Below, one piece after another: positions 1 through 53,138 of a stretch of 53,138 bases of DNA (position 1 is its first letter; every line of letters starts with the position of its first letter). Under the pieces are notes generated by a model. The model did not search any database and was not told the DNA's origin. It saw only the letters and a program-made list of their open reading frames with translations. The stretch comes from Planctomycetaceae bacterium. Its GTDB lineage: Bacteria > Planctomycetota > Planctomycetia > Planctomycetales > Planctomycetaceae. The stretch lies in assembly GCA_021732995.1 (NCBI GenBank), contig JAKFWA010000056.1:1-53138 (forward strand). Direction: 5' to 3'. Both the position numbers and the translations under genes were made by a program.

Positions 1-36
1 GTATCTGGCTTCCAACCGACTCGTTCACCCAGTCGC

Positions 37-594
37 CTACGCCTGCGGTGGTGGCTCAATCCCGAAGTCCTTGATCGTCAGCAGGGACCGGAACGGCAGA
101 TTGCGAGCCGCAAACGTCGCAGCCCCGCCTTCCATGCGATCGACGATACCCACAACCTGCACGACTTCGCAGCCGAACTGCTGCACTCGATCCACCGCCA
201 GCAGAGCACTGCCGCCCGTGGTGACGACGTCATCGACGATGACAATCTTCATGCCAGCGACCAGCGGACCTTCGATGTACTGCTGCGTCCCGTGCCCCTT
301 GGATTCCTTGCGAACAATGCACCCGACCAGCGACCGATTTTGCTCGGCAGCCACCGTCAGCACGCCGCCGACGATGGGGTCAGCCCCCAGCGTCATGCCG
401 CCGAAGGCATCGAAGTTGACGTCTTTCAGCAGGTCCAGCAGCCCCTCACTGACCAGCCGCAGCCCGATGGAATGCAGCGTAACCTGCTTGCTGTCGAGGT
501 AGTACTTGGACTTCTTCCCCGAAGCGAGCGTGAAGTCGCCCAGCTTCAGAGCCCGTTGACGGAACAGTTCGATAAGCTTCTCGCGGCTGTACAT
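37..594 (-). CDS. pyrE: Orotate phosphoribosyltransferase
   Basis: Transfers the phosphoribosyl group of PRPP to orotate, giving OMP in cytosolic pyrimidine synthesis. The PRPP-binding motif of type I phosphoribosyltransferases is clear at residues 117-129 (IVIVDDVVTTGGS), with the acidic pair D121-D122. A Lys/Ser/Tyr-rich segment at 27-36 (KKSKYYLDSK) and the flexible loop at about 94-103 (VRKESKGHGT) are the other expected family elements. At 185 residues it is a little shorter than many bacterial PyrE proteins (about 210) but has all motifs. It is the first gene in the window, transcribed toward the left edge, so its downstream neighbours are not visible. No other pyrimidine gene is adjacent. 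Confidence 0.95.
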   Translation of the reverse strand: MYSREKLIELFRQRALKLGDFTLASGKKSKYYLDSKQVTLHSIGLRLVSEGLLDLLKDVNFDAFGGMTLGADPIVGGVLTVAAEQNRSLVGCIVRKESKGHGTQQYIEGPLVAGMKIVIVDDVVTTGGSALLAVDRVQQFGCEVVQVVGIVDRMEGGAATFAARNLPFRSLLTIKDFGIEPPPQA

Positions 595-1086
595 GAAACG
601 AAATCTCGTGAGTTAGTGATTCAATCGAGGCAGAGCCCTCGCCAATCGCGGCTCCACCCATAGCGAAAGATAGAGTCCCAGCCGCTGTCACAAAACTGAG
701 CGGCATGCTCCGCGTTGTTGCGTCTATCCAAACGGGATTCAGCGCTCGGCCGCAAAGCCACATGCGTAGGTTGCGTTGCTGAATCAGGCTTAAATCCCAA
801 ACAGTGCGAGAACTTGCGCCAGATCAACTCCTTAGCGATTCCTACGAGAAGTCTCGTTTTGCGTTTGTCCCTTTTTGGTCTATTCGAAGAGTGAATGGAT
901 AGCGCGAGCAGTGCTGACGATCCAGGGCATTCGAAATTCGAAGGCTTACTGGCGATCGTGAACAGTTCGATTCATAATGGACGGAACCCACAGGTGCGAT
1001 GTTTTTGCGAGCTGCATCTCAATAGCCGCGACTGACTGCAGTGTTGCCTTTCCATTACTCAGGTCAGACCTTTTCTAAGGGCAAGT
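595..1086. other. Intergenic region, no gene seen
   Basis: This gap of about 490 bases separates the divergently transcribed pyrE and P-loop ATPase genes, so it should carry both promoters. Short open frames here have no recognisable protein similarity. A very small hairpin at 844-857 (ACGAG, loop AAGT, CTCGT) is followed by TTTT, but the stem is only 5 bp. I could not assign convincing -35/-10 elements. Confidence 0.4.
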
Positions 1087-2598
1087 ATGGCTAAGATCCG
1101 TAAGGAGAGGAATTACCTAATGTTTCGGCCGGATTTCTCGAATGGGGATCTGGACCACGTTGTCGCGGAACGGGACGACTTACTAGCTCACTACTATGTG
1201 GGGAAAGAGAGGTTCGTCACTAGAGCGGCGAGTCGAGATGACCAAGCCTCAATATTCGTAGGCCCTAAAGGGGTTGGCAAATCCGCGATTCTCCAGATGA
1301 TTCGACTAGATGAGCGAAGCCACGGCGATGCGGCACGCCTTATCGAGATTTCTCCAGACGATCTCGCCTTTAATGCGCTAGTTAATATTCAACATCGCAC
1401 GCCAATACTTGATCACGCTGCTCAGAATACGTGGCTATTTACGTCGCTTTGGGATTATGTCTTGTGTGTTGAGATACTCCGACGAGAGGATTCGGATCGG
1501 TCGGGCGTCGGCGTCTTTCTGGAGAAGGTTATCGGAACCAAGTACGAAGCTGAGCGTCGGAGATTGTTAAATCTGACCCTCGCCGATGACGGTACGCAGT
1601 CGACCATGACTGACAAGATGCTTGCCTTAATTAGTGCAATAGAGATTGAAGGAGGGTATGACGAGGGGAAGGGGAGCATGCGGCTAGAAATGAGCAATAC
1701 TCACGGTAGTCGCAAGACCGAGGATCTGAAGCTGCTTCAGCTGATCAATAATGTGGCTCGTCAACTTCCGGCGAATCTTAGGCACGAGTACTATATTTTA
1801 ATTGATGACCTCGATCTGCATTGGACGGGGTCCGAATTGCAGAACTATTTTTTAGGCGCGATGTTTCTGTCGATCAGAAAGCTTTCACGCTCGCGCAATG
1901 TGAAGTTCGTGGTAGCAATTCGTAAGAATATCTATCGGCAGATCCACCTTGATGAGCGGGACAAATTCTCAGATCTCGTCTGCGAAGTGACTTGGACGAA
2001 GGACGACGTTAAAAAGATGGTCGAGCGGCGTTTGGCGATGATACTTTCGGTGACAGAGAATGAAGTGTGGACTGAGTTATTTCAACCAGGATTTTTTGAG
2101 CTGATCTGGTCGCATACTGACGAGACGCCTAGAGCTGTTATTCGACTTGCCGTGACGGCGATCAATACGGCAATTCGAAACTCGCATCTGCGCGTTGACC
2201 AGAGCGACATGCAAGAGGCGCTTCGGGAGTTTTCAGACGATAGGATTAGCGATCTTGCTGATCTTCATCGCTATGCGTATCCATTGCTTGGCCTTGTGAT
2301 CCGAGAGTTTCGTGGACAGACAAAGGAATTTCCAGCTGATGTTGTTCAGGAAGTTGCGTTCAGAATCGCAGAGATGGCTAGAAAGAACATGACGGAGCCG
2401 AAACTCAGTTGGGCAATTCAGGGCTTTGAGGAGCCTGTGCTATTTGCGCGGATACTGGTGGCTTGTGGATTTCTAAAGGTAAAGGAGCATCGAACCGCAA
2501 TGGCGAGAATCGCTAGTGAAGACCAGCTGGAGAAGTTGTCGCCTCAAAACTGGTTCGCAGTTCATCCAACTTACGTGCCGGCGCTGGATCTGAAGTAG
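1087..2598 (+). CDS. P-loop ATPase, possibly Sll1717-like
   Basis: A 503-residue soluble protein with a Walker A motif at residues 59-66 (GPKGVGKS). A Walker B motif lies at about 237-242 (LIDDLD), and a hydrophobic strand followed by basic residues at 273-284 (KFVVAIRKNIYR) could be the sensor region. This layout resembles STAND/KAP-like ATPases and the P-loop ATPases named after Sll1717, but the family call is from memory and tentative. The C-terminal half has no domain I recognise. No transmembrane segment is visible. The gene is visibly richer in A/T than its neighbours (TTA, ATA and AAT codons, T runs), which suggests horizontal acquisition. It stands alone after a 490-base gap. An AAGG just upstream supports the ATG at 1087. 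The real function is unknown. Confidence 0.7.
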   Translation: MAKIRKERNYLMFRPDFSNGDLDHVVAERDDLLAHYYVGKERFVTRAASRDDQASIFVGPKGVGKSAILQMIRLDERSHGDAARLIEISPDDLAFNALVNIQHRTPILDHAAQNTWLFTSLWDYVLCVEILRREDSDRSGVGVFLEKVIGTKYEAERRRLLNLTLADDGTQSTMTDKMLALISAIEIEGGYDEGKGSMRLEMSNTHGSRKTEDLKLLQLINNVARQLPANLRHEYYILIDDLDLHWTGSELQNYFLGAMFLSIRKLSRSRNVKFVVAIRKNIYRQIHLDERDKFSDLVCEVTWTKDDVKKMVERRLAMILSVTENEVWTELFQPGFFELIWSHTDETPRAVIRLAVTAINTAIRNSHLRVDQSDMQEALREFSDDRISDLADLHRYAYPLLGLVIREFRGQTKEFPADVVQEVAFRIAEMARKNMTEPKLSWAIQGFEEPVLFARILVACGFLKVKEHRTAMARIASEDQLEKLSPQNWFAVHPTYVPALDLK

Positions 2599-2635
2599 CC
2601 CGTGAAACATTGATCGTTCGGGAAGGTTTCCGCTG

Positions 2636-4090
2636 ATGAAGCACATATTCTTGATTCTTTCGCTGGTCGCACTGCTCTCGGTGCCTCTCACGCTGCGCGC
2701 CGCTGAACGGACTAAGCCGAATATCGTTTTCATTTTCTCGGACGATCATGCCGGGCAGGCGACGGGGGCTTATCCGTCTTGGCTGAAGAGCTTCATTGAG
2801 ACCCAAAAGGTCACACCGAATATTGATCGGTTGGCGAAAGATGGGGTGGTGTTCGAGAACAGCTTTTGCGGCAACTCCATCTGCGCACCATCGCGAGCCA
2901 CGATTCTCACGGGCAAGCACAGTTATTCCAACGGCGTGACTCGCTGGCAGGAGTTCAATGGGGCGCAGGCTACTTTTCCGAAGCTGTTGCAAAAGGCTGG
3001 TTATCAGACGGCGATCGTGGGGAAATGGCATCTCGTCAGTCAGCCGACGGGTTTTGATTTCTGGCGAATCCTGCCGGGGCAGGGGGCGTATTATAATCCG
3101 GAGTTTATCACGCCCACCGGCAGGCAGCGGATTCAAGGCTATGTCACCGAAGTCATCACGGACACCGCCTTGGAATGGCTGGAGAAAGCGCACGATGCAA
3201 CGAAACCGTTCCTGCTGATGATTCATCATAAGGCACCTCATCGTAACTGGGGGCCGGCGCCGCAGTATGCGAAGTGGCTCGACGACGTGACGATTCCTGA
3301 GCCGCCCACGTTGTTTGATGACTACACCGGACGCACGCCATCGGCAGCGAAGAACGAGATGGAAATTGGACGGCACATGACGTTGAAGTCGGATCTCAAG
3401 ACCGATCCGGCAGAGTTTCAAAAGCTGGGACTGACTGGCAAGGAAACTGTGAGCTGGAAGTATCAGCGCTATATGAAGGACTATCTGCGCTGCGTCAAAA
3501 GCGTGGACGACAGTGTCGGGCGTGTGCGAGACCACTTGAAACGCACGGGACTCGACCAGAACACGGTCGTCATTTACTGCTCCGACCAGGGTTTCTACCT
3601 CGGCGAGCACGGCTGGTTCGACAAACGCTGGATGTATGAGGAATCGCTGCGGATGCCCTTGATCGTGTCCTGGCCCGGCGTCACGAAACCCGGCGAACGG
3701 CCTGCGCAGCTCGTGCAAAACATTGATTACGCGCCGACGTTTGTGGACATGGCAGGCTTGGCCGCGCCGGAGGAAATGCAGGGCGTATCACTGGTCCCGC
3801 TGCTGCGCGGCGAAAAGCCCGCCAACTGGCGTAAGAGCATCTACTATCACTACTACGACTGCCCCTCCGAGCACCGCGTCGAATGCCACGAAGGCGTCCG
3901 CACCGAGCAATACAAGCTGATCAGCTTCTACCGTCCCGGCGACTGGGAACTTTACGACTTGGCCAAGGACCCTCGCGAAATGCACAGCGTCCACGCCGAC
4001 CCCGCATACGCGGAAGTATTGTCTCAAATGAAAGACGAACTTACCCAGGTGAAAAGGCAGTATGGGCTTCCCGCAGATCCTGCGAAATGA
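2636..4090 (+). CDS. Secreted S1-family sulfatase
   Basis: A 484-residue sulfatase expected to remove sulfate esters from sulfated polysaccharides or similar substrates outside the cytoplasm. Residues 1-22 form a signal peptide (hydrophobic core, cleavage near LRAAE). Metal-binding Asp residues D36-D37 follow directly (FIFSDDHAG). The formylglycine motif CxPSR is at C83-R87, with LTGK at 91-94. A second metal-site segment (SDQGFYLGEHGW) starts near residue 315. All active-site blocks are present and the length is typical. It needs a formylglycine-generating enzyme; the FGE-domain lipoprotein at 13355-14512 is probably not that maturase. The gene lies 37 bases after the ATPase, but their composition differs and no functional link is implied. 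Substrate specificity cannot be read from the sequence. Confidence 0.9.
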   Translation: MKHIFLILSLVALLSVPLTLRAAERTKPNIVFIFSDDHAGQATGAYPSWLKSFIETQKVTPNIDRLAKDGVVFENSFCGNSICAPSRATILTGKHSYSNGVTRWQEFNGAQATFPKLLQKAGYQTAIVGKWHLVSQPTGFDFWRILPGQGAYYNPEFITPTGRQRIQGYVTEVITDTALEWLEKAHDATKPFLLMIHHKAPHRNWGPAPQYAKWLDDVTIPEPPTLFDDYTGRTPSAAKNEMEIGRHMTLKSDLKTDPAEFQKLGLTGKETVSWKYQRYMKDYLRCVKSVDDSVGRVRDHLKRTGLDQNTVVIYCSDQGFYLGEHGWFDKRWMYEESLRMPLIVSWPGVTKPGERPAQLVQNIDYAPTFVDMAGLAAPEEMQGVSLVPLLRGEKPANWRKSIYYHYYDCPSEHRVECHEGVRTEQYKLISFYRPGDWELYDLAKDPREMHSVHADPAYAEVLSQMKDELTQVKRQYGLPADPAK

Positions 4091-4463
4091 CCATCGGGTA
4101 GTCTCGTCAGGTCGGTTGGGGGCCGATTCGCACAGCCTCGCGTGGTCGACCGCTGTTGAACGCGTGGTCGTCCGCGTTCTCAGGATGTTCAACCTCCGGC
4201 TCCCACAGCCGGGTCGTGGTTTGCGCATCACCTGCGCATCGTCGAGGTAAGTCAAGTTCCTCATTGGCGAGCGAGATCGAAGGAGATTGCGCTTCAATCC
4301 CTTGAACTGGCCTCAGGCAGAGCACAATCAGCATCGCAGCGGTCAAAATTGTGAGCGCCACCTGAAGAGTTCGCATTCGCGTGGTTTACCGTATGTCGTC
4401 GCGGTGATAGCGTGGTTGAAGTTTGCTGCTCACGATGTCGCACACGCCTTTGGAGTTTGAGTA
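4091..4463. repeat. Intergenic region with short direct and inverted repeats
   Basis: The 373-base gap contains a direct repeat of 15 bases (CGCGTGGTCGACCGC at 4139-4153 and CGCGTGGTCGTCCGC at 4161-4175, one mismatch, period 22). It also has an inverted pair GTTGAAC (4155-4161)/GTTCAAC (4187-4193) and a 6-bp hairpin CCGGCT/AGCCGG at 4196-4212. This resembles a dispersed structured repeat. The hairpin is not followed by a T run, so it is not a clear terminator for the sulfatase gene. Confidence 0.4.
4107..4376 (-). CDS. Possible small secreted protein (doubtful)
   Basis: An 89-codon frame whose first 28 or so residues look like a signal peptide: a basic start, then a hydrophobic stretch (VALTILTAAMLIVLCL), then a small-residue region. 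The remaining 60 residues are polar, are encoded across the repeat-rich intergenic DNA, and match nothing I know. No Shine-Dalgarno sequence is visible. It may be a chance frame or the start of a gene whose 3' part was overwritten by repeat DNA. Confidence 0.25.
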   Translation of the reverse strand: MRTLQVALTILTAAMLIVLCLRPVQGIEAQSPSISLANEELDLPRRCAGDAQTTTRLWEPEVEHPENADDHAFNSGRPREAVRIGPQPT

Positions 4464-4682
4464 ATGAAGCTTGTGGCGGGCTCAATTCTGCTGTTGGCTG
4501 CTGTCCAAGCCTACGCTCACGCGAATTCAATCCCTTTTCCCAATCAGCAACATGCCAGCGAAACTCTGACTCCGGCGAGCTTGGTGCTCGCGGTACTCGG
4601 CGTCGTTTATCTCGTCTGGGGCACAATCGCCGCCGTGCGTGGCGCTGGATCGCAAGTCTCCTCAAATGCTCTGAATCAGTAA
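4464..4682 (+). CDS. Small membrane/secreted protein of unknown function
   Basis: A 72-residue protein. Residues 1-18 form a signal peptide (MKLVAGSILLLAAVQAYAHA). A second hydrophobic segment at about 38-57 (PASLVLAVLGVVYLVWGTIA) is followed by Arg, giving a probable membrane anchor. A good Shine-Dalgarno GGAG lies 8 bases before the ATG, which supports translation. It sits 64 bases ahead of the TPR/ASPIC-UnbV gene on the same strand and may be cotranscribed with it. No family was recognised and no enzymatic motif is present. Confidence 0.6.
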   Translation: MKLVAGSILLLAAVQAYAHANSIPFPNQQHASETLTPASLVLAVLGVVYLVWGTIAAVRGAGSQVSSNALNQ

Positions 4683-4746
4683 GCGGTGAGGTTCACTGGA
4701 AGTCGATTCGACAGCACGTTTTCAACGAGATTCGGGAGAAGCCGTA

Positions 4747-7737
4747 GTGTTCCGCACCGAAGTTCCTCACAAAAGCGATCAATTGTGGGGAGCGGTGTCG
4801 TTGTGCCTGATCGCCTTCGGCGTGCTGTGTTGTGTCTGGCCGGCATGGACGCGGTCGCCCGTCGATCAAAAACTTCGCGAAGCCTCATTGGCGCTATCGT
4901 TCGGAGACCACGCTCGTGCCAACGATCTGGCAAATGAAGTGTTGCATGAGCACCCGCATTCCTCGCACGCGCTCCTGATTGCGGGTGAGGCGAATACGGC
5001 CTTGCAGAAGCCGCAGAGGGCGATTGATTACTTCAGTCGCGTACCGGAAGTTGCTCGAGCGAACTGGCTGCACGCTCAATTCGGAAAAGCCGAACGCCTG
5101 ATGTGGCTGGGGCATGCACGAGACGCCGAGAAGCTTTTCCGCCGAGTTCTGCAGGACAACCCCGCGCACATTGGAGCAAATCGATCTCTGAGTTTTTTGC
5201 TGCACGTTCAAGGCCGAACGTGGGAAGCGGTGCCGATGGCACGTCGCTTGATTCAACTCGGCCATTTCCGCGGTGACCAGATTCAGATGGCTGCCGCGAC
5301 CGAACAGTTCTTTGCTAAAGACGTGTTGTTTACGCGCAAGTGTCTGAATGCAGAACCGGGTGACCCTTTGCCTCTCTTAGGAGAGGCTCGCATGAAACTG
5401 CTGCGCAACGTCTTCGATCAGGCCGAAGAATTGCTGCTTCAGGTCTGCGATGCCCATGCTGATGTTCTCGAAGCGCGAGGTCGCCTGGGCCGGTTGCTGC
5501 TGGCTCGCGGCCGCTGGGGCGAGCTTTCGGATTGGCAAGTAGGGCTGCCGCCTGAGGCTGACGAACATCCTGAAATCTGGTTTGTCCGCGGTCGTTTTTT
5601 GCAGCACTTACAACAACCGCGAGAAGCCGCTCGATGCTTCAGCGAGGTGTTAAGCCGATCCCCGAACCACGTCGAAGCGACTTGGCAATTGTCTCAAACG
5701 CTTTCTCAGCTTGGACTTGCTGCGGAATCGGATCAGGTGGGTCGGCGATCCGCGGTACTGGCCAAGATTGAGCTGACGCTCTCGGAGCTTCATACCGGTG
5801 CAACAGAAGAAAAGATGCACGAGGCGGCTAGCCTCTTTGCTTCTATCAATCGCTACTGGGAAGCGACCGCCATGTGCTACGTGGCTGCCAATATCCTGCG
5901 GACCCCTCCTGCGTGGGCAATCAGGGATCAGAAGGCCTACGCGAACCGGCTCCATTCCGACCTCAGCTTCAGCGAAACGCAATCGTGGCCGTTTCCGTTC
6001 CTTTCTCCTGACCAATTTCCGCGTCCCTCGTCTTACCGGGAGAAATCAGGTCAAGCGGGCCAACTATCGACATCGAAGGCGTCCGAGTGTCGAGTTCGCT
6101 TTGAAGATACGGCGGCCGCTGTGCATGTCGACTTCAGCTACTTCAATGGCACGGTAAAGTTTGAGAAGGGTTTGGAGCACATCTTCGAGACGACAGGTGG
6201 CGGCGTCGCTGCTCTCGATTTTGATGCCGACTTGTGGCCGGATCTTTTCTTCCCCCAAGGTTCGCATCTTTGGGAAGCCAAAACGTCGGAAGTTCATCTC
6301 GACCGGTTGTTTCGGAATCTTGGTGCGGAACGATTTGTCGACGTCACCGAACTGTGCGGAATCCAAGATCCGCACTTCGGCCAGGGGGCTGCAGTAGGAG
6401 ACTTCAACAACGATGGCTTTCCGGACCTCTACGTGGGAAATCTGGGGCCAAACCATCTGCTCATCAACAATGGCGACGGCACGTTCTCAGACCAGACGGA
6501 AAAGGCGGGCATCAGCGATGATGACTGGACGCTGAGCTGTTTGATTGCCGACTTGAACGGCGATTTCTTGCCTGATTTGTATTCGGTGAACTATCTCGAA
6601 CAGCAGGCAGTCTATGCCCGAAGGTGCAAGAAGAACGGGCAGCCGTTGACGTGCGCTCCCACGTTGTTTCCCGCTCAAGACGACCGGCTGTATCTCAACG
6701 AGGGCAATGGTCGTTTCCGAGATGTTTCGACCACGAGCGGCATTGTCTGTCCTGATGGAAAGGGACTTGCCATTGCCGCGATTCGAATTGGTGGGGATGC
6801 ACGTCTGAGCCTCTTCATTGGAAACGACACGACCAATAACTTCCTCTTTCGCAATCAGACTGCCCAACCTGGCGGCCTTCCGTTCTTCAGTGAAGATGGT
6901 GTGATTAGTGGCCTGGCCGCCGATGGAAATGGCCGCGCACAAGCCACGATGGGAGTTGCTGTCGACGATGCGGATGGCGATGGAACCACAGATATCTTTG
7001 TGACCAGCTTCATCCATGAGCCGAGCACGCTTTATCTTCAGCAGTCCGAAGGAATTTTCGTAGACTCAACTCGAAGAGCACGGCTTCACGAGCCCACGTA
7101 CGAGATGCTGGGATTCGGTTCGCAGTTCATCGACGGCGAGTTGGATGGATGGCCCGATCTGGTTGTCACCAACGGGCACGTGGATCGCACGTGGGCTACC
7201 GGCGAGCCTGATGTGATGCCCCTGCAGTACTTCCAGAATCAGGGCCAGGCTATTTTTTCCGAGATCAGAAGCGACGTGTTGGGCGACTGCTTTGCCCAGA
7301 AGCACCTTGGTCGGGCACTCACTCGATTGGACTGGAATCGCGACGGCAAGGACGATTTTTGCGTCAGCTTTCTCGATCGCCCCGTGGCCTTGGTGACGAA
7401 TCGAACGGAAAAGGTCGGAAACCGTGTGGTCGTCCGGTTGATCGGAGTTGAGTCCGATCGAGATGCAATTGGGGCGATCGTGAAGCTCACGGCGGGCCAA
7501 AAGAGCTGGACTAAACAACTGACTGCCGGCGATGGATACCTGAGCAGCAACGAGCGCCGTCTGACCTTCGGCTTGGATACTCTGGTCGCAGGAGATTCAT
7601 TGTCGGTCAATTGGCCAAGTGGTCGAATAACTGTGGTTGAGTCCGTTCCGGTGAACACTCTGATCACGATTGTTGAGCCGGCAGAGCGGCGGACGAAGCC
7701 GGATCAGACACCCTTCCCGCAATTACGGGATGACTAG
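4747..7737 (+). CDS. TPR, FG-GAP/VCBS and ASPIC/UnbV repeat protein (CRTAC1-like)
   Basis: A 996-residue surface or envelope protein. An N-terminal hydrophobic segment at about 13-35 anchors or exports it. Residues 40-330 are TPR-like helices. From about 470 to 870 there are repeated FG-GAP/VCBS blades with calcium-binding DxDxDG-like loops (for example GDFNNDGFPDLYVGN, DDADGDGTTDIFVTS, DWNRDGKDDF), as in beta-propellers. The C-terminal 90 residues fit an ASPIC/UnbV domain (GAIVKLTAGQKSW, GDGYLSSNERRLTFGL). The start is a GTG preceded by GGGAGAAG at 4733-4740. Such proteins are common in planctomycetes, and adhesion or protein and ligand binding is likely, but no function can be assigned from the sequence. 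It may form a unit with the small membrane protein upstream. Confidence 0.88.
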   Translation: MFRTEVPHKSDQLWGAVSLCLIAFGVLCCVWPAWTRSPVDQKLREASLALSFGDHARANDLANEVLHEHPHSSHALLIAGEANTALQKPQRAIDYFSRVPEVARANWLHAQFGKAERLMWLGHARDAEKLFRRVLQDNPAHIGANRSLSFLLHVQGRTWEAVPMARRLIQLGHFRGDQIQMAAATEQFFAKDVLFTRKCLNAEPGDPLPLLGEARMKLLRNVFDQAEELLLQVCDAHADVLEARGRLGRLLLARGRWGELSDWQVGLPPEADEHPEIWFVRGRFLQHLQQPREAARCFSEVLSRSPNHVEATWQLSQTLSQLGLAAESDQVGRRSAVLAKIELTLSELHTGATEEKMHEAASLFASINRYWEATAMCYVAANILRTPPAWAIRDQKAYANRLHSDLSFSETQSWPFPFLSPDQFPRPSSYREKSGQAGQLSTSKASECRVRFEDTAAAVHVDFSYFNGTVKFEKGLEHIFETTGGGVAALDFDADLWPDLFFPQGSHLWEAKTSEVHLDRLFRNLGAERFVDVTELCGIQDPHFGQGAAVGDFNNDGFPDLYVGNLGPNHLLINNGDGTFSDQTEKAGISDDDWTLSCLIADLNGDFLPDLYSVNYLEQQAVYARRCKKNGQPLTCAPTLFPAQDDRLYLNEGNGRFRDVSTTSGIVCPDGKGLAIAAIRIGGDARLSLFIGNDTTNNFLFRNQTAQPGGLPFFSEDGVISGLAADGNGRAQATMGVAVDDADGDGTTDIFVTSFIHEPSTLYLQQSEGIFVDSTRRARLHEPTYEMLGFGSQFIDGELDGWPDLVVTNGHVDRTWATGEPDVMPLQYFQNQGQAIFSEIRSDVLGDCFAQKHLGRALTRLDWNRDGKDDFCVSFLDRPVALVTNRTEKVGNRVVVRLIGVESDRDAIGAIVKLTAGQKSWTKQLTAGDGYLSSNERRLTFGLDTLVAGDSLSVNWPSGRITVVESVPVNTLITIVEPAERRTKPDQTPFPQLRDD

Positions 7738-7856
7738 GCAGGTCCCTCCGATTAGACCTTATTGAGGCGAAGCGGTATCCTTACTCGCCGATCCCTTCTT
7801 CTTTCAAGCTTTCACTTTCCGTCGTTGTTCGTCCGCGATTTAACTGGAACACAAAT

Positions 7857-8852
7857 ATGCAGTTTTTTCGACGTCGTGGCTTCACACTGATCGAACTGCT
7901 CGTCGTCATCGCAATTATTGCGGTATTGGTGGCACTTTTGCTTCCCGCTGTGCAACAAGCACGCGAATCTGCCCGGCGAACGCAATGCAGAAACAATCTG
8001 AAGCAAATCGGCTTAGCGTTGCATGCCTATCACGAGCAAGTGGGCATGTTCCCTATGGGAGTCCGATACGGGCAGAATGGTAGTTGGGGACTCTCGTGGT
8101 GGCCCTCAATTTTGCCCCTGGTTGACCAGATGACGCTGTACAATGCCATGACATTTGACGGCGATCACGTGGGCTGGACGGGGGCAGGTACCGGAGCATC
8201 AATTAACGGACCGGCCGCTAACGGCAAGATTTTGACTTTCATGATCTGCCCTACGAGTCCACTACCCAAAACGGGTGATACTGGAGGTGGATTTCAAATC
8301 GTGCGACCACACTATGTGGGAATCAGCGGTGCTGCTGATGGCAATGGCTTCGTTAACGCAGTAAACCATCCTCAGTTTGCATATGGTGGTTGCTGTTCCC
8401 AGACTGCGGGTGGCGTAACGGCGGGCGGTGGCGCCTTGGTTTGGAATCAAGGTATCAATTTCGCGGAAATGTCAGACGGAAGTTCCAACCTGTTGGTCGT
8501 CGGCGAGGCGGGTGACTGGGGCATCGATGCTGCCGGCAACCCACAGCGTATCAACTGCGAACACGGATGGCTGATGGGCACTCCATTTAACGGCAACTTG
8601 CAGCAGGCCCCTTGGGAACGATTGTTTAATATCACCACGGTTCGATATCAGCCTAATTCCAATCAGATATCGCTTCCTGGACGTGGCAACAATGACGGAA
8701 CAAACAACGGGTTGTTCTCTGCACATTCTGGCGGAGTTCACTGCCTGATCGGTGATGGTGCGGTCAAGTTTATAAGCGAAAACATTGATATGCTGAATCT
8801 TCGATTGCTTTGCACGCGGGATGATGGCCGTCAGATTAGTCTGGACTTCTAG
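7857..8852 (+). CDS. DUF1559 prepilin-like protein
   Basis: A 331-residue protein with a textbook type IV prepilin N-terminus. The basic leader ends RRG^FTLIE, so cleavage before F9 and methylation are expected, with the conserved Glu at +5. A hydrophobic helix follows to about residue 32, and the conserved segment with RRTQCRNNLKQIGLALH comes next. The DUF1559 C-terminal signature is visible (FSAHSGGVHCLIGDGAVKF). Planctomycete genomes encode many such pseudopilin-like proteins, thought to sit at the cell surface or in secretion machinery. No assembly ATPase or prepilin peptidase is nearby. It is followed 50 bases later by a small lipoprotein, the pairing often seen for this family. Confidence 0.93.
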   Translation: MQFFRRRGFTLIELLVVIAIIAVLVALLLPAVQQARESARRTQCRNNLKQIGLALHAYHEQVGMFPMGVRYGQNGSWGLSWWPSILPLVDQMTLYNAMTFDGDHVGWTGAGTGASINGPAANGKILTFMICPTSPLPKTGDTGGGFQIVRPHYVGISGAADGNGFVNAVNHPQFAYGGCCSQTAGGVTAGGGALVWNQGINFAEMSDGSSNLLVVGEAGDWGIDAAGNPQRINCEHGWLMGTPFNGNLQQAPWERLFNITTVRYQPNSNQISLPGRGNNDGTNNGLFSAHSGGVHCLIGDGAVKFISENIDMLNLRLLCTRDDGRQISLDF

Positions 8853-8902
8853 TAACCAGTTGTGTAAGCAGGCATAAGATTCACTATCTCGGAATATCTT
8901 GC

Positions 8903-9376
8903 ATGGCTATGGTGTATAATCATCTAAAGGTCGGCGCGTTTGTTTGTTTAATGGCAGTGACTTTGGCTGGCTGCGGTGGCGGTAGCCGTCTGCCTGCCGG
9001 AGAAACCGGTACGGTTTCGGGTAAGCTGACGTATAAGGGTCAGGCTGTGCCCAAGGGGACAACGATCCTTTTTATGGAAGACAAGTCCGGTCAATTAGCG
9101 AGCGCCGCGGTCGATGAGCGTGGTGAGTATTTGCTCGAAATGAAGGGTGGTTTGAAGGTGCTCTGCGGGACTTACCGAATCTCGGTTGCCGCACCATCGA
9201 TTGGTGCGGGCCTGAGTGCCGAGGATGCGATGAAGGAAGCTGTAAAGACCAAGCAAAAATCTTCTGAAGAGGCGCTCAAGCAGATTCCGGCACGCTATCG
9301 GGATCCTGAAAAGAGCAAGACTGTTTTTGAAGTCAAGCCAGGGCCAAATGTCTTCGATCTGGATATGGTGGATTAG
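8903..9376 (+). CDS. Small lipoprotein with carboxypeptidase-regulatory-like fold
   Basis: A 157-residue lipoprotein. The signal sequence ends in a lipobox LAGC with lipidated C24. Residues 35-85 (VSGKLTYKGQAVPKGTTILF, then DERGEYLLEM) match the beta-sandwich seen in carboxypeptidase-regulatory-like or transthyretin-like domains of planctomycete lipoproteins. The rest is charged (KTKQKSSEEALKQIPARYRDPEKS) and ends in a short strand. It lies directly downstream of the DUF1559 protein and ahead of a strong terminator, so the two probably form one transcription unit. A structural or accessory role at the envelope is inferred; no catalytic motif is visible. Confidence 0.8.
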   Translation: MAMVYNHLKVGAFVCLMAVTLAGCGGGSRLPAGETGTVSGKLTYKGQAVPKGTTILFMEDKSGQLASAAVDERGEYLLEMKGGLKVLCGTYRISVAAPSIGAGLSAEDAMKEAVKTKQKSSEEALKQIPARYRDPEKSKTVFEVKPGPNVFDLDMVD

Positions 9377-9401
9377 CCCTATTGCTTTGCATGTTTCCGG
9401 G

Positions 9402-9438
9402 AATTAAGCCAACGACTCCAGTACTCGTTGGCTTAATT
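9402..9438 (+). terminator. Rho-independent-type terminator hairpin
   Basis: A perfect 14-bp stem, AATTAAGCCAACGA (9402-9415) with TCGTTGGCTTAATT (9425-9438), loop of 9, followed by GTTTAT. It begins 26 bases after the small lipoprotein stop codon and closes the DUF1559/lipoprotein unit. The A/T ends of the stem could let it act in both directions. Confidence 0.85.
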
Positions 9439-9843
9439 GTTTATAAGCACGGACGAAGTGGCATTGGCGAACTTAGAGCGTGGTGCATTACCTGCAATGT
9501 CGCAGGTGGGTTCTACCTGAGATGAGCATCGCGTCCCCGCTCCATAGCTTCCGCACAATCGGCGCACCAGGGTGGCCCCCGCTTGCCAGTAGTCGGTCTA
9601 CCGGGTAGCGCATCGGAAGGCTGTTATTGCTTCTGTTGGCAGTTTTCATCGTTGTCGCCTGGAGTGGTGACGCGATGGGCGGCGGACGGCATACAGGCGT
9701 TTCTTGCAGGCGGAGCTTTTGGAGTCGCAGTTCTGGCAGGGCGAAGTCATACGTCATGAGGATCATGGCGGTGTGGACTTCGCGTCACGCCGGCGGCCAT
9801 TGAGGCGGGTGGCGTCCCTATCGCTCACATATGGAGTGACGCC
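9439..9843. other. Intergenic region with overlapping small hairpins
   Basis: No convincing gene in about 400 bases. Two overlapping hairpins occur: CCTGC (9491-9495)/GCAGG (9502-9506), and CAGGT (9503-9507)/ACCTG (9515-9519). They share bases and would be mutually exclusive. The GC-rich sequence to about 9610 looks like a dispersed intergenic repeat rather than decayed coding DNA, but copies elsewhere cannot be checked here. It should hold the promoter of the aminotransferase gene. Confidence 0.35.
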
Positions 9844-11097
9844 ATGTGGATTCGGCTGCGGCTCGACATTGGTTGGGGCGATCTTGTCCGTGGGTTTTTC
9901 TATTGCTTGAAGCCCGGCGGGCGAGCGCAAGCCGTTGAGCGGGCGCGACACGCATGGAGCGAGAAGGATGACGTCCTGATTCCTCTTTCCGTCAGGTCGG
10001 GTTTTGATTTGGTGCTGCGGGCGTTGCAACTGCCACCGGGCTCGGAAGTGCTGCTATCCGCGCTGACCGTGCCCGACATGGTGCGCATCGTCGAATTCCA
10101 CGGGCTCATTCCTGTGCCGGTGGATACAGATGAGAACGGCCAGATCATTCTCACGTCGCTCTGTCAGGCGATCACACCGCAAACTCGGATGGTCGTGGTC
10201 GCGCATTTGTTCGGCGGTTGCGCGGCTCTGGATGACGTGCTGGAGATTGCGCGCCGGCACAACCTGATGGTGGTTGAAGACTGTGCGCAGAGCTTTCATC
10301 GCGTCGGTGATTCTGCACATCGAGCCAGCGACGTGGCGATGTTCAGCTTCGGACCGATCAAGACCGCGACTGCCTTGGGCGGCGCTGTCATTCGGGTGTC
10401 ATCGCCCGAGTTGCGTGCGAGCATGGTTCAGTTGCTGAATGCGGATCCGATTCAATCTCGCGCCTCGTTTGCGCGCCGCCTTGTCCGATTCACCGCCCTG
10501 AAGTTTTTGTCCGGTCGACTGGCGGGGACGCTCTTCCGGTGGCTTGTCGAATGCCTGGGCTATGATTTCGATTCGCTGGCGAACTCTGTTGTCAAAGGTT
10601 TTGGAGCTTCAGATCTCATGACACAGCTTCGCCGGCAACCGTCCACGCCGCTATTGCGGCTTCTACGAAGGAGATGGCAGTCTTACAATTTCGCCCGAAT
10701 CGAGCGTCGAATTCGTATGGGTAGACACTTTGACGCTCGAATTGGCCAGTCCCACGCCGAGGCGTATTCCTATTGGGTATACCCCGTCTATGTTCGCGAG
10801 CCAGTCACCGTGCGCGACCGTCTGCGCAGCGCCGGATTCGATGCCACGTGTCGAGCAAGAATGACCGTTGTGGCTGCGGTTGATGAATCGCGGGTCCCAA
10901 CTTCAGCTCGCTTCATCTGGGGACACGTCATGTTTTTGCCGTGGTATCCCGAGATGCCGGACGAAGTGGTCGACAAGATGGCCAGCCTCATTGCACCTGC
11001 CGACCTCATCGCAGCCCAGCAGCACAAGCCAACGCACACCTCCGTTGTGGCCGGTCTCCGACCGTGCCACGAACGCGACCGCAGGTCTCCGGAATGA
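9844..11097 (+). CDS. DegT/DnrJ/EryC1/StrS-family aminotransferase
   Basis: A 417-residue PLP-dependent enzyme of the family that aminates nucleotide-linked keto-sugars and related compounds. The Asp contacting the PLP pyridine is in VVEDCAQS (D146), and the PLP Schiff-base Lys is K173 in FSFGPIKTATALGGA. The family core with the substrate-binding strand (LLSALTVPD) begins near residue 70. The C-terminal small domain is present (YWVYPVYVREP). No sugar dehydratase, glycosyltransferase or other cell-surface sugar gene is adjacent, so the substrate is unknown. The last 18 codons or so (from about residue 400) lie inside a palindromic repeat at 11044-11162, so the native C-terminus has probably been replaced by repeat-encoded residues. 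Confidence 0.85.
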   Translation: MWIRLRLDIGWGDLVRGFFYCLKPGGRAQAVERARHAWSEKDDVLIPLSVRSGFDLVLRALQLPPGSEVLLSALTVPDMVRIVEFHGLIPVPVDTDENGQIILTSLCQAITPQTRMVVVAHLFGGCAALDDVLEIARRHNLMVVEDCAQSFHRVGDSAHRASDVAMFSFGPIKTATALGGAVIRVSSPELRASMVQLLNADPIQSRASFARRLVRFTALKFLSGRLAGTLFRWLVECLGYDFDSLANSVVKGFGASDLMTQLRRQPSTPLLRLLRRRWQSYNFARIERRIRMGRHFDARIGQSHAEAYSYWVYPVYVREPVTVRDRLRSAGFDATCRARMTVVAAVDESRVPTSARFIWGHVMFLPWYPEMPDEVVDKMASLIAPADLIAAQQHKPTHTSVVAGLRPCHERDRRSPE

Positions 11098-11162
11098 GCC
11101 CACGCGGGAATTGGAGACCTTCGGTCGGCGGGTTGCGGCTCGGTCTGGAGACCGGCCACAAC
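11044..11162. repeat. Nested palindromic (REP/MITE-like) repeat
   Basis: The outer arms GTTGTGGCCGGTCTCC... (11044-11064) and its reverse complement (11141-11162) differ by one inserted base. Inner arms with the same GGTCTCC core (GACCGCAGGTCTCC at 11077-11090, GGAGACCTTCGGTC at 11113-11126) nest within. The core thus occurs four times, in two inverted pairs. The element spans the stop codon of the aminotransferase and ends 30 bases before the convergent RbsD/FucU gene, so it could also act as a bidirectional transcript end. Confidence 0.75.
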
Positions 11163-11191
11163 AGGACCGCCACAACGTGACATCGCCGGAT

Positions 11192-11641
11192 TCAGCTTGG
11201 TTTGCGCACGCCGACGGTGAGCAGAAGATTGGCCCAGAGGGCTTGGTCGCCGGTTTGGATCGTGAGCACCAAGTCACGCGATGCTACGGCGTCGTAGAAA
11301 TCCCACTTCTGAATCGGCGCCAGCTTAATATTGAGCTTGGCCTTCTTCAGTAGGCTGCGGTATTCGGTCCAGATCGGTGGATCGCCGCCGAGGGCGTACG
11401 GGTCGTCTTCGGGAATGCCCATCGTGTTGGCGGCTTCGATCGGAATCGCGGACAGCAGGGCTTCCAGCACTTGAGTGCAGCTTACGACGCCGGGCATCAG
11501 GTTCAGGCTGATGAGTTGCGCGTTCGGTCCCAGCGTTGATGACGCCGGGTAGTTGCCGTCCGCGATCAGGATCTTGGAGTGATGGCCGGCGCGGCCGATG
11601 ATGGCGTTGATCTCGGGGTGAATCAGAGTGTGCTTCAGCAT
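11192..11641 (-). CDS. RbsD/FucU-family sugar mutarotase
   Basis: A 149-residue protein of the RbsD/FucU fold, which interconverts anomers or pyranose and furanose forms of ribose, fucose or similar sugars in the cytosol. The N-terminus shows the family pattern MLKHTLIHPEINAIIGRAGHH, with active-site His residues at 20-21 and Asp in IADGNYP. The C-terminus keeps the aromatic WDFYDAV region and the TGDQALWANLLLTVGV ending. It is the last gene of a run RidA, DUF4432, RbsD/FucU. With the aldose-epimerase-like DUF4432 gene 59 bases upstream, a role in sugar anomer handling is likely. FucU-type is more likely than RbsD, but this is not certain. Confidence 0.85.
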   Translation of the reverse strand: MLKHTLIHPEINAIIGRAGHHSKILIADGNYPASSTLGPNAQLISLNLMPGVVSCTQVLEALLSAIPIEAANTMGIPEDDPYALGGDPPIWTEYRSLLKKAKLNIKLAPIQKWDFYDAVASRDLVLTIQTGDQALWANLLLTVGVRKPS

Positions 11642-11700
11642 GGAATCGTCCTGATTGCTGGCTGTGGAATGAAGTTGTCGGTGCGGTCGATCGAAGACGC

Positions 11701-12867
11701 TCAGACTTGCGAATACTTCGCGATTGGCTGCGGGTGTTGAATTGGCTCGCGAGTTTGCAGCGACTTGATCCTGGCCTCGGCGTCCTTAACGGCGGCGGCC
11801 GAGTCATGAATCGTCATCGTGAACGCCGCTGAGTAAGTGGCGCCGGGGGCGAGCGAGATCACTCGGCCTTGCGCACGTTCAAACCCCCGGAAGTTCGGGA
11901 AGTTGGTGCCGGGCTCAAGGCCGGTCACGTAGCCATCAGCGTCTGCCTGAGGATTCTTCCAGAGCGTGAAGCAGGGGAGCTCACGCAGCGAATACGTCAG
12001 GCTGATGCCGAGGTCTCCCGCTGCATTCACCAGCATGACAGACGTCTGCTGCGACTTGTCGCCGAGCAGTTCAAAGAAGAACGCTTCTTCGCGCACGCCC
12101 GTAATCGGGCCGGGGTAGCGGGCGATCTTGGTCGCGCCGGTCGCTGAATGAGGATCTCGCGGCGCCACTTCAGCGATCGCGGCTACCAGTCGGGAGTCCG
12201 CTGCCAGGAACGGGCGGCCGATGTTGGTGTGATAGAGCAATTCCAGTTCGGTCGGCTGAGCTCCGAGGTTCGTGACGCGATCACTGATGGTGATGCTGTT
12301 CGAACCGGCTTCCGTTGAGACCGTCGACGACAACCGCAGAGCAGGGCCGAACATCGTGGTTTCATCCACCGTCCCCGTCACACCGAGTGTACCCACACCG
12401 GCATCGTTGGCTTCAATCGCCACATAATGAGCCGGCAGGTTGGCGATGCGGCCATGCAGCGTCAGTTCGGCGCCGTTGTCATTGCCTGGAGGTCCATTGA
12501 ATGACAGGCCGCAGCGACACATCAATTCGTTGAAGCCGTTGAGCCAGCCTAACCCACCGCGTTCGAGCTGATTGACGAACTTTGGATGCACAGGACGCGC
12601 GACGGGTGACTTCCACTCGATCGGAATGCCGCGGTACTGCCCGCGCCACAGGCCCATGCCGCGTGTGGGGAACACGGACATCGACAAGGCGCCATTATCG
12701 ACCGTCACGACTTCGACGCTGTCAGACAAGCCACCGCGCAGCGTGGTCTTCTGCAGCGACCAGTCCGGAGAACCCGCCAGCTTGATTCCGCTGCTGGCGT
12801 CGAGCCGCAGGGACTCCTGCCAGATTCCGCGATCAACGTTTGTCAGGACGACTTGCGTGGCTGCCAT
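11701..12867 (-). CDS. DUF4432 protein (aldose-1-epimerase-like)
   Basis: A 388-residue protein matching the DUF4432 family, which has the galactose-mutarotase-like beta-sandwich fold. Typical segments are visible: FPTRGMGLWRGQYRGIPIEW near residues 86-105, GFNELMCRCGL near 135, GRIANLPAHYV near 157 and LLYHTNIGRP near 210-220. No signal peptide is present, so it is cytosolic. It lies 16 bases after the RidA gene and 59 before the mutarotase gene. The neighbours suggest it binds or epimerises a sugar, but catalysis has not been shown for most members of this family. Confidence 0.85.
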   Translation of the reverse strand: MAATQVVLTNVDRGIWQESLRLDASSGIKLAGSPDWSLQKTTLRGGLSDSVEVVTVDNGALSMSVFPTRGMGLWRGQYRGIPIEWKSPVARPVHPKFVNQLERGGLGWLNGFNELMCRCGLSFNGPPGNDNGAELTLHGRIANLPAHYVAIEANDAGVGTLGVTGTVDETTMFGPALRLSSTVSTEAGSNSITISDRVTNLGAQPTELELLYHTNIGRPFLAADSRLVAAIAEVAPRDPHSATGATKIARYPGPITGVREEAFFFELLGDKSQQTSVMLVNAAGDLGISLTYSLRELPCFTLWKNPQADADGYVTGLEPGTNFPNFRGFERAQGRVISLAPGATYSAAFTMTIHDSAAAVKDAEARIKSLQTREPIQHPQPIAKYSQV

Positions 12868-12883
12868 GTCTCAAACCTCAACC

Positions 12884-13327
12884 TTATGCCGACTTGATCT
12901 CGAAAATGGCTTCCACTTCACAGGCCGGGCCCGTGGGCAGAGATGCGAAGCCCAACGCGCTGCGGGCGTGCCAGCCATCGCCTTCCTTGCCGAAGATGAC
13001 GTGAATCAAGTCGGAGGCGCCGTTGATCACGAGATGCTGGTCAGTGAACTCCTGAGTTGAGTTCACGCAACCCAACAATTTGATGCAGCGCAGGCCATCG
13101 AGCGTTCCATGCACCGCATGCACGGCCTGCAGCACTTTGACGGCACACTCGCGGGCGGCCTTGTAGCCTTCCTCGACCGAGATGTCCTTGCCGAGCTTGC
13201 CCTTGATGTTGCTGACATGCCCGGATGTGAAGAGCAGGTTGCCGGACTTGGCGCACGGGTTGAGATAACCCGGCTTCAGTTCTGGAAACTCAATACCCAA
13301 TTCAACAGCTCGTTGCTCCGGACTCAT
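12884..13327 (-). CDS. RidA/YjgF-family protein
   Basis: A 147-residue protein of the RidA family, which commonly hydrolyses reactive enamine/imine intermediates from PLP enzymes, though some members have other roles. The core is clear: GNLLFTSGHVS at about 29-39, and near the C-terminus the conserved Arg in HARSALGFASLPTGP and the Glu in CEVEAIFEI. These are the Arg and Glu of the active pocket in classical RidA. It belongs to the subgroup of about 150 residues, slightly longer than the usual 128. It starts 27 bases after the FGE-like lipoprotein and precedes the DUF4432 gene closely. Confidence 0.88.
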   Translation of the reverse strand: MSPEQRAVELGIEFPELKPGYLNPCAKSGNLLFTSGHVSNIKGKLGKDISVEEGYKAARECAVKVLQAVHAVHGTLDGLRCIKLLGCVNSTQEFTDQHLVINGASDLIHVIFGKEGDGWHARSALGFASLPTGPACEVEAIFEIKSA

Positions 13328-13354
13328 GAAGCGTCCTCCAGGTTGATCGTAAAC

Positions 13355-14512
13355 TCATTTCGAAGAGAGATTCAGCACACAGCGAAAGCCGATGTGAGGG
13401 TCACGCTCGCTCATCTTCACACCGCGCCGAGCCCAGGCCTTCCAGTCTGGACCATTGCCTTTGACGACTCGCAAACCTTCCGGGGTGGATTTGGGCCCCG
13501 CCCAGTTGCGACGTCGGTCCGGCGAGAGTGGCAGCAGTGTCTTGAACGCTTCCGGATGATAGAAGTCGAGCGTCCATTCGCGAGCGTTCCCGGCCAGGTC
13601 GAAAGCACCGAACTGGCTCTGGTCGTCCGGAAAAGCTCCAACCGAGTCGAGCTGCTCTGTCGTGCGTGGAGCGGTCCACAAGGGACGTGATTTGCCCCAG
13701 GGATACGGGTACCCGAGTTCGCCGCGAGCCGCCTTTTCCCATTGGGCTTCCGTCGGCAGATCGCAGGCGATGGCTTTTGCGTAGGCTCGCGCTTCCACCC
13801 ACGGCAAACCGACCGCCGGTTGATTGGGGTCTACATTCGCGTTGATCGCTTCGCCAATGCCACCTTTGGGGAACTTCAGCCGAGTGGCCTTCACCTGAGC
13901 GACTGTGACTTCCGTCACGCCGACGTAGAACGCGTCCAGCTCAAGAACAATGTAGGGTTGCGTGTCCGTTGGACCGTCGCTGCTGCCCAACGCGCCACTG
14001 CCGGCCGGAACAAGCACCAGCTCCTGGCCATCGGCTTCGCAGCGCAGTCGCGTCGGCAGCCCTGAAGAGTGCAGGGGGCCAACCGCAGTGAAGCCAGTGG
14101 GAATCTTGAGGGGAGACTTTTCCGCTGCCGCGGCGGCTACTCCATCCGCGACCAAAGTGGGAGCGAAAGTGTCAGAGGGAGCACTCGCGAGCACTACGTC
14201 GCCATCGACAGGCTTTCCAGCCGATGCAGTGATTTCGAAATTTGCCGTCGGAGCTTCGGCCGGGACGAAGACATCTTCCGGCTCGACGCCGGAAAGATCA
14301 GGTCCGGGTGACTCGACGGGAGGCGGCACCAGTTTCGTCGGTCCGGATGCAAGCGAGGACTGAGCGATCTCTTCGGCCGTAGGTTTGGGAGCAGGCGCTG
14401 CGCCTCCGCAACCGGTGAGCGAAAGGGCTCCGGCGAGTCCACACAAAAGGAGAACGCCTCGACGTGACAAGCACATCGAGGCGTCGCAACTGGATGTCAC
14501 AACTTCACGCAT
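13355..14512 (-). CDS. Lipoprotein with formylglycine-generating-enzyme (SUMF1) domain
   Basis: About 385 residues. The N-terminus has an Arg pair and hydrophobic core ending in a lipobox (LSLTGC), so export and lipidation are likely. A long Pro/Ala/Glu-rich linker follows to about residue 150. The C-terminal 220 residues are an FGE-sulfatase/C-type-lectin-like domain: VPAGSGALGS, YVGVTEVTVAQV, LPTEAQWEKAARG, YPWG, FDLAGNAREWT and a final HIGFRCV. The two copper-binding cysteines of true FGE are not evident, so this is more likely a structural or ligand-binding member than the sulfatase maturase. An ATG at 14476 is an alternative start; I chose 14512, but both keep the lipobox. It follows rplS by 55 bases. 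Confidence 0.82.
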   Translation of the reverse strand: MREVVTSSCDASMCLSRRGVLLLCGLAGALSLTGCGGAAPAPKPTAEEIAQSSLASGPTKLVPPPVESPGPDLSGVEPEDVFVPAEAPTANFEITASAGKPVDGDVVLASAPSDTFAPTLVADGVAAAAAEKSPLKIPTGFTAVGPLHSSGLPTRLRCEADGQELVLVPAGSGALGSSDGPTDTQPYIVLELDAFYVGVTEVTVAQVKATRLKFPKGGIGEAINANVDPNQPAVGLPWVEARAYAKAIACDLPTEAQWEKAARGELGYPYPWGKSRPLWTAPRTTEQLDSVGAFPDDQSQFGAFDLAGNAREWTLDFYHPEAFKTLLPLSPDRRRNWAGPKSTPEGLRVVKGNGPDWKAWARRGVKMSERDPHIGFRCVLNLSSK

Positions 14513-14567
14513 CTGGCAACTCCGAGACCTGGTCTTGAAACGGAGAGATGCCGACTTCGGGCGAAGT

Positions 14568-15011
14568 CTAGGCCTGCGTTGCTGGAGCGGCTTCCGCGCT
14601 CGCGGCGGCCGATGCCGCTGCGGCAGCAGCGGCGGCTGCCTTCGCTTCGTCAGCGGCGGTGGCTCCGCGGCGTTCAACGAGTTTCGTAGCCTTACCAATG
14701 CGATCACGCAGGAAGTAAAGCTTGGCGCGGCGGACACGACCGTGTCGTTTCACGACCAACTTGGAAATGAACGGAGAGTTCGTCGGGAAGATACGTTCGA
14801 TGCCTTCACCGGCCACGATGCGACGCACCGTGAACATCTCACGAGTACCGCTGCCACGACGGGCGATGACGACTCCAGAGAAGAGCTGGACGCGTTCTTT
14901 CTCGCCTTCCTTAATCCGACAGTGAACATCAACTGTGTCGCCGATTGCGAAGACCAGCGGCTCCTTCCGCATGTACTGTTTCTCGAACTCATCAATAATC
15001 AAATTTCGCAT
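14568..15011 (-). CDS. rplS: 50S ribosomal protein L19
   Basis: L19 lies at the 30S-50S interface of the ribosome. The first 115 residues match the family closely: IGDTVDVHCRIKEGEKERVQ, FSGVVIARRGSG, TFTVRRI-like MFTVRRIVAGEGIERIFP, and KLVVKRHGRVRRAKLYFLRD. The last 28 or so residues are an unusual Ala/Glu tail, almost all alanine, not found in E. coli L19. It is the last translation gene of the ffh-rpsP-trmD-rplS run and follows trmD by 67 bases. Confidence 0.97.
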   Translation of the reverse strand: MRNLIIDEFEKQYMRKEPLVFAIGDTVDVHCRIKEGEKERVQLFSGVVIARRGSGTREMFTVRRIVAGEGIERIFPTNSPFISKLVVKRHGRVRRAKLYFLRDRIGKATKLVERRGATAADEAKAAAAAAAAASAAASAEAAPATQA

Positions 15012-15078
15012 GACCGATCACCCTTCCCACTGAATTTGAGCCGCGTGCAACTCGGCTGAACGACCTTCCGTTGGCCGA

Positions 15079-15894
15079 CTAGCTGGTTCGACGTCTCTTC
15101 CGTTTTTTTGGTGGCGGCTCCGGGAATCGCTCCCGAAACTGCACGAAAAGCTCCGGCCGCCGTTCTTGAGTGCATTGCTGAGACTGCTCAGCCTGCCATG
15201 CGGCGATCAGTTTGTGATTGCCGCTCAACAACACTTCCGGAACCGTCATTCCACGGTACTCGCGAGGTCGCGTGTACTGCGGATACTCCAACAACCCAGT
15301 CTCGGCGAACGATTCGTATTTGCTGCTTGTTTCGTCTCCCAGCACGCCGGGAATCAGACGGATCACCGTGTCGATGAGCGTCATGGCCGGGACTTCACCG
15401 CCGTTGCAGATGAAGTCACCAATCGAAACTTCCAGGGGCTTTAAGCCCAGACGAATGCGTTCGTCAAAACCTTCGTATCGACCACACAACAGGAGCAATC
15501 TCTTGTAGGTGGATAACTCTCTGACAAATTGCTGATCCAGCGTTCTGCCACGCGGAGTCAGCATGATCAACTGGCCCGGTTCAGGGCCGTCCGCCTGGGC
15601 GGCTTCGACGCAGTCGAAGACCGGAGGGCACATGATCAACATGCCCGGTCCGCCACCAAACGGTGGATCGTCCACTGACTTACGCTTACCGGTCGCCCAG
15701 TCTCTGAAATTCCATAACCGCAGGTCGACCAGTCCCTTTTGAATCGCGAGCTTCAACAGGCTCTGCCGCATGTAACCTTCGAAGATCTCGGGAAACAACG
15801 TCAAAACGTCGAAGCGAATCGAATCAACTGGGGGCCACGATCCCGGAGGATGCGGCTGATCATCGGCAGCAGCAACGGCGAATGGTTCGTTCAT
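15079..15894 (-). CDS. trmD: tRNA (guanine-37-N1)-methyltransferase
   Basis: TrmD uses S-adenosylmethionine to methylate G37 next to the anticodon, preventing frameshifts. The conserved core is present: FDVLTLFPEIFEGYMRQSLL, DDPPFGGGPGMLIMCPPV, LLLLCGRYEGFDERI, and the trefoil-knot segment DFICNGGEVPAMTLIDTVIRL. There is an extra N-terminal stretch of about 23 residues and a basic C-terminal tail (PPKKRKRRRTS). I chose the ATG at 15894 (MNEPF...) over an upstream TTG at 15903. It lies 63 bases downstream of rpsP. The usual rimM between the two is missing. Confidence 0.95.
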   Translation of the reverse strand: MNEPFAVAAADDQPHPPGSWPPVDSIRFDVLTLFPEIFEGYMRQSLLKLAIQKGLVDLRLWNFRDWATGKRKSVDDPPFGGGPGMLIMCPPVFDCVEAAQADGPEPGQLIMLTPRGRTLDQQFVRELSTYKRLLLLCGRYEGFDERIRLGLKPLEVSIGDFICNGGEVPAMTLIDTVIRLIPGVLGDETSSKYESFAETGLLEYPQYTRPREYRGMTVPEVLLSGNHKLIAAWQAEQSQQCTQERRPELFVQFRERFPEPPPKKRKRRRTS

Positions 15895-15957
15895 TGTCAC
15901 CAATAATCATTCGTCGTCGTTCATCAAGGGCATCGGTCAGAATGCCCTCAACAAGCC

Positions 15958-16308
15958 TTACTCTGCAGCCGCTTCGCCACCCTCAGCCGGAGCTTCTTCC
16001 GGAGCGGCAGCAACTGGCTCCTTCGGAGCGATGTAGGCTGGCGGAGGAGCAGCGACGCCCCAACGATTGCCCTTCAACTTCTTGACCAACGTCTTCACGT
16101 TGTCCGATGGTTGAGCTCCCACGCTGAGCCAGTAGTCATAGCGATCCATCTTGACGGTGACTCGCTTCGACTTGTCATGAACCATCGGGTCGTACGTGCC
16201 AATGTCTTCAATCGACTCGCCATCGCGAGCCTTCCGAATGTCCATGACCGAGATTCGATAGAACGGACGATGAGTCCGCCCCAAACGCTTCATTCGAATA
16301 CGAACCAC
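15958..16308 (-). CDS. rpsP: 30S ribosomal protein S16
   Basis: S16 is a small-subunit assembly protein. The N-terminus VRIRMKRLGRTHRPFYRISV and the following DIGTYDPM and YWLSVGAQPSDNVKTL segments are diagnostic. The C-terminus has an Ala/Glu/Pro-rich extension of about 35 residues beyond the usual end. The start is the GTG at 16308: an AAGGAG Shine-Dalgarno at 16318-16323 sits 9 bases upstream, whereas the in-frame TTG at 16317 would abut that site. The product is 116 residues. It follows ffh by about 90 bases and heads to trmD. Confidence 0.96.
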   Translation of the reverse strand: MVRIRMKRLGRTHRPFYRISVMDIRKARDGESIEDIGTYDPMVHDKSKRVTVKMDRYDYWLSVGAQPSDNVKTLVKKLKGNRWGVAAPPPAYIAPKEPVAAAPEEAPAEGGEAAAE

Positions 16309-16317
16309 TTCTCGCAA

Positions 16318-16323
16318 CTCCTT
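16318..16323 (-). promoter_or_regulatory. Shine-Dalgarno site fixing the rpsP start
   Basis: AAGGAG on the minus strand with 9 bases to GTG 16308. It decides for GTG over the longer frame beginning with TTG at 16317. Confidence 0.7.
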
Positions 16324-16397
16324 GAGATGAGGATCCCGTGGCGACCATCACCACGTAACCTTTTAACTAACTTCCGAAATCGAACCAGCATTAGAGC

Positions 16398-17876
16398 TTA
16401 TCGATTCCGCTTTCGCGACCGTTCGGCCTGTTTCTTCTTCCGCTTTCGTTCTTCGCGGAGAGCATCCATGTCGACCGGGGCCTTTGTTCCACTCTTCGCG
16501 ACCTGAATTTCGGCCCCCGGATGCATGGCTCCGATCTTGGTCAGATCGTTCATGGCCTTCATCCGGTCCATCATTCCGAGCCCTGACAGACGTTTCATAA
16601 TGTCTGCCATTGACGTAAACTGTTTAATTAGCGCGGACACCTCAGCAGCTTCGACACCGCATCCAGTCGCGATGCGATTGCGGCGGCTGCGATCGATCCG
16701 CTCGGGATTGTCACGTTCGAACTCTGTCATCGAGTTGATGATGCCATCAATTCGACGCATTTCTTTTTCTGGATCCTGCATGGAGCCCATCGCGTCGGCG
16801 AGCCCACCCATGCCCGGAATGTATTTCATCACGTCGCGGATGGGTCCCAGCTTCCGCAGCATCTTCATCTGCTTCTGGAAGTCAGCCAGCGTGAACTGGC
16901 CCTTGCGCATCTTTTCTTGCGCTTTGAGGACTTCATCCTCAGAGATCTCCTTCTGGGCCTTCTCGAACAGAGTGACAACGTCACCCATGCCCAGAATTCG
17001 ACCGGCCATGCGGTCCGGATGGAACAGCTCGATGCGGTCGAGTTGTTCGCCGATACCGATGAACTTGATCGGCACGCCCGTGACCTGCTTGACCGACAAC
17101 GCGGCGCCGCCGCGGGTGTCACCGTCCAGCTTCGTGAGGATCACGCCGTCCAGTTCCAAGGCTTGATTGAAGGTCTTGGCGCTGTTGACCGCGTCTTGTC
17201 CGGTCATCGCGTCGCAGACGAGCAGCACCTGATGGGGCTGACAGCGGCGATCGATTTCGGACAGCTCTTTCATCAGCGATTCGTCGATATGCAGGCGTCC
17301 TGCAGTATCGAGAATTACGACGTCGACGTTCTGCTCTTTGCGAGCCTTCGCCAAGCCATTCTGGCAAACCGCGAGCGGACTGCTGGCTCCCGGAGCTTCC
17401 GAGTACACCGGCACGCCAACTTGCTCGCCGACGATGCAGAGCTGGTCGACAGCACCCGGTCGCTGTAAGTCGGCCGCAACGAGCATCGGCTTGTGGCCTT
17501 GCTCTTTGAGCATTCGCGCCAGCTTGCCGCAGGTGGTCGTCTTGCCTGAGCCCTGCAGACCACACATCATGATGACCGAAATGTCGCTCTTTTGCAGATG
17601 CAACGAGTGATCAACCGGCCCCATCAGTTGGACGAGTTCCTGATGGACGATACCGATGATGTGCTGAGTGGGGCTCAGCGATTGCAGGACTTCGCCGCCG
17701 ACTGCTCGCTCGGTGACTTTGGTAACAAATTCTTGCGCGACGTCGTAGTTAACGTCAGCTTCAAGCAGTGCTTCGCGCACCTTTTCCATGCCTTCGCGGA
17801 TGTTCGACTCCGTCAAACGTCCCGCCTGCAGGAAGGAAAGTGCGTTCCTCAGACTGCTGGTGATGCCTTCAAACAT
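16398..17876 (-). CDS. ffh: Signal recognition particle protein (SRP54 homologue)
   Basis: Ffh binds the 4.5S/SRP RNA and signal sequences of nascent membrane proteins and delivers them to FtsY. The N domain begins [19 protein letters not shown]. The GTPase has G1 at 106-113 (GLQGSGKT), a DTAGR motif, and [15 protein letters not shown] Met-rich M domain is present ([25 protein letters not shown]). The C-terminal end is very basic ([15 protein letters not shown]). I chose the ATG at 17876, which gives the canonical N-terminus and 492 residues; the frame is open to 18020 but that part has no family similarity. It heads the ffh-rpsP-trmD-rplS run. Confidence 0.97.
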
Positions 17877-18209
17877 GACTGCGCTATGGCTACGAGGTGA
17901 CAAACAGACGAAAATTGCCGCATTTTGGCAGCAATGTGAGCACAGGACGGCGATGCAATGCCAGTCCCAACGCCGACGTCTTGCCCAGCTTAGCGACGTC
18001 GACCGCCTCCTAACGGGCACTGGATAATAAGCCCGTACTTCTTTCTTCGCAATGCTCTAGGTGCATTACGACTTCAGAGCAATTTGCCGGAACTTCATGA
18101 CTTGGCTGCAGGTTGTGAAGTTCTCGCGTGACAGTGTTGTGAGTTATTCCGACTTGACCTTAAGATCGGATCGTAGCGGTGTGAAGGAAATGGCTCAGGA
18201 GAACGATTC
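17877..18209. other. Divergent promoter region between ffh and the ECF sigma gene
   Basis: The 333-base spacer separates two divergent units. A GGAACTTC at 18089-18096 on the plus strand resembles the -35 box of ECF promoters and could mean autoregulation of the sigma gene, but I found no clear matching -10 box 16-17 bases later. AAGGAAATGG occurs 20-30 bases before the sigma start and AGGAG at 18197-18201 is a plausible ribosome-binding site. Confidence 0.35.
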
Positions 18210-18788
18210 GTGACCGATCAACAGCTCATGCAGTTGGTCGCAGCGGGGCAGAGTGAGCTGTTTGATGAACTCGTCCGCCGGCATCGCACCCCGATGTTGC
18301 GGATGGCGATCAGTAAACTCTCCGACCCGGCTGACGCCGAAGACGCTGTGCAAGAAGCGTTCTTCGCCGCGTTTCGCGCGAAACACACGTTCGACGCCCG
18401 CTATTCGTTCCGTAGCTGGATTTGCACGATCTTGCTGAACGTCTGCCGCCGCCAGCTTCGGCAATCTGCAACTCGGCCTGCCCGAGTTAGTGGGTCTCTG
18501 TCCGAACTTGCCCTGAATGCCGAGCCAGCCACCAACGAATCAGGGCTGACCTCGCTGCTCCTGCGTGAGCGCAACGGCTTGCTGGGCGAGCTGTTGGACT
18601 CACTTCCCGAAGTCGAAGCCGATGCGCTGCGGCTGCGATTTTTCGGCGAGCTGAAGTTTGAAGAAATTGCGGGCGTGATGGAATCCAGTCTGAACGCCGC
18701 GAAAGATCGGGTCCGCCGCGGACTTGAGCGACTCGCCGAAATGGCCCGCCGAAGTTCCAGTATTTGCCAGGAAGGAGATCGGTCGTGA
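18210..18788 (+). CDS. ECF RNA polymerase sigma factor
   Basis: A 192-residue extracytoplasmic-function sigma factor. The sigma-2 region is at about residues 10-80: ELFDELVRRHRTPMLRMAI, then DAEDAVQEAFFAAFR, then SFRSWICTILLNVCR, which match the core-binding and -10 recognition helices. After a Ser/Ala-rich linker, sigma-4 follows at about 125-180 (LLDSLPEVEADALRLRFFGE, LKFEEIAGVMESSLNAAKDRVRRGLERL). Its TGA overlaps the GTG start of the next gene (GTGA), so the two are translationally coupled. The partner has the architecture of a membrane anti-sigma factor, which suggests an envelope signal controls it. Confidence 0.93.
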   Translation: MTDQQLMQLVAAGQSELFDELVRRHRTPMLRMAISKLSDPADAEDAVQEAFFAAFRAKHTFDARYSFRSWICTILLNVCRRQLRQSATRPARVSGSLSELALNAEPATNESGLTSLLLRERNGLLGELLDSLPEVEADALRLRFFGELKFEEIAGVMESSLNAAKDRVRRGLERLAEMARRSSSICQEGDRS

Positions 18789-19441
18789 ATTGCGATCAAG
18801 CCTTTGACTGCCTGACAGACCCGCAGCATCGGGATCTGGATGCACTGCAGTGCCATCTGGATGCCTGCCCGCGCTGCCGCGATCTGGCCGAGGCTCTACA
18901 ACCGGCGCTGACGCTCTTCGACGAGGCTTCGTCTGACTTCGGCTGCTTACCGAGTGCTCCAGAGATTCACTGCAGCGACGAGGTGAGCCGGGCGGTTCCG
19001 AGATCATCTCAGTTGCGCCACGCGAGCAAGTGGGCATCAGCCGCTCAGGATGCTGCGTTGCAAAGTCACGGTCACCGCCACACGGAAAGTGCCAAGGTTG
19101 CCGTCGTACTTTTGCTGATCGGGGCTTTCACGGCTGCACTGGCTCATGTCGGGCGTGAATCTTCAGGCCCGCTGGCTCAAGTCGCCGAAGTTGGTGGTGA
19201 GAGCTGTCTCAGGGAAAGACTGGATGCGACGACGGAATCCGCGCCGGCATTGGCTGCTTGCCTAGCGTGCCATCTGGATTCTGCGGAATCCAGGAAGTTC
19301 AATCTCGAAGCACGGCAGAATGTGCAGCGCATCGTTAAGAGTTGCGTGGTCTGCCACCTGGACATGCTTGCGTGGCAGGAGATCGCGGCTTCCGATTTGA
19401 CCGCGTTCGGCTCCTGCGAGCGACGCCTCTCAGACGGTTAA
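18785..19441 (+). CDS. Anti-sigma-like membrane protein with two CxxCH haem-c motifs
   Basis: About 218 residues. The cytosolic N-terminus has an anti-sigma zinc-finger-like motif, HLDACPRC (H24, C28, C31). One transmembrane helix at about 104-122 (VAVVLLLIGAFTAALAHVG) puts the C-terminus outside the membrane. That part has two CxxCH motifs, CLACH at 159-163 and CVVCH at 187-191, 24 residues apart and both followed by LD. CxxCH on the outer face is the signature of covalent haem c. The start is GTG 18785, overlapping the sigma gene stop, with GGAAGGAG at 18770-18777 upstream. The architecture suggests a redox, nitric oxide, oxygen or haem-sensing anti-sigma factor. This is inference; the haem sites could also bind metal or be disulphides. 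Confidence 0.75.
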   Translation: MNCDQAFDCLTDPQHRDLDALQCHLDACPRCRDLAEALQPALTLFDEASSDFGCLPSAPEIHCSDEVSRAVPRSSQLRHASKWASAAQDAALQSHGHRHTESAKVAVVLLLIGAFTAALAHVGRESSGPLAQVAEVGGESCLRERLDATTESAPALAACLACHLDSAESRKFNLEARQNVQRIVKSCVVCHLDMLAWQEIAASDLTAFGSCERRLSDG

Positions 19442-19519
19442 GCGGCTGTTTGAGAAGCTTGGAAACGCGACTGGCGCGCGGTCGAGCCCACGTTTCCTTC
19501 ATCAAACACAGCAATGAAA

Positions 19520-19556
19520 CAAGCCCACCGAATAACATAAAGATTCGGTGGGCTTG
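19520..19556. terminator. Bidirectional terminator hairpin
   Basis: A perfect 14-bp stem, CAAGCCCACCGAAT (19520-19533) and ATTCGGTGGGCTTG (19543-19556), with a 9-base loop. It lies between the convergent anti-sigma and small basic protein genes, 79 bases after the former and 89 after the latter, and probably ends both transcripts. T-rich sequence is only modest on each side. Confidence 0.75.
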
Positions 19557-19644
19557 ATTGTCACCAGGTTCGGTTGCATGCCGTAACTAGCCCGCTCATA
19601 AACAGAGCGAGTTGCCAATCCGAGCAACCGTCTGATTGCCTGAA

Positions 19645-19932
19645 TTACTTCTTCTTGGCTGGAGCAGCAGCGGCAGCGGCACCAGCGGCTGGAGCCTTGG
19701 CCGCAGCCTTGCCCTTGGCGCCTTTGGCATCCGCTGGCTCTTCTTCCTTCTTTTCCTTCTTCTTCTTGCCGAGCGTCAGACGCGGCACCTTGGTCTTCTT
19801 CAGTCCCATCACGGACTGGCCATCGACCCACTTGTCTTCGTCCTTCATCAGCGCAATACGCTCAACTCGCGTCAGAACACTGCGAACCTTGGCCAGACGG
19901 CTCTTGCTTTTCAGGCTCTTGTCGATACTCAC
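19645..19932 (-). CDS. Small basic protein (planctomycete/verrucomicrobial type)
   Basis: A 95-residue protein whose first 50 residues match the small basic protein family of Planctomycetes, Verrucomicrobia and Chlamydiae (SIDKSLKSKSRLAKVRSVLTR, ERIALMKDEDKW, VMGLKKTKVPR). The start is GTG 19932 with GGAG about 11 bases upstream; the frame is open further but only this start gives the family N-terminus. The C-terminal half is a Lys/Glu run followed by an Ala/Pro/Lys tail (ending APAKKK), reminiscent of nucleic-acid-binding tails. Family members are thought to be associated with the ribosome, but I cannot confirm that for this one. Confidence 0.85.
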   Translation of the reverse strand: MSIDKSLKSKSRLAKVRSVLTRVERIALMKDEDKWVDGQSVMGLKKTKVPRLTLGKKKKEKKEEEPADAKGAKGKAAAKAPAAGAAAAAAPAKKK

Positions 19933-20199
19933 GGCTTCTTCTCCGGAACTATTAAAAGTCGTTTCCTGCGACCAGTATTTGCGAGCCGAACGATCCCGAC
20001 GCCAGCACCCTGCTGGGCAATCGCGGCTACAGTGGCGTAACTGCGACAAAAAGGAGTACAAACGGCATCGGAGCGGAACACGCGCCAAACGTCTTACCGG
20101 CCAACGAACGGGCGGGATAATAGGCGGCATTTGGAGCGGTCTGCAACTGCCTGATTTCTCGCTAAGCCTTGGCTGTCGTTCTTTTTCGAAAGGTTTCGC

Positions 20200-21228
20200 A
20201 TGAATCTTGGGGCTTTTCGGCTGTCGATGACGATTTTGCTCGGCCTGTTTGTGAGCTTTTTCGCTGGCTGTGGCGCTGCCGATAAGGAGACCTCAGCCCC
20301 AGTATCCAAGTCTGATCCCACCGCCAAGAAATCAGATGTTCTCAAGCCGGACGAGATTGAGCTGGCTCTCAACTGGTATCCGGAAGCCGAGCACGGGGGA
20401 TACTTTACGGCCTTGCTGGAAGGAGATTTTGCTGCCGAGGGCGTAAATGTGAAGATCACCCCCGGCGGAAAGGGTGTGCCGGTTATTCAGAACGTGGCCA
20501 CCGGTCGAGTTCCCTTCGCGGTTGCCAACGCCGACCAAGTGTTGACTGGCCGAGCCAGCCAGGCGGACGTGGTCGCTGTGTTCGCTCCAATTCAGACGAG
20601 CCCCCGCTGCATCATGGTCCACGAGAAATCTGGCATCCGCAGTTTTGCTGAACTGAAGAACGTCAAGTTGGCGGTGAATCCCTCTCCCTTTGCTTCAGTC
20701 TTGAAGAAGAACGTTCCGCTGGAGGGCTGCCAGATTGTTCCCTACGAGGGCCAGGTTTCCGCTTTCCTGCTGGATGAGAATTACGCTCAACAGGGGTACG
20801 TCTTCAGTGAACCGTTCGTTGCCAAGAAGAACGGAGGAGATCCCCACTCGTTGATGGCGGCCGATATTGGTTTCAACCCCTATACCAGCGTCTTGATCGT
20901 TTCGGATGCTACCCTAAAGGAGAACCCGGGATTGGTCCGTCGCGTGGTTGCAGCTTCGCAGCGTGGTTGGCTGAAGTATTTAGATAACCCCGCCAAGACG
21001 AACGAGCACATCCATGAGAAGAACCCGGAAATGCCGGTGGACGCGCTCGAATTCGGCGTGACGGAGTTGAAGAAGCTGTGCCTGACGGGAGCCGTCAACG
21101 AAACCAACTTCGGCTTGATGACCGCGGGTCGGTGGGTAGACCTTTTAAAGCAACTCGAAGCTTGCGAGGTCATCGAACCGGGTGCCGTTAACGCCGAAGA
21201 TGCCTTCCGCTCCGAATTCATTCGCTAG
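20200..21228 (+). CDS. NMT1/THI5-like substrate-binding lipoprotein
   Basis: A 342-residue lipoprotein: signal peptide with lipobox FAGC, C24, then a Ser/Lys/Asp-rich linker. The mature part is an NMT1/THI5-like periplasmic binding protein (IELALNWYPEAEHGGYFTALLEG, VARVPFAVANADQVLTG-like stretch, VVAVFAPIQTSPRCIMVH). Such proteins bind pyrimidine-like thiamine precursors, sulfonates, nitrate or related small molecules for ABC uptake. No permease or ATPase gene is next to it, so it is an orphan binding protein. The divergent small basic protein gene begins 268 bases upstream. The ligand cannot be deduced; the YxxxEHGGYF pattern is the likely binding-site entrance. Confidence 0.85.
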   Translation: MNLGAFRLSMTILLGLFVSFFAGCGAADKETSAPVSKSDPTAKKSDVLKPDEIELALNWYPEAEHGGYFTALLEGDFAAEGVNVKITPGGKGVPVIQNVATGRVPFAVANADQVLTGRASQADVVAVFAPIQTSPRCIMVHEKSGIRSFAELKNVKLAVNPSPFASVLKKNVPLEGCQIVPYEGQVSAFLLDENYAQQGYVFSEPFVAKKNGGDPHSLMAADIGFNPYTSVLIVSDATLKENPGLVRRVVAASQRGWLKYLDNPAKTNEHIHEKNPEMPVDALEFGVTELKKLCLTGAVNETNFGLMTAGRWVDLLKQLEACEVIEPGAVNAEDAFRSEFIR

Positions 21229-21365
21229 CGATTCAACCGCACTTGCGAGGGCTGAAATCTCGCTAGCCGCTCGGGGCCGGATTGGCTCACACTCACCATT
21301 GCTCAACGGGACAACTCGTCCGCCAAAGACTACTCTTCGCCGCAGATAACTCACTTCGGCTGCGC

Positions 21366-21439
21366 GTCCCCGTAGCTCAGATGGATAGAGCGACGGTTTC
21401 CTAAACCGTAGGTCACAGGTTCGAATCCTGTCGGGGATA
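21366..21439 (+). tRNA. tRNA-Arg (anticodon CCT)
   Basis: A full cloverleaf of 74 bases. The acceptor is GTCCCCG/CGGGGAT with a G1-U72 wobble, then D stem GCTC/GAGC, anticodon stem ACGGT/ACCGT with loop TTCCTAA (anticodon CCT, reads AGG), variable loop AGGTC, T arm ACAGG-TTCGAAT-CCTGT, and discriminator A. The 3' CCA is not encoded. It stands alone after the NMT1-like gene. Confidence 0.95.
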
Positions 21440-21560
21440 GTCGAAAACGAGGCTAATTCTTCGTCTGATTGTGAGTACTCCGCTTTTCACGGCCTGCGGC
21501 GCGCGAGTTTCAGGGCAACTCACGCGCCACCCCAGCTTTCGCCAGCCGACTGTGCGGTAA

Positions 21561-22291
21561 CCTCAGGATCAAGGCGTTTTGGCATCGATTGGTGTGACTG
21601 ATGTCGCTGCTGTTCGACGACCGGGCGTTTCGATTCTGGTTACGGGCAACAAAGCTGTGCCTTGCGGTACTGAGCCCGAGGACTTCCGGATTGTCGATAG
21701 TATCTCGGTCATGCTGCGCTCTCCGGTGAGTCGCCACGGTGGCTGCGCGCAACCTGTTCGTTATCTGCGTGACGAAGAGGTCGAGATTGAAGCCGCGTTG
21801 ATGCAATGTGACACGGACTTGATCATCGTCACCGGTGGAACATCCGTCGGTGTTGAGGACTTCACGCTGCGGGTCGTGCTGTGCATCAGTGAATTGATCA
21901 TTCAGGGCATTCGCACTCGACCGGCCAGGCCGATCGGTATTGGGTTCCTCAACACGCGACCAACTTGCCTGCTGCCCGGTAATCTTTTTCGTGCCTGTGT
22001 GCGTACGACCTCGTTATTCGAAAAGCTGTCCAACGCCTCGCTGGCCCGCCGATTCGCCTCCGATATCTGAGCCTGCGGCTACCACTGGTTGCGCCAATCG
22101 CATCTGCCGAGAATCGGGGCGACCGCGTGCGCGTCGAGATCTGCGCCGACAAAGCTTTCCCGATTCAAGCCAGCCGAGGCATCGGAGCCTCAGTTCAGTC
22201 TTCAGCCTGCCGCGCCGACGGATTCATCGTCATCCCGGCGCCCGTGTCGCAGCTCGTAGTTGGCGAAGTTGTGCATGTCCACCTCTATGGC
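21561..22291 (+). pseudogene. moeA: Decayed moeA (molybdopterin molybdenumtransferase) remnant
   Basis: MoeA inserts molybdate into molybdopterin. Here only the C-terminal part survives, beginning near 21561 with PQDQGVLASIGVTDV, then RPGVSILVTGN, EDFRIVDSISVM and the substrate-binding TDLIIVTGGTSVGVEDFT. Near 21975-21990 the homology jumps to another frame ([17 protein letters not shown], then [19 protein letters not shown] and [11 protein letters not shown]), so there is a frameshift. An in-frame TAA lies at 21558-21560, and the MoeA N-terminal domains are missing. The conserved LLPGN motif sits at the frame break. It lies 120 bases after tRNA-Arg. Decay after truncation is the best reading; a sequencing error could explain the frameshift but not the missing 5' end. 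Confidence 0.75.
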
Positions 22292-22299
22292 ATCGCTTC

Positions 22300-22380
22300 C
22301 TCTCTGGGAAGCAGATCTTCTACGGCGAGTTCGATGGCCGCAGGCCCAAGCGGGTGCTGGTAAAGATCATCGGGGAGTAG
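22300..22380 (+). other. Possible C-terminal gene fragment
   Basis: Right after the moeA remnant, an open stretch ends [24 protein letters not shown] then TAG. It reads like the tail of a real protein, but I do not recognise the family. It is on the same strand as the moeA remnant, in a different frame from its last part. It may be the other half of a deletion junction. Confidence 0.3.
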
Positions 22381-22476
22381 GAGAGACGTATGGGATTCGC
22401 CGTCGATTGCCTGCTTGCGAAAGTGATTGCAGCGGCAAACGACGGCGTTTCGGTCCAGAGATCCATTCAGCCGTTC

Positions 22477-24033
22477 TTAGCCTGGATAGTCGGCGACGTA
22501 GACGGCTTTCACCTGGGTGTAGTCGAGGAAGGTTTCTTCGCAATTCACACCGCCTCCGGGACCGCCGGAGATTCCCTGGCCGCCGTAGGGCAGGCCGTAG
22601 GCGATCGAGTTGTGGCAGTTCACCTGTGCGGTGCCGTCGCGGAATTGCCTGGCGAGTGCGATGCCTTTCTCGACGTCTTTCGTCCAGACGCTGGCTCCCA
22701 ATCCGTAAGGAGAACTGTTTGCCAGTTGCAGGGCTTCGTCAGCCGAGGACACCGGGCAAATCGTGGCGTACGTGTGGAAGACTTCCTGCGGATTGATGTT
22801 GAGTCCCGGTTCGGTGCGATACAGCGCCGGCTTGATGTAGAAGCCGTTCTTGCCTGCGACGGTGGCTTCTCCACCAGTGAGGATCGCTCGACCGCCACGT
22901 GCAACAGTCTCTTGCTGAGCCTGCAGGATGCGTCGGCGCTGCGTGGGATTGATCACCGCGCCTAACTGAGTTCCAGCGTCGGCCTGATAACCGATTTTCA
23001 AACCCTTGAAGAATTCCGTTTGAGCGTCCGTGAAATCATCAGCAATCTTGCGATCGACGAAGATGCGGTGAATGGTGCAGCAGGTCTGGCCGAAATGCTG
23101 ATTCGTGTAGCGTCCGATCAACCGGGCGACGACTGCTGGATCGGCATCTCCCAGAACGATGGCGGAACCATTGCCGCCCATTTCGCGCTTCATGCGAGTG
23201 CCGTGACGGTCGCAGGTTCGCAGGATGGCCTGACCGACACCGGGCGAACCCGTGAAGGAGATGAACCGAACGCCCGGATGTTCCGCGATGCACTGGCCAG
23301 TGATCTCGCCACGTCCCGGCAGGACGTTGATGACTCCTGGTGGGAAGCCCGCTTCCTGAGCCAGCTTGCCGATGTAGAGAGCCGACAGCGGCGTGTCTTC
23401 GGCCGGCTTGATCAGAATGGTGTTTCCCGACAACAAGGCCGGGAACATGAACCATGACGTCAGCACGATCGGATAATTCCACGGAATGATGCCGGCGACA
23501 ACTCCCCACGGCTCACGATAAGTGAAGCCGCGCACTCCGTTGCCCACCGGCAGGGAAGGACCGTCTCCCATCGCAATCTGGCGCGCCACGCCAATGAAGT
23601 ATTCGGCGCACGCGCGAATCTGCGTGAAGTCGCCTTCCGCCAGTTCGGAGACCTTTCCGCCGTCACGAATTTCGCAGGCGAGCAGGACATCGCGGTCTCG
23701 CTCGCAGAGTTCAACCAGGCGATTAACGAGTTCAATGCGTTCTTCAACATCAGCATTACGCCAGCTCGAACCGCCGTCTCCATGGAAGGCTCGCTGGGCG
23801 GCTGAAACAGCTCGTGCGACTTCGGCCTCGCCCATTTCGCAGACCGTGGCGAGCACTTCTTGGGAACCCGGATCGATCGTCTGAAACGTGGCATTCATCG
23901 AGCCGGCAATTTGTTCGCCGTCAACGATCCCTCCCAGCGGCTTGCCACCATTCCGGCAGAACTCGGTGAACTTCTCAGGGGTACGGAAAGCAGCGGCGGT
24001 CAGGGCACGGATCTCGGCGGTTGCGGTCGTCAT
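22477..24033 (-). CDS. NAD(P)-dependent aldehyde dehydrogenase
   Basis: A 518-residue member of the aldehyde dehydrogenase superfamily, oxidising an aldehyde to the acid with NAD(P). The conserved catalytic elements are all seen: PWGVVAGIIPWNYPI (Asn of the oxyanion hole), KPAEDTPLSAL (cofactor-binding Lys), FTGSPGVG, the Glu of EMGGNG, and the nucleophilic Cys in HFGQTCC. The EEVFHTY-like QEVFHTYATI and the C-terminal GGVNCEETFLDYTQVKAVY also fit. Betaine-aldehyde-type or phenylacetaldehyde-type enzymes are the closest I can say; the substrate is uncertain. It is the last gene of the long minus-strand run, 192 bases after the GH13 gene. Confidence 0.92.
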   Translation of the reverse strand: MTTATAEIRALTAAAFRTPEKFTEFCRNGGKPLGGIVDGEQIAGSMNATFQTIDPGSQEVLATVCEMGEAEVARAVSAAQRAFHGDGGSSWRNADVEERIELVNRLVELCERDRDVLLACEIRDGGKVSELAEGDFTQIRACAEYFIGVARQIAMGDGPSLPVGNGVRGFTYREPWGVVAGIIPWNYPIVLTSWFMFPALLSGNTILIKPAEDTPLSALYIGKLAQEAGFPPGVINVLPGRGEITGQCIAEHPGVRFISFTGSPGVGQAILRTCDRHGTRMKREMGGNGSAIVLGDADPAVVARLIGRYTNQHFGQTCCTIHRIFVDRKIADDFTDAQTEFFKGLKIGYQADAGTQLGAVINPTQRRRILQAQQETVARGGRAILTGGEATVAGKNGFYIKPALYRTEPGLNINPQEVFHTYATICPVSSADEALQLANSSPYGLGASVWTKDVEKGIALARQFRDGTAQVNCHNSIAYGLPYGGQGISGGPGGGVNCEETFLDYTQVKAVYVADYPG

Positions 24034-24225
24034 AAATCAGTCCTTTTACGAGGGCACTCAAGGAGAAGGTTCTGTCCGAGCCGTGGAAGCAACAGACACG
24101 ATCCTGAGAGGGCTTAGAGCATAGCAGATCGATTCCCGTCTCATCGCCACCGCAGCGTGACTCAATCATATCATTGCGAGACAGAATTGTGCCATCGCCT
24201 CGCGACTGGACCAGGTCGGCCGCGT

Positions 24226-25716
24226 TCAACGCGTTGTTGCGGCCGGATGAACCGCAAAGATGTGACTGCCCCAGGGCGGCAGATCGACGTAGAGCCCGCT
24301 GGAGCTCAACTCGGAGCCATCGCGACTGTAAGTAGTGCCTGTGAGAAGATCAGTCAGTTGATACTGGGTTTCTGGGGCTACTGCGAACGGTGGCTTCAAT
24401 CGACCTTGGCTCTGATGATCGGAGTAATTCACGACGGTCAGCAGTCGCTCGGACGTCGATTTCTCCCATGCGAAAGCGATGAAGCAGTCGTGAGTCCAGT
24501 TGCCATTCCACGCTGGGGCGCACTCGACGAGTTGCCACGCACCGTCGCGCACGGCCGGGTGACGCAGTGCGGTAAGCAGCCGTTTATAGAACTCAGATAG
24601 CTCGGGATTGGACGGCTCGTATGGAGCCCGAACCAAGTGAGGCGAGATTCGTTTTTGACGTCCTTCGAACTGGCCTTGATGGAAGAACCGCAAGCCCGGC
24701 GAGAAAAAAGTCACGACGACGGCCGCGCGATGCTTTGCGGCGTCGAATGTGGCTGCGGCCCGAGGTTCATCGTGGTTTTCCAGAAACCTGGCGAGGCGAT
24801 CCTGATAATCGAGACCCGCGTGAAAGTGTTCACGCACCGCGCGGGCATGTCCGTCACGCAGACGGTCGTAAAGCCGCTTGTCATACGCGTAGTTGAAACC
24901 TTGCTGTTGTAGTGTCCATTCGAGATCCCAATACACTTCGGCCATGAATACGAAGTCGGGCCATTTCTTGCGAACCTTCGGAATGACGGTCGGCCAGAAC
25001 GGCTGGGAATCGATCTGCCAGGTTCGAGCAAACACCTCCGGCAGGACCAGCATTGCCATGTCACAGCGGACGCCATCGCACTGACCGGCAATGCGCGTCA
25101 GTTCGTTGACCATGGCCGCTTGCAGGTCCGGATTGCCGTAGTTGAGCTGAACAGTGTCAGGCCAGCCCGGGAAGTAGGGATCCCGGCCATGAGCAAACAG
25201 ACGCGAGCCCGTGTTGGTCGGCACTCGGCAGAAGTTGTGCGGGGCGCTGGCCAGATCGACCTCACTACCCGCGACGAAATAGTCTGGATACTGCTCAACC
25301 CATGGATGATCCGGAGCCATGTGATTTGGCACAAAGTCCAGCATCAGCTTGAGCCCACGTTTGCGCAGCCGTTCCCACAGCTTAGCCAGCGATTCCTCAC
25401 TACCCAGCTCACGATGCAAGGTATAACCCGTAATCGCGAATCCCGATCCCGCGATGTCTTCATCCGTGAGGTCTGCGAGCGTCTCCGCGAACTCATGTCG
25501 CCATTCGGGTCGCGAGCGAGATACCGCTCGCGCTACAGGACCAGTCTGCCACACGCTCAGCAGCCAGATCCAGTCAGAACCATGCTCGGCGAACTCATCG
25601 AGTGCGGCATCCGGGATATCGTCAAGCGTCGCCCGCCGCCCCAGCGTTCGGGACAGTTCGGTCAACCAGACGCGTGTGTTGATCTGATACAGCGAAGGAT
25701 AGCGAGGCGAGGACAT
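24226..25716 (-). CDS. GH13 alpha-amylase-family glycosidase
   Basis: A 496-residue TIM-barrel enzyme acting on alpha-glucans or a related alpha-glucoside. The four GH13 regions are intact: DFVPNH at 127-132, the nucleophile D219 in GVRCDMAM, the acid/base E260 in MAEVYWD, and H315-D316 in FLENHDEP. No signal peptide is present, so it is cytosolic. I use the ATG at 25716 (MSSPRYPSLYQINTRVW); the frame extends upstream to 25761 without family similarity. It follows the GH63-like gene by 123 bases. Placed with GlgX and GlgP on the same strand, it probably works on glycogen-derived or imported glucans. The exact subfamily is not clear. Confidence 0.9.
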   Translation of the reverse strand: MSSPRYPSLYQINTRVWLTELSRTLGRRATLDDIPDAALDEFAEHGSDWIWLLSVWQTGPVARAVSRSRPEWRHEFAETLADLTDEDIAGSGFAITGYTLHRELGSEESLAKLWERLRKRGLKLMLDFVPNHMAPDHPWVEQYPDYFVAGSEVDLASAPHNFCRVPTNTGSRLFAHGRDPYFPGWPDTVQLNYGNPDLQAAMVNELTRIAGQCDGVRCDMAMLVLPEVFARTWQIDSQPFWPTVIPKVRKKWPDFVFMAEVYWDLEWTLQQQGFNYAYDKRLYDRLRDGHARAVREHFHAGLDYQDRLARFLENHDEPRAAATFDAAKHRAAVVVTFFSPGLRFFHQGQFEGRQKRISPHLVRAPYEPSNPELSEFYKRLLTALRHPAVRDGAWQLVECAPAWNGNWTHDCFIAFAWEKSTSERLLTVVNYSDHQSQGRLKPPFAVAPETQYQLTDLLTGTTYSRDGSELSSSGLYVDLPPWGSHIFAVHPAATTR

Positions 25717-25839
25717 TGTTGTTGATCTCGTGTTGGTGAGCGCCACCGCAAAGCCGTGCAATCAACGAACGCTGTTGAAAACGTTCCAGCGTCAGCCTTG
25801 GCGCTCCGTCGCCCGCCGCATTGTTCAGAATGCGTACCG

Positions 25840-28626
<2,787 letters not shown>

Positions 28627-28753
28627 GATGGTTGCTCCGATATCGTGTCCGTGAGGCTGTACAGGTTGCTCCCACATTCAATCAAAGGGTTCTCGGACTT
28701 ACAACGAGATAACCGGGGCTACCGCGCCGATTCCTTCGGCAGCGGACTCAATG

Positions 28754-29593
28754 TCAGCGTTGCTCGTTCAGCCGCCTACGGGAGAACAGGAACGTCAGCG
28801 GGGCGAGAAGGGCTAACGAAACCAGTGCGACCATGATGACCATCACGGCTACGCCGGGGTCAGTGAAGTTCTGGCCGCCCACCAGCAGGGCAGCAGGGAT
28901 ATTGCGGGCGGCGGTACCTAAACCAAGTACTTCACGCGCCTCGACAACTCTGCCTCCGAGGGCGAAGACGATCCCGAAAGCAACGGCGACGAAGAGTATG
29001 CTACTCAAGACCGAGCGAGCGCTGAGCAACTCCAACAGTTCCTGCCCGTTGGTTGCCAGAATCATGCCAAGAGCGACCACCAGGCTAAGGTTGCTCAGCC
29101 GACTGGTGAGGCGTCGCAACCGCGTCGCAAGCGATTTGGCGCGTGCGTTCAGGAACAGGCCCAAGCCCAGCGGCAGGAGCATAGTGACGGATAACGAACG
29201 CGCGATGCGCAGCGAGTCAACGGACACACCGGGGAGCAGATGCGGTAACACCAACGGCAAGTAGGCAAGCGAACCAACCATCAGCAGAACCATCATCGCC
29301 ACGGAGAGGGCGACATCACTCCTGGCGGCCTCGACGAGTTTCGGCAGGAATGGTGCTCCCGCCGCAGCGCCGAGCAGAATCAGCCCCACAGATTGAGGTT
29401 CACTGAGTGACATGCCGCGCGCGAGTAGTACCGCGACGGCAGGCACGATGACGAAATTCGCCAACAGTGAGCACGCCACCAGCTTCACTTGTCGCAAGGC
29501 AGCGACGATTTGAGCTACCGTCAGACTCAAGCCCACACTCAGCAGGCTGGAGACGACGAAAACTATAACCGTCATGTCGACAATAGTTCTCAT
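28754..29593 (-). CDS. Bile-acid:sodium-symporter-family (SBF) transporter
   Basis: A 279-residue integral membrane protein with about eight to nine hydrophobic helices and the overall pattern of the SBF family (VGLSLTVAQI, LANFVIVPAVAVLLARGMSL, GAAAGAPFLPKL, GTAARNIPAALLVGG). The central AAARNI-like TAARNIPA segment corresponds to the crossover region that binds Na+ in the family. It likely moves an organic anion or monocarboxylate with sodium. It starts 27 bases downstream of the LOG gene and could belong to the same transcript. The ligand is unknown; in this context acetate or another organic acid is possible, but that is only a suggestion. Confidence 0.82.
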   Translation of the reverse strand: MRTIVDMTVIVFVVSSLLSVGLSLTVAQIVAALRQVKLVACSLLANFVIVPAVAVLLARGMSLSEPQSVGLILLGAAAGAPFLPKLVEAARSDVALSVAMMVLLMVGSLAYLPLVLPHLLPGVSVDSLRIARSLSVTMLLPLGLGLFLNARAKSLATRLRRLTSRLSNLSLVVALGMILATNGQELLELLSARSVLSSILFVAVAFGIVFALGGRVVEAREVLGLGTAARNIPAALLVGGQNFTDPGVAVMVIMVALVSLALLAPLTFLFSRRRLNEQR

Positions 29594-29620
29594 AATGACG
29601 GGCGGTGAATGAGTATCAGA

Positions 29621-30367
29621 TTACGACTTCGTCTTCCGGCCGGGGCGCTTCCCGTTCTTTTTCAGCCATTGGTTGTGGTGTTTGCGAATCAAGGCGACGG
29701 CGGCCTCACCATCAGGGACGCATTGCGGGATGTCCATATCCTCGGGGCTTGCCAGTTGCGAATCGGAAGAAAGCATGGACGTTCTGGCCCAGTCAACGAG
29801 TCCCGGCCACATTTTACCGACGAGAATCAGCGGCGTTTCATCAAGGTGATGAACCTGCAGCAATTGCCAGATCATCAAGGTTTCCAGCACCGTACCAACT
29901 CCACCTGGTGCAACGATGAACGCGTCCGATGTCAGTACGAACTGATGCAGTCGAGTGAAGAAGGTGCGATGTTCGAAGGCCTGACCGACGAATGAATTCA
30001 CTTCCTGCTCAAAGGGAAGATCGACTCGAATTCCGATGGATCTTGCTCGCTCTGGAGCACTCGCAGCGCCCTCGTTCGCGGCCTGCATCAATCCCGGACC
30101 TCCGCCGGTGATGATGTCGCAACCCAGCTTGGCGAGTTCGGCGGCACAATGCTTTGTGGCTTCATAGCCCACCGTGCCAGGTTTCACCCGAGCTGAACCA
30201 AAGATCGTCACTCGATATCGCTCACGTCGCGACGCCCGCAGTCGCGTGAGGTTGTTGACAACGTCCCACAGGCCGAGCACCGCATTCGCGAGGATTTCCC
30301 GGACCTGTTCCTCATCGGCGAGGCTAACGGTCGAGTTCTGCGTGATGGCTGATTTTTTCCTGGTCAT
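29621..30367 (-). CDS. LOG-family protein (TIGR00730-type Rossmann fold)
   Basis: A 248-residue protein of the LOG/'lysine decarboxylase-like' family. GGGPGLM is at 88-94, and the PGGxGTxxE signature is at 154-162 (PGGVGTVLE). Characterised members hydrolyse nucleoside 5'-monophosphates, typically isopentenyl-AMP, to the base and ribose 5-phosphate. The plant hormone role should not be read into bacteria, where purine-nucleotide turnover is more probable. An N-terminal helix of about 45 residues and a basic C-terminal tail (KKNGKRPGRKTKS) flank the core. It sits between the CBS/HEPN-like and SBF genes on one strand. Confidence 0.88.
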   Translation of the reverse strand: MTRKKSAITQNSTVSLADEEQVREILANAVLGLWDVVNNLTRLRASRRERYRVTIFGSARVKPGTVGYEATKHCAAELAKLGCDIITGGGPGLMQAANEGAASAPERARSIGIRVDLPFEQEVNSFVGQAFEHRTFFTRLHQFVLTSDAFIVAPGGVGTVLETLMIWQLLQVHHLDETPLILVGKMWPGLVDWARTSMLSSDSQLASPEDMDIPQCVPDGEAAVALIRKHHNQWLKKNGKRPGRKTKS

Positions 30368-30440
30368 AGTTGATCTTCTGAGGATGCTTGGTGGATTTCG
30401 TCCGCTCTGACTGATGAGTTGTATTTATCAATAAAGAATA

Positions 30441-31280
30441 TCAATCGTGCTCGGCAGCGGCTGCCGGACCGAGTACCACACGGTGCAGGTTGATGGTGAG
30501 GTCGCAGATTATCGACCAGTTGTCGGAGATATCCTGTGAATGCGCCAGATTATTGCGCAGGTCTTGCAGCTCGCTGGCGAAGTCATCGACAGCGCGTCGT
30601 GATGTGAATTGAGTCAACTGCCGCAGTGCATCGTCACGAGCCACAATCTGGGCCTTGTCGCCGAACTGCAGGCAATCCAGCAGGCCGGGAGACTGACCAC
30701 GCCGGCGACGTTGTGCCTGAAGTTCCGCAGCTTTGTGCAATCGCCCCTCGGACATGTATTGCTGCCACGCTCCTTCGGGGCAGTGTGTGTCGATCAGTCG
30801 GGTGATTCTCTGTTCCATGATCGTCACCAGTCCAAATAACCACATTCGCATGGCGGGCTTTTCGAGATCACTCAGGCGAATCAGGCCACTGACGTGCCCG
30901 AACGTACGAACAAACAGGCACGGTCGAGTAGCGGGCTGCACTTGGTCTGTCTTTGGTCGAGCCGCATTGGTAGCAGGCTCTGGTGTTACCATCAAACCGC
31001 GCACGACTTCATTCAGCGAGGCGGTGTCGGCAATAACTGTCACAGGATCAAACGGTCGAACGGTCAACGGCGCGGCTCCGTTCGCAACGTCATCGCGATG
31101 CAACCAGCCAGCAATCCCGCCAGCCCGTCGCACTCCGATGATCTCGATGTCTTGGTCTTGTACCGCGGTGTGAATCGCTACAGGCGAGGCTGTGTCATCA
31201 AACGACAACAACGGCTCGGCCAGATCTCGAGCCGAAAAGCCGCTCAGAAACAGGTGGAGCGTGTCATGGGTGCCGTTCAC
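30441..31280 (-). CDS. CBS-pair protein with HEPN-like C-terminal domain
   Basis: A 279-residue protein. Residues 10-65 and 75-140 resemble a CBS pair (VAIHTAVQDQDIEIIGVRRAGGIAGWLHRDDV; FDPVTVIADTASLNEVV then CLFVRTFGHVSGLIRLSDL); the second CBS is interrupted by an insert of about 20 residues. The helical C-terminal part ends in LRNNLAHSQDI. R242-x4-H247 fits the R-x4-6-H motif of HEPN domains, which can be RNases or structural modules. The start ATG overlaps the ackA stop by four bases (ATGA), so it is coupled to acetate kinase. CBS pairs bind adenine nucleotides, so an energy-sensing regulator of RNA or of the acetate pathway is possible. This is inference; no characterised relative is known to me. 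Confidence 0.65.
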   Translation of the reverse strand: MNGTHDTLHLFLSGFSARDLAEPLLSFDDTASPVAIHTAVQDQDIEIIGVRRAGGIAGWLHRDDVANGAAPLTVRPFDPVTVIADTASLNEVVRGLMVTPEPATNAARPKTDQVQPATRPCLFVRTFGHVSGLIRLSDLEKPAMRMWLFGLVTIMEQRITRLIDTHCPEGAWQQYMSEGRLHKAAELQAQRRRRGQSPGLLDCLQFGDKAQIVARDDALRQLTQFTSRRAVDDFASELQDLRNNLAHSQDISDNWSIICDLTINLHRVVLGPAAAAEHD

Positions 31281-32473
31281 TGTTGCCTCGATTTCAACAA
31301 CTGTTGCGCGTGTTTCGCGATCATCAGTTCCTCGTTGGTAGGAATCACCCAGGCGGAGACCTGACTGCCTTCACGCGAGATCCGCGACGATCTGCTCTGG
31401 TTACAGGCTTCATCAAGCTCGATTCCCAGCCAGCGCGATGCCTCGCACACGCGAGCACGAATCGCCGCGGCGTGTTCGCCGATGCCGCCCGTGAAAACCA
31501 ACGCATCAAGTCCGCGTAGCGCCGCAACCTGCGACCCGATCTCGCGGGCAATCCGATAGACGAAGAGTTCGATCGCCTCGGCGGCATGGGGATCGACGGA
31601 TTCTCGATCGAGCAACGTTCGCATATCGCTCGAGATTCCTGAAACGCCGAGCAAGCCAGATTCATTAGTCAGCAGTCGCTCGAGCGATCTTCCATCCATG
31701 CCATAGTGATTCATCAAATGCAGGAGGACGCCGGCATCGATGGATCCACAGCGAGTTCCCATCAGCAGGCCATCCAGTGGTGTAAAGCCCATCGTCGTTG
31801 CGATGCTCCTTCCATGTCGCATCGCACACAGGCTTGCCCCGTTGCCGAGATGGGCGACGATTGTCCGTCCCGAGGCTGCGCGAGGGTCGATACTGGGAAG
31901 CTGCGAAGCAATATACTCATAAGACAGGCCGTGAAAGCCGTATCGCTGAATTCCTGATTCGGTCAATTTCCACGGCAGTCCGAACCGCTGTGCGACAATT
32001 GGCTGAGTTCGATGAAATGAAGTATCAAAGCAGGCGACTTGTGGCAGAGTTGCCGCGTGCGCCGTGACTGCTCGAATCGCCGCGACGTTGTGGGGTTGAT
32101 GCAGCGGGGCCAGCGGCACGAGCGATTCCAGATCGGCCAGAACTTTGTCGTCAACAAGAACCGGCTGAGTGAAATTCGTTCCGCCATGGACCACGCGATG
32201 CCCTGCGGCAACCAGCCTAAGTGAGCTCAAATGCCCGCGTTCGCCCCAATCAAACAGGAACTCGATAGCCTTCTGATGCGTCAACGCAGAGCCCTTCGGC
32301 CAGGAATGCTCATCCAGCACATGGCCTTGAGGATCCCGGGCACTGAATCGCGGTTCCGCCTGGAGCGATTCCAATTGCCCGCGCAGCAGAAGTTCTGGCG
32401 GATCGCTGTCGCGGAACACCGAGAACTTCAGGCTCGAAGAGCCTGCATTCAGAATCAGGATAGCGGCGGACAT
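31277..32473 (-). CDS. ackA: Acetate kinase
   Basis: AckA converts acetyl phosphate and ADP to acetate and ATP. The N-terminal signature ILILNAGSSSLKFSVF is present. HLGNGASLCAM, GFTPLDGLLMGTRCGSIDAG and the final FTGGIGEHAAAIRARVCE follow the family, including the catalytic Arg and the adenine-binding segment. I chose ATG 32473 (398 residues); upstream extension to 32620 has no family similarity. With phosphoketolase 5 kb upstream it forms the acetyl-phosphate-to-acetate branch. No phosphotransacetylase is in the window. It overlaps the downstream CBS/HEPN-like gene by four bases. Confidence 0.96.
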   Translation of the reverse strand: MSAAILILNAGSSSLKFSVFRDSDPPELLLRGQLESLQAEPRFSARDPQGHVLDEHSWPKGSALTHQKAIEFLFDWGERGHLSSLRLVAAGHRVVHGGTNFTQPVLVDDKVLADLESLVPLAPLHQPHNVAAIRAVTAHAATLPQVACFDTSFHRTQPIVAQRFGLPWKLTESGIQRYGFHGLSYEYIASQLPSIDPRAASGRTIVAHLGNGASLCAMRHGRSIATTMGFTPLDGLLMGTRCGSIDAGVLLHLMNHYGMDGRSLERLLTNESGLLGVSGISSDMRTLLDRESVDPHAAEAIELFVYRIAREIGSQVAALRGLDALVFTGGIGEHAAAIRARVCEASRWLGIELDEACNQSRSSRISREGSQVSAWVIPTNEELMIAKHAQQLLKSRQQ

Positions 32474-32531
32474 GATATTGGTGATCGGCGAGGACGGCTG
32501 ATAATCGCAACACGCGTGGCGCGTCAGAGCA

Positions 32532-35051
32532 TCAATCCACAGGGCAGGGGACCGCATTCCAGATTTCGGTGGCATACTCGGCAATCGTGCGGTCACTGGA
32601 GAATTTACCCGACCCGGCAACGTTCAGGATCGACTTGCGAGTCCATGCGTCCGAATCTGCATAGAGTTCGCTTACTTTCTGCTGAGCCTGAGCGTAAGAC
32701 GTCAGATCTGCGAGATGCCGGAAGTAATCGCCGCGATCCAGCAGTACCTCGCGAATCGGCAGGAAAATCCCTGGTTCGTCATGGCTAAAATGGTTACCGA
32801 AGATCAAGTCGAGGGCGGCTTTGGTTTCCGGCTCATTCTCGTAGTGCCAGCCCGGATTGTAGAAATAGGTACTGCGGCTATCGGCGACTTGCTGAGCCGT
32901 CAGGCCGAACATGAAGAAGTTCTCTTCACCGGCTTCTTCAGCCATCTCAATGGTTGCGCCGTCGCGCGTGCCAATGGTCAGCGCGCCGTTCATCATGAAT
33001 TTCATATTCCCGGTGCCACTGGCTTCGTAACCCGCGGTTGAGATCTGTTCTGACAACTCACTCGCAGGAATCAATCGTTCGGCCAGCGAGACATTGTAGT
33101 TTGGCAGGAATACGACTTTCAGCCGTCCTCGCGCAACTGGATCGCTATCAATCACGCGTCCAACGTTGTTGATCAACTTGATAATCAACTTCGCCAGCCG
33201 ATACGCCGGGGCAGCTTTGCCCGCGAAGAAGAACGTTCGTGGCGGGAACTGCCCTGCGGCGGGTGCCGAGTTACTTGCGCCTCTCAGGCGATTATAGAGC
33301 ACGATCACATGCAGCACGTTCAGCAACTGCCGCTTGTACTCGTGAATGCGTTTGATCTGGCTGTCGAAGATCGTGTTGGGGTCAACGATCTCTCCCGATG
33401 TTGATTTGAGCCAGTTGGCGAAACGCTCCTTCGCAGCATGTTTCGTCTTATAGAAGTGATCACGAAATGCAGAATCCTCTGCAAACGATTGCAGACGCTT
33501 CAACTCGCTCAGATCCGTCACCCAACGATCTCCAATCGCTTCCGTAATGAGCGACGAAAGTTCGCGATTCGCCGCCAGCAACCAGCGTCGGGGCGTAACA
33601 CCGTTTGTCTTGTTGTTGAAGCGGTTGGGAAAGACATCTGCGAAGTCCTTCACGACACGAGTTCGCAGCAGATCGGAATGGATCTGAGCCACTCCATTGA
33701 CGCTATGAGTGCCCACGATGGCGAGATTCGCCATGCGTACCTGTCGTTCAGCGGACTCTTCAATGAGGCTCATACGCTGCAGGCGATCGACGTCGCCTGG
33801 ATACCGCTGCTGCACGTCGTCGAGGAATCTGCGGTTGATCTCGTAAACGATCTCCAGCAGTCGCGGGCAGATCTGTTCGAACAGTTGGACGGGCCACTTC
33901 TCAAGGGCCTCCGGCAGCAGCGTGTGATTTGTGTACGCCAGTGTGCGCACCGTGAGATCCCAGGCTTCGTTCCAGCCGAGGTTTGCTTGATCCAGCAGAA
34001 TGCGCATTAATTCAGCCACTGCCATCGCGGGATGAGTATCGTTGAGCTGAATTGCCACCTTCTCGGGTAAAGCTTGCCAGTTGACAGCGTTGTTGGCGGT
34101 GTCCGCCACATTCGCGGAGCGGAACCGAGCCACGATGTCGCCCAGCGAGCAGCAGACCAGAAAGTACTCCTGCACGAAACGCAGCGCCTGTCCGGCTCGA
34201 GTGGAGTCATCCGGATACAGCACCCGAGTCACTGTTTCGGCCATCACGCGTTCGACGATCGCACCCACGAAATCGCCTGTGCTGAATTCGCCAAAATCGA
34301 AGAAGTCCGGTGAAGCCGCTCCCCATAAACGCAGTGTGTTGATTGTCTGTCCCCCGTAGCCAACAACCGGACGGTCGTACGGAATGCCCAGCAGCGTAGT
34401 GGGATGCCCGGGAATGGCGGTCAGCATTCCGTTCTTCAGTTGGAACGAGCAGCCCAGCGGAACTTGGACGACCTCTTGTGGCCGATTGACTTCCCAGGGA
34501 TCTGGCTGAGCAAGCCAGCGATCCGGCCTCTCAACTTGGAAACCGTTCTCAATCGTCTGCCGAAAGATGCCGTACTCATACCGTAACCCATAGCCCATCG
34601 CCGGGATCTGGAGCGTGGCAAGCGAATCGATGAAGCAGGCGGCGAGACGCCCCAAACCGCCATTTCCAAGTCCGGCGTCCGGTTCCGTTTCCAGAACCTC
34701 TTTCCAGTCCTGCCGCGGGTCGGAACGGAGGTCATCGCGCACGTACTGCTCAACGCCAAGGTTGATGATGTTGTTGATCAGCGTGCGACCGATCAGAAAC
34801 TCCATCGACAGATAATACACACGCTTTGGATTCTCACGGTCGTGCGTTTCCTGTGTCTTCAACCAACGTTGAGTCAGCAAATCACGCAGCGAGCGAGCAA
34901 CCGCTTCAAATCGTTCGCGTTGACTGGCCTCTTCGGGCAACACGACATGATCAAACACCAGATGACGATCGTAGTCTTCGTTGTCCGGTCGATTGGTGAA
35001 GCGGAGCGCCCCGCATTCGTAATGTGCCAACTGCTTGGAGATTGTGGTCAT
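32532..35051 (-). CDS. glgP: Glycogen phosphorylase
   Basis: An 839-residue enzyme that releases glucose 1-phosphate from glycogen or maltodextrin with phosphate. The PLP-binding Lys lies at about residue 683 in the conserved GTGNMKFMMNGALTIGT. N-terminal MEFLIGRTLINNIINL, GLGNGGLGRLAACFIDSLATL and VQLNDTHPAMAVAELMRIL-like IQLNDTHPAMAVAELMR are typical. The allosteric AMP site is not clear from inspection. Its start overlaps the stop of the small HAD-like frame (ATGA). It follows glgX closely and precedes ackA by 58 bases. It supplies glucose phosphate for the phosphoketolase-acetate kinase route. Confidence 0.96.
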   Translation of the reverse strand: MTTISKQLAHYECGALRFTNRPDNEDYDRHLVFDHVVLPEEASQRERFEAVARSLRDLLTQRWLKTQETHDRENPKRVYYLSMEFLIGRTLINNIINLGVEQYVRDDLRSDPRQDWKEVLETEPDAGLGNGGLGRLAACFIDSLATLQIPAMGYGLRYEYGIFRQTIENGFQVERPDRWLAQPDPWEVNRPQEVVQVPLGCSFQLKNGMLTAIPGHPTTLLGIPYDRPVVGYGGQTINTLRLWGAASPDFFDFGEFSTGDFVGAIVERVMAETVTRVLYPDDSTRAGQALRFVQEYFLVCCSLGDIVARFRSANVADTANNAVNWQALPEKVAIQLNDTHPAMAVAELMRILLDQANLGWNEAWDLTVRTLAYTNHTLLPEALEKWPVQLFEQICPRLLEIVYEINRRFLDDVQQRYPGDVDRLQRMSLIEESAERQVRMANLAIVGTHSVNGVAQIHSDLLRTRVVKDFADVFPNRFNNKTNGVTPRRWLLAANRELSSLITEAIGDRWVTDLSELKRLQSFAEDSAFRDHFYKTKHAAKERFANWLKSTSGEIVDPNTIFDSQIKRIHEYKRQLLNVLHVIVLYNRLRGASNSAPAAGQFPPRTFFFAGKAAPAYRLAKLIIKLINNVGRVIDSDPVARGRLKVVFLPNYNVSLAERLIPASELSEQISTAGYEASGTGNMKFMMNGALTIGTRDGATIEMAEEAGEENFFMFGLTAQQVADSRSTYFYNPGWHYENEPETKAALDLIFGNHFSHDEPGIFLPIREVLLDRGDYFRHLADLTSYAQAQQKVSELYADSDAWTRKSILNVAGSGKFSSDRTIAEYATEIWNAVPCPVD

Positions 35052-35230
35052 CGTATGCTCCTGACGAGGTATGCAGGTTGTGATCTGTTGCGTGTAAACT
35101 TCAATTTCGAGAACAAATTTTCAACCGAGAGTCTTGCGTCAAAATCCCCTCCTCGAATGCTTCGGGACATTGTGCCGTCGAAATCACTGACCAGCACACC
35201 GACTCGATTGATCTCGCTCGATGTCGCCAT
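35048..35230 (-). pseudogene. Truncated HAD-family hydrolase remnant
   Basis: A 60-codon frame between glgX and glgP. Residues 10-24 (VGVLVSDFDGTMSRS) contain the HAD nucleophile motif DxDGT, but the rest (GGDFDARLSVENLFSKLKF...) does not match a HAD protein, and the later Lys and Asp motifs are missing. It starts 6 bases after the glgX stop and overlaps glgP by four bases. This is probably the 5' stub of a former phosphatase gene, kept because it couples translation of glgP to glgX. It could also be a real small protein; this is unproven. Confidence 0.5.
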
Positions 35231-35236
35231 GACAAA

Positions 35237-37315
<2,079 letters not shown>

Positions 37316-37336
37316 AGCATGTTCGATCTGTCGCCG

Positions 37337-37390
37337 GCGCTGCCAGTGCCGGCGTTGCTATTTCAGGATGACGGCCGGCGCTGGCAGCGC
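37337..37390. repeat. REP-like palindrome between xfp and glgX
   Basis: Arms GCGCTGCCAGTGCCGGC (37337-37353) and GCCGGCGCTGGCAGCGC (37374-37390) are reverse complements with one mismatch, separated by 20 bases. On transcription of the minus strand it forms a stable stem before glgX. It could attenuate, protect or partly terminate the xfp transcript. It is unlike the GGTCTCC-based repeat at 11 kb. Confidence 0.65.
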
Positions 37391-37426
37391 AGGCTATAAC
37401 GTTGACCACATCAAGCGGTTGACTGA

Positions 37427-39925
37427 CTAAACGTTGTCGCCTTCTGTCGATGTACCGCGTCGCGATCCGGCACCTGCCTGCCCCCATTGCCAGTTTGCAA
37501 TCTCGGGCAGGTCGTCACCGTACTTGGCAATATATTGCTTGTGCTCTAGCAACTTGTCGCGAATCGCCTGCTTGGCATAGGCGGCTCGCGAAGCCAGTTT
37601 CGGGACGCGATCAATCGCATCGTTGACCAGCGAGAATCGATCCATCTGATTCAGCACGACCATGTCGAAAGGTGTTGTCGTTGTACCTTCTTCCTTGTAA
37701 CCGCGCACGTGCAGGTTCTGATGTCCGTTGCGACGGTAGGCCAGTCGGTGGATCAACCACGGATAGCCATGAAACGCGAAGATGATCGGCTTGTCCGTCG
37801 TGAACAACGCGTCAAACTCGTGATCCGGCAAACCGTGCGGGTGCTCGCTCGGCGGTTGCAGTTTCATCAGGTTAACGACATTAACCACGCGAATCTTCAG
37901 GTCAGGCACATGCTTCCTGAGCAGTTCGACGGCGGCTAGAGTTTCCAACGTCGGCACGTCGCCGCAACAAGCCATCACCACATCCGGATCGCCACCCTTA
38001 TCATTTGACGCCCATTCCCAGATGCCGATACCCGCCGTGCAGTGCTTGACGGCTTCGTCCATCGTAAGCCACTGCGGCGCAGGTTGTTTTCCTGCCACAA
38101 CAACGTTCACATAATTGCGGCTGCGCAGGCAGTGATCAGTGACGCTCAGCAGTGTGTTGGCGTCGGGCGGGAGATACACCCGCACAACCTCCGCCTTCTT
38201 GTTGACCACGTGATCAATAAAGCCGGGATCCTGGTGGGAGAATCCGTTGTGGTCCTGCCGCCAGACGTGCGAACTGAGCAGGTAATTCAGTGACCCTATC
38301 GGGCGGCGCCACGGAATGTGATTACAGACCTTCAACCACTTGGCGTGCTGGTTGAACATTGAATCAATGATATGGATAAATGCCTCATAGCATGAGAAGA
38401 ACCCGTGTCGCCCGGTGAGGAGATATCCTTCCAGCCAGCCCTGACATTGATGCTCGCTGAGCACTTCCATCACGCGGCCATCGGGCGACAGGTGATCGTC
38501 TTCAGGCAGGATCTCCGCGACGTAGCAACGGTTGGTAACTTCCAGCACGTCTTGCCAGCGATTGGAGTTGTTTTCATCCGGACTGAAGAGTCGAAAGTTC
38601 CTGGACTCCAGGTTGGCTTTCATGATGTCGCGCAGGAACGTGCCCATCACGCGAGTAGCCTCGGCGTTGATCGCACCCGGGCGAGCGACTTTGACCGCAT
38701 AGTCGCGGAAGTCGGGCATCTTCAGGTCTCGCAGAAGCAAACCGCCGTTGGCATGTGGGTTGTCACTCATGCGGCGTTGGCCGGTGGGAGCGAGTGCTGC
38801 GATCTCCGCCTTTAACTTGCCGTTCGAGTCGAACAACTCTTCCGGTCGATAGCTCTTCATCCATCGTTCGAGCACTTTCACGTGACCGGGTTCGTCCATG
38901 TTGCCCATCGGAACTTGATGCGCTCGCCAATAGTCCTCGGCCTTTTTGCCATCAATCTCAGCGGGGCACGTCCAGCCTTTTGGACTGCGCAGGATGATCA
39001 TCGGCCATGCCGGGCGTTTGTTCTCGCCCTCTGCATTCTTGGCTCGCGAAGTGCCGGAAGTTCGCCATGTGGCCCAGATACGCTTGATTTCGGCAGTGGC
39101 GTCGTCGAGTGCTGCTGCCATCTGTTGATGCATGGATTCCGGTTCGTGCCCTTCGACGAAGTAGGGTTTATACCCATATCCCTCGAAGAGCTTCTGCAGT
39201 TCGTCTTTAGGAATGCGAGCCAGAAAGCACGGGTTCGCAATTTTATACCCATTGAGATGCAAAATCGGGAGCACTGCGCCATCGCGAGCAGGGTTCAGGA
39301 ACTTGTTGGAATGCCAGCCGGTCGCCAGTGGTCCAGTTTCCGCCTCGCCGTCACCGACGACGCAGGCCACGACCAAATCCGGGTTATCAAACGCGGCGCC
39401 GTAAGCGTGCGACAGGGCATAGCCCAGTTCACCGCCTTCGTGGATAGAGCCGGGAGTTTCGGGGGCCACGTGGCTGGGAATACCGCCTGGAAAACTGAAT
39501 TGCGTAAACAGCCCCTTGATACCCTCTTCGTCCTGGCCGATGTTAGGATAGACCTCGCTGTATGTGCCTTCAAGATACGCATGTGCGACCAGGGCGGGGC
39601 CGCCGTGGCCCGGTCCGATCACATAGATCATGTTCGCATCATCTCGCTTGATAATTCGATTCAGATGCACATACATGAAATTCAGGCCGGGAGTCGTGCC
39701 CCAATGGCCAACCAGTCGTGGCTTGACGTGCTCTCGCTTGAGTGGTTTCTTTAGCAGAGGGTTGTCGAACAAATAGATCTGCCCCACGGACAAGTAATTG
39801 GAAGCACGCCAATAAGCATCCAGCTTCTCGAGTTCGTCTTTCGCCAGCGGCCCTTGAGCAGAGCCCTTAGTTGCCTTTCCGTCGCTCTCGGCCCTGCGCT
39901 TCATCTCGGTTTTGCTGGTCGCCAT
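37427..39925 (-). CDS. xfp: Xylulose-5-phosphate/fructose-6-phosphate phosphoketolase
   Basis: A thiamine-diphosphate enzyme (832 residues, the usual length) that splits xylulose 5-phosphate or fructose 6-phosphate with phosphate to acetyl phosphate. The conserved N-terminal block [21 protein letters not shown], then [55 protein letters not shown]-like stretch and [21 protein letters not shown] (ThDP site) are all present, as are HDPGFIDHV-like QDPGFIDHV and CCGDVPTLE in the C-terminal half. Acetate kinase completes the pathway 5 kb downstream. It follows nrfA by 54 bases and precedes glgX. Substrate preference (Xu5P versus F6P) cannot be told from sequence alone. Confidence 0.97.
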
Positions 39926-39979
39926 ATTCAGTCCTTGTCACAAAGCTGATGATTGGGATGGTTGGTAAGAGGATGATAA

Positions 39980-41434
39980 TTACTTCGGTCCGAGCACTTT
40001 CAGTTGCCCCTGACGGGCGTAGTCGATGGCTTCGCCGAGGATGCGAGCGGCTTCTTGCGGAGCGTGAAAGCCCATCGAGTTTTCTGCGTTGATGTAGTCC
40101 ACTCGCCACTGCGCCTTGCGCTGGAGTGCCAACGACTCTTCCAGCACCTTTGGGTCAACATTTCCGGACTTGGCGGTTTTCAGCGTGTCCAGGAGTTCGA
40201 CGAGTGCATCCTCCGCGCGATCCAGAAGAGCTTTGTTACGGGATTGAATGGTCTCTGCCCGAGCCTTGATTTCATCCTCGCCGTACCGGTGGCAAGTCTG
40301 GCAAGCACGAGCGATGTTCAGCAGCGGGCTGCGAACCTGGTGGTCGCTGACCTTGATGGCACCCTCGCGCTGATACGGCATATGGCAGTCGGAGCAGGAA
40401 ACTCCGCTGCGAGCGTGGATGCCTTGATTCCAGAGTTCAAACTCCGGGTGTTGAGCTTTCAGGATCGGAGCGCCAGTCTCCGCGTGAGCGTAGTCCTTGT
40501 AGCTGTTCGCGTCGTAGTAGCTTTCTATCTGCTCGACGCGCAGTCCATTGTGCCATGGGTAGGTTACCGTTTTCTTATCACCCTTGAAGTAATACTCAAC
40601 GTGACACTGTCCGCACACATAGCTGCGCATTTCCTGCCGCGTTGCTAGAGCATTCACATCATATTCGTCGGTACTGCCCTGATTGCGATGACGTGCCCAC
40701 TGATGAATGCTGGTGAGATGCGGCAGCGGAGCTGAACTGGCTTCTTCCTTCGGCTTCTTAGCGTTCGCGGCGAGTTCTTCGGCAACATGCTTGGCGAGGT
40801 CGGCAATGCCGCGGATGAATCCAGGTCGCGTGACACGGAGTTGCATCGACTGCGGATCGTGGCAATCAATGCAAGCCACTGGGTGCTCGACGAGACCGCG
40901 GGCTTCTTTGAGAGGCATGGCACAGATCTTTTCAAACCCCTTCATCAGGTCACCATCACCGGCCTCGCGGTAGGCTGCCGTGATTGACGCATGGCACTGC
41001 AGGCAAGCTCCGGGTTGCTTGAACTGCTTGACGCGTTCGGTGTTGTCCTGATCCTCCAGCATGAAGGCGTGACCGCGACGTTCGCGATAGTCGACGCTGA
41101 ACGCGTACCCCGCGAAAATGCGCCGCAGGCGTGGGTCGTCTTCCAGTTTAGAAATTGCTTCGCTGCCGCCATGTCGGCGTGAAGTGTTCTCGGCAGTCCG
41201 TTTGTAGCTGTCGTACTGGCGCGGGAAATTCTTTCCCCATTCCGCCGGATCGATCGTCTTCTCGGAGAGATCCACTAGCTTCACGTAGTGCTGTTGCGAC
41301 TCCTGCTTGCGCTCGTTGATATTCATCAACAATGCCACGATTCCGTAGGTCACGATGGCAGTGATGATGATAACCGCAACGTACGCACCTTTTCCGCGTG
41401 GAGCAGGCTGAGTTGCGGCATGGGTGTCCGTCAT
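39980..41434 (-). CDS. nrfA: Ammonia-forming cytochrome c nitrite reductase, catalytic subunit
   Basis: NrfA reduces nitrite to ammonium with six electrons on the outer side of the membrane. Five CxxCH haem motifs are seen at C144-H148, C188-H192, C274-H278, C347-H351 and C378-H382. The first site is CLQCH, where classical NrfA has CxxCK with a lysine ligand to the catalytic haem. Other catalytic elements look intact: CHVEYYF (Tyr) and WNQGIHARSGVSC (His). A hydrophobic segment at 18-38 is likely an uncleaved anchor or signal. It starts 12 bases after nrfH. Its expected partner and quinol donor is NrfH. Nitrite ammonification (DNRA) under low oxygen is the inferred role. Confidence 0.93.
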   Translation of the reverse strand: MTDTHAATQPAPRGKGAYVAVIIITAIVTYGIVALLMNINERKQESQQHYVKLVDLSEKTIDPAEWGKNFPRQYDSYKRTAENTSRRHGGSEAISKLEDDPRLRRIFAGYAFSVDYRERRGHAFMLEDQDNTERVKQFKQPGACLQCHASITAAYREAGDGDLMKGFEKICAMPLKEARGLVEHPVACIDCHDPQSMQLRVTRPGFIRGIADLAKHVAEELAANAKKPKEEASSAPLPHLTSIHQWARHRNQGSTDEYDVNALATRQEMRSYVCGQCHVEYYFKGDKKTVTYPWHNGLRVEQIESYYDANSYKDYAHAETGAPILKAQHPEFELWNQGIHARSGVSCSDCHMPYQREGAIKVSDHQVRSPLLNIARACQTCHRYGEDEIKARAETIQSRNKALLDRAEDALVELLDTLKTAKSGNVDPKVLEESLALQRKAQWRVDYINAENSMGFHAPQEAARILGEAIDYARQGQLKVLGPK

Positions 41435-41446
41435 GGTTGTTTCCTT

Positions 41447-41962
41447 TCAGCGCAGGGGGCCATGGCCGACCGCTGCGTGGCAATGAACGCAACTGATCGT
41501 TTCGTTTCCGACGTTTCCGTGGCCGAGGATGTCGTTACAGACACCTCGGTGACATTCAATGCAGTTCTTGTTCAGAATCCGAGAACTCACGGGCCGGACG
41601 CGAATCGGCTCGTGAAAATCCTGCAGCGTAAACCCCTTCGAGTGCCAGAAGCCGTTCTCTGCTTTGACAAGATACTTGGGTATAAACGCGTGCGGCGTGT
41701 GGCAGTCGTTGCAGGTTGCTACCGCGTGGTGACTCGCCTTCTGCCAGCCGTCGTACTGATCCCGCATAATATGGCAGTTGACGCACGCCTTTGGATCGCT
41801 GCTGAGATACGAGAACCCCTCGGCATAACGGACTGTGTAGCTGCCCGTTCCACAGGCGACCCCCAGCAAGAAGCAGAGCACGAGTCCCGGAATGCTGACG
41901 CGACGCCACCAGCCTTGGCGTCGAGACTCGCGGGTTTCTGAGGTTGATTGTTCTGCTGACAT
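41447..41962 (-). CDS. nrfH: Cytochrome c nitrite reductase, small subunit
   Basis: NrfH is the membrane-bound tetrahaem quinol dehydrogenase of the NapC/NirT family that feeds NrfA. After a basic cytosolic N-terminus and one helix at about 24-42, four CxxCH motifs occur at C60-H64, C84-H88, C134-H138 and C158-H162. The spacing and the ASHHAVATCNDCHTPH and HEPIRVRP segments match the family. The length, 171 residues, is usual. It is followed by nrfA after 12 bases, giving the classical nrfHA order, and it starts 63 bases after the PPK2 gene. Confidence 0.94.
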   Translation of the reverse strand: MSAEQSTSETRESRRQGWWRRVSIPGLVLCFLLGVACGTGSYTVRYAEGFSYLSSDPKACVNCHIMRDQYDGWQKASHHAVATCNDCHTPHAFIPKYLVKAENGFWHSKGFTLQDFHEPIRVRPVSSRILNKNCIECHRGVCNDILGHGNVGNETISCVHCHAAVGHGPLR

Positions 41963-42025
41963 GTCAATTCACCTGCAAGAACTACCATGATCCGAGATGT
42001 GGACCCGGCACTTCCACAATTGATA

Positions 42026-42931
42026 CTACTTCGTCTCCAGCAATGCTTTTCGTACCTCTTCGAGTTCCTTACGTTTGGCGGCGTCCACTTTGGGATAGTG
42101 CAGATCAACAGATGAAAGCGCCTCGATAACCGCGGCCGCGACGACAATACGCGTGAACCACTTGTTGTCCGCCGGGACGACATACCAAGGAGCTTCGTCC
42201 GTTGAGGTATGGCGGATCAGGTCTTCGTAGGCGGCCATGTAGTCATCCCAGAAGCCGCGTTCATGAGCGTCCGCACTCGAGAACTTCCAGTTCTTTGACG
42301 GCTCGTCGAGCCGACTCATAAACCGGTTAAGTTGCTCCTTCTTGGAAACGTGCAGGAAGAACTTGCGCACAATGACCCCATTGCGCGTCAGGTACTTTTC
42401 AAAGTTGCGAATGTCCTCGAAGCGGTCCTCCCAAATGTGCTTCGTGACGAGTTCTTCCGGCAGTCGCTGCTTAGCCAGGTACTCGGGATGCACCCGCACG
42501 ACGAGCGTCTCTTCGTAGTAGGAACGGTTGAAGATACCGATGCGTCCACGCTCCGGCAGGCACTTCATGCAGCGCCAGAGATAATCATGATCGAGGTCTT
42601 CACTCGTTGGCGCCTTGAACGAAAAAACCTGGCAACCTTGCGGATTGATCCCGGACATGACGTGCTTGATGGCGCCGTCTTTTCCGGCCGCGTCCATCGC
42701 CTGAAAGATCAGCAACACGGACCAGCGATCCTGGGCATAGAGCTTCTCCTGCAACTCGGCCAGCGCATCCACGCCCTCAGCGAGGGCCTTGACGGCATCC
42801 GGTTTCTGTTCTTCCTTGAGCCACGCGGTATCATCAGGATCGATATCTTTGAGCCGGAACTTCTTTCCGTTACTCACGCAGTAACGCTCTGCCAGCTTGT
42901 GCGCCCGTTCGTGTAGAGCTTTCTTCGACAT
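42026..42931 (-). CDS. Polyphosphate kinase 2 (PPK2) family protein
   Basis: A 301-residue cytosolic enzyme that transfers phosphate between polyphosphate and nucleotides. Walker A-like AMDAAGKDG is at 78-86, and the Walker B/lid element FNRSYYEE at 134-141. RLDEPSKNWKFSSADAHERGFWDDY is typical of PPK2. It could run as polyP-dependent AMP or ADP kinase; the subclass cannot be safely called. It lies 149 bases downstream of the sensor kinase gene and 63 before nrfH. In context it would refill ATP from polyphosphate during energy shortage. Confidence 0.93.
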   Translation of the reverse strand: MSKKALHERAHKLAERYCVSNGKKFRLKDIDPDDTAWLKEEQKPDAVKALAEGVDALAELQEKLYAQDRWSVLLIFQAMDAAGKDGAIKHVMSGINPQGCQVFSFKAPTSEDLDHDYLWRCMKCLPERGRIGIFNRSYYEETLVVRVHPEYLAKQRLPEELVTKHIWEDRFEDIRNFEKYLTRNGVIVRKFFLHVSKKEQLNRFMSRLDEPSKNWKFSSADAHERGFWDDYMAAYEDLIRHTSTDEAPWYVVPADNKWFTRIVVAAAVIEALSSVDLHYPKVDAAKRKELEEVRKALLETK

Positions 42932-43080
42932 GGTATCAGCCTTTGTGGTTCATCGTTGCTGGTGGTTGTTGACCGTTCTTACCGGCAACAACTTGAGGGT
43001 AAAGTTCTGGTTGGTGATGATCCTTTGAGATGCGCATTTTGAATGAAGATGTGGTGCAAAAAGCTACGACTAATCGCGTA

Positions 43081-45222
43081 TTATCCACTCTCCGGTCTGT
43101 GACGTACTTCGATGGCGACCGTCGCCGCGAACTCGGCGGAACTCGAGGTCTTGGGGAGCGACCCTTTTGTCTGTTTGGGCATGAAGCGTTGCCACCATTG
43201 ACGAGCTTCCGCGTCTGTCCAGGAGTCTCCGGTGGCGAGTTGGCTCAGGGCTTCTGCGATATGCTGGGCCGACGCAGGGCGGTGCGCAGGATCCTTGGCC
43301 AGGCATTGCATGAGCAAAGATTCCAGCTCGGGTGACACGGCCTGCGTGGTACGTTGTGAGATCGCTTCAGGGAGCGTGTCGGCCTGAGCCTTGAGGATAT
43401 CCAGGACGCTCTCACCCTCGAACAGGGGAGTGCCCGTGAGCAGGAAATAGCCCACGGCGCCTACTGCATACAAATCGCTGCGAGCATCAACACTCTCGGG
43501 CGACCGACAGGCCTCAGGAGACATGTAGAGCGGGGTGCCGACAACTCCACCGCCATGAGTTGCCAATGCCGCATGCTCGGTAGTTTTCACAAGTCCGAAA
43601 TCGAGCAGTTTTACAAAATCAAATAATCCGCCTCGGTAGTTGAGCAGGATATTCGCCGGTTTAATATCGCGATGAATTAACCCGATGTGATGTGCCTCGG
43701 CGAGCGACCCGCACACCTGCTTCAAGATGTGGATGACACGCCCTTCAGGCTGCAGTCCGTGCCAGTCGACGAGGTTCTCGAGATTGATACCATCCAAGTA
43801 CTCCATGGCGTAGTAGAAGACGCCTTCCGGAGTGCGACCATAGTCGTAAATCGCGATCGTATTGGGGTGATTGAGCTGACTGGTGAGTTGCACTTCTCGC
43901 TCGAAGCGGGCGATGGTCTTTTCGTTCGTCTTGGCGGCATCGAGGAACTTGACAGCAGTCGGTCTGTGCAGCATCGCGTGCTTCGCTCGATACACAACGC
44001 CCATGCCGCCTTCGCCGAGTTTCTCTTCCAGCGTGTACTGGCCCAGGCGCTTCAGTTCGATGGTGGCCAGCCGGGCCTGTTCCGACATTCGATCCGCTCG
44101 CAACATTGATGTCAGCATGGCCATGGATGCTATTGCGAGCAGCGCAAACAAGCTCCAAAACGCGTAGTTGATCGTGTTGAGTGTCTGATGGGCCTCGCTG
44201 ACATCTACCTTGGTGGCGATGCCAAAACCTTCATCACTGAGCCATTGCCAGGCACCAACCACCAGCACGCCGCGGTAGTCGCGATAGCCATGGATATCGA
44301 CGCCATCTCTTCCTGCAACCGCCTCTGTGATCGCGTGTGTCAGCGGCAAGTCGGCTCTTGATCCAGTGGGCCGAGCACCAGTCGTCAGGTCTATGCCCGG
44401 GTCACGCAGCAGGATGTTGAGAGTTGAATCTTCACGTTCCGACAGCAATCCGATTTGTCGAAGTTGTTCGTCGAACCGGCTGTTGCTCAGCAGTGTCCCG
44501 TTCCGATCAAATGCATACGTCTCACCTGTCAGCCCGATCCGTGCGATCTCCAGGATGTGCGTGAATTCAACGTCAGGCTGAATTCGTAAGCCCAGGGCGA
44601 CGAGCACCCCGCCTTGATCATCAAGGACTGGCGCCACTGTGAACATGGTGGGCACTCCGGACCGTTCGACGCCGTGACGGTCCGGTAGCACTGCTCGACT
44701 CTTCGCGGGCAGAATGATCGTGGACTTTCCAGCAAACACCGTACGAGACAACGACTCGAACTGTTCGGCTGGCAAAGTGAGCCCCACCAACTCGTTACGA
44801 AAGGATGCTACGATCTGCCCGCTGGGTTTCAGCACGATGAAGTCGTTGTAGTGATGAGCCGCCAGTACCGGGGTCAACTCGCGTCGCAGTTCAGCCAGTT
44901 GCGGTAGAGTCAGCAGTTCCAATGCGGTTGCGTCTGGCTTCGCACTGTCGACCAAAGCGCGGATGGCGGTTGCAATCTGAGGATCCGTCGCGGCTGATTC
45001 GGCCTGGCTTCGCTGAGTTCGCAGCCACAACCGCAGCGCTTCGTGCTCTGTCTGCAGGGTTGTCTGCAACACGGATGCAAGTTGGGCATTAAGAGTCGCT
45101 GCCACCCTGGCACGCATCACCCAGCCGACACTCGCCAGCACCACCAACACGATCAGCGGGCGCAGCCAGATGTGGCGATGCCACATGGTTGAAACTGTTC
45201 CGGAAAGACTTAGCCGATCCAT
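43081..45222 (-). CDS. Membrane Ser/Thr protein kinase with extracytoplasmic sensor domain
   Basis: A 713-residue receptor-type kinase. A first transmembrane helix lies at about 19-36, followed by an extracytoplasmic region of about 310 residues resembling a dCache/CHASE-type ligand sensor (FIVLKPSGQIVASFRN, GLTGETYAFDRNGTLLSNSRFDEQL, YRDYRGVLVVGAWQWL). The second helix is at about 353-375, then a Hanks-type kinase domain from about 392: GEGGMGVVYRAKH (glycine loop), AVKFLD (Lys), LIHRDIKPANILL (catalytic Asp), LLDFGL, then VGTPLYMSPEA. The order sensor-helix-kinase is opposite to the usual bacterial PknB layout. ATG 45222 was kept; ATG 45186 (MWHRHIWL) is an alternative. It precedes PPK2 and the nrf-glg block. 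Confidence 0.92.
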   Translation of the reverse strand: MDRLSLSGTVSTMWHRHIWLRPLIVLVVLASVGWVMRARVAATLNAQLASVLQTTLQTEHEALRLWLRTQRSQAESAATDPQIATAIRALVDSAKPDATALELLTLPQLAELRRELTPVLAAHHYNDFIVLKPSGQIVASFRNELVGLTLPAEQFESLSRTVFAGKSTIILPAKSRAVLPDRHGVERSGVPTMFTVAPVLDDQGGVLVALGLRIQPDVEFTHILEIARIGLTGETYAFDRNGTLLSNSRFDEQLRQIGLLSEREDSTLNILLRDPGIDLTTGARPTGSRADLPLTHAITEAVAGRDGVDIHGYRDYRGVLVVGAWQWLSDEGFGIATKVDVSEAHQTLNTINYAFWSLFALLAIASMAMLTSMLRADRMSEQARLATIELKRLGQYTLEEKLGEGGMGVVYRAKHAMLHRPTAVKFLDAAKTNEKTIARFEREVQLTSQLNHPNTIAIYDYGRTPEGVFYYAMEYLDGINLENLVDWHGLQPEGRVIHILKQVCGSLAEAHHIGLIHRDIKPANILLNYRGGLFDFVKLLDFGLVKTTEHAALATHGGGVVGTPLYMSPEACRSPESVDARSDLYAVGAVGYFLLTGTPLFEGESVLDILKAQADTLPEAISQRTTQAVSPELESLLMQCLAKDPAHRPASAQHIAEALSQLATGDSWTDAEARQWWQRFMPKQTKGSLPKTSSSAEFAATVAIEVRHRPESG

Positions 45223-45269
45223 TTGCTTGCCAAACTCTTCGCCGGTGCTGCCCGTGTCGGCATTCGTTG

Positions 45270-46532
45270 TCAGTTGAGGGCCTGTTTGAGGACGCCGGTA
45301 ACGTCCGGCACAGGAGTAGTTGCTGCGTTTTCTCTCATAAGTCGCAGGCCGAACCGTTCTGTCAGAACTGGCCCGAGCACCGACGTGACGACCATGAGCA
45401 CGATCATCGTATTGATGACCGGTTCGTCGATTAGTCGCACGCCCTCGACGTTCTTGGTTTCAAAGGCGACCAGCGCCGCAGCCAGAGTGGCGGCTACCTG
45501 AGGTAGTGAAAGCGCTCCCATCAGCCAGCCTTCGGTAGTTGAGTAACGGAACAGTCGTTGAGCAGCAAAAGCGGCCAGAAACTTTGCGCCGATAAGTCCG
45601 CCGACAATCCCCGCACACAAACCGAAATTATTGATAATCGTATTAATGAAGACTCGCACGTCGATCAGGAAGCCGATCGTCAGAAAGAACGCCGGGATGA
45701 AGAGCGTGTTTGCCAGGAACTCAAGTTGTTCCTTGGCCTCGGAGTGTTTGAGCGACCGATTCACTGCCAAACCCGCCAGAAAGGCGCCGATAATGGCTTC
45801 CAGGTGAATGAGTTCAGCGCCTTCAGCCGCCAGAATCATAATCAGCAGAATCAAAAAGAATTGATTCTCCGTGGAGTCACCGCGCCGGCGCAGAAATCGA
45901 CGCGCCAACGCCGAGAGGCCGAAGAGTACAACGGGAACGTAGATGGCCAGTTCGATCAATTGCACCGCGAATGCCTGTGCTGAAAAACCCACCGAATGCA
46001 CGGGCAAGCAGATCGCCAGAATCAGCAGCGAGCCAAGGTCAGTAAAGATTGTCGCGCCGACCGTCACAGTCACCGCTTCGTTGTCGGTCAGCCCCTGGCG
46101 CTGAAGAATTGGAAAACCAAGCAGCGTGTGCGACGCCAACAGCGAACCTATCAGAAGTGCGGCCAGCCAGTCGTAGCCGAACATTCGCCCCACACCGATG
46201 CCTGCGAGCAAAGGCAGCAAAAACGTGAATATGCCGAATAACAGTGATCGATTGCGCGTTCGGTTGAACTGCGTGATATCGATTTCCAAACCTGCAAAGA
46301 ACATCAACAGCAGTTTGCCAATATCGGAAAAGAATGCCGCTACCGGCGGACTCTTCGGGGCAATCGCCAGGCAACTGGGGCCAAACACGACTCCGGCCGC
46401 AAGCAAACCGACCGCGGACGGCAATCCGATTCGCTGACACAACTTTGGCACAAACAGAAAGATCGCCAATGTGAGCGCGAATCGCGTCAGCATGGGGAGG
46501 TGGGTGATTGATTCCAGAAAGGTATCAAGCAT
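45270..46532 (-). CDS. Monovalent cation:proton antiporter (CPA2 family)
   Basis: A 420-residue membrane protein with about 12 hydrophobic helices and the Na+/H+ exchanger (KefB-like) fold. Family segments include GLPSAVGLLAAGVVFGPS, LLLMFFAGLEIDITQF, and the charged helix SLLASHTLLGFPILQRQGL followed by TIFTDLGSLLILAI, which carries the Asp of the ion site. EAIIGAFLAGLAVNR and the C-terminal FLTIGFLIDVR also match. No cytosolic NAD-binding (TrkA-N) domain is attached. It begins 6 bases after the RND pump gene, suggesting coupled expression. The ion (Na+ or K+) is undetermined. Confidence 0.9.
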   Translation of the reverse strand: MLDTFLESITHLPMLTRFALTLAIFLFVPKLCQRIGLPSAVGLLAAGVVFGPSCLAIAPKSPPVAAFFSDIGKLLLMFFAGLEIDITQFNRTRNRSLLFGIFTFLLPLLAGIGVGRMFGYDWLAALLIGSLLASHTLLGFPILQRQGLTDNEAVTVTVGATIFTDLGSLLILAICLPVHSVGFSAQAFAVQLIELAIYVPVVLFGLSALARRFLRRRGDSTENQFFLILLIMILAAEGAELIHLEAIIGAFLAGLAVNRSLKHSEAKEQLEFLANTLFIPAFFLTIGFLIDVRVFINTIINNFGLCAGIVGGLIGAKFLAAFAAQRLFRYSTTEGWLMGALSLPQVAATLAAALVAFETKNVEGVRLIDEPVINTMIVLMVVTSVLGPVLTERFGLRLMRENAATTPVPDVTGVLKQALN

Positions 46533-46538
46533 GTTGTG

Positions 46539-49500
46539 CTACTTGTGTTCCTGACTGACGCCTGGTGCCCCGGCGGTCGCAGGATCGGAACCCGGAATCG
46601 ACGCAGAACCAGAGCCGCCGCGATCGGCCAGCCAATCGATGACATAGTAGAACACCGGCGTTAGGAAAATGCCGAAGCCAGTAACCCCCAGCATTCCGAA
46701 GAACACCGCGACGCCCAGCGTGCGGCGCATCTCGAAGCCAGCTCCATGAGAAACCACCAGCGGAACCACTCCCAGGATGAACGCAAACGACGTCATGATG
46801 ATTGGCCGCAGGCGACTCTTGCTGGCGTTCACAGCGGCATCGAAGCGAGATTCTCCCGTCGACTTTTTGTGCCGCGCAGTCTCGACGATCAGAATGGCAT
46901 TCTTGGCGGCCAGTCCTACCAGCACGATAAAACCAACTTGCACGAAGATGTTGATATCGAGCTTGAACATCCACAGGCCGATCACGGCGCTCAGCAGGCA
47001 CATGGGCACGACGAGCAGCACGGCCATCGGCATCGACCAGCTTTCGTATTGCGCGGACAAAACATTAAACACCAGGATGAGTGCTCCAATGAACGCAAAA
47101 ATCGCGGCGCTGCCTTCGAGCAGTTGCAGATAGGTCAGCTCGGTCCACTCGAACTTCATGTCTCCGGAAAGTTCGGTCTTCGCGACCTTCTCCATCATCG
47201 AGATGATCTGCCCCGTGCTGACGCCCGGCAGTGAACCGCCGTTGATCGACGCTGCTGTACGCGTGTTGTAGCGCGTAATCATCACCGGCCCGCCGACTTC
47301 CTTGATTTCGACGAGAGTTCCGAGGGGGACCATATCGCCGCGAGAGTTCTTGATTTTGAGCGCCTTGACATCGTCCGGGCGAAGCCTGAACCCGGCATCG
47401 CCTTGCAGATTGACCTGCCACGTCCGACCGAATTGATTGAAGTCGTTGACGTAGTAGCCGCCGAGATAAACCGACAGCGCCGTAAACACGTCGTTGAGCG
47501 GCACGCCCATTGATTTGCACTTCGTGCGATCAACGTCGATGTAGAGTTGAGGCGTGTTCGACCGGAAGCTGTTAAACAGCCCTACGAGGCCCGGCTGTTC
47601 GTTGCCCTTCGCGGCGACGGTGTCCGCCTGAGCTTGCAGCGTCGCCAAGTCTCCGCCGCTGAGATCTTCAATCATCAGCTTGAAGCCACCAGCATTTCCG
47701 AGGCCATCGACGGGCGGTGCGCCAAACACCGCAATCTGAGCGTCTAGGATTTCTTCGAAGCATTGCTTCCGGATCTTCTGGCCGATGGTTGCTGAGTACG
47801 TTTCCAAACCATGTCGATGATCAAAGTCTTCAAGGATCACGAACATCGAGCCGAAGTTCGAATTCACGGCGTTGAGCACGAATGATTGACCGGGAATGCC
47901 GATCGTGTGCGCCACGCCTTCGGTGTTCTTCGCAATCTGCTCGACGCGCTTAACGACCTCAACGGTCCGCTCCAACGACGACGAATCGGGCAACTGAATG
48001 TTGACGATCAGATAGCCCTTGTCCTGATTCGGAATGAAGCCAATAGGGGTGTGGGTGATGCCAACGTAAGTCGCTCCCAGCAAGCCGCCGTAGATCAGCA
48101 GGACGATCACACAGACTCGCAGCGACCCAGCCACGATGCGGCCATAGATCTTCGTGATCCAGTCAAAGCCACGATTGAACCACTTGAAGAACACGCTTAG
48201 TAGTTCGTTGATCTTCTTAGCGAACATCCAGCCAACAACCGCTCCCGGCAGGGCGGTTACCAATGCTACCGCCCATTGCACGGCAGGTGACGTCCCTTCG
48301 AGCTTCGCGGCAAACAGCGGGTAGAGATAGTGCTCGCTCAGCCAGCCGAGCAGCATGACATAGCCCCACCAGGGCAATGCTTCGAGGGCATGGTGATGAC
48401 CAGGAGGGTCGCCCGGCTTGGCCTCGCGACTCTTGAAGATCTGCACGGCGCGAGCGGGAGTCATCGTCATCGCGTTGATGGCCGAGATGATCATCGAGGC
48501 AGAAATCGTCAACGCGAACTGTCGATAGAACTGACCGCTGATTCCTCCGAGAAACGCACTAGGCAGAAACACGGAGCTGAGCACCAGCGTGATCGCAATG
48601 ATCGGCCCGGTGATCTCGTTCATCGCGTTGATCGTCGCCGTCTTGGCGTCGTAGCCCTTTGCCAGCCAGACCTCGATGTTCTCCAACACAACGATCGCGT
48701 CGTCCACCACAATGCCGATCGCTAGCACGAGCCCGAAGAGCGTCAGGTTATTCAGCGTGAAGCCCAGCGCCGCCATGACCGCCAACGTGCCGATCAGCGA
48801 GACTGGCACGTCGATCATCGGCAGGATCATCGACTTCCAGTCCTGCAGGAACAGCAGCACGACGATGGCAACCAGGATGATGGCGTCTCGCAACGCATGG
48901 AAGACTTCGTCGACGGACTGCTCGATGAAGGGCGTCGTGTCATACACGATCGCGTACTTCACGCCCGACTTGAAACCAGGCAGCGCGGCTTCCAGTTCCT
49001 TCATCTTCGCCCGGATCGCGTTGGCAACCTCCAGCGCATTCGAGCCCGGCAATTGGAAAACCGATAGCCCGACTGACGGCTGACCGTCGAGCGAGCACTG
49101 CATGTCCTGATTCTTCGCTCCAAGTTCCAATCGTGCGACATCGCGCATCCGAGTGATCTGCCCAGACTCGCCCGTCTTGATGATGATCTGCTCGAATTGC
49201 TCTGGGTCGGTCAGTCGGCCCAGCGTCGAGAGGATGTATTGAAAGTCTTGTCCTGTCGGTACCGGTGGCTGTCCCAACCGACCGGCCGCGACTTGCACGT
49301 TCTGCTCTTTCAGTGCGTTAACGACATCACCCGCCGTCATGCCACGGGCGGCCAGCCGCTCTGGGTTCAGCCAGACGCGCATGCTGTAGTCTTGCTGACC
49401 AAGAAAGCCGACGTCGCCCACGCCGCTGATGCGCAGCAATTCATCTTTGATGTAGATCGTCGCATAATTGCTCAAGTACAACTGATCGTAGATCGGCTGA

Positions 49501-49952
49501 TTGGTCGCTTTATCCTTCTCTGAAAAGAGATTGACGACTAGCAGAATGCTGGGTGATTTCTTCTTCGTGCTGACACCCGTCGTCTTCACGACGTCCGGTA
49601 ACTTCGGTAGCGCGAGCGAGACGCGGTTCTGCACCAGCACCTGAGCCATATCCAGGTTGGTGCCGAGTTTGAATGTCACCGTCAGCTTGTAGCCGCCGTC
49701 ATTCGTCGATTGAGACGACATGTAAAGCATGTTCTCGACGCCGTTGACTTCTTGCTCAATCGGCGCGGCAACCGTTTCCTGCACGACCTTCGCGTTCGCT
49801 CCGGGATAGTTCGCCGACACCTCAACGCTCGGCGGCGCGATCTCCGGATACTGCGCGATCGGCAACGTCCAGAGCGCCGCCCCGCCCGCAAAGACAATGA
49901 CCAGTGAGATCACAATCGCGAAGACGGGGCGTTCGATAAAAAATTTGGCCAT
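46539..49952 (-). CDS. RND (HAE1) efflux transporter permease
   Basis: A 1137-residue inner-membrane pump of the AcrB/MexB type. The start MAKFFIERPVFAIVISLVIV is classic. The proton-relay GIVVDDAIVVLEN with the two Asp residues is in the fourth helix. The porter-domain repeats and the C-terminal half (VGLAAKNAILIVETARHKK, SRLRPIIMTSFAFILGVVPLV) are complete. Between helix 6 and 7 there is an extra stretch of about 100 residues (roughly 500-610) with added hydrophobic segments (WWGYVMLLGWLSEHYLYP, ALVTALPGAVVGWMFA), absent from AcrB. The C-terminal tail is Gly/Ala/Pro-rich. It follows the adaptor gene by 110 bases; no outer-membrane TolC-type gene is in the window. Confidence 0.94.
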   Translation of the reverse strand: MAKFFIERPVFAIVISLVIVFAGGAALWTLPIAQYPEIAPPSVEVSANYPGANAKVVQETVAAPIEQEVNGVENMLYMSSQSTNDGGYKLTVTFKLGTNLDMAQVLVQNRVSLALPKLPDVVKTTGVSTKKKSPSILLVVNLFSEKDKATNQPIYDQLYLSNYATIYIKDELLRISGVGDVGFLGQQDYSMRVWLNPERLAARGMTAGDVVNALKEQNVQVAAGRLGQPPVPTGQDFQYILSTLGRLTDPEQFEQIIIKTGESGQITRMRDVARLELGAKNQDMQCSLDGQPSVGLSVFQLPGSNALEVANAIRAKMKELEAALPGFKSGVKYAIVYDTTPFIEQSVDEVFHALRDAIILVAIVVLLFLQDWKSMILPMIDVPVSLIGTLAVMAALGFTLNNLTLFGLVLAIGIVVDDAIVVLENIEVWLAKGYDAKTATINAMNEITGPIIAITLVLSSVFLPSAFLGGISGQFYRQFALTISASMIISAINAMTMTPARAVQIFKSREAKPGDPPGHHHALEALPWWGYVMLLGWLSEHYLYPLFAAKLEGTSPAVQWAVALVTALPGAVVGWMFAKKINELLSVFFKWFNRGFDWITKIYGRIVAGSLRVCVIVLLIYGGLLGATYVGITHTPIGFIPNQDKGYLIVNIQLPDSSSLERTVEVVKRVEQIAKNTEGVAHTIGIPGQSFVLNAVNSNFGSMFVILEDFDHRHGLETYSATIGQKIRKQCFEEILDAQIAVFGAPPVDGLGNAGGFKLMIEDLSGGDLATLQAQADTVAAKGNEQPGLVGLFNSFRSNTPQLYIDVDRTKCKSMGVPLNDVFTALSVYLGGYYVNDFNQFGRTWQVNLQGDAGFRLRPDDVKALKIKNSRGDMVPLGTLVEIKEVGGPVMITRYNTRTAASINGGSLPGVSTGQIISMMEKVAKTELSGDMKFEWTELTYLQLLEGSAAIFAFIGALILVFNVLSAQYESWSMPMAVLLVVPMCLLSAVIGLWMFKLDINIFVQVGFIVLVGLAAKNAILIVETARHKKSTGESRFDAAVNASKSRLRPIIMTSFAFILGVVPLVVSHGAGFEMRRTLGVAVFFGMLGVTGFGIFLTPVFYYVIDWLADRGGSGSASIPGSDPATAGAPGVSQEHK

Positions 49953-50061
49953 GAAAATAGGATTCGTGAGTCAGAGACTAGGGTCAGCTAAGCGACTGTT
50001 TCCGCAGCGAGATGTGGCATCAGAGCTCGGCAGGCTCTCGATAACTCTTGCCCTCCTGCGC

Positions 50062-51261
50062 TTATTCCTTCGACTTTTCTGAACTCTGACTCTTGGGTTC
50101 CACCTCTTCGACCTTGGAGCCGGGGCGCACGCGCTGCAGTCCGTTGGTCACAATCTTCTCGCCTGCCGTAAGTCCTTCAGCTATCACTCGCATCCCATCG
50201 TGGAGCGCACCGAGCTTTACGCGGCGATAGATGACTTCCTTCTCGGGGCTGACGACGTACACGAACGCACTGCCTTGATCCCGGCCAATCGCCCGTTCTG
50301 AGACTAGCACCGCTTTGCGCGGTTCACCCAACGGCAAACGCACGCGAGCGAAGAAGCCGGGAGAGAGCGCTCGAGGACCACGCTCCGACTTCGGATTCGA
50401 GAACACGCCACGAACACGGATCGTGCCCGTATTGGCGTCCACCTGGTTCTCAATGAAATCGAGTTTTCCGCGGTAGGGATGCCCTTCATCCGTGGTGAGC
50501 CCCATCAGCAGTGGTATCTCTCCCTCCATCGGTCCCTTCAGCTTTCCGTCGCGAACGGCCTTTTGCAGAACTTGCAGCGTCGGCTCGTCCATATCGAAGT
50601 ACAGGTGAATCGGGTCGACCGACACAATGGTCGTCAGTTGCCCGGTGGCGGGAGTAATCAAATCACCCACCGAGGGGATCGATCGACTGATGCGGCCGTT
50701 GAGTGGGGATGTGATCTTGGCGAACTCCAGATCGAGCTTCGCTTGTTCGATGGATGCCTGGGCGACCTTGACGGCCGCATCCGCTGCGGCTTTGTTTCCG
50801 ATGTCGCGTTCGAGGTCGCGCGCCGTGGCTGCTTTGTTCTTGACCAAGTCTTCAGTCCGACCCAACTCCGATGCGGTCACTTTCTCGCGTGCGACCGCCT
50901 GCGATAACTGCGCATCGGCCGCCGTCAGCGTGTTCTGATACGGCCGCTCGTCGATTTCGAACAGCAGGTCTCCAACTTTGACTTCCGCACCGAGTTCAAT
51001 GCTCGAATCAAAGGCAATCTTCGTCAAGTACCCACTGACGCGAGCGCGAATCTCGACGGAATCGACCGCTTCAAGTCGGCCTGTGAAGTCCTGATAGTCA
51101 ATGACTTCCTTCTCTGTCGGAGTCGCGACCTCCACCTTCACGGGTGCAGCGGCCTGGTTCTCACCTGCGACATTCGATCCGCCACATCCGCTCATTGAGG
51201 CCAGCAGCAATGCTAAGCCCCCGCATCGCCACAGGCCCCGAAATATTAGTCCAACCATCAC
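50062..51261 (-). CDS. RND efflux periplasmic adaptor (membrane fusion protein)
   Basis: A 399-residue lipoprotein that links the RND pump to the outer-membrane channel. The lipobox LLLASMSGC gives C26. The typical order follows: an N-terminal beta strand (VDSVEIRARVSGYLTKIAFD), an alpha-hairpin of about 100 residues rich in Ala/Glu/Lys/Asp, a lipoyl-like return (KITSPLNGRISRSIPSVGDLITPATGQLTTIV), a beta-barrel (IENQVDANTGTIRVRGVF), and a C-terminal part (VVSPEKEVIYRRVKLG, VIAEGLTAGEKIVTNGLQRVRPG). Charged residues end the protein. It is directly upstream of the pump gene, so the pair forms the efflux system. Confidence 0.93.
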   Translation of the reverse strand: MMVGLIFRGLWRCGGLALLLASMSGCGGSNVAGENQAAAPVKVEVATPTEKEVIDYQDFTGRLEAVDSVEIRARVSGYLTKIAFDSSIELGAEVKVGDLLFEIDERPYQNTLTAADAQLSQAVAREKVTASELGRTEDLVKNKAATARDLERDIGNKAAADAAVKVAQASIEQAKLDLEFAKITSPLNGRISRSIPSVGDLITPATGQLTTIVSVDPIHLYFDMDEPTLQVLQKAVRDGKLKGPMEGEIPLLMGLTTDEGHPYRGKLDFIENQVDANTGTIRVRGVFSNPKSERGPRALSPGFFARVRLPLGEPRKAVLVSERAIGRDQGSAFVYVVSPEKEVIYRRVKLGALHDGMRVIAEGLTAGEKIVTNGLQRVRPGSKVEEVEPKSQSSEKSKE

Positions 51262-51346
51262 GTGATCCTTATGGCCAACGGTTCGCGCGCCGATGACGGC
51301 GCGTCATCCAAGACTGAAGTGACCAACGTGGTCACTGCGGCCACTG

Positions 51347-53138
51347 TCAGCCCTTCTTGAAATCCATGCCGGAATCCTTGCCGTCATCGCCGATCATCTT
51401 GAATCTGAACTGCGAAGGATTGGCGAATTCGACTTCGGCCAGCATGGTGCCGCCCCCATCGTCGGTTTCGAGAGCGAGGTTGTTCTGATCCACGGCGAAC
51501 ACGCCCTTCACGGACTGCTTCTGCTTTCCGCGAGAGTAAGTCCATGTGAAGGTGCCATCCTTCGTGAGATCCAACTGGAACGTGGCTCCCTGATTGGTTG
51601 CCTTCCAGGTTCCCACGAACTGCTCGGCTTTCAGAACCTTTTCAGGAGCGATCGTCGGGGCGGCCTGAGGTGCGGGGCTCTTGGAGTCATCTGCAGGACT
51701 GGTCATTGCGACCAGTTGCCTGAGCAGTTTGTCTGTCGGCAATAGTGCTTGCGCCTGCTTGAACTGCTTCGCGGCCTGCTCTCCATGGCTGCAAGTTTGA
51801 TACTGATACCCCAGCAAAAAGTGCGCATCCGCGGAGTTGGGGTTCGCCTTCGAGAACTGTTCCAACGCGCGTAATTGATTGGTATAGGTTTCCGAGTTCG
51901 AATACAGGCTGATCATGGTCGTCCAGTCCCAACCGGGACCGGCAGACAGAACGGCATACACAGCGGCGGCGGATTCTGGGTACTTCTTCTGAGCGAAGAG
52001 AACCAGGCTGCGGAATTCATGCACGACAGTGTCACGCGGCATGGTCTTTAGTGTCACGTCCAGCTTGTCGAGCGCGGTCTTGTAGTCTTCGGCCGCAAAC
52101 GCAGTTCGTGCTTCCTCAAAGGCCGCCATGCCCTCATCTGTTGGCTGTGTCCCACTGCTTGATGAGGCCGCCGGTGAGCCTGCCGGAGCGTCGGCGGTGG
52201 CACTACCAGCATCCGAGTATGTCACAAGCGGCTCCGAGTAATTGTACCCGGATGAGCCGCCATCGGAGTAATACGGATTCTCGTACCCCCAGTATCCCCA
52301 GCCATAGCCGACGCGATTGATACCCCACGCGGTCAAACCGAGAGCCGCGGCGACGGGGTAATTATCCCACATATAGCCCCAGCCGGCACCGGGATACCAA
52401 TCGCCGTGATGCCAGTCACCATGATGGTCATGTCGCTCGTCGGACCAGTTCTGCCAGTCCTCGCGATTATTGTCGCGCCATTCCTGGCGATCGTCTTGCC
52501 GGCCACCGCGATTTTCCTGTCGGTCGCCCTGGCGATCCTGCCAATTCTGACGTCCATCCGACATGCGATCGCTCAAGTTCGCTCGCCGGTCTGAAGCGGA
52601 CGGACGGTCCGCCATGCGGTCTTGCACGCGAGCTCCCTGGTTTGGCAAACGGGAACCAATTCCGCCGTCGCCACCCAATCCTGGCAGACGATTTCCGGGC
52701 AGTTGTCCAGCACCCGGTCGATTCGCGATACCCTGTCCAGCGCCAGGGCGATTCGTAATTCCCTGTCCAGCGCCCGGACGGTTACCAATCCCCGTTCCCG
52801 AACCGATGCCAGTGCCGGGGCGATTTCCGATGCCGCTCCCTGACCCGATTCCGGTGCCTCCGCCCGGCCGAGGACTCGGCAACGTTGAAGGACGCGAAAC
52901 GCCACCTTGTCCGATGTTGGGGCGATTACCACCCGGTTGAATTGAGGGGCGATTACCGCCAGCAATATTTCCGCTGCCAACATTGGGACGTGTGCCGGGA
53001 CTGACGCTCGGACGCGTGCTGGGACTGGACGGACGCGAAGGAGCCGCAGGCCGACTGAAGGACGGCGAACTGCCAACTGAGGGGCGTGCGCCGCCTGAGA
53101 AACCGCCGCTGGGTCGCGCTCCTCCGGAGAAACCGCCA
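51347..53138 (-). CDS. Repetitive Gly/Arg/Asp-rich protein with TPR-like region (5'-truncated)
   Basis: At least 595 codons; the frame is open to the right edge of the window, so the start is missing. Visible parts from N to C: a Gly/Pro/Arg/Ser-rich disordered region with tandem decapeptides (GGFSGGARPS twice) and repeated NRPGAGQG units; then an Asp/Arg/Gln-rich stretch (DRQENRGGRQDDRQEWR) and a His/Asp segment (HDHHGDWHHGDWYPG); a Gly/Tyr/Trp segment (GYGWGYWGYENPYY); then TPR-like helices (EARTAFAAEDYKTALDKLD, DAHFLLGYQYQTCSHGEQA); and a final lipocalin-like beta domain (FVGTWKATNQGATFQLDLTKDGTFTWTY). Similar layouts occur in planctomycete proteins of unknown role. It is upstream of the RND adaptor. 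No function is assigned. Confidence 0.75.
   Translation of the reverse strand, partial: GGFSGGARPSGGFSGGARPSVGSSPSFSRPAAPSRPSSPSTRPSVSPGTRPNVGSGNIAGGNRPSIQPGGNRPNIGQGGVSRPSTLPSPRPGGGTGIGSGSGIGNRPGTGIGSGTGIGNRPGAGQGITNRPGAGQGIANRPGAGQLPGNRLPGLGGDGGIGSRLPNQGARVQDRMADRPSASDRRANLSDRMSDGRQNWQDRQGDRQENRGGRQDDRQEWRDNNREDWQNWSDERHDHHGDWHHGDWYPGAGWGYMWDNYPVAAALGLTAWGINRVGYGWGYWGYENPYYSDGGSSGYNYSEPLVTYSDAGSATADAPAGSPAASSSSGTQPTDEGMAAFEEARTAFAAEDYKTALDKLDVTLKTMPRDTVVHEFRSLVLFAQKKYPESAAAVYAVLSAGPGWDWTTMISLYSNSETYTNQLRALEQFSKANPNSADAHFLLGYQYQTCSHGEQAAKQFKQAQALLPTDKLLRQLVAMTSPADDSKSPAPQAAPTIAPEKVLKAEQFVGTWKATNQGATFQLDLTKDGTFTWTYSRGKQKQSVKGVFAVDQNNLALETDDGGGTMLAEVEFANPSQFRFKMIGDDGKDSGMDFKKG

Follow-up and report, generated by a model that had tools for sequence, protein, structure and literature searches.

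Class I zinc-binding anti-sigma factors (ZAS/ASDI), such as RsrA, ChrR, and RsiW, are the described proteins closest to the one encoded at the locus reported here, which shares with them an Hx3Cx2C motif with an upstream cysteine and a gene overlapping the end of a preceding ECF sigma gene; in the present case, the N-terminal domain is predicted to be helical, and one transmembrane helix is present. To our knowledge, no class I anti-sigma factor carries a CxxCH motif outside the membrane. A haem signal from outside is also answered by an ECF sigma factor and an anti-sigma factor with one transmembrane helix in the FecI/FecR-type systems (HasI/HasS), where a TonB-dependent outer-membrane receptor senses the haem and contacts the anti-sigma factor. 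In contrast, the anti-sigma-like protein described here is of the ZAS type and itself bears the haem motif. The words 'heme' and 'cytochrome' do not occur in the main text of either the classification of class I anti-sigma factors (PMC7406223) or a review of ECF sigma factors (PMC8103513), and the available text of the paper on the ECF genes of Rhodopirellula describes no such sigma/anti-sigma pair (PMC2754498).

The outer sensor domains sCache_heme and Tll0287 hold a CxxCH-bound haem with Cys and His ligands and occur in fusions with kinases, chemoreceptors, and c-di-GMP enzymes (PMC12889525), and Cys and His are the axial haem ligands of Tll0287 itself (PMC12889525; PMC3460858). The main text of the sCache_heme paper does not contain the word 'sigma' (PMC12889525). 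A CxxCH motif outside the membrane as the defining feature is common to the sCache_heme, Tll0287, and GSU0582 types and to the proteins described here, whereas the former have a Cache/PAS-like fold and the latter combine a small outer segment with an anti-sigma domain as output. The profile of the Tll0287 family (DUF3365, PF11845) does not match the protein studied here at E<=10 and is absent among the best 25 of 31 Pfam families recovered for its homologues. The initial annotation of this DNA knew of no described anti-sigma factor of such a type, and the literature searched here, which stops short of the ECF classification and two planctomycete papers, agrees, as no haem-c-bearing anti-sigma factor was found in it. 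Because outer haem-c sensors are known on kinases, chemoreceptors, and c-di-GMP enzymes and none was found there on an anti-sigma factor, we regard the present protein as a variation on the known zinc-type anti-sigma factors, with an outer segment of the haem-c type.

The window analyzed here, a stretch of 53,138 nucleotides, corresponds to contig C65 of a planctomycete genome of 9.39 Mb (G000). It contains an ECF sigma gene overlapping the following gene by the sequence GTGA (Table 1), exactly as had been annotated initially, and the sigma factor exceeds the Pfam cut-offs for both Sigma70_r2 and r4_2 as well as that of the NCBIfam model for the sigma70-ECF superfamily (80.9 bits, cut-off 42.9). 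A TTG codon further upstream, at 18764, was ruled out as the start of the second gene, since the homologues begin with MNCDQAFD, which corresponds to 18785. The encoded anti-sigma-like protein does not reach the cut-off of any Pfam model; the NCBIfam model 'antisigma' covers residues 18-136 with a score of 19.4 bits (cut-off 100), and zf-HC2 (PF13490) gives no match at E<=10 with the HMMER filters on, while the same model matches 35 of 51 family members at E<=0.1 (best value 2.9e-4). The features proposed initially, namely a zinc-finger-like H24-C28-C31 set, one transmembrane helix, and two CxxCH motifs beyond it, were all recovered at the level of the single protein. The zinc-type set is completed by C3, giving the combination of upstream Cys and Hx3Cx2C characteristic of class I ZAS/ASDI proteins, and 23 residues lie between H163 of the first motif and C187 of the second. 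The outer cysteines C141 and C211 had been absent from the initial annotation.

Table 1. Positions of the sigma/anti-sigma-like gene pair, of the features of the anti-sigma-like protein, and of a nitrite reductase-like gene in the window.
Feature	Position	Strand	Remarks
ECF sigma factor	18210..18788	+	192 aa, GTG start; Pfam Sigma70_r2 E=4.2e-15, r4_2 E=1.1e-9
Anti-sigma-like protein with outer CxxCH	18785..19441	+	218 aa, GTG start, GTGA overlap with sigma gene
N-terminal zinc-type anti-sigma domain	18785..18937	+	residues 1-51; C3, H24, C28, C31 invariant in 51/51
Transmembrane helix	19097..19153	+	residues 105-123 (hydropathy), 99-122 (AF2 model)
C141, outer cysteine between transmembrane helix and first CxxCH	19205..19207	+	invariant in 51/51
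First haem-c-type motif, CLACH	19259..19273	+	residues 159-163; CxxCH kept in 66/66 uncut family members
Second haem-c-type motif, CVVCH	19343..19357	+	residues 187-191; two CxxCH in 13/66 members in the GTDB family
C211, second outer Cys outside the CxxCH motifs	19415..19417	+	exactly two such Cys in 35/39 two-motif proteins
Cytochrom_C552 (NrfA) gene	39980-41434	-	E=3.4e-130; pair with upstream gene spans 39980-41962 (-)

In the AF2 model of the window protein, the N-terminal part consists of helices 3-11, 19-27, and 29-51, with pLDDT values of 90-98 over residues 1-50, and a long helix of residues 153-197 bears both CxxCH motifs (block means 56-78). Four PDB entries match by sequence at E<=0.3, and in two of them, 3hug (E=0.054) and RsiW 5wuq (E=0.23), the alignment covers the Hx3Cx2C motif; the former, printed merely as a conserved membrane protein, is presumably the anti-sigma factor RslA. 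The other two, the top-ranked designed protein 8qag (E=0.025) and the receptor accessory protein 8gy7 (E=0.075), were taken for chance matches. Searches by structure and profile had been proposed initially for the C-terminal part; Foldseek with the model of the whole window protein returned no PDB match, and the comparison of homologues showed the CxxCH motif to be conserved and a second one to be present in 13 of 66. As to cytochrome profiles, the two-motif stretch gives weak matches to models of multihaem cytochromes, all below the curated cut-offs (MtrC/F, E=0.001, 19.1 of 30 bits; Cytochrome_C7, E=0.015, 15.5 of 24.8 bits; Paired_CXXCH, E=0.019). Unlike the multihaem cytochromes, the family has no invariant outer His besides that of CxxCH, as judged from the alignments described below (A2 and A4).

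A first search, which included the window's own genome, matched 21 of 59 genomes. A profile built from 20 sequences (A1) was then run against 170 genomes of the GTDB family, again with the window's own, and matched 84 of them at E<=0.001; a strong group of 67 matches stands out, one copy per genome and thus in 67/170 genomes. The loci of all 67 strong matches and of 13 of 31 weaker rows were extracted, one further weak row coming from a locus already in the set, and upon rescoring all 67 strong matches fell at E<1e-20, the 14 other rows between 2e-9 and 5e-4. One member (L111) is cut by a contig end and was left out. In all 66 uncut members, CxxCH follows the sole hydrophobic helix, which is weakly hydrophobic in L075, and the net charge of the 20 residues before the helix exceeds that of the 20 residues after it in 65/66, being equal in the remaining one. 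The predicted topology is therefore N-in/C-out, with CxxCH on the exported side. Conservation of the motif, on which the initial annotation had staked its reading beforehand, thus extends to every one of the 66 uncut homologues, and an outer CxxCH arising by chance was rejected in view of this conservation among matches at E<1e-20; as judged from the sequences, CxxCH is a hallmark of the family. The presence of two motifs, which had been taken for part of the type, applies to the window protein and is not a family rule, since 53 members carry a single CxxCH and the other 13 a pair.

When 51 of these 66 uncut members were aligned (A2), the mean column identity was 21%, and the invariant residues were exactly C3, H24, C28, C31, P40, C141, C159, C162, and H163, so that C141 and the CxxCH are the sole invariant outer residues. 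Other zinc-type anti-sigma factors served as controls. None of the 11 weak rows with an adjacent ECF sigma gene encodes a CxxCH; the remaining three weak rows were kept out of this control group, L117 and L126 as contig-edge fragments with CxxCH and L122 with four CxxCH, which reads as a multihaem cytochrome. In the window's own genome, 24 zf-HC2 hits were obtained, of which 17 were placed by the Hx3Cx2C rule and 7 remained unplaced, and CxxCH was found in 0/17, with long frames cut at the locus ends. A scan for ECF similarity in named organisms returned at least 80 loci, mostly with other ECF genes, and at least 33 of these have an Hx3Cx2C gene downstream. Among the matches listed, four from planctomycete MAGs (L216-L219) are family members with an outer CxxCH, and the other 29 Hx3Cx2C genes encode no outer CxxCH, the CxxCH being the zinc motif itself in two of them.

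The sigma gene adjoins the family gene in 60 of 67 loci, with a 4-base overlap in 45 of these 60. Of the seven members lacking an adjacent sigma gene, L069 is located at the edge of its contig; the other six have none in the locus, so that their partner must either be encoded at another site or have been substituted. These six CxxCH-containing members (L068, L112, L114, and L116 of g5, L063, and L079) come from the genera g5, g12, and g18.

A search of 397 genomes of the class matched 93 at E<=1e-6, and every locus of the 38 matches from outside the GTDB family was examined, to which a weak match from within the family (G186) and another from a phylum search (G505) were added. In 26 of the 38 loci, belonging to families f5, f13, f14, f16, f17, f20, and f23, a sister form was found, whose N-terminus mostly resembles CDxVFDxLTRGPFPTG and which carries a pair of CxxCH at the C-terminus or close to it in 26/26 cases, a further Cys preceding the first motif (CCxxCH) in 24/26. 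In an alignment of 28 rows (A4), comprising the 26 sister proteins and two of the same form from the window's family, the Cys, Cys, and His residues of both motifs are invariant. The sister gene is adjacent to a sigma gene in 24/26 loci; in addition, L181 has an overlapping sigma frame, and L189 has none. The outer part of the sister form is poorly predicted by AF2. The distribution of the protein family extends across several taxonomic families within the class. Neither L211 (from G186) nor L215 (from G505) has a CxxCH in the stretch examined, and the phylum searches (392 and 382 genomes) returned weak hits alone outside the class (G505, G648, and G656, of which G505 was examined).

From these data, the pair probably represents an ECF sigma factor together with an anti-sigma factor of class I (zinc type) that spans the membrane and would use its outer segment as a minimal c-type haem sensor. 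The N-terminal domain would hold the sigma factor, and the C-terminal part would be exported and its CxxCH matured to covalent haem c, with the extra cysteine as the other axial ligand, giving a haem with His/Cys coordination. The thiolate might then be displaced by a redox change, by a gas such as NO, or by loss of the haem, and this could shift or destabilize the outer helix together with the transmembrane helix and set the sigma factor free, perhaps by proteolysis. The invariance of C141, C159, C162, and H163 in 51/51 sequences of such low identity speaks for this haem-sensing reading, together with the retention of CxxCH throughout the 66 uncut members and the 26 sister proteins. The predicted topology, the lack of CxxCH in the controls, the ResB/CcsA-type frame of the genome, the parallel between extra Cys and motif number, and the precedent of sCache_heme and Tll0287 count in its favor as well. 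Against it stand the small size of the outer segment, the low to middling AF2 confidence there, the lack of a fold match, and cytochrome models staying below their cut-offs; moreover, the number of extra cysteines would fit a Cys3His site equally well and is in part an effect of segment length, six members lack an adjacent sigma gene, and neighbors and promoters point to no signal or regulon. Of the haem-sensing anti-sigma factor proposed initially, the architecture has held up and extends over the whole family, with a zinc-type domain inside, one transmembrane helix, and CxxCH outside, but the outer site may instead be a Cys3His metal site. Proteolysis, binding of a partner, partner switching, and thiol oxidation are known to release anti-sigma factors. 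If the haem-sensing reading is true, transcription initiation would gain a direct input that senses redox state or gases on the outer face of the membrane through a haem c borne by the anti-sigma factor itself, and this may bear on the adjustment of planctomycetes to respiratory conditions.

The natural readings of an extra outer cysteine would be a Tll0287-like second axial haem ligand or a part of a Cys3His metal site. Of the 53 proteins with one motif, 45 have a single outer Cys outside CxxCH and 8 have two; of the 39 with two motifs, 35 have exactly two such residues, 2 have three, and the f16 proteins L176 and L178 have one and none, respectively. The outer segments are 42-144 aa long overall and 84-140 aa in the two-motif proteins. 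When the outer segment of a one-motif protein measures at least 80 aa (13 cases), it has one extra Cys in 6 and two in 7, while 39/40 of the shorter ones have one; the comparison of these long one-motif proteins (6 vs. 7) with the two-motif proteins (2/39 with at most one vs. 37/39 with at least two) gives p=0.002 in Fisher's test, uncorrected for the relatedness of the sequences. The number of extra cysteines follows that of the motifs, partly as an effect of segment length, with which the count per CxxCH is confounded. A tree was calculated for 70 partner sigma factors, leaving out 13 near-duplicate g57 rows, L111, L181, L189, L211, and L215. Motif number changes at least 4 times on this tree as drawn, compared with a shuffled mean of 23.6, and well-supported branches force 1 change; the window's sigma factor falls into a clade of 9/70 with a support of 99, whose partners are all two-motif proteins. 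Repeated joint gain of Cys and CxxCH is suggested by these sequences. It is conceivable, and proposed here tentatively, that planctomycetes across the class possess anti-sigma factors with one or two covalently attached outer haems, each with its own Cys thiolate, whose redox- or gas-driven loss would act via the transmembrane helix on the zinc-type domain; a cytochrome-like protein anchored in the membrane would then control RNA polymerase directly, and gain and loss of Cys plus CxxCH would tune the sensor. The partial dependence of the extra-Cys number on segment length lowers the probability of this proposal.

The same cysteine counts bear on an alternative without haem, in which the outer Cys and CxxCH would form a Cys3His site that binds zinc, copper, or some other metal, or would act as a thiol-disulfide switch, and a metal or oxidant would alter the grip on the sigma factor. 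One extra Cys in 45/53 one-motif and two in 35/39 two-motif proteins would supply such Cys3His sets, a set of this kind is already present in the inner domain, and no cytochrome fold was detected by Pfam or Foldseek. However, the exact CxxCH spacing and the His beside the second Cys are kept in all 66 plus 26 proteins; a disulfide switch needs neither, and a Cys with a directly adjacent His is an unusual pair of zinc ligands. Moreover, where CcsBA-type genes are present, one would expect haem to be attached to a CxxCH that has been exported. We consider this alternative unlikely.

The genes for haem attachment are indeed at hand, as the window's own genome encodes ResB (38.7 bits) and CcsA-type (84.6 bits) domains, both above their cut-offs, in one frame of 1419 aa (G000:C73), which we take to be the arrangement of a fused CcsBA. 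CcsA-type matches were also obtained in 26/26 further genomes examined, including all 12 of f11. Haem attachment is thus possible, and the presence of these genes is no proof of its occurrence, because CcsA-type matches are found in all 26 further genomes, including those of f11, whose homologues lack CxxCH. A further alternative is that haem supply or cytochrome c maturation is sensed, the apo form with a free or disulfide-bonded CxxCH freeing the sigma factor. It assumes the same structure as the haem-sensing reading with another signal, so the probabilities of the two are not additive. The minimal outer domain would suit it, as would the chains of two of the 26 sister proteins (L183 and L186), which end at the motif His, and the absence of any invariant outer residue besides C and CxxCH from A2. 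However, the ccs-type genes of the window's own genome lie on other contigs (C73 and C27), unlinked to the sigma pair, and we would give this signal a minor share of probability.

The 12 remaining class loci, all of f11, encode proteins that stop right after the transmembrane helix (CxxCH in 0/12); no ECF sigma gene was found in any of these loci of 5.4-5.5 kb each, and 11/12 share a locus beside genes reading as rsfS and argS. That CxxCH is a functionless relic, or that the proteins are plain zinc-type anti-sigma factors with an idle outer part, might be read from these 12 short homologues but is very improbable, as the motif residues are invariant across very divergent sequences and the f11 proteins, with their sigma-less loci and rsfS/argS-like neighbors, look like another branch. 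A joint loss of outer segment and sigma gene in f11 was also considered as proof of a functional link and rejected, since the six CxxCH-containing members mentioned above lack an adjacent sigma gene as well, and CcsA-type genes are kept in 12/12 f11 genomes. The f11 loci with this short zinc-type protein with one transmembrane helix are L184, L187, L188, L191-L193, L195, L202, L203, L207, L210, and L212.

A view on the surroundings of the sigma pairs gives few hints on the signal. Clustering of the frames located up to 6 kb from each of the 67 family genes gave no cluster besides the sigma factor (60 loci) that extended across most genera, the clusters being without profile annotation. An ECF-type promoter of the form AAC-N15..17-CGTC occurs upstream of the sigma gene in 2/46 loci, compared with a shuffled mean of 2.9, and a housekeeping-like TTGCAT-N-TAnaAT site occurs in 4/46 loci, which are the four g57 rows kept. 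Genes reading as fae and an H4MPT-type dehydrogenase are located upstream of the sigma gene in the g57 loci (e.g., L082) as well as in L062, L095, and L105, and the dehydrogenase alone in L060; this context, as read from the sequences, appears to be a C1-metabolism neighborhood kept in several genera. The places of Fae matches fall within the loci of L062, L095, L105, and g57. The presence of Fae was rejected as a discriminating clue, since it is found in 165/170 genomes.

A nitrite reductase-like gene pair is located 20 kb from the sigma pair in the window (Table 1), and a second strong NrfA match is present in the same genome (G000:C16, E=1.5e-135). With strong NrfA matches defined by E values under 1e-80, a threshold chosen after seeing the list, 28 genomes contain NrfA, 24 of them together with the family, whereas 43 of the other 142 genomes have the family. 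Counted by genus, the association amounts to 11/14 vs. 19/44 (p=0.03, phylogeny uncorrected). In G001, a genome from the same genus as the window, the family is present and NrfA gave no match. As to the signal, nitrogen oxides are one candidate and no more. The gene just upstream of the NrfA gene encodes four CxxCH and reads as NrfH. A Ser/Thr kinase is encoded at positions 43081-45222 of the window (minus strand; Pkinase E=2.1e-49), and it contains a dCache_1-like stretch scoring 41.1 of 45 bits, just below the cut-off.
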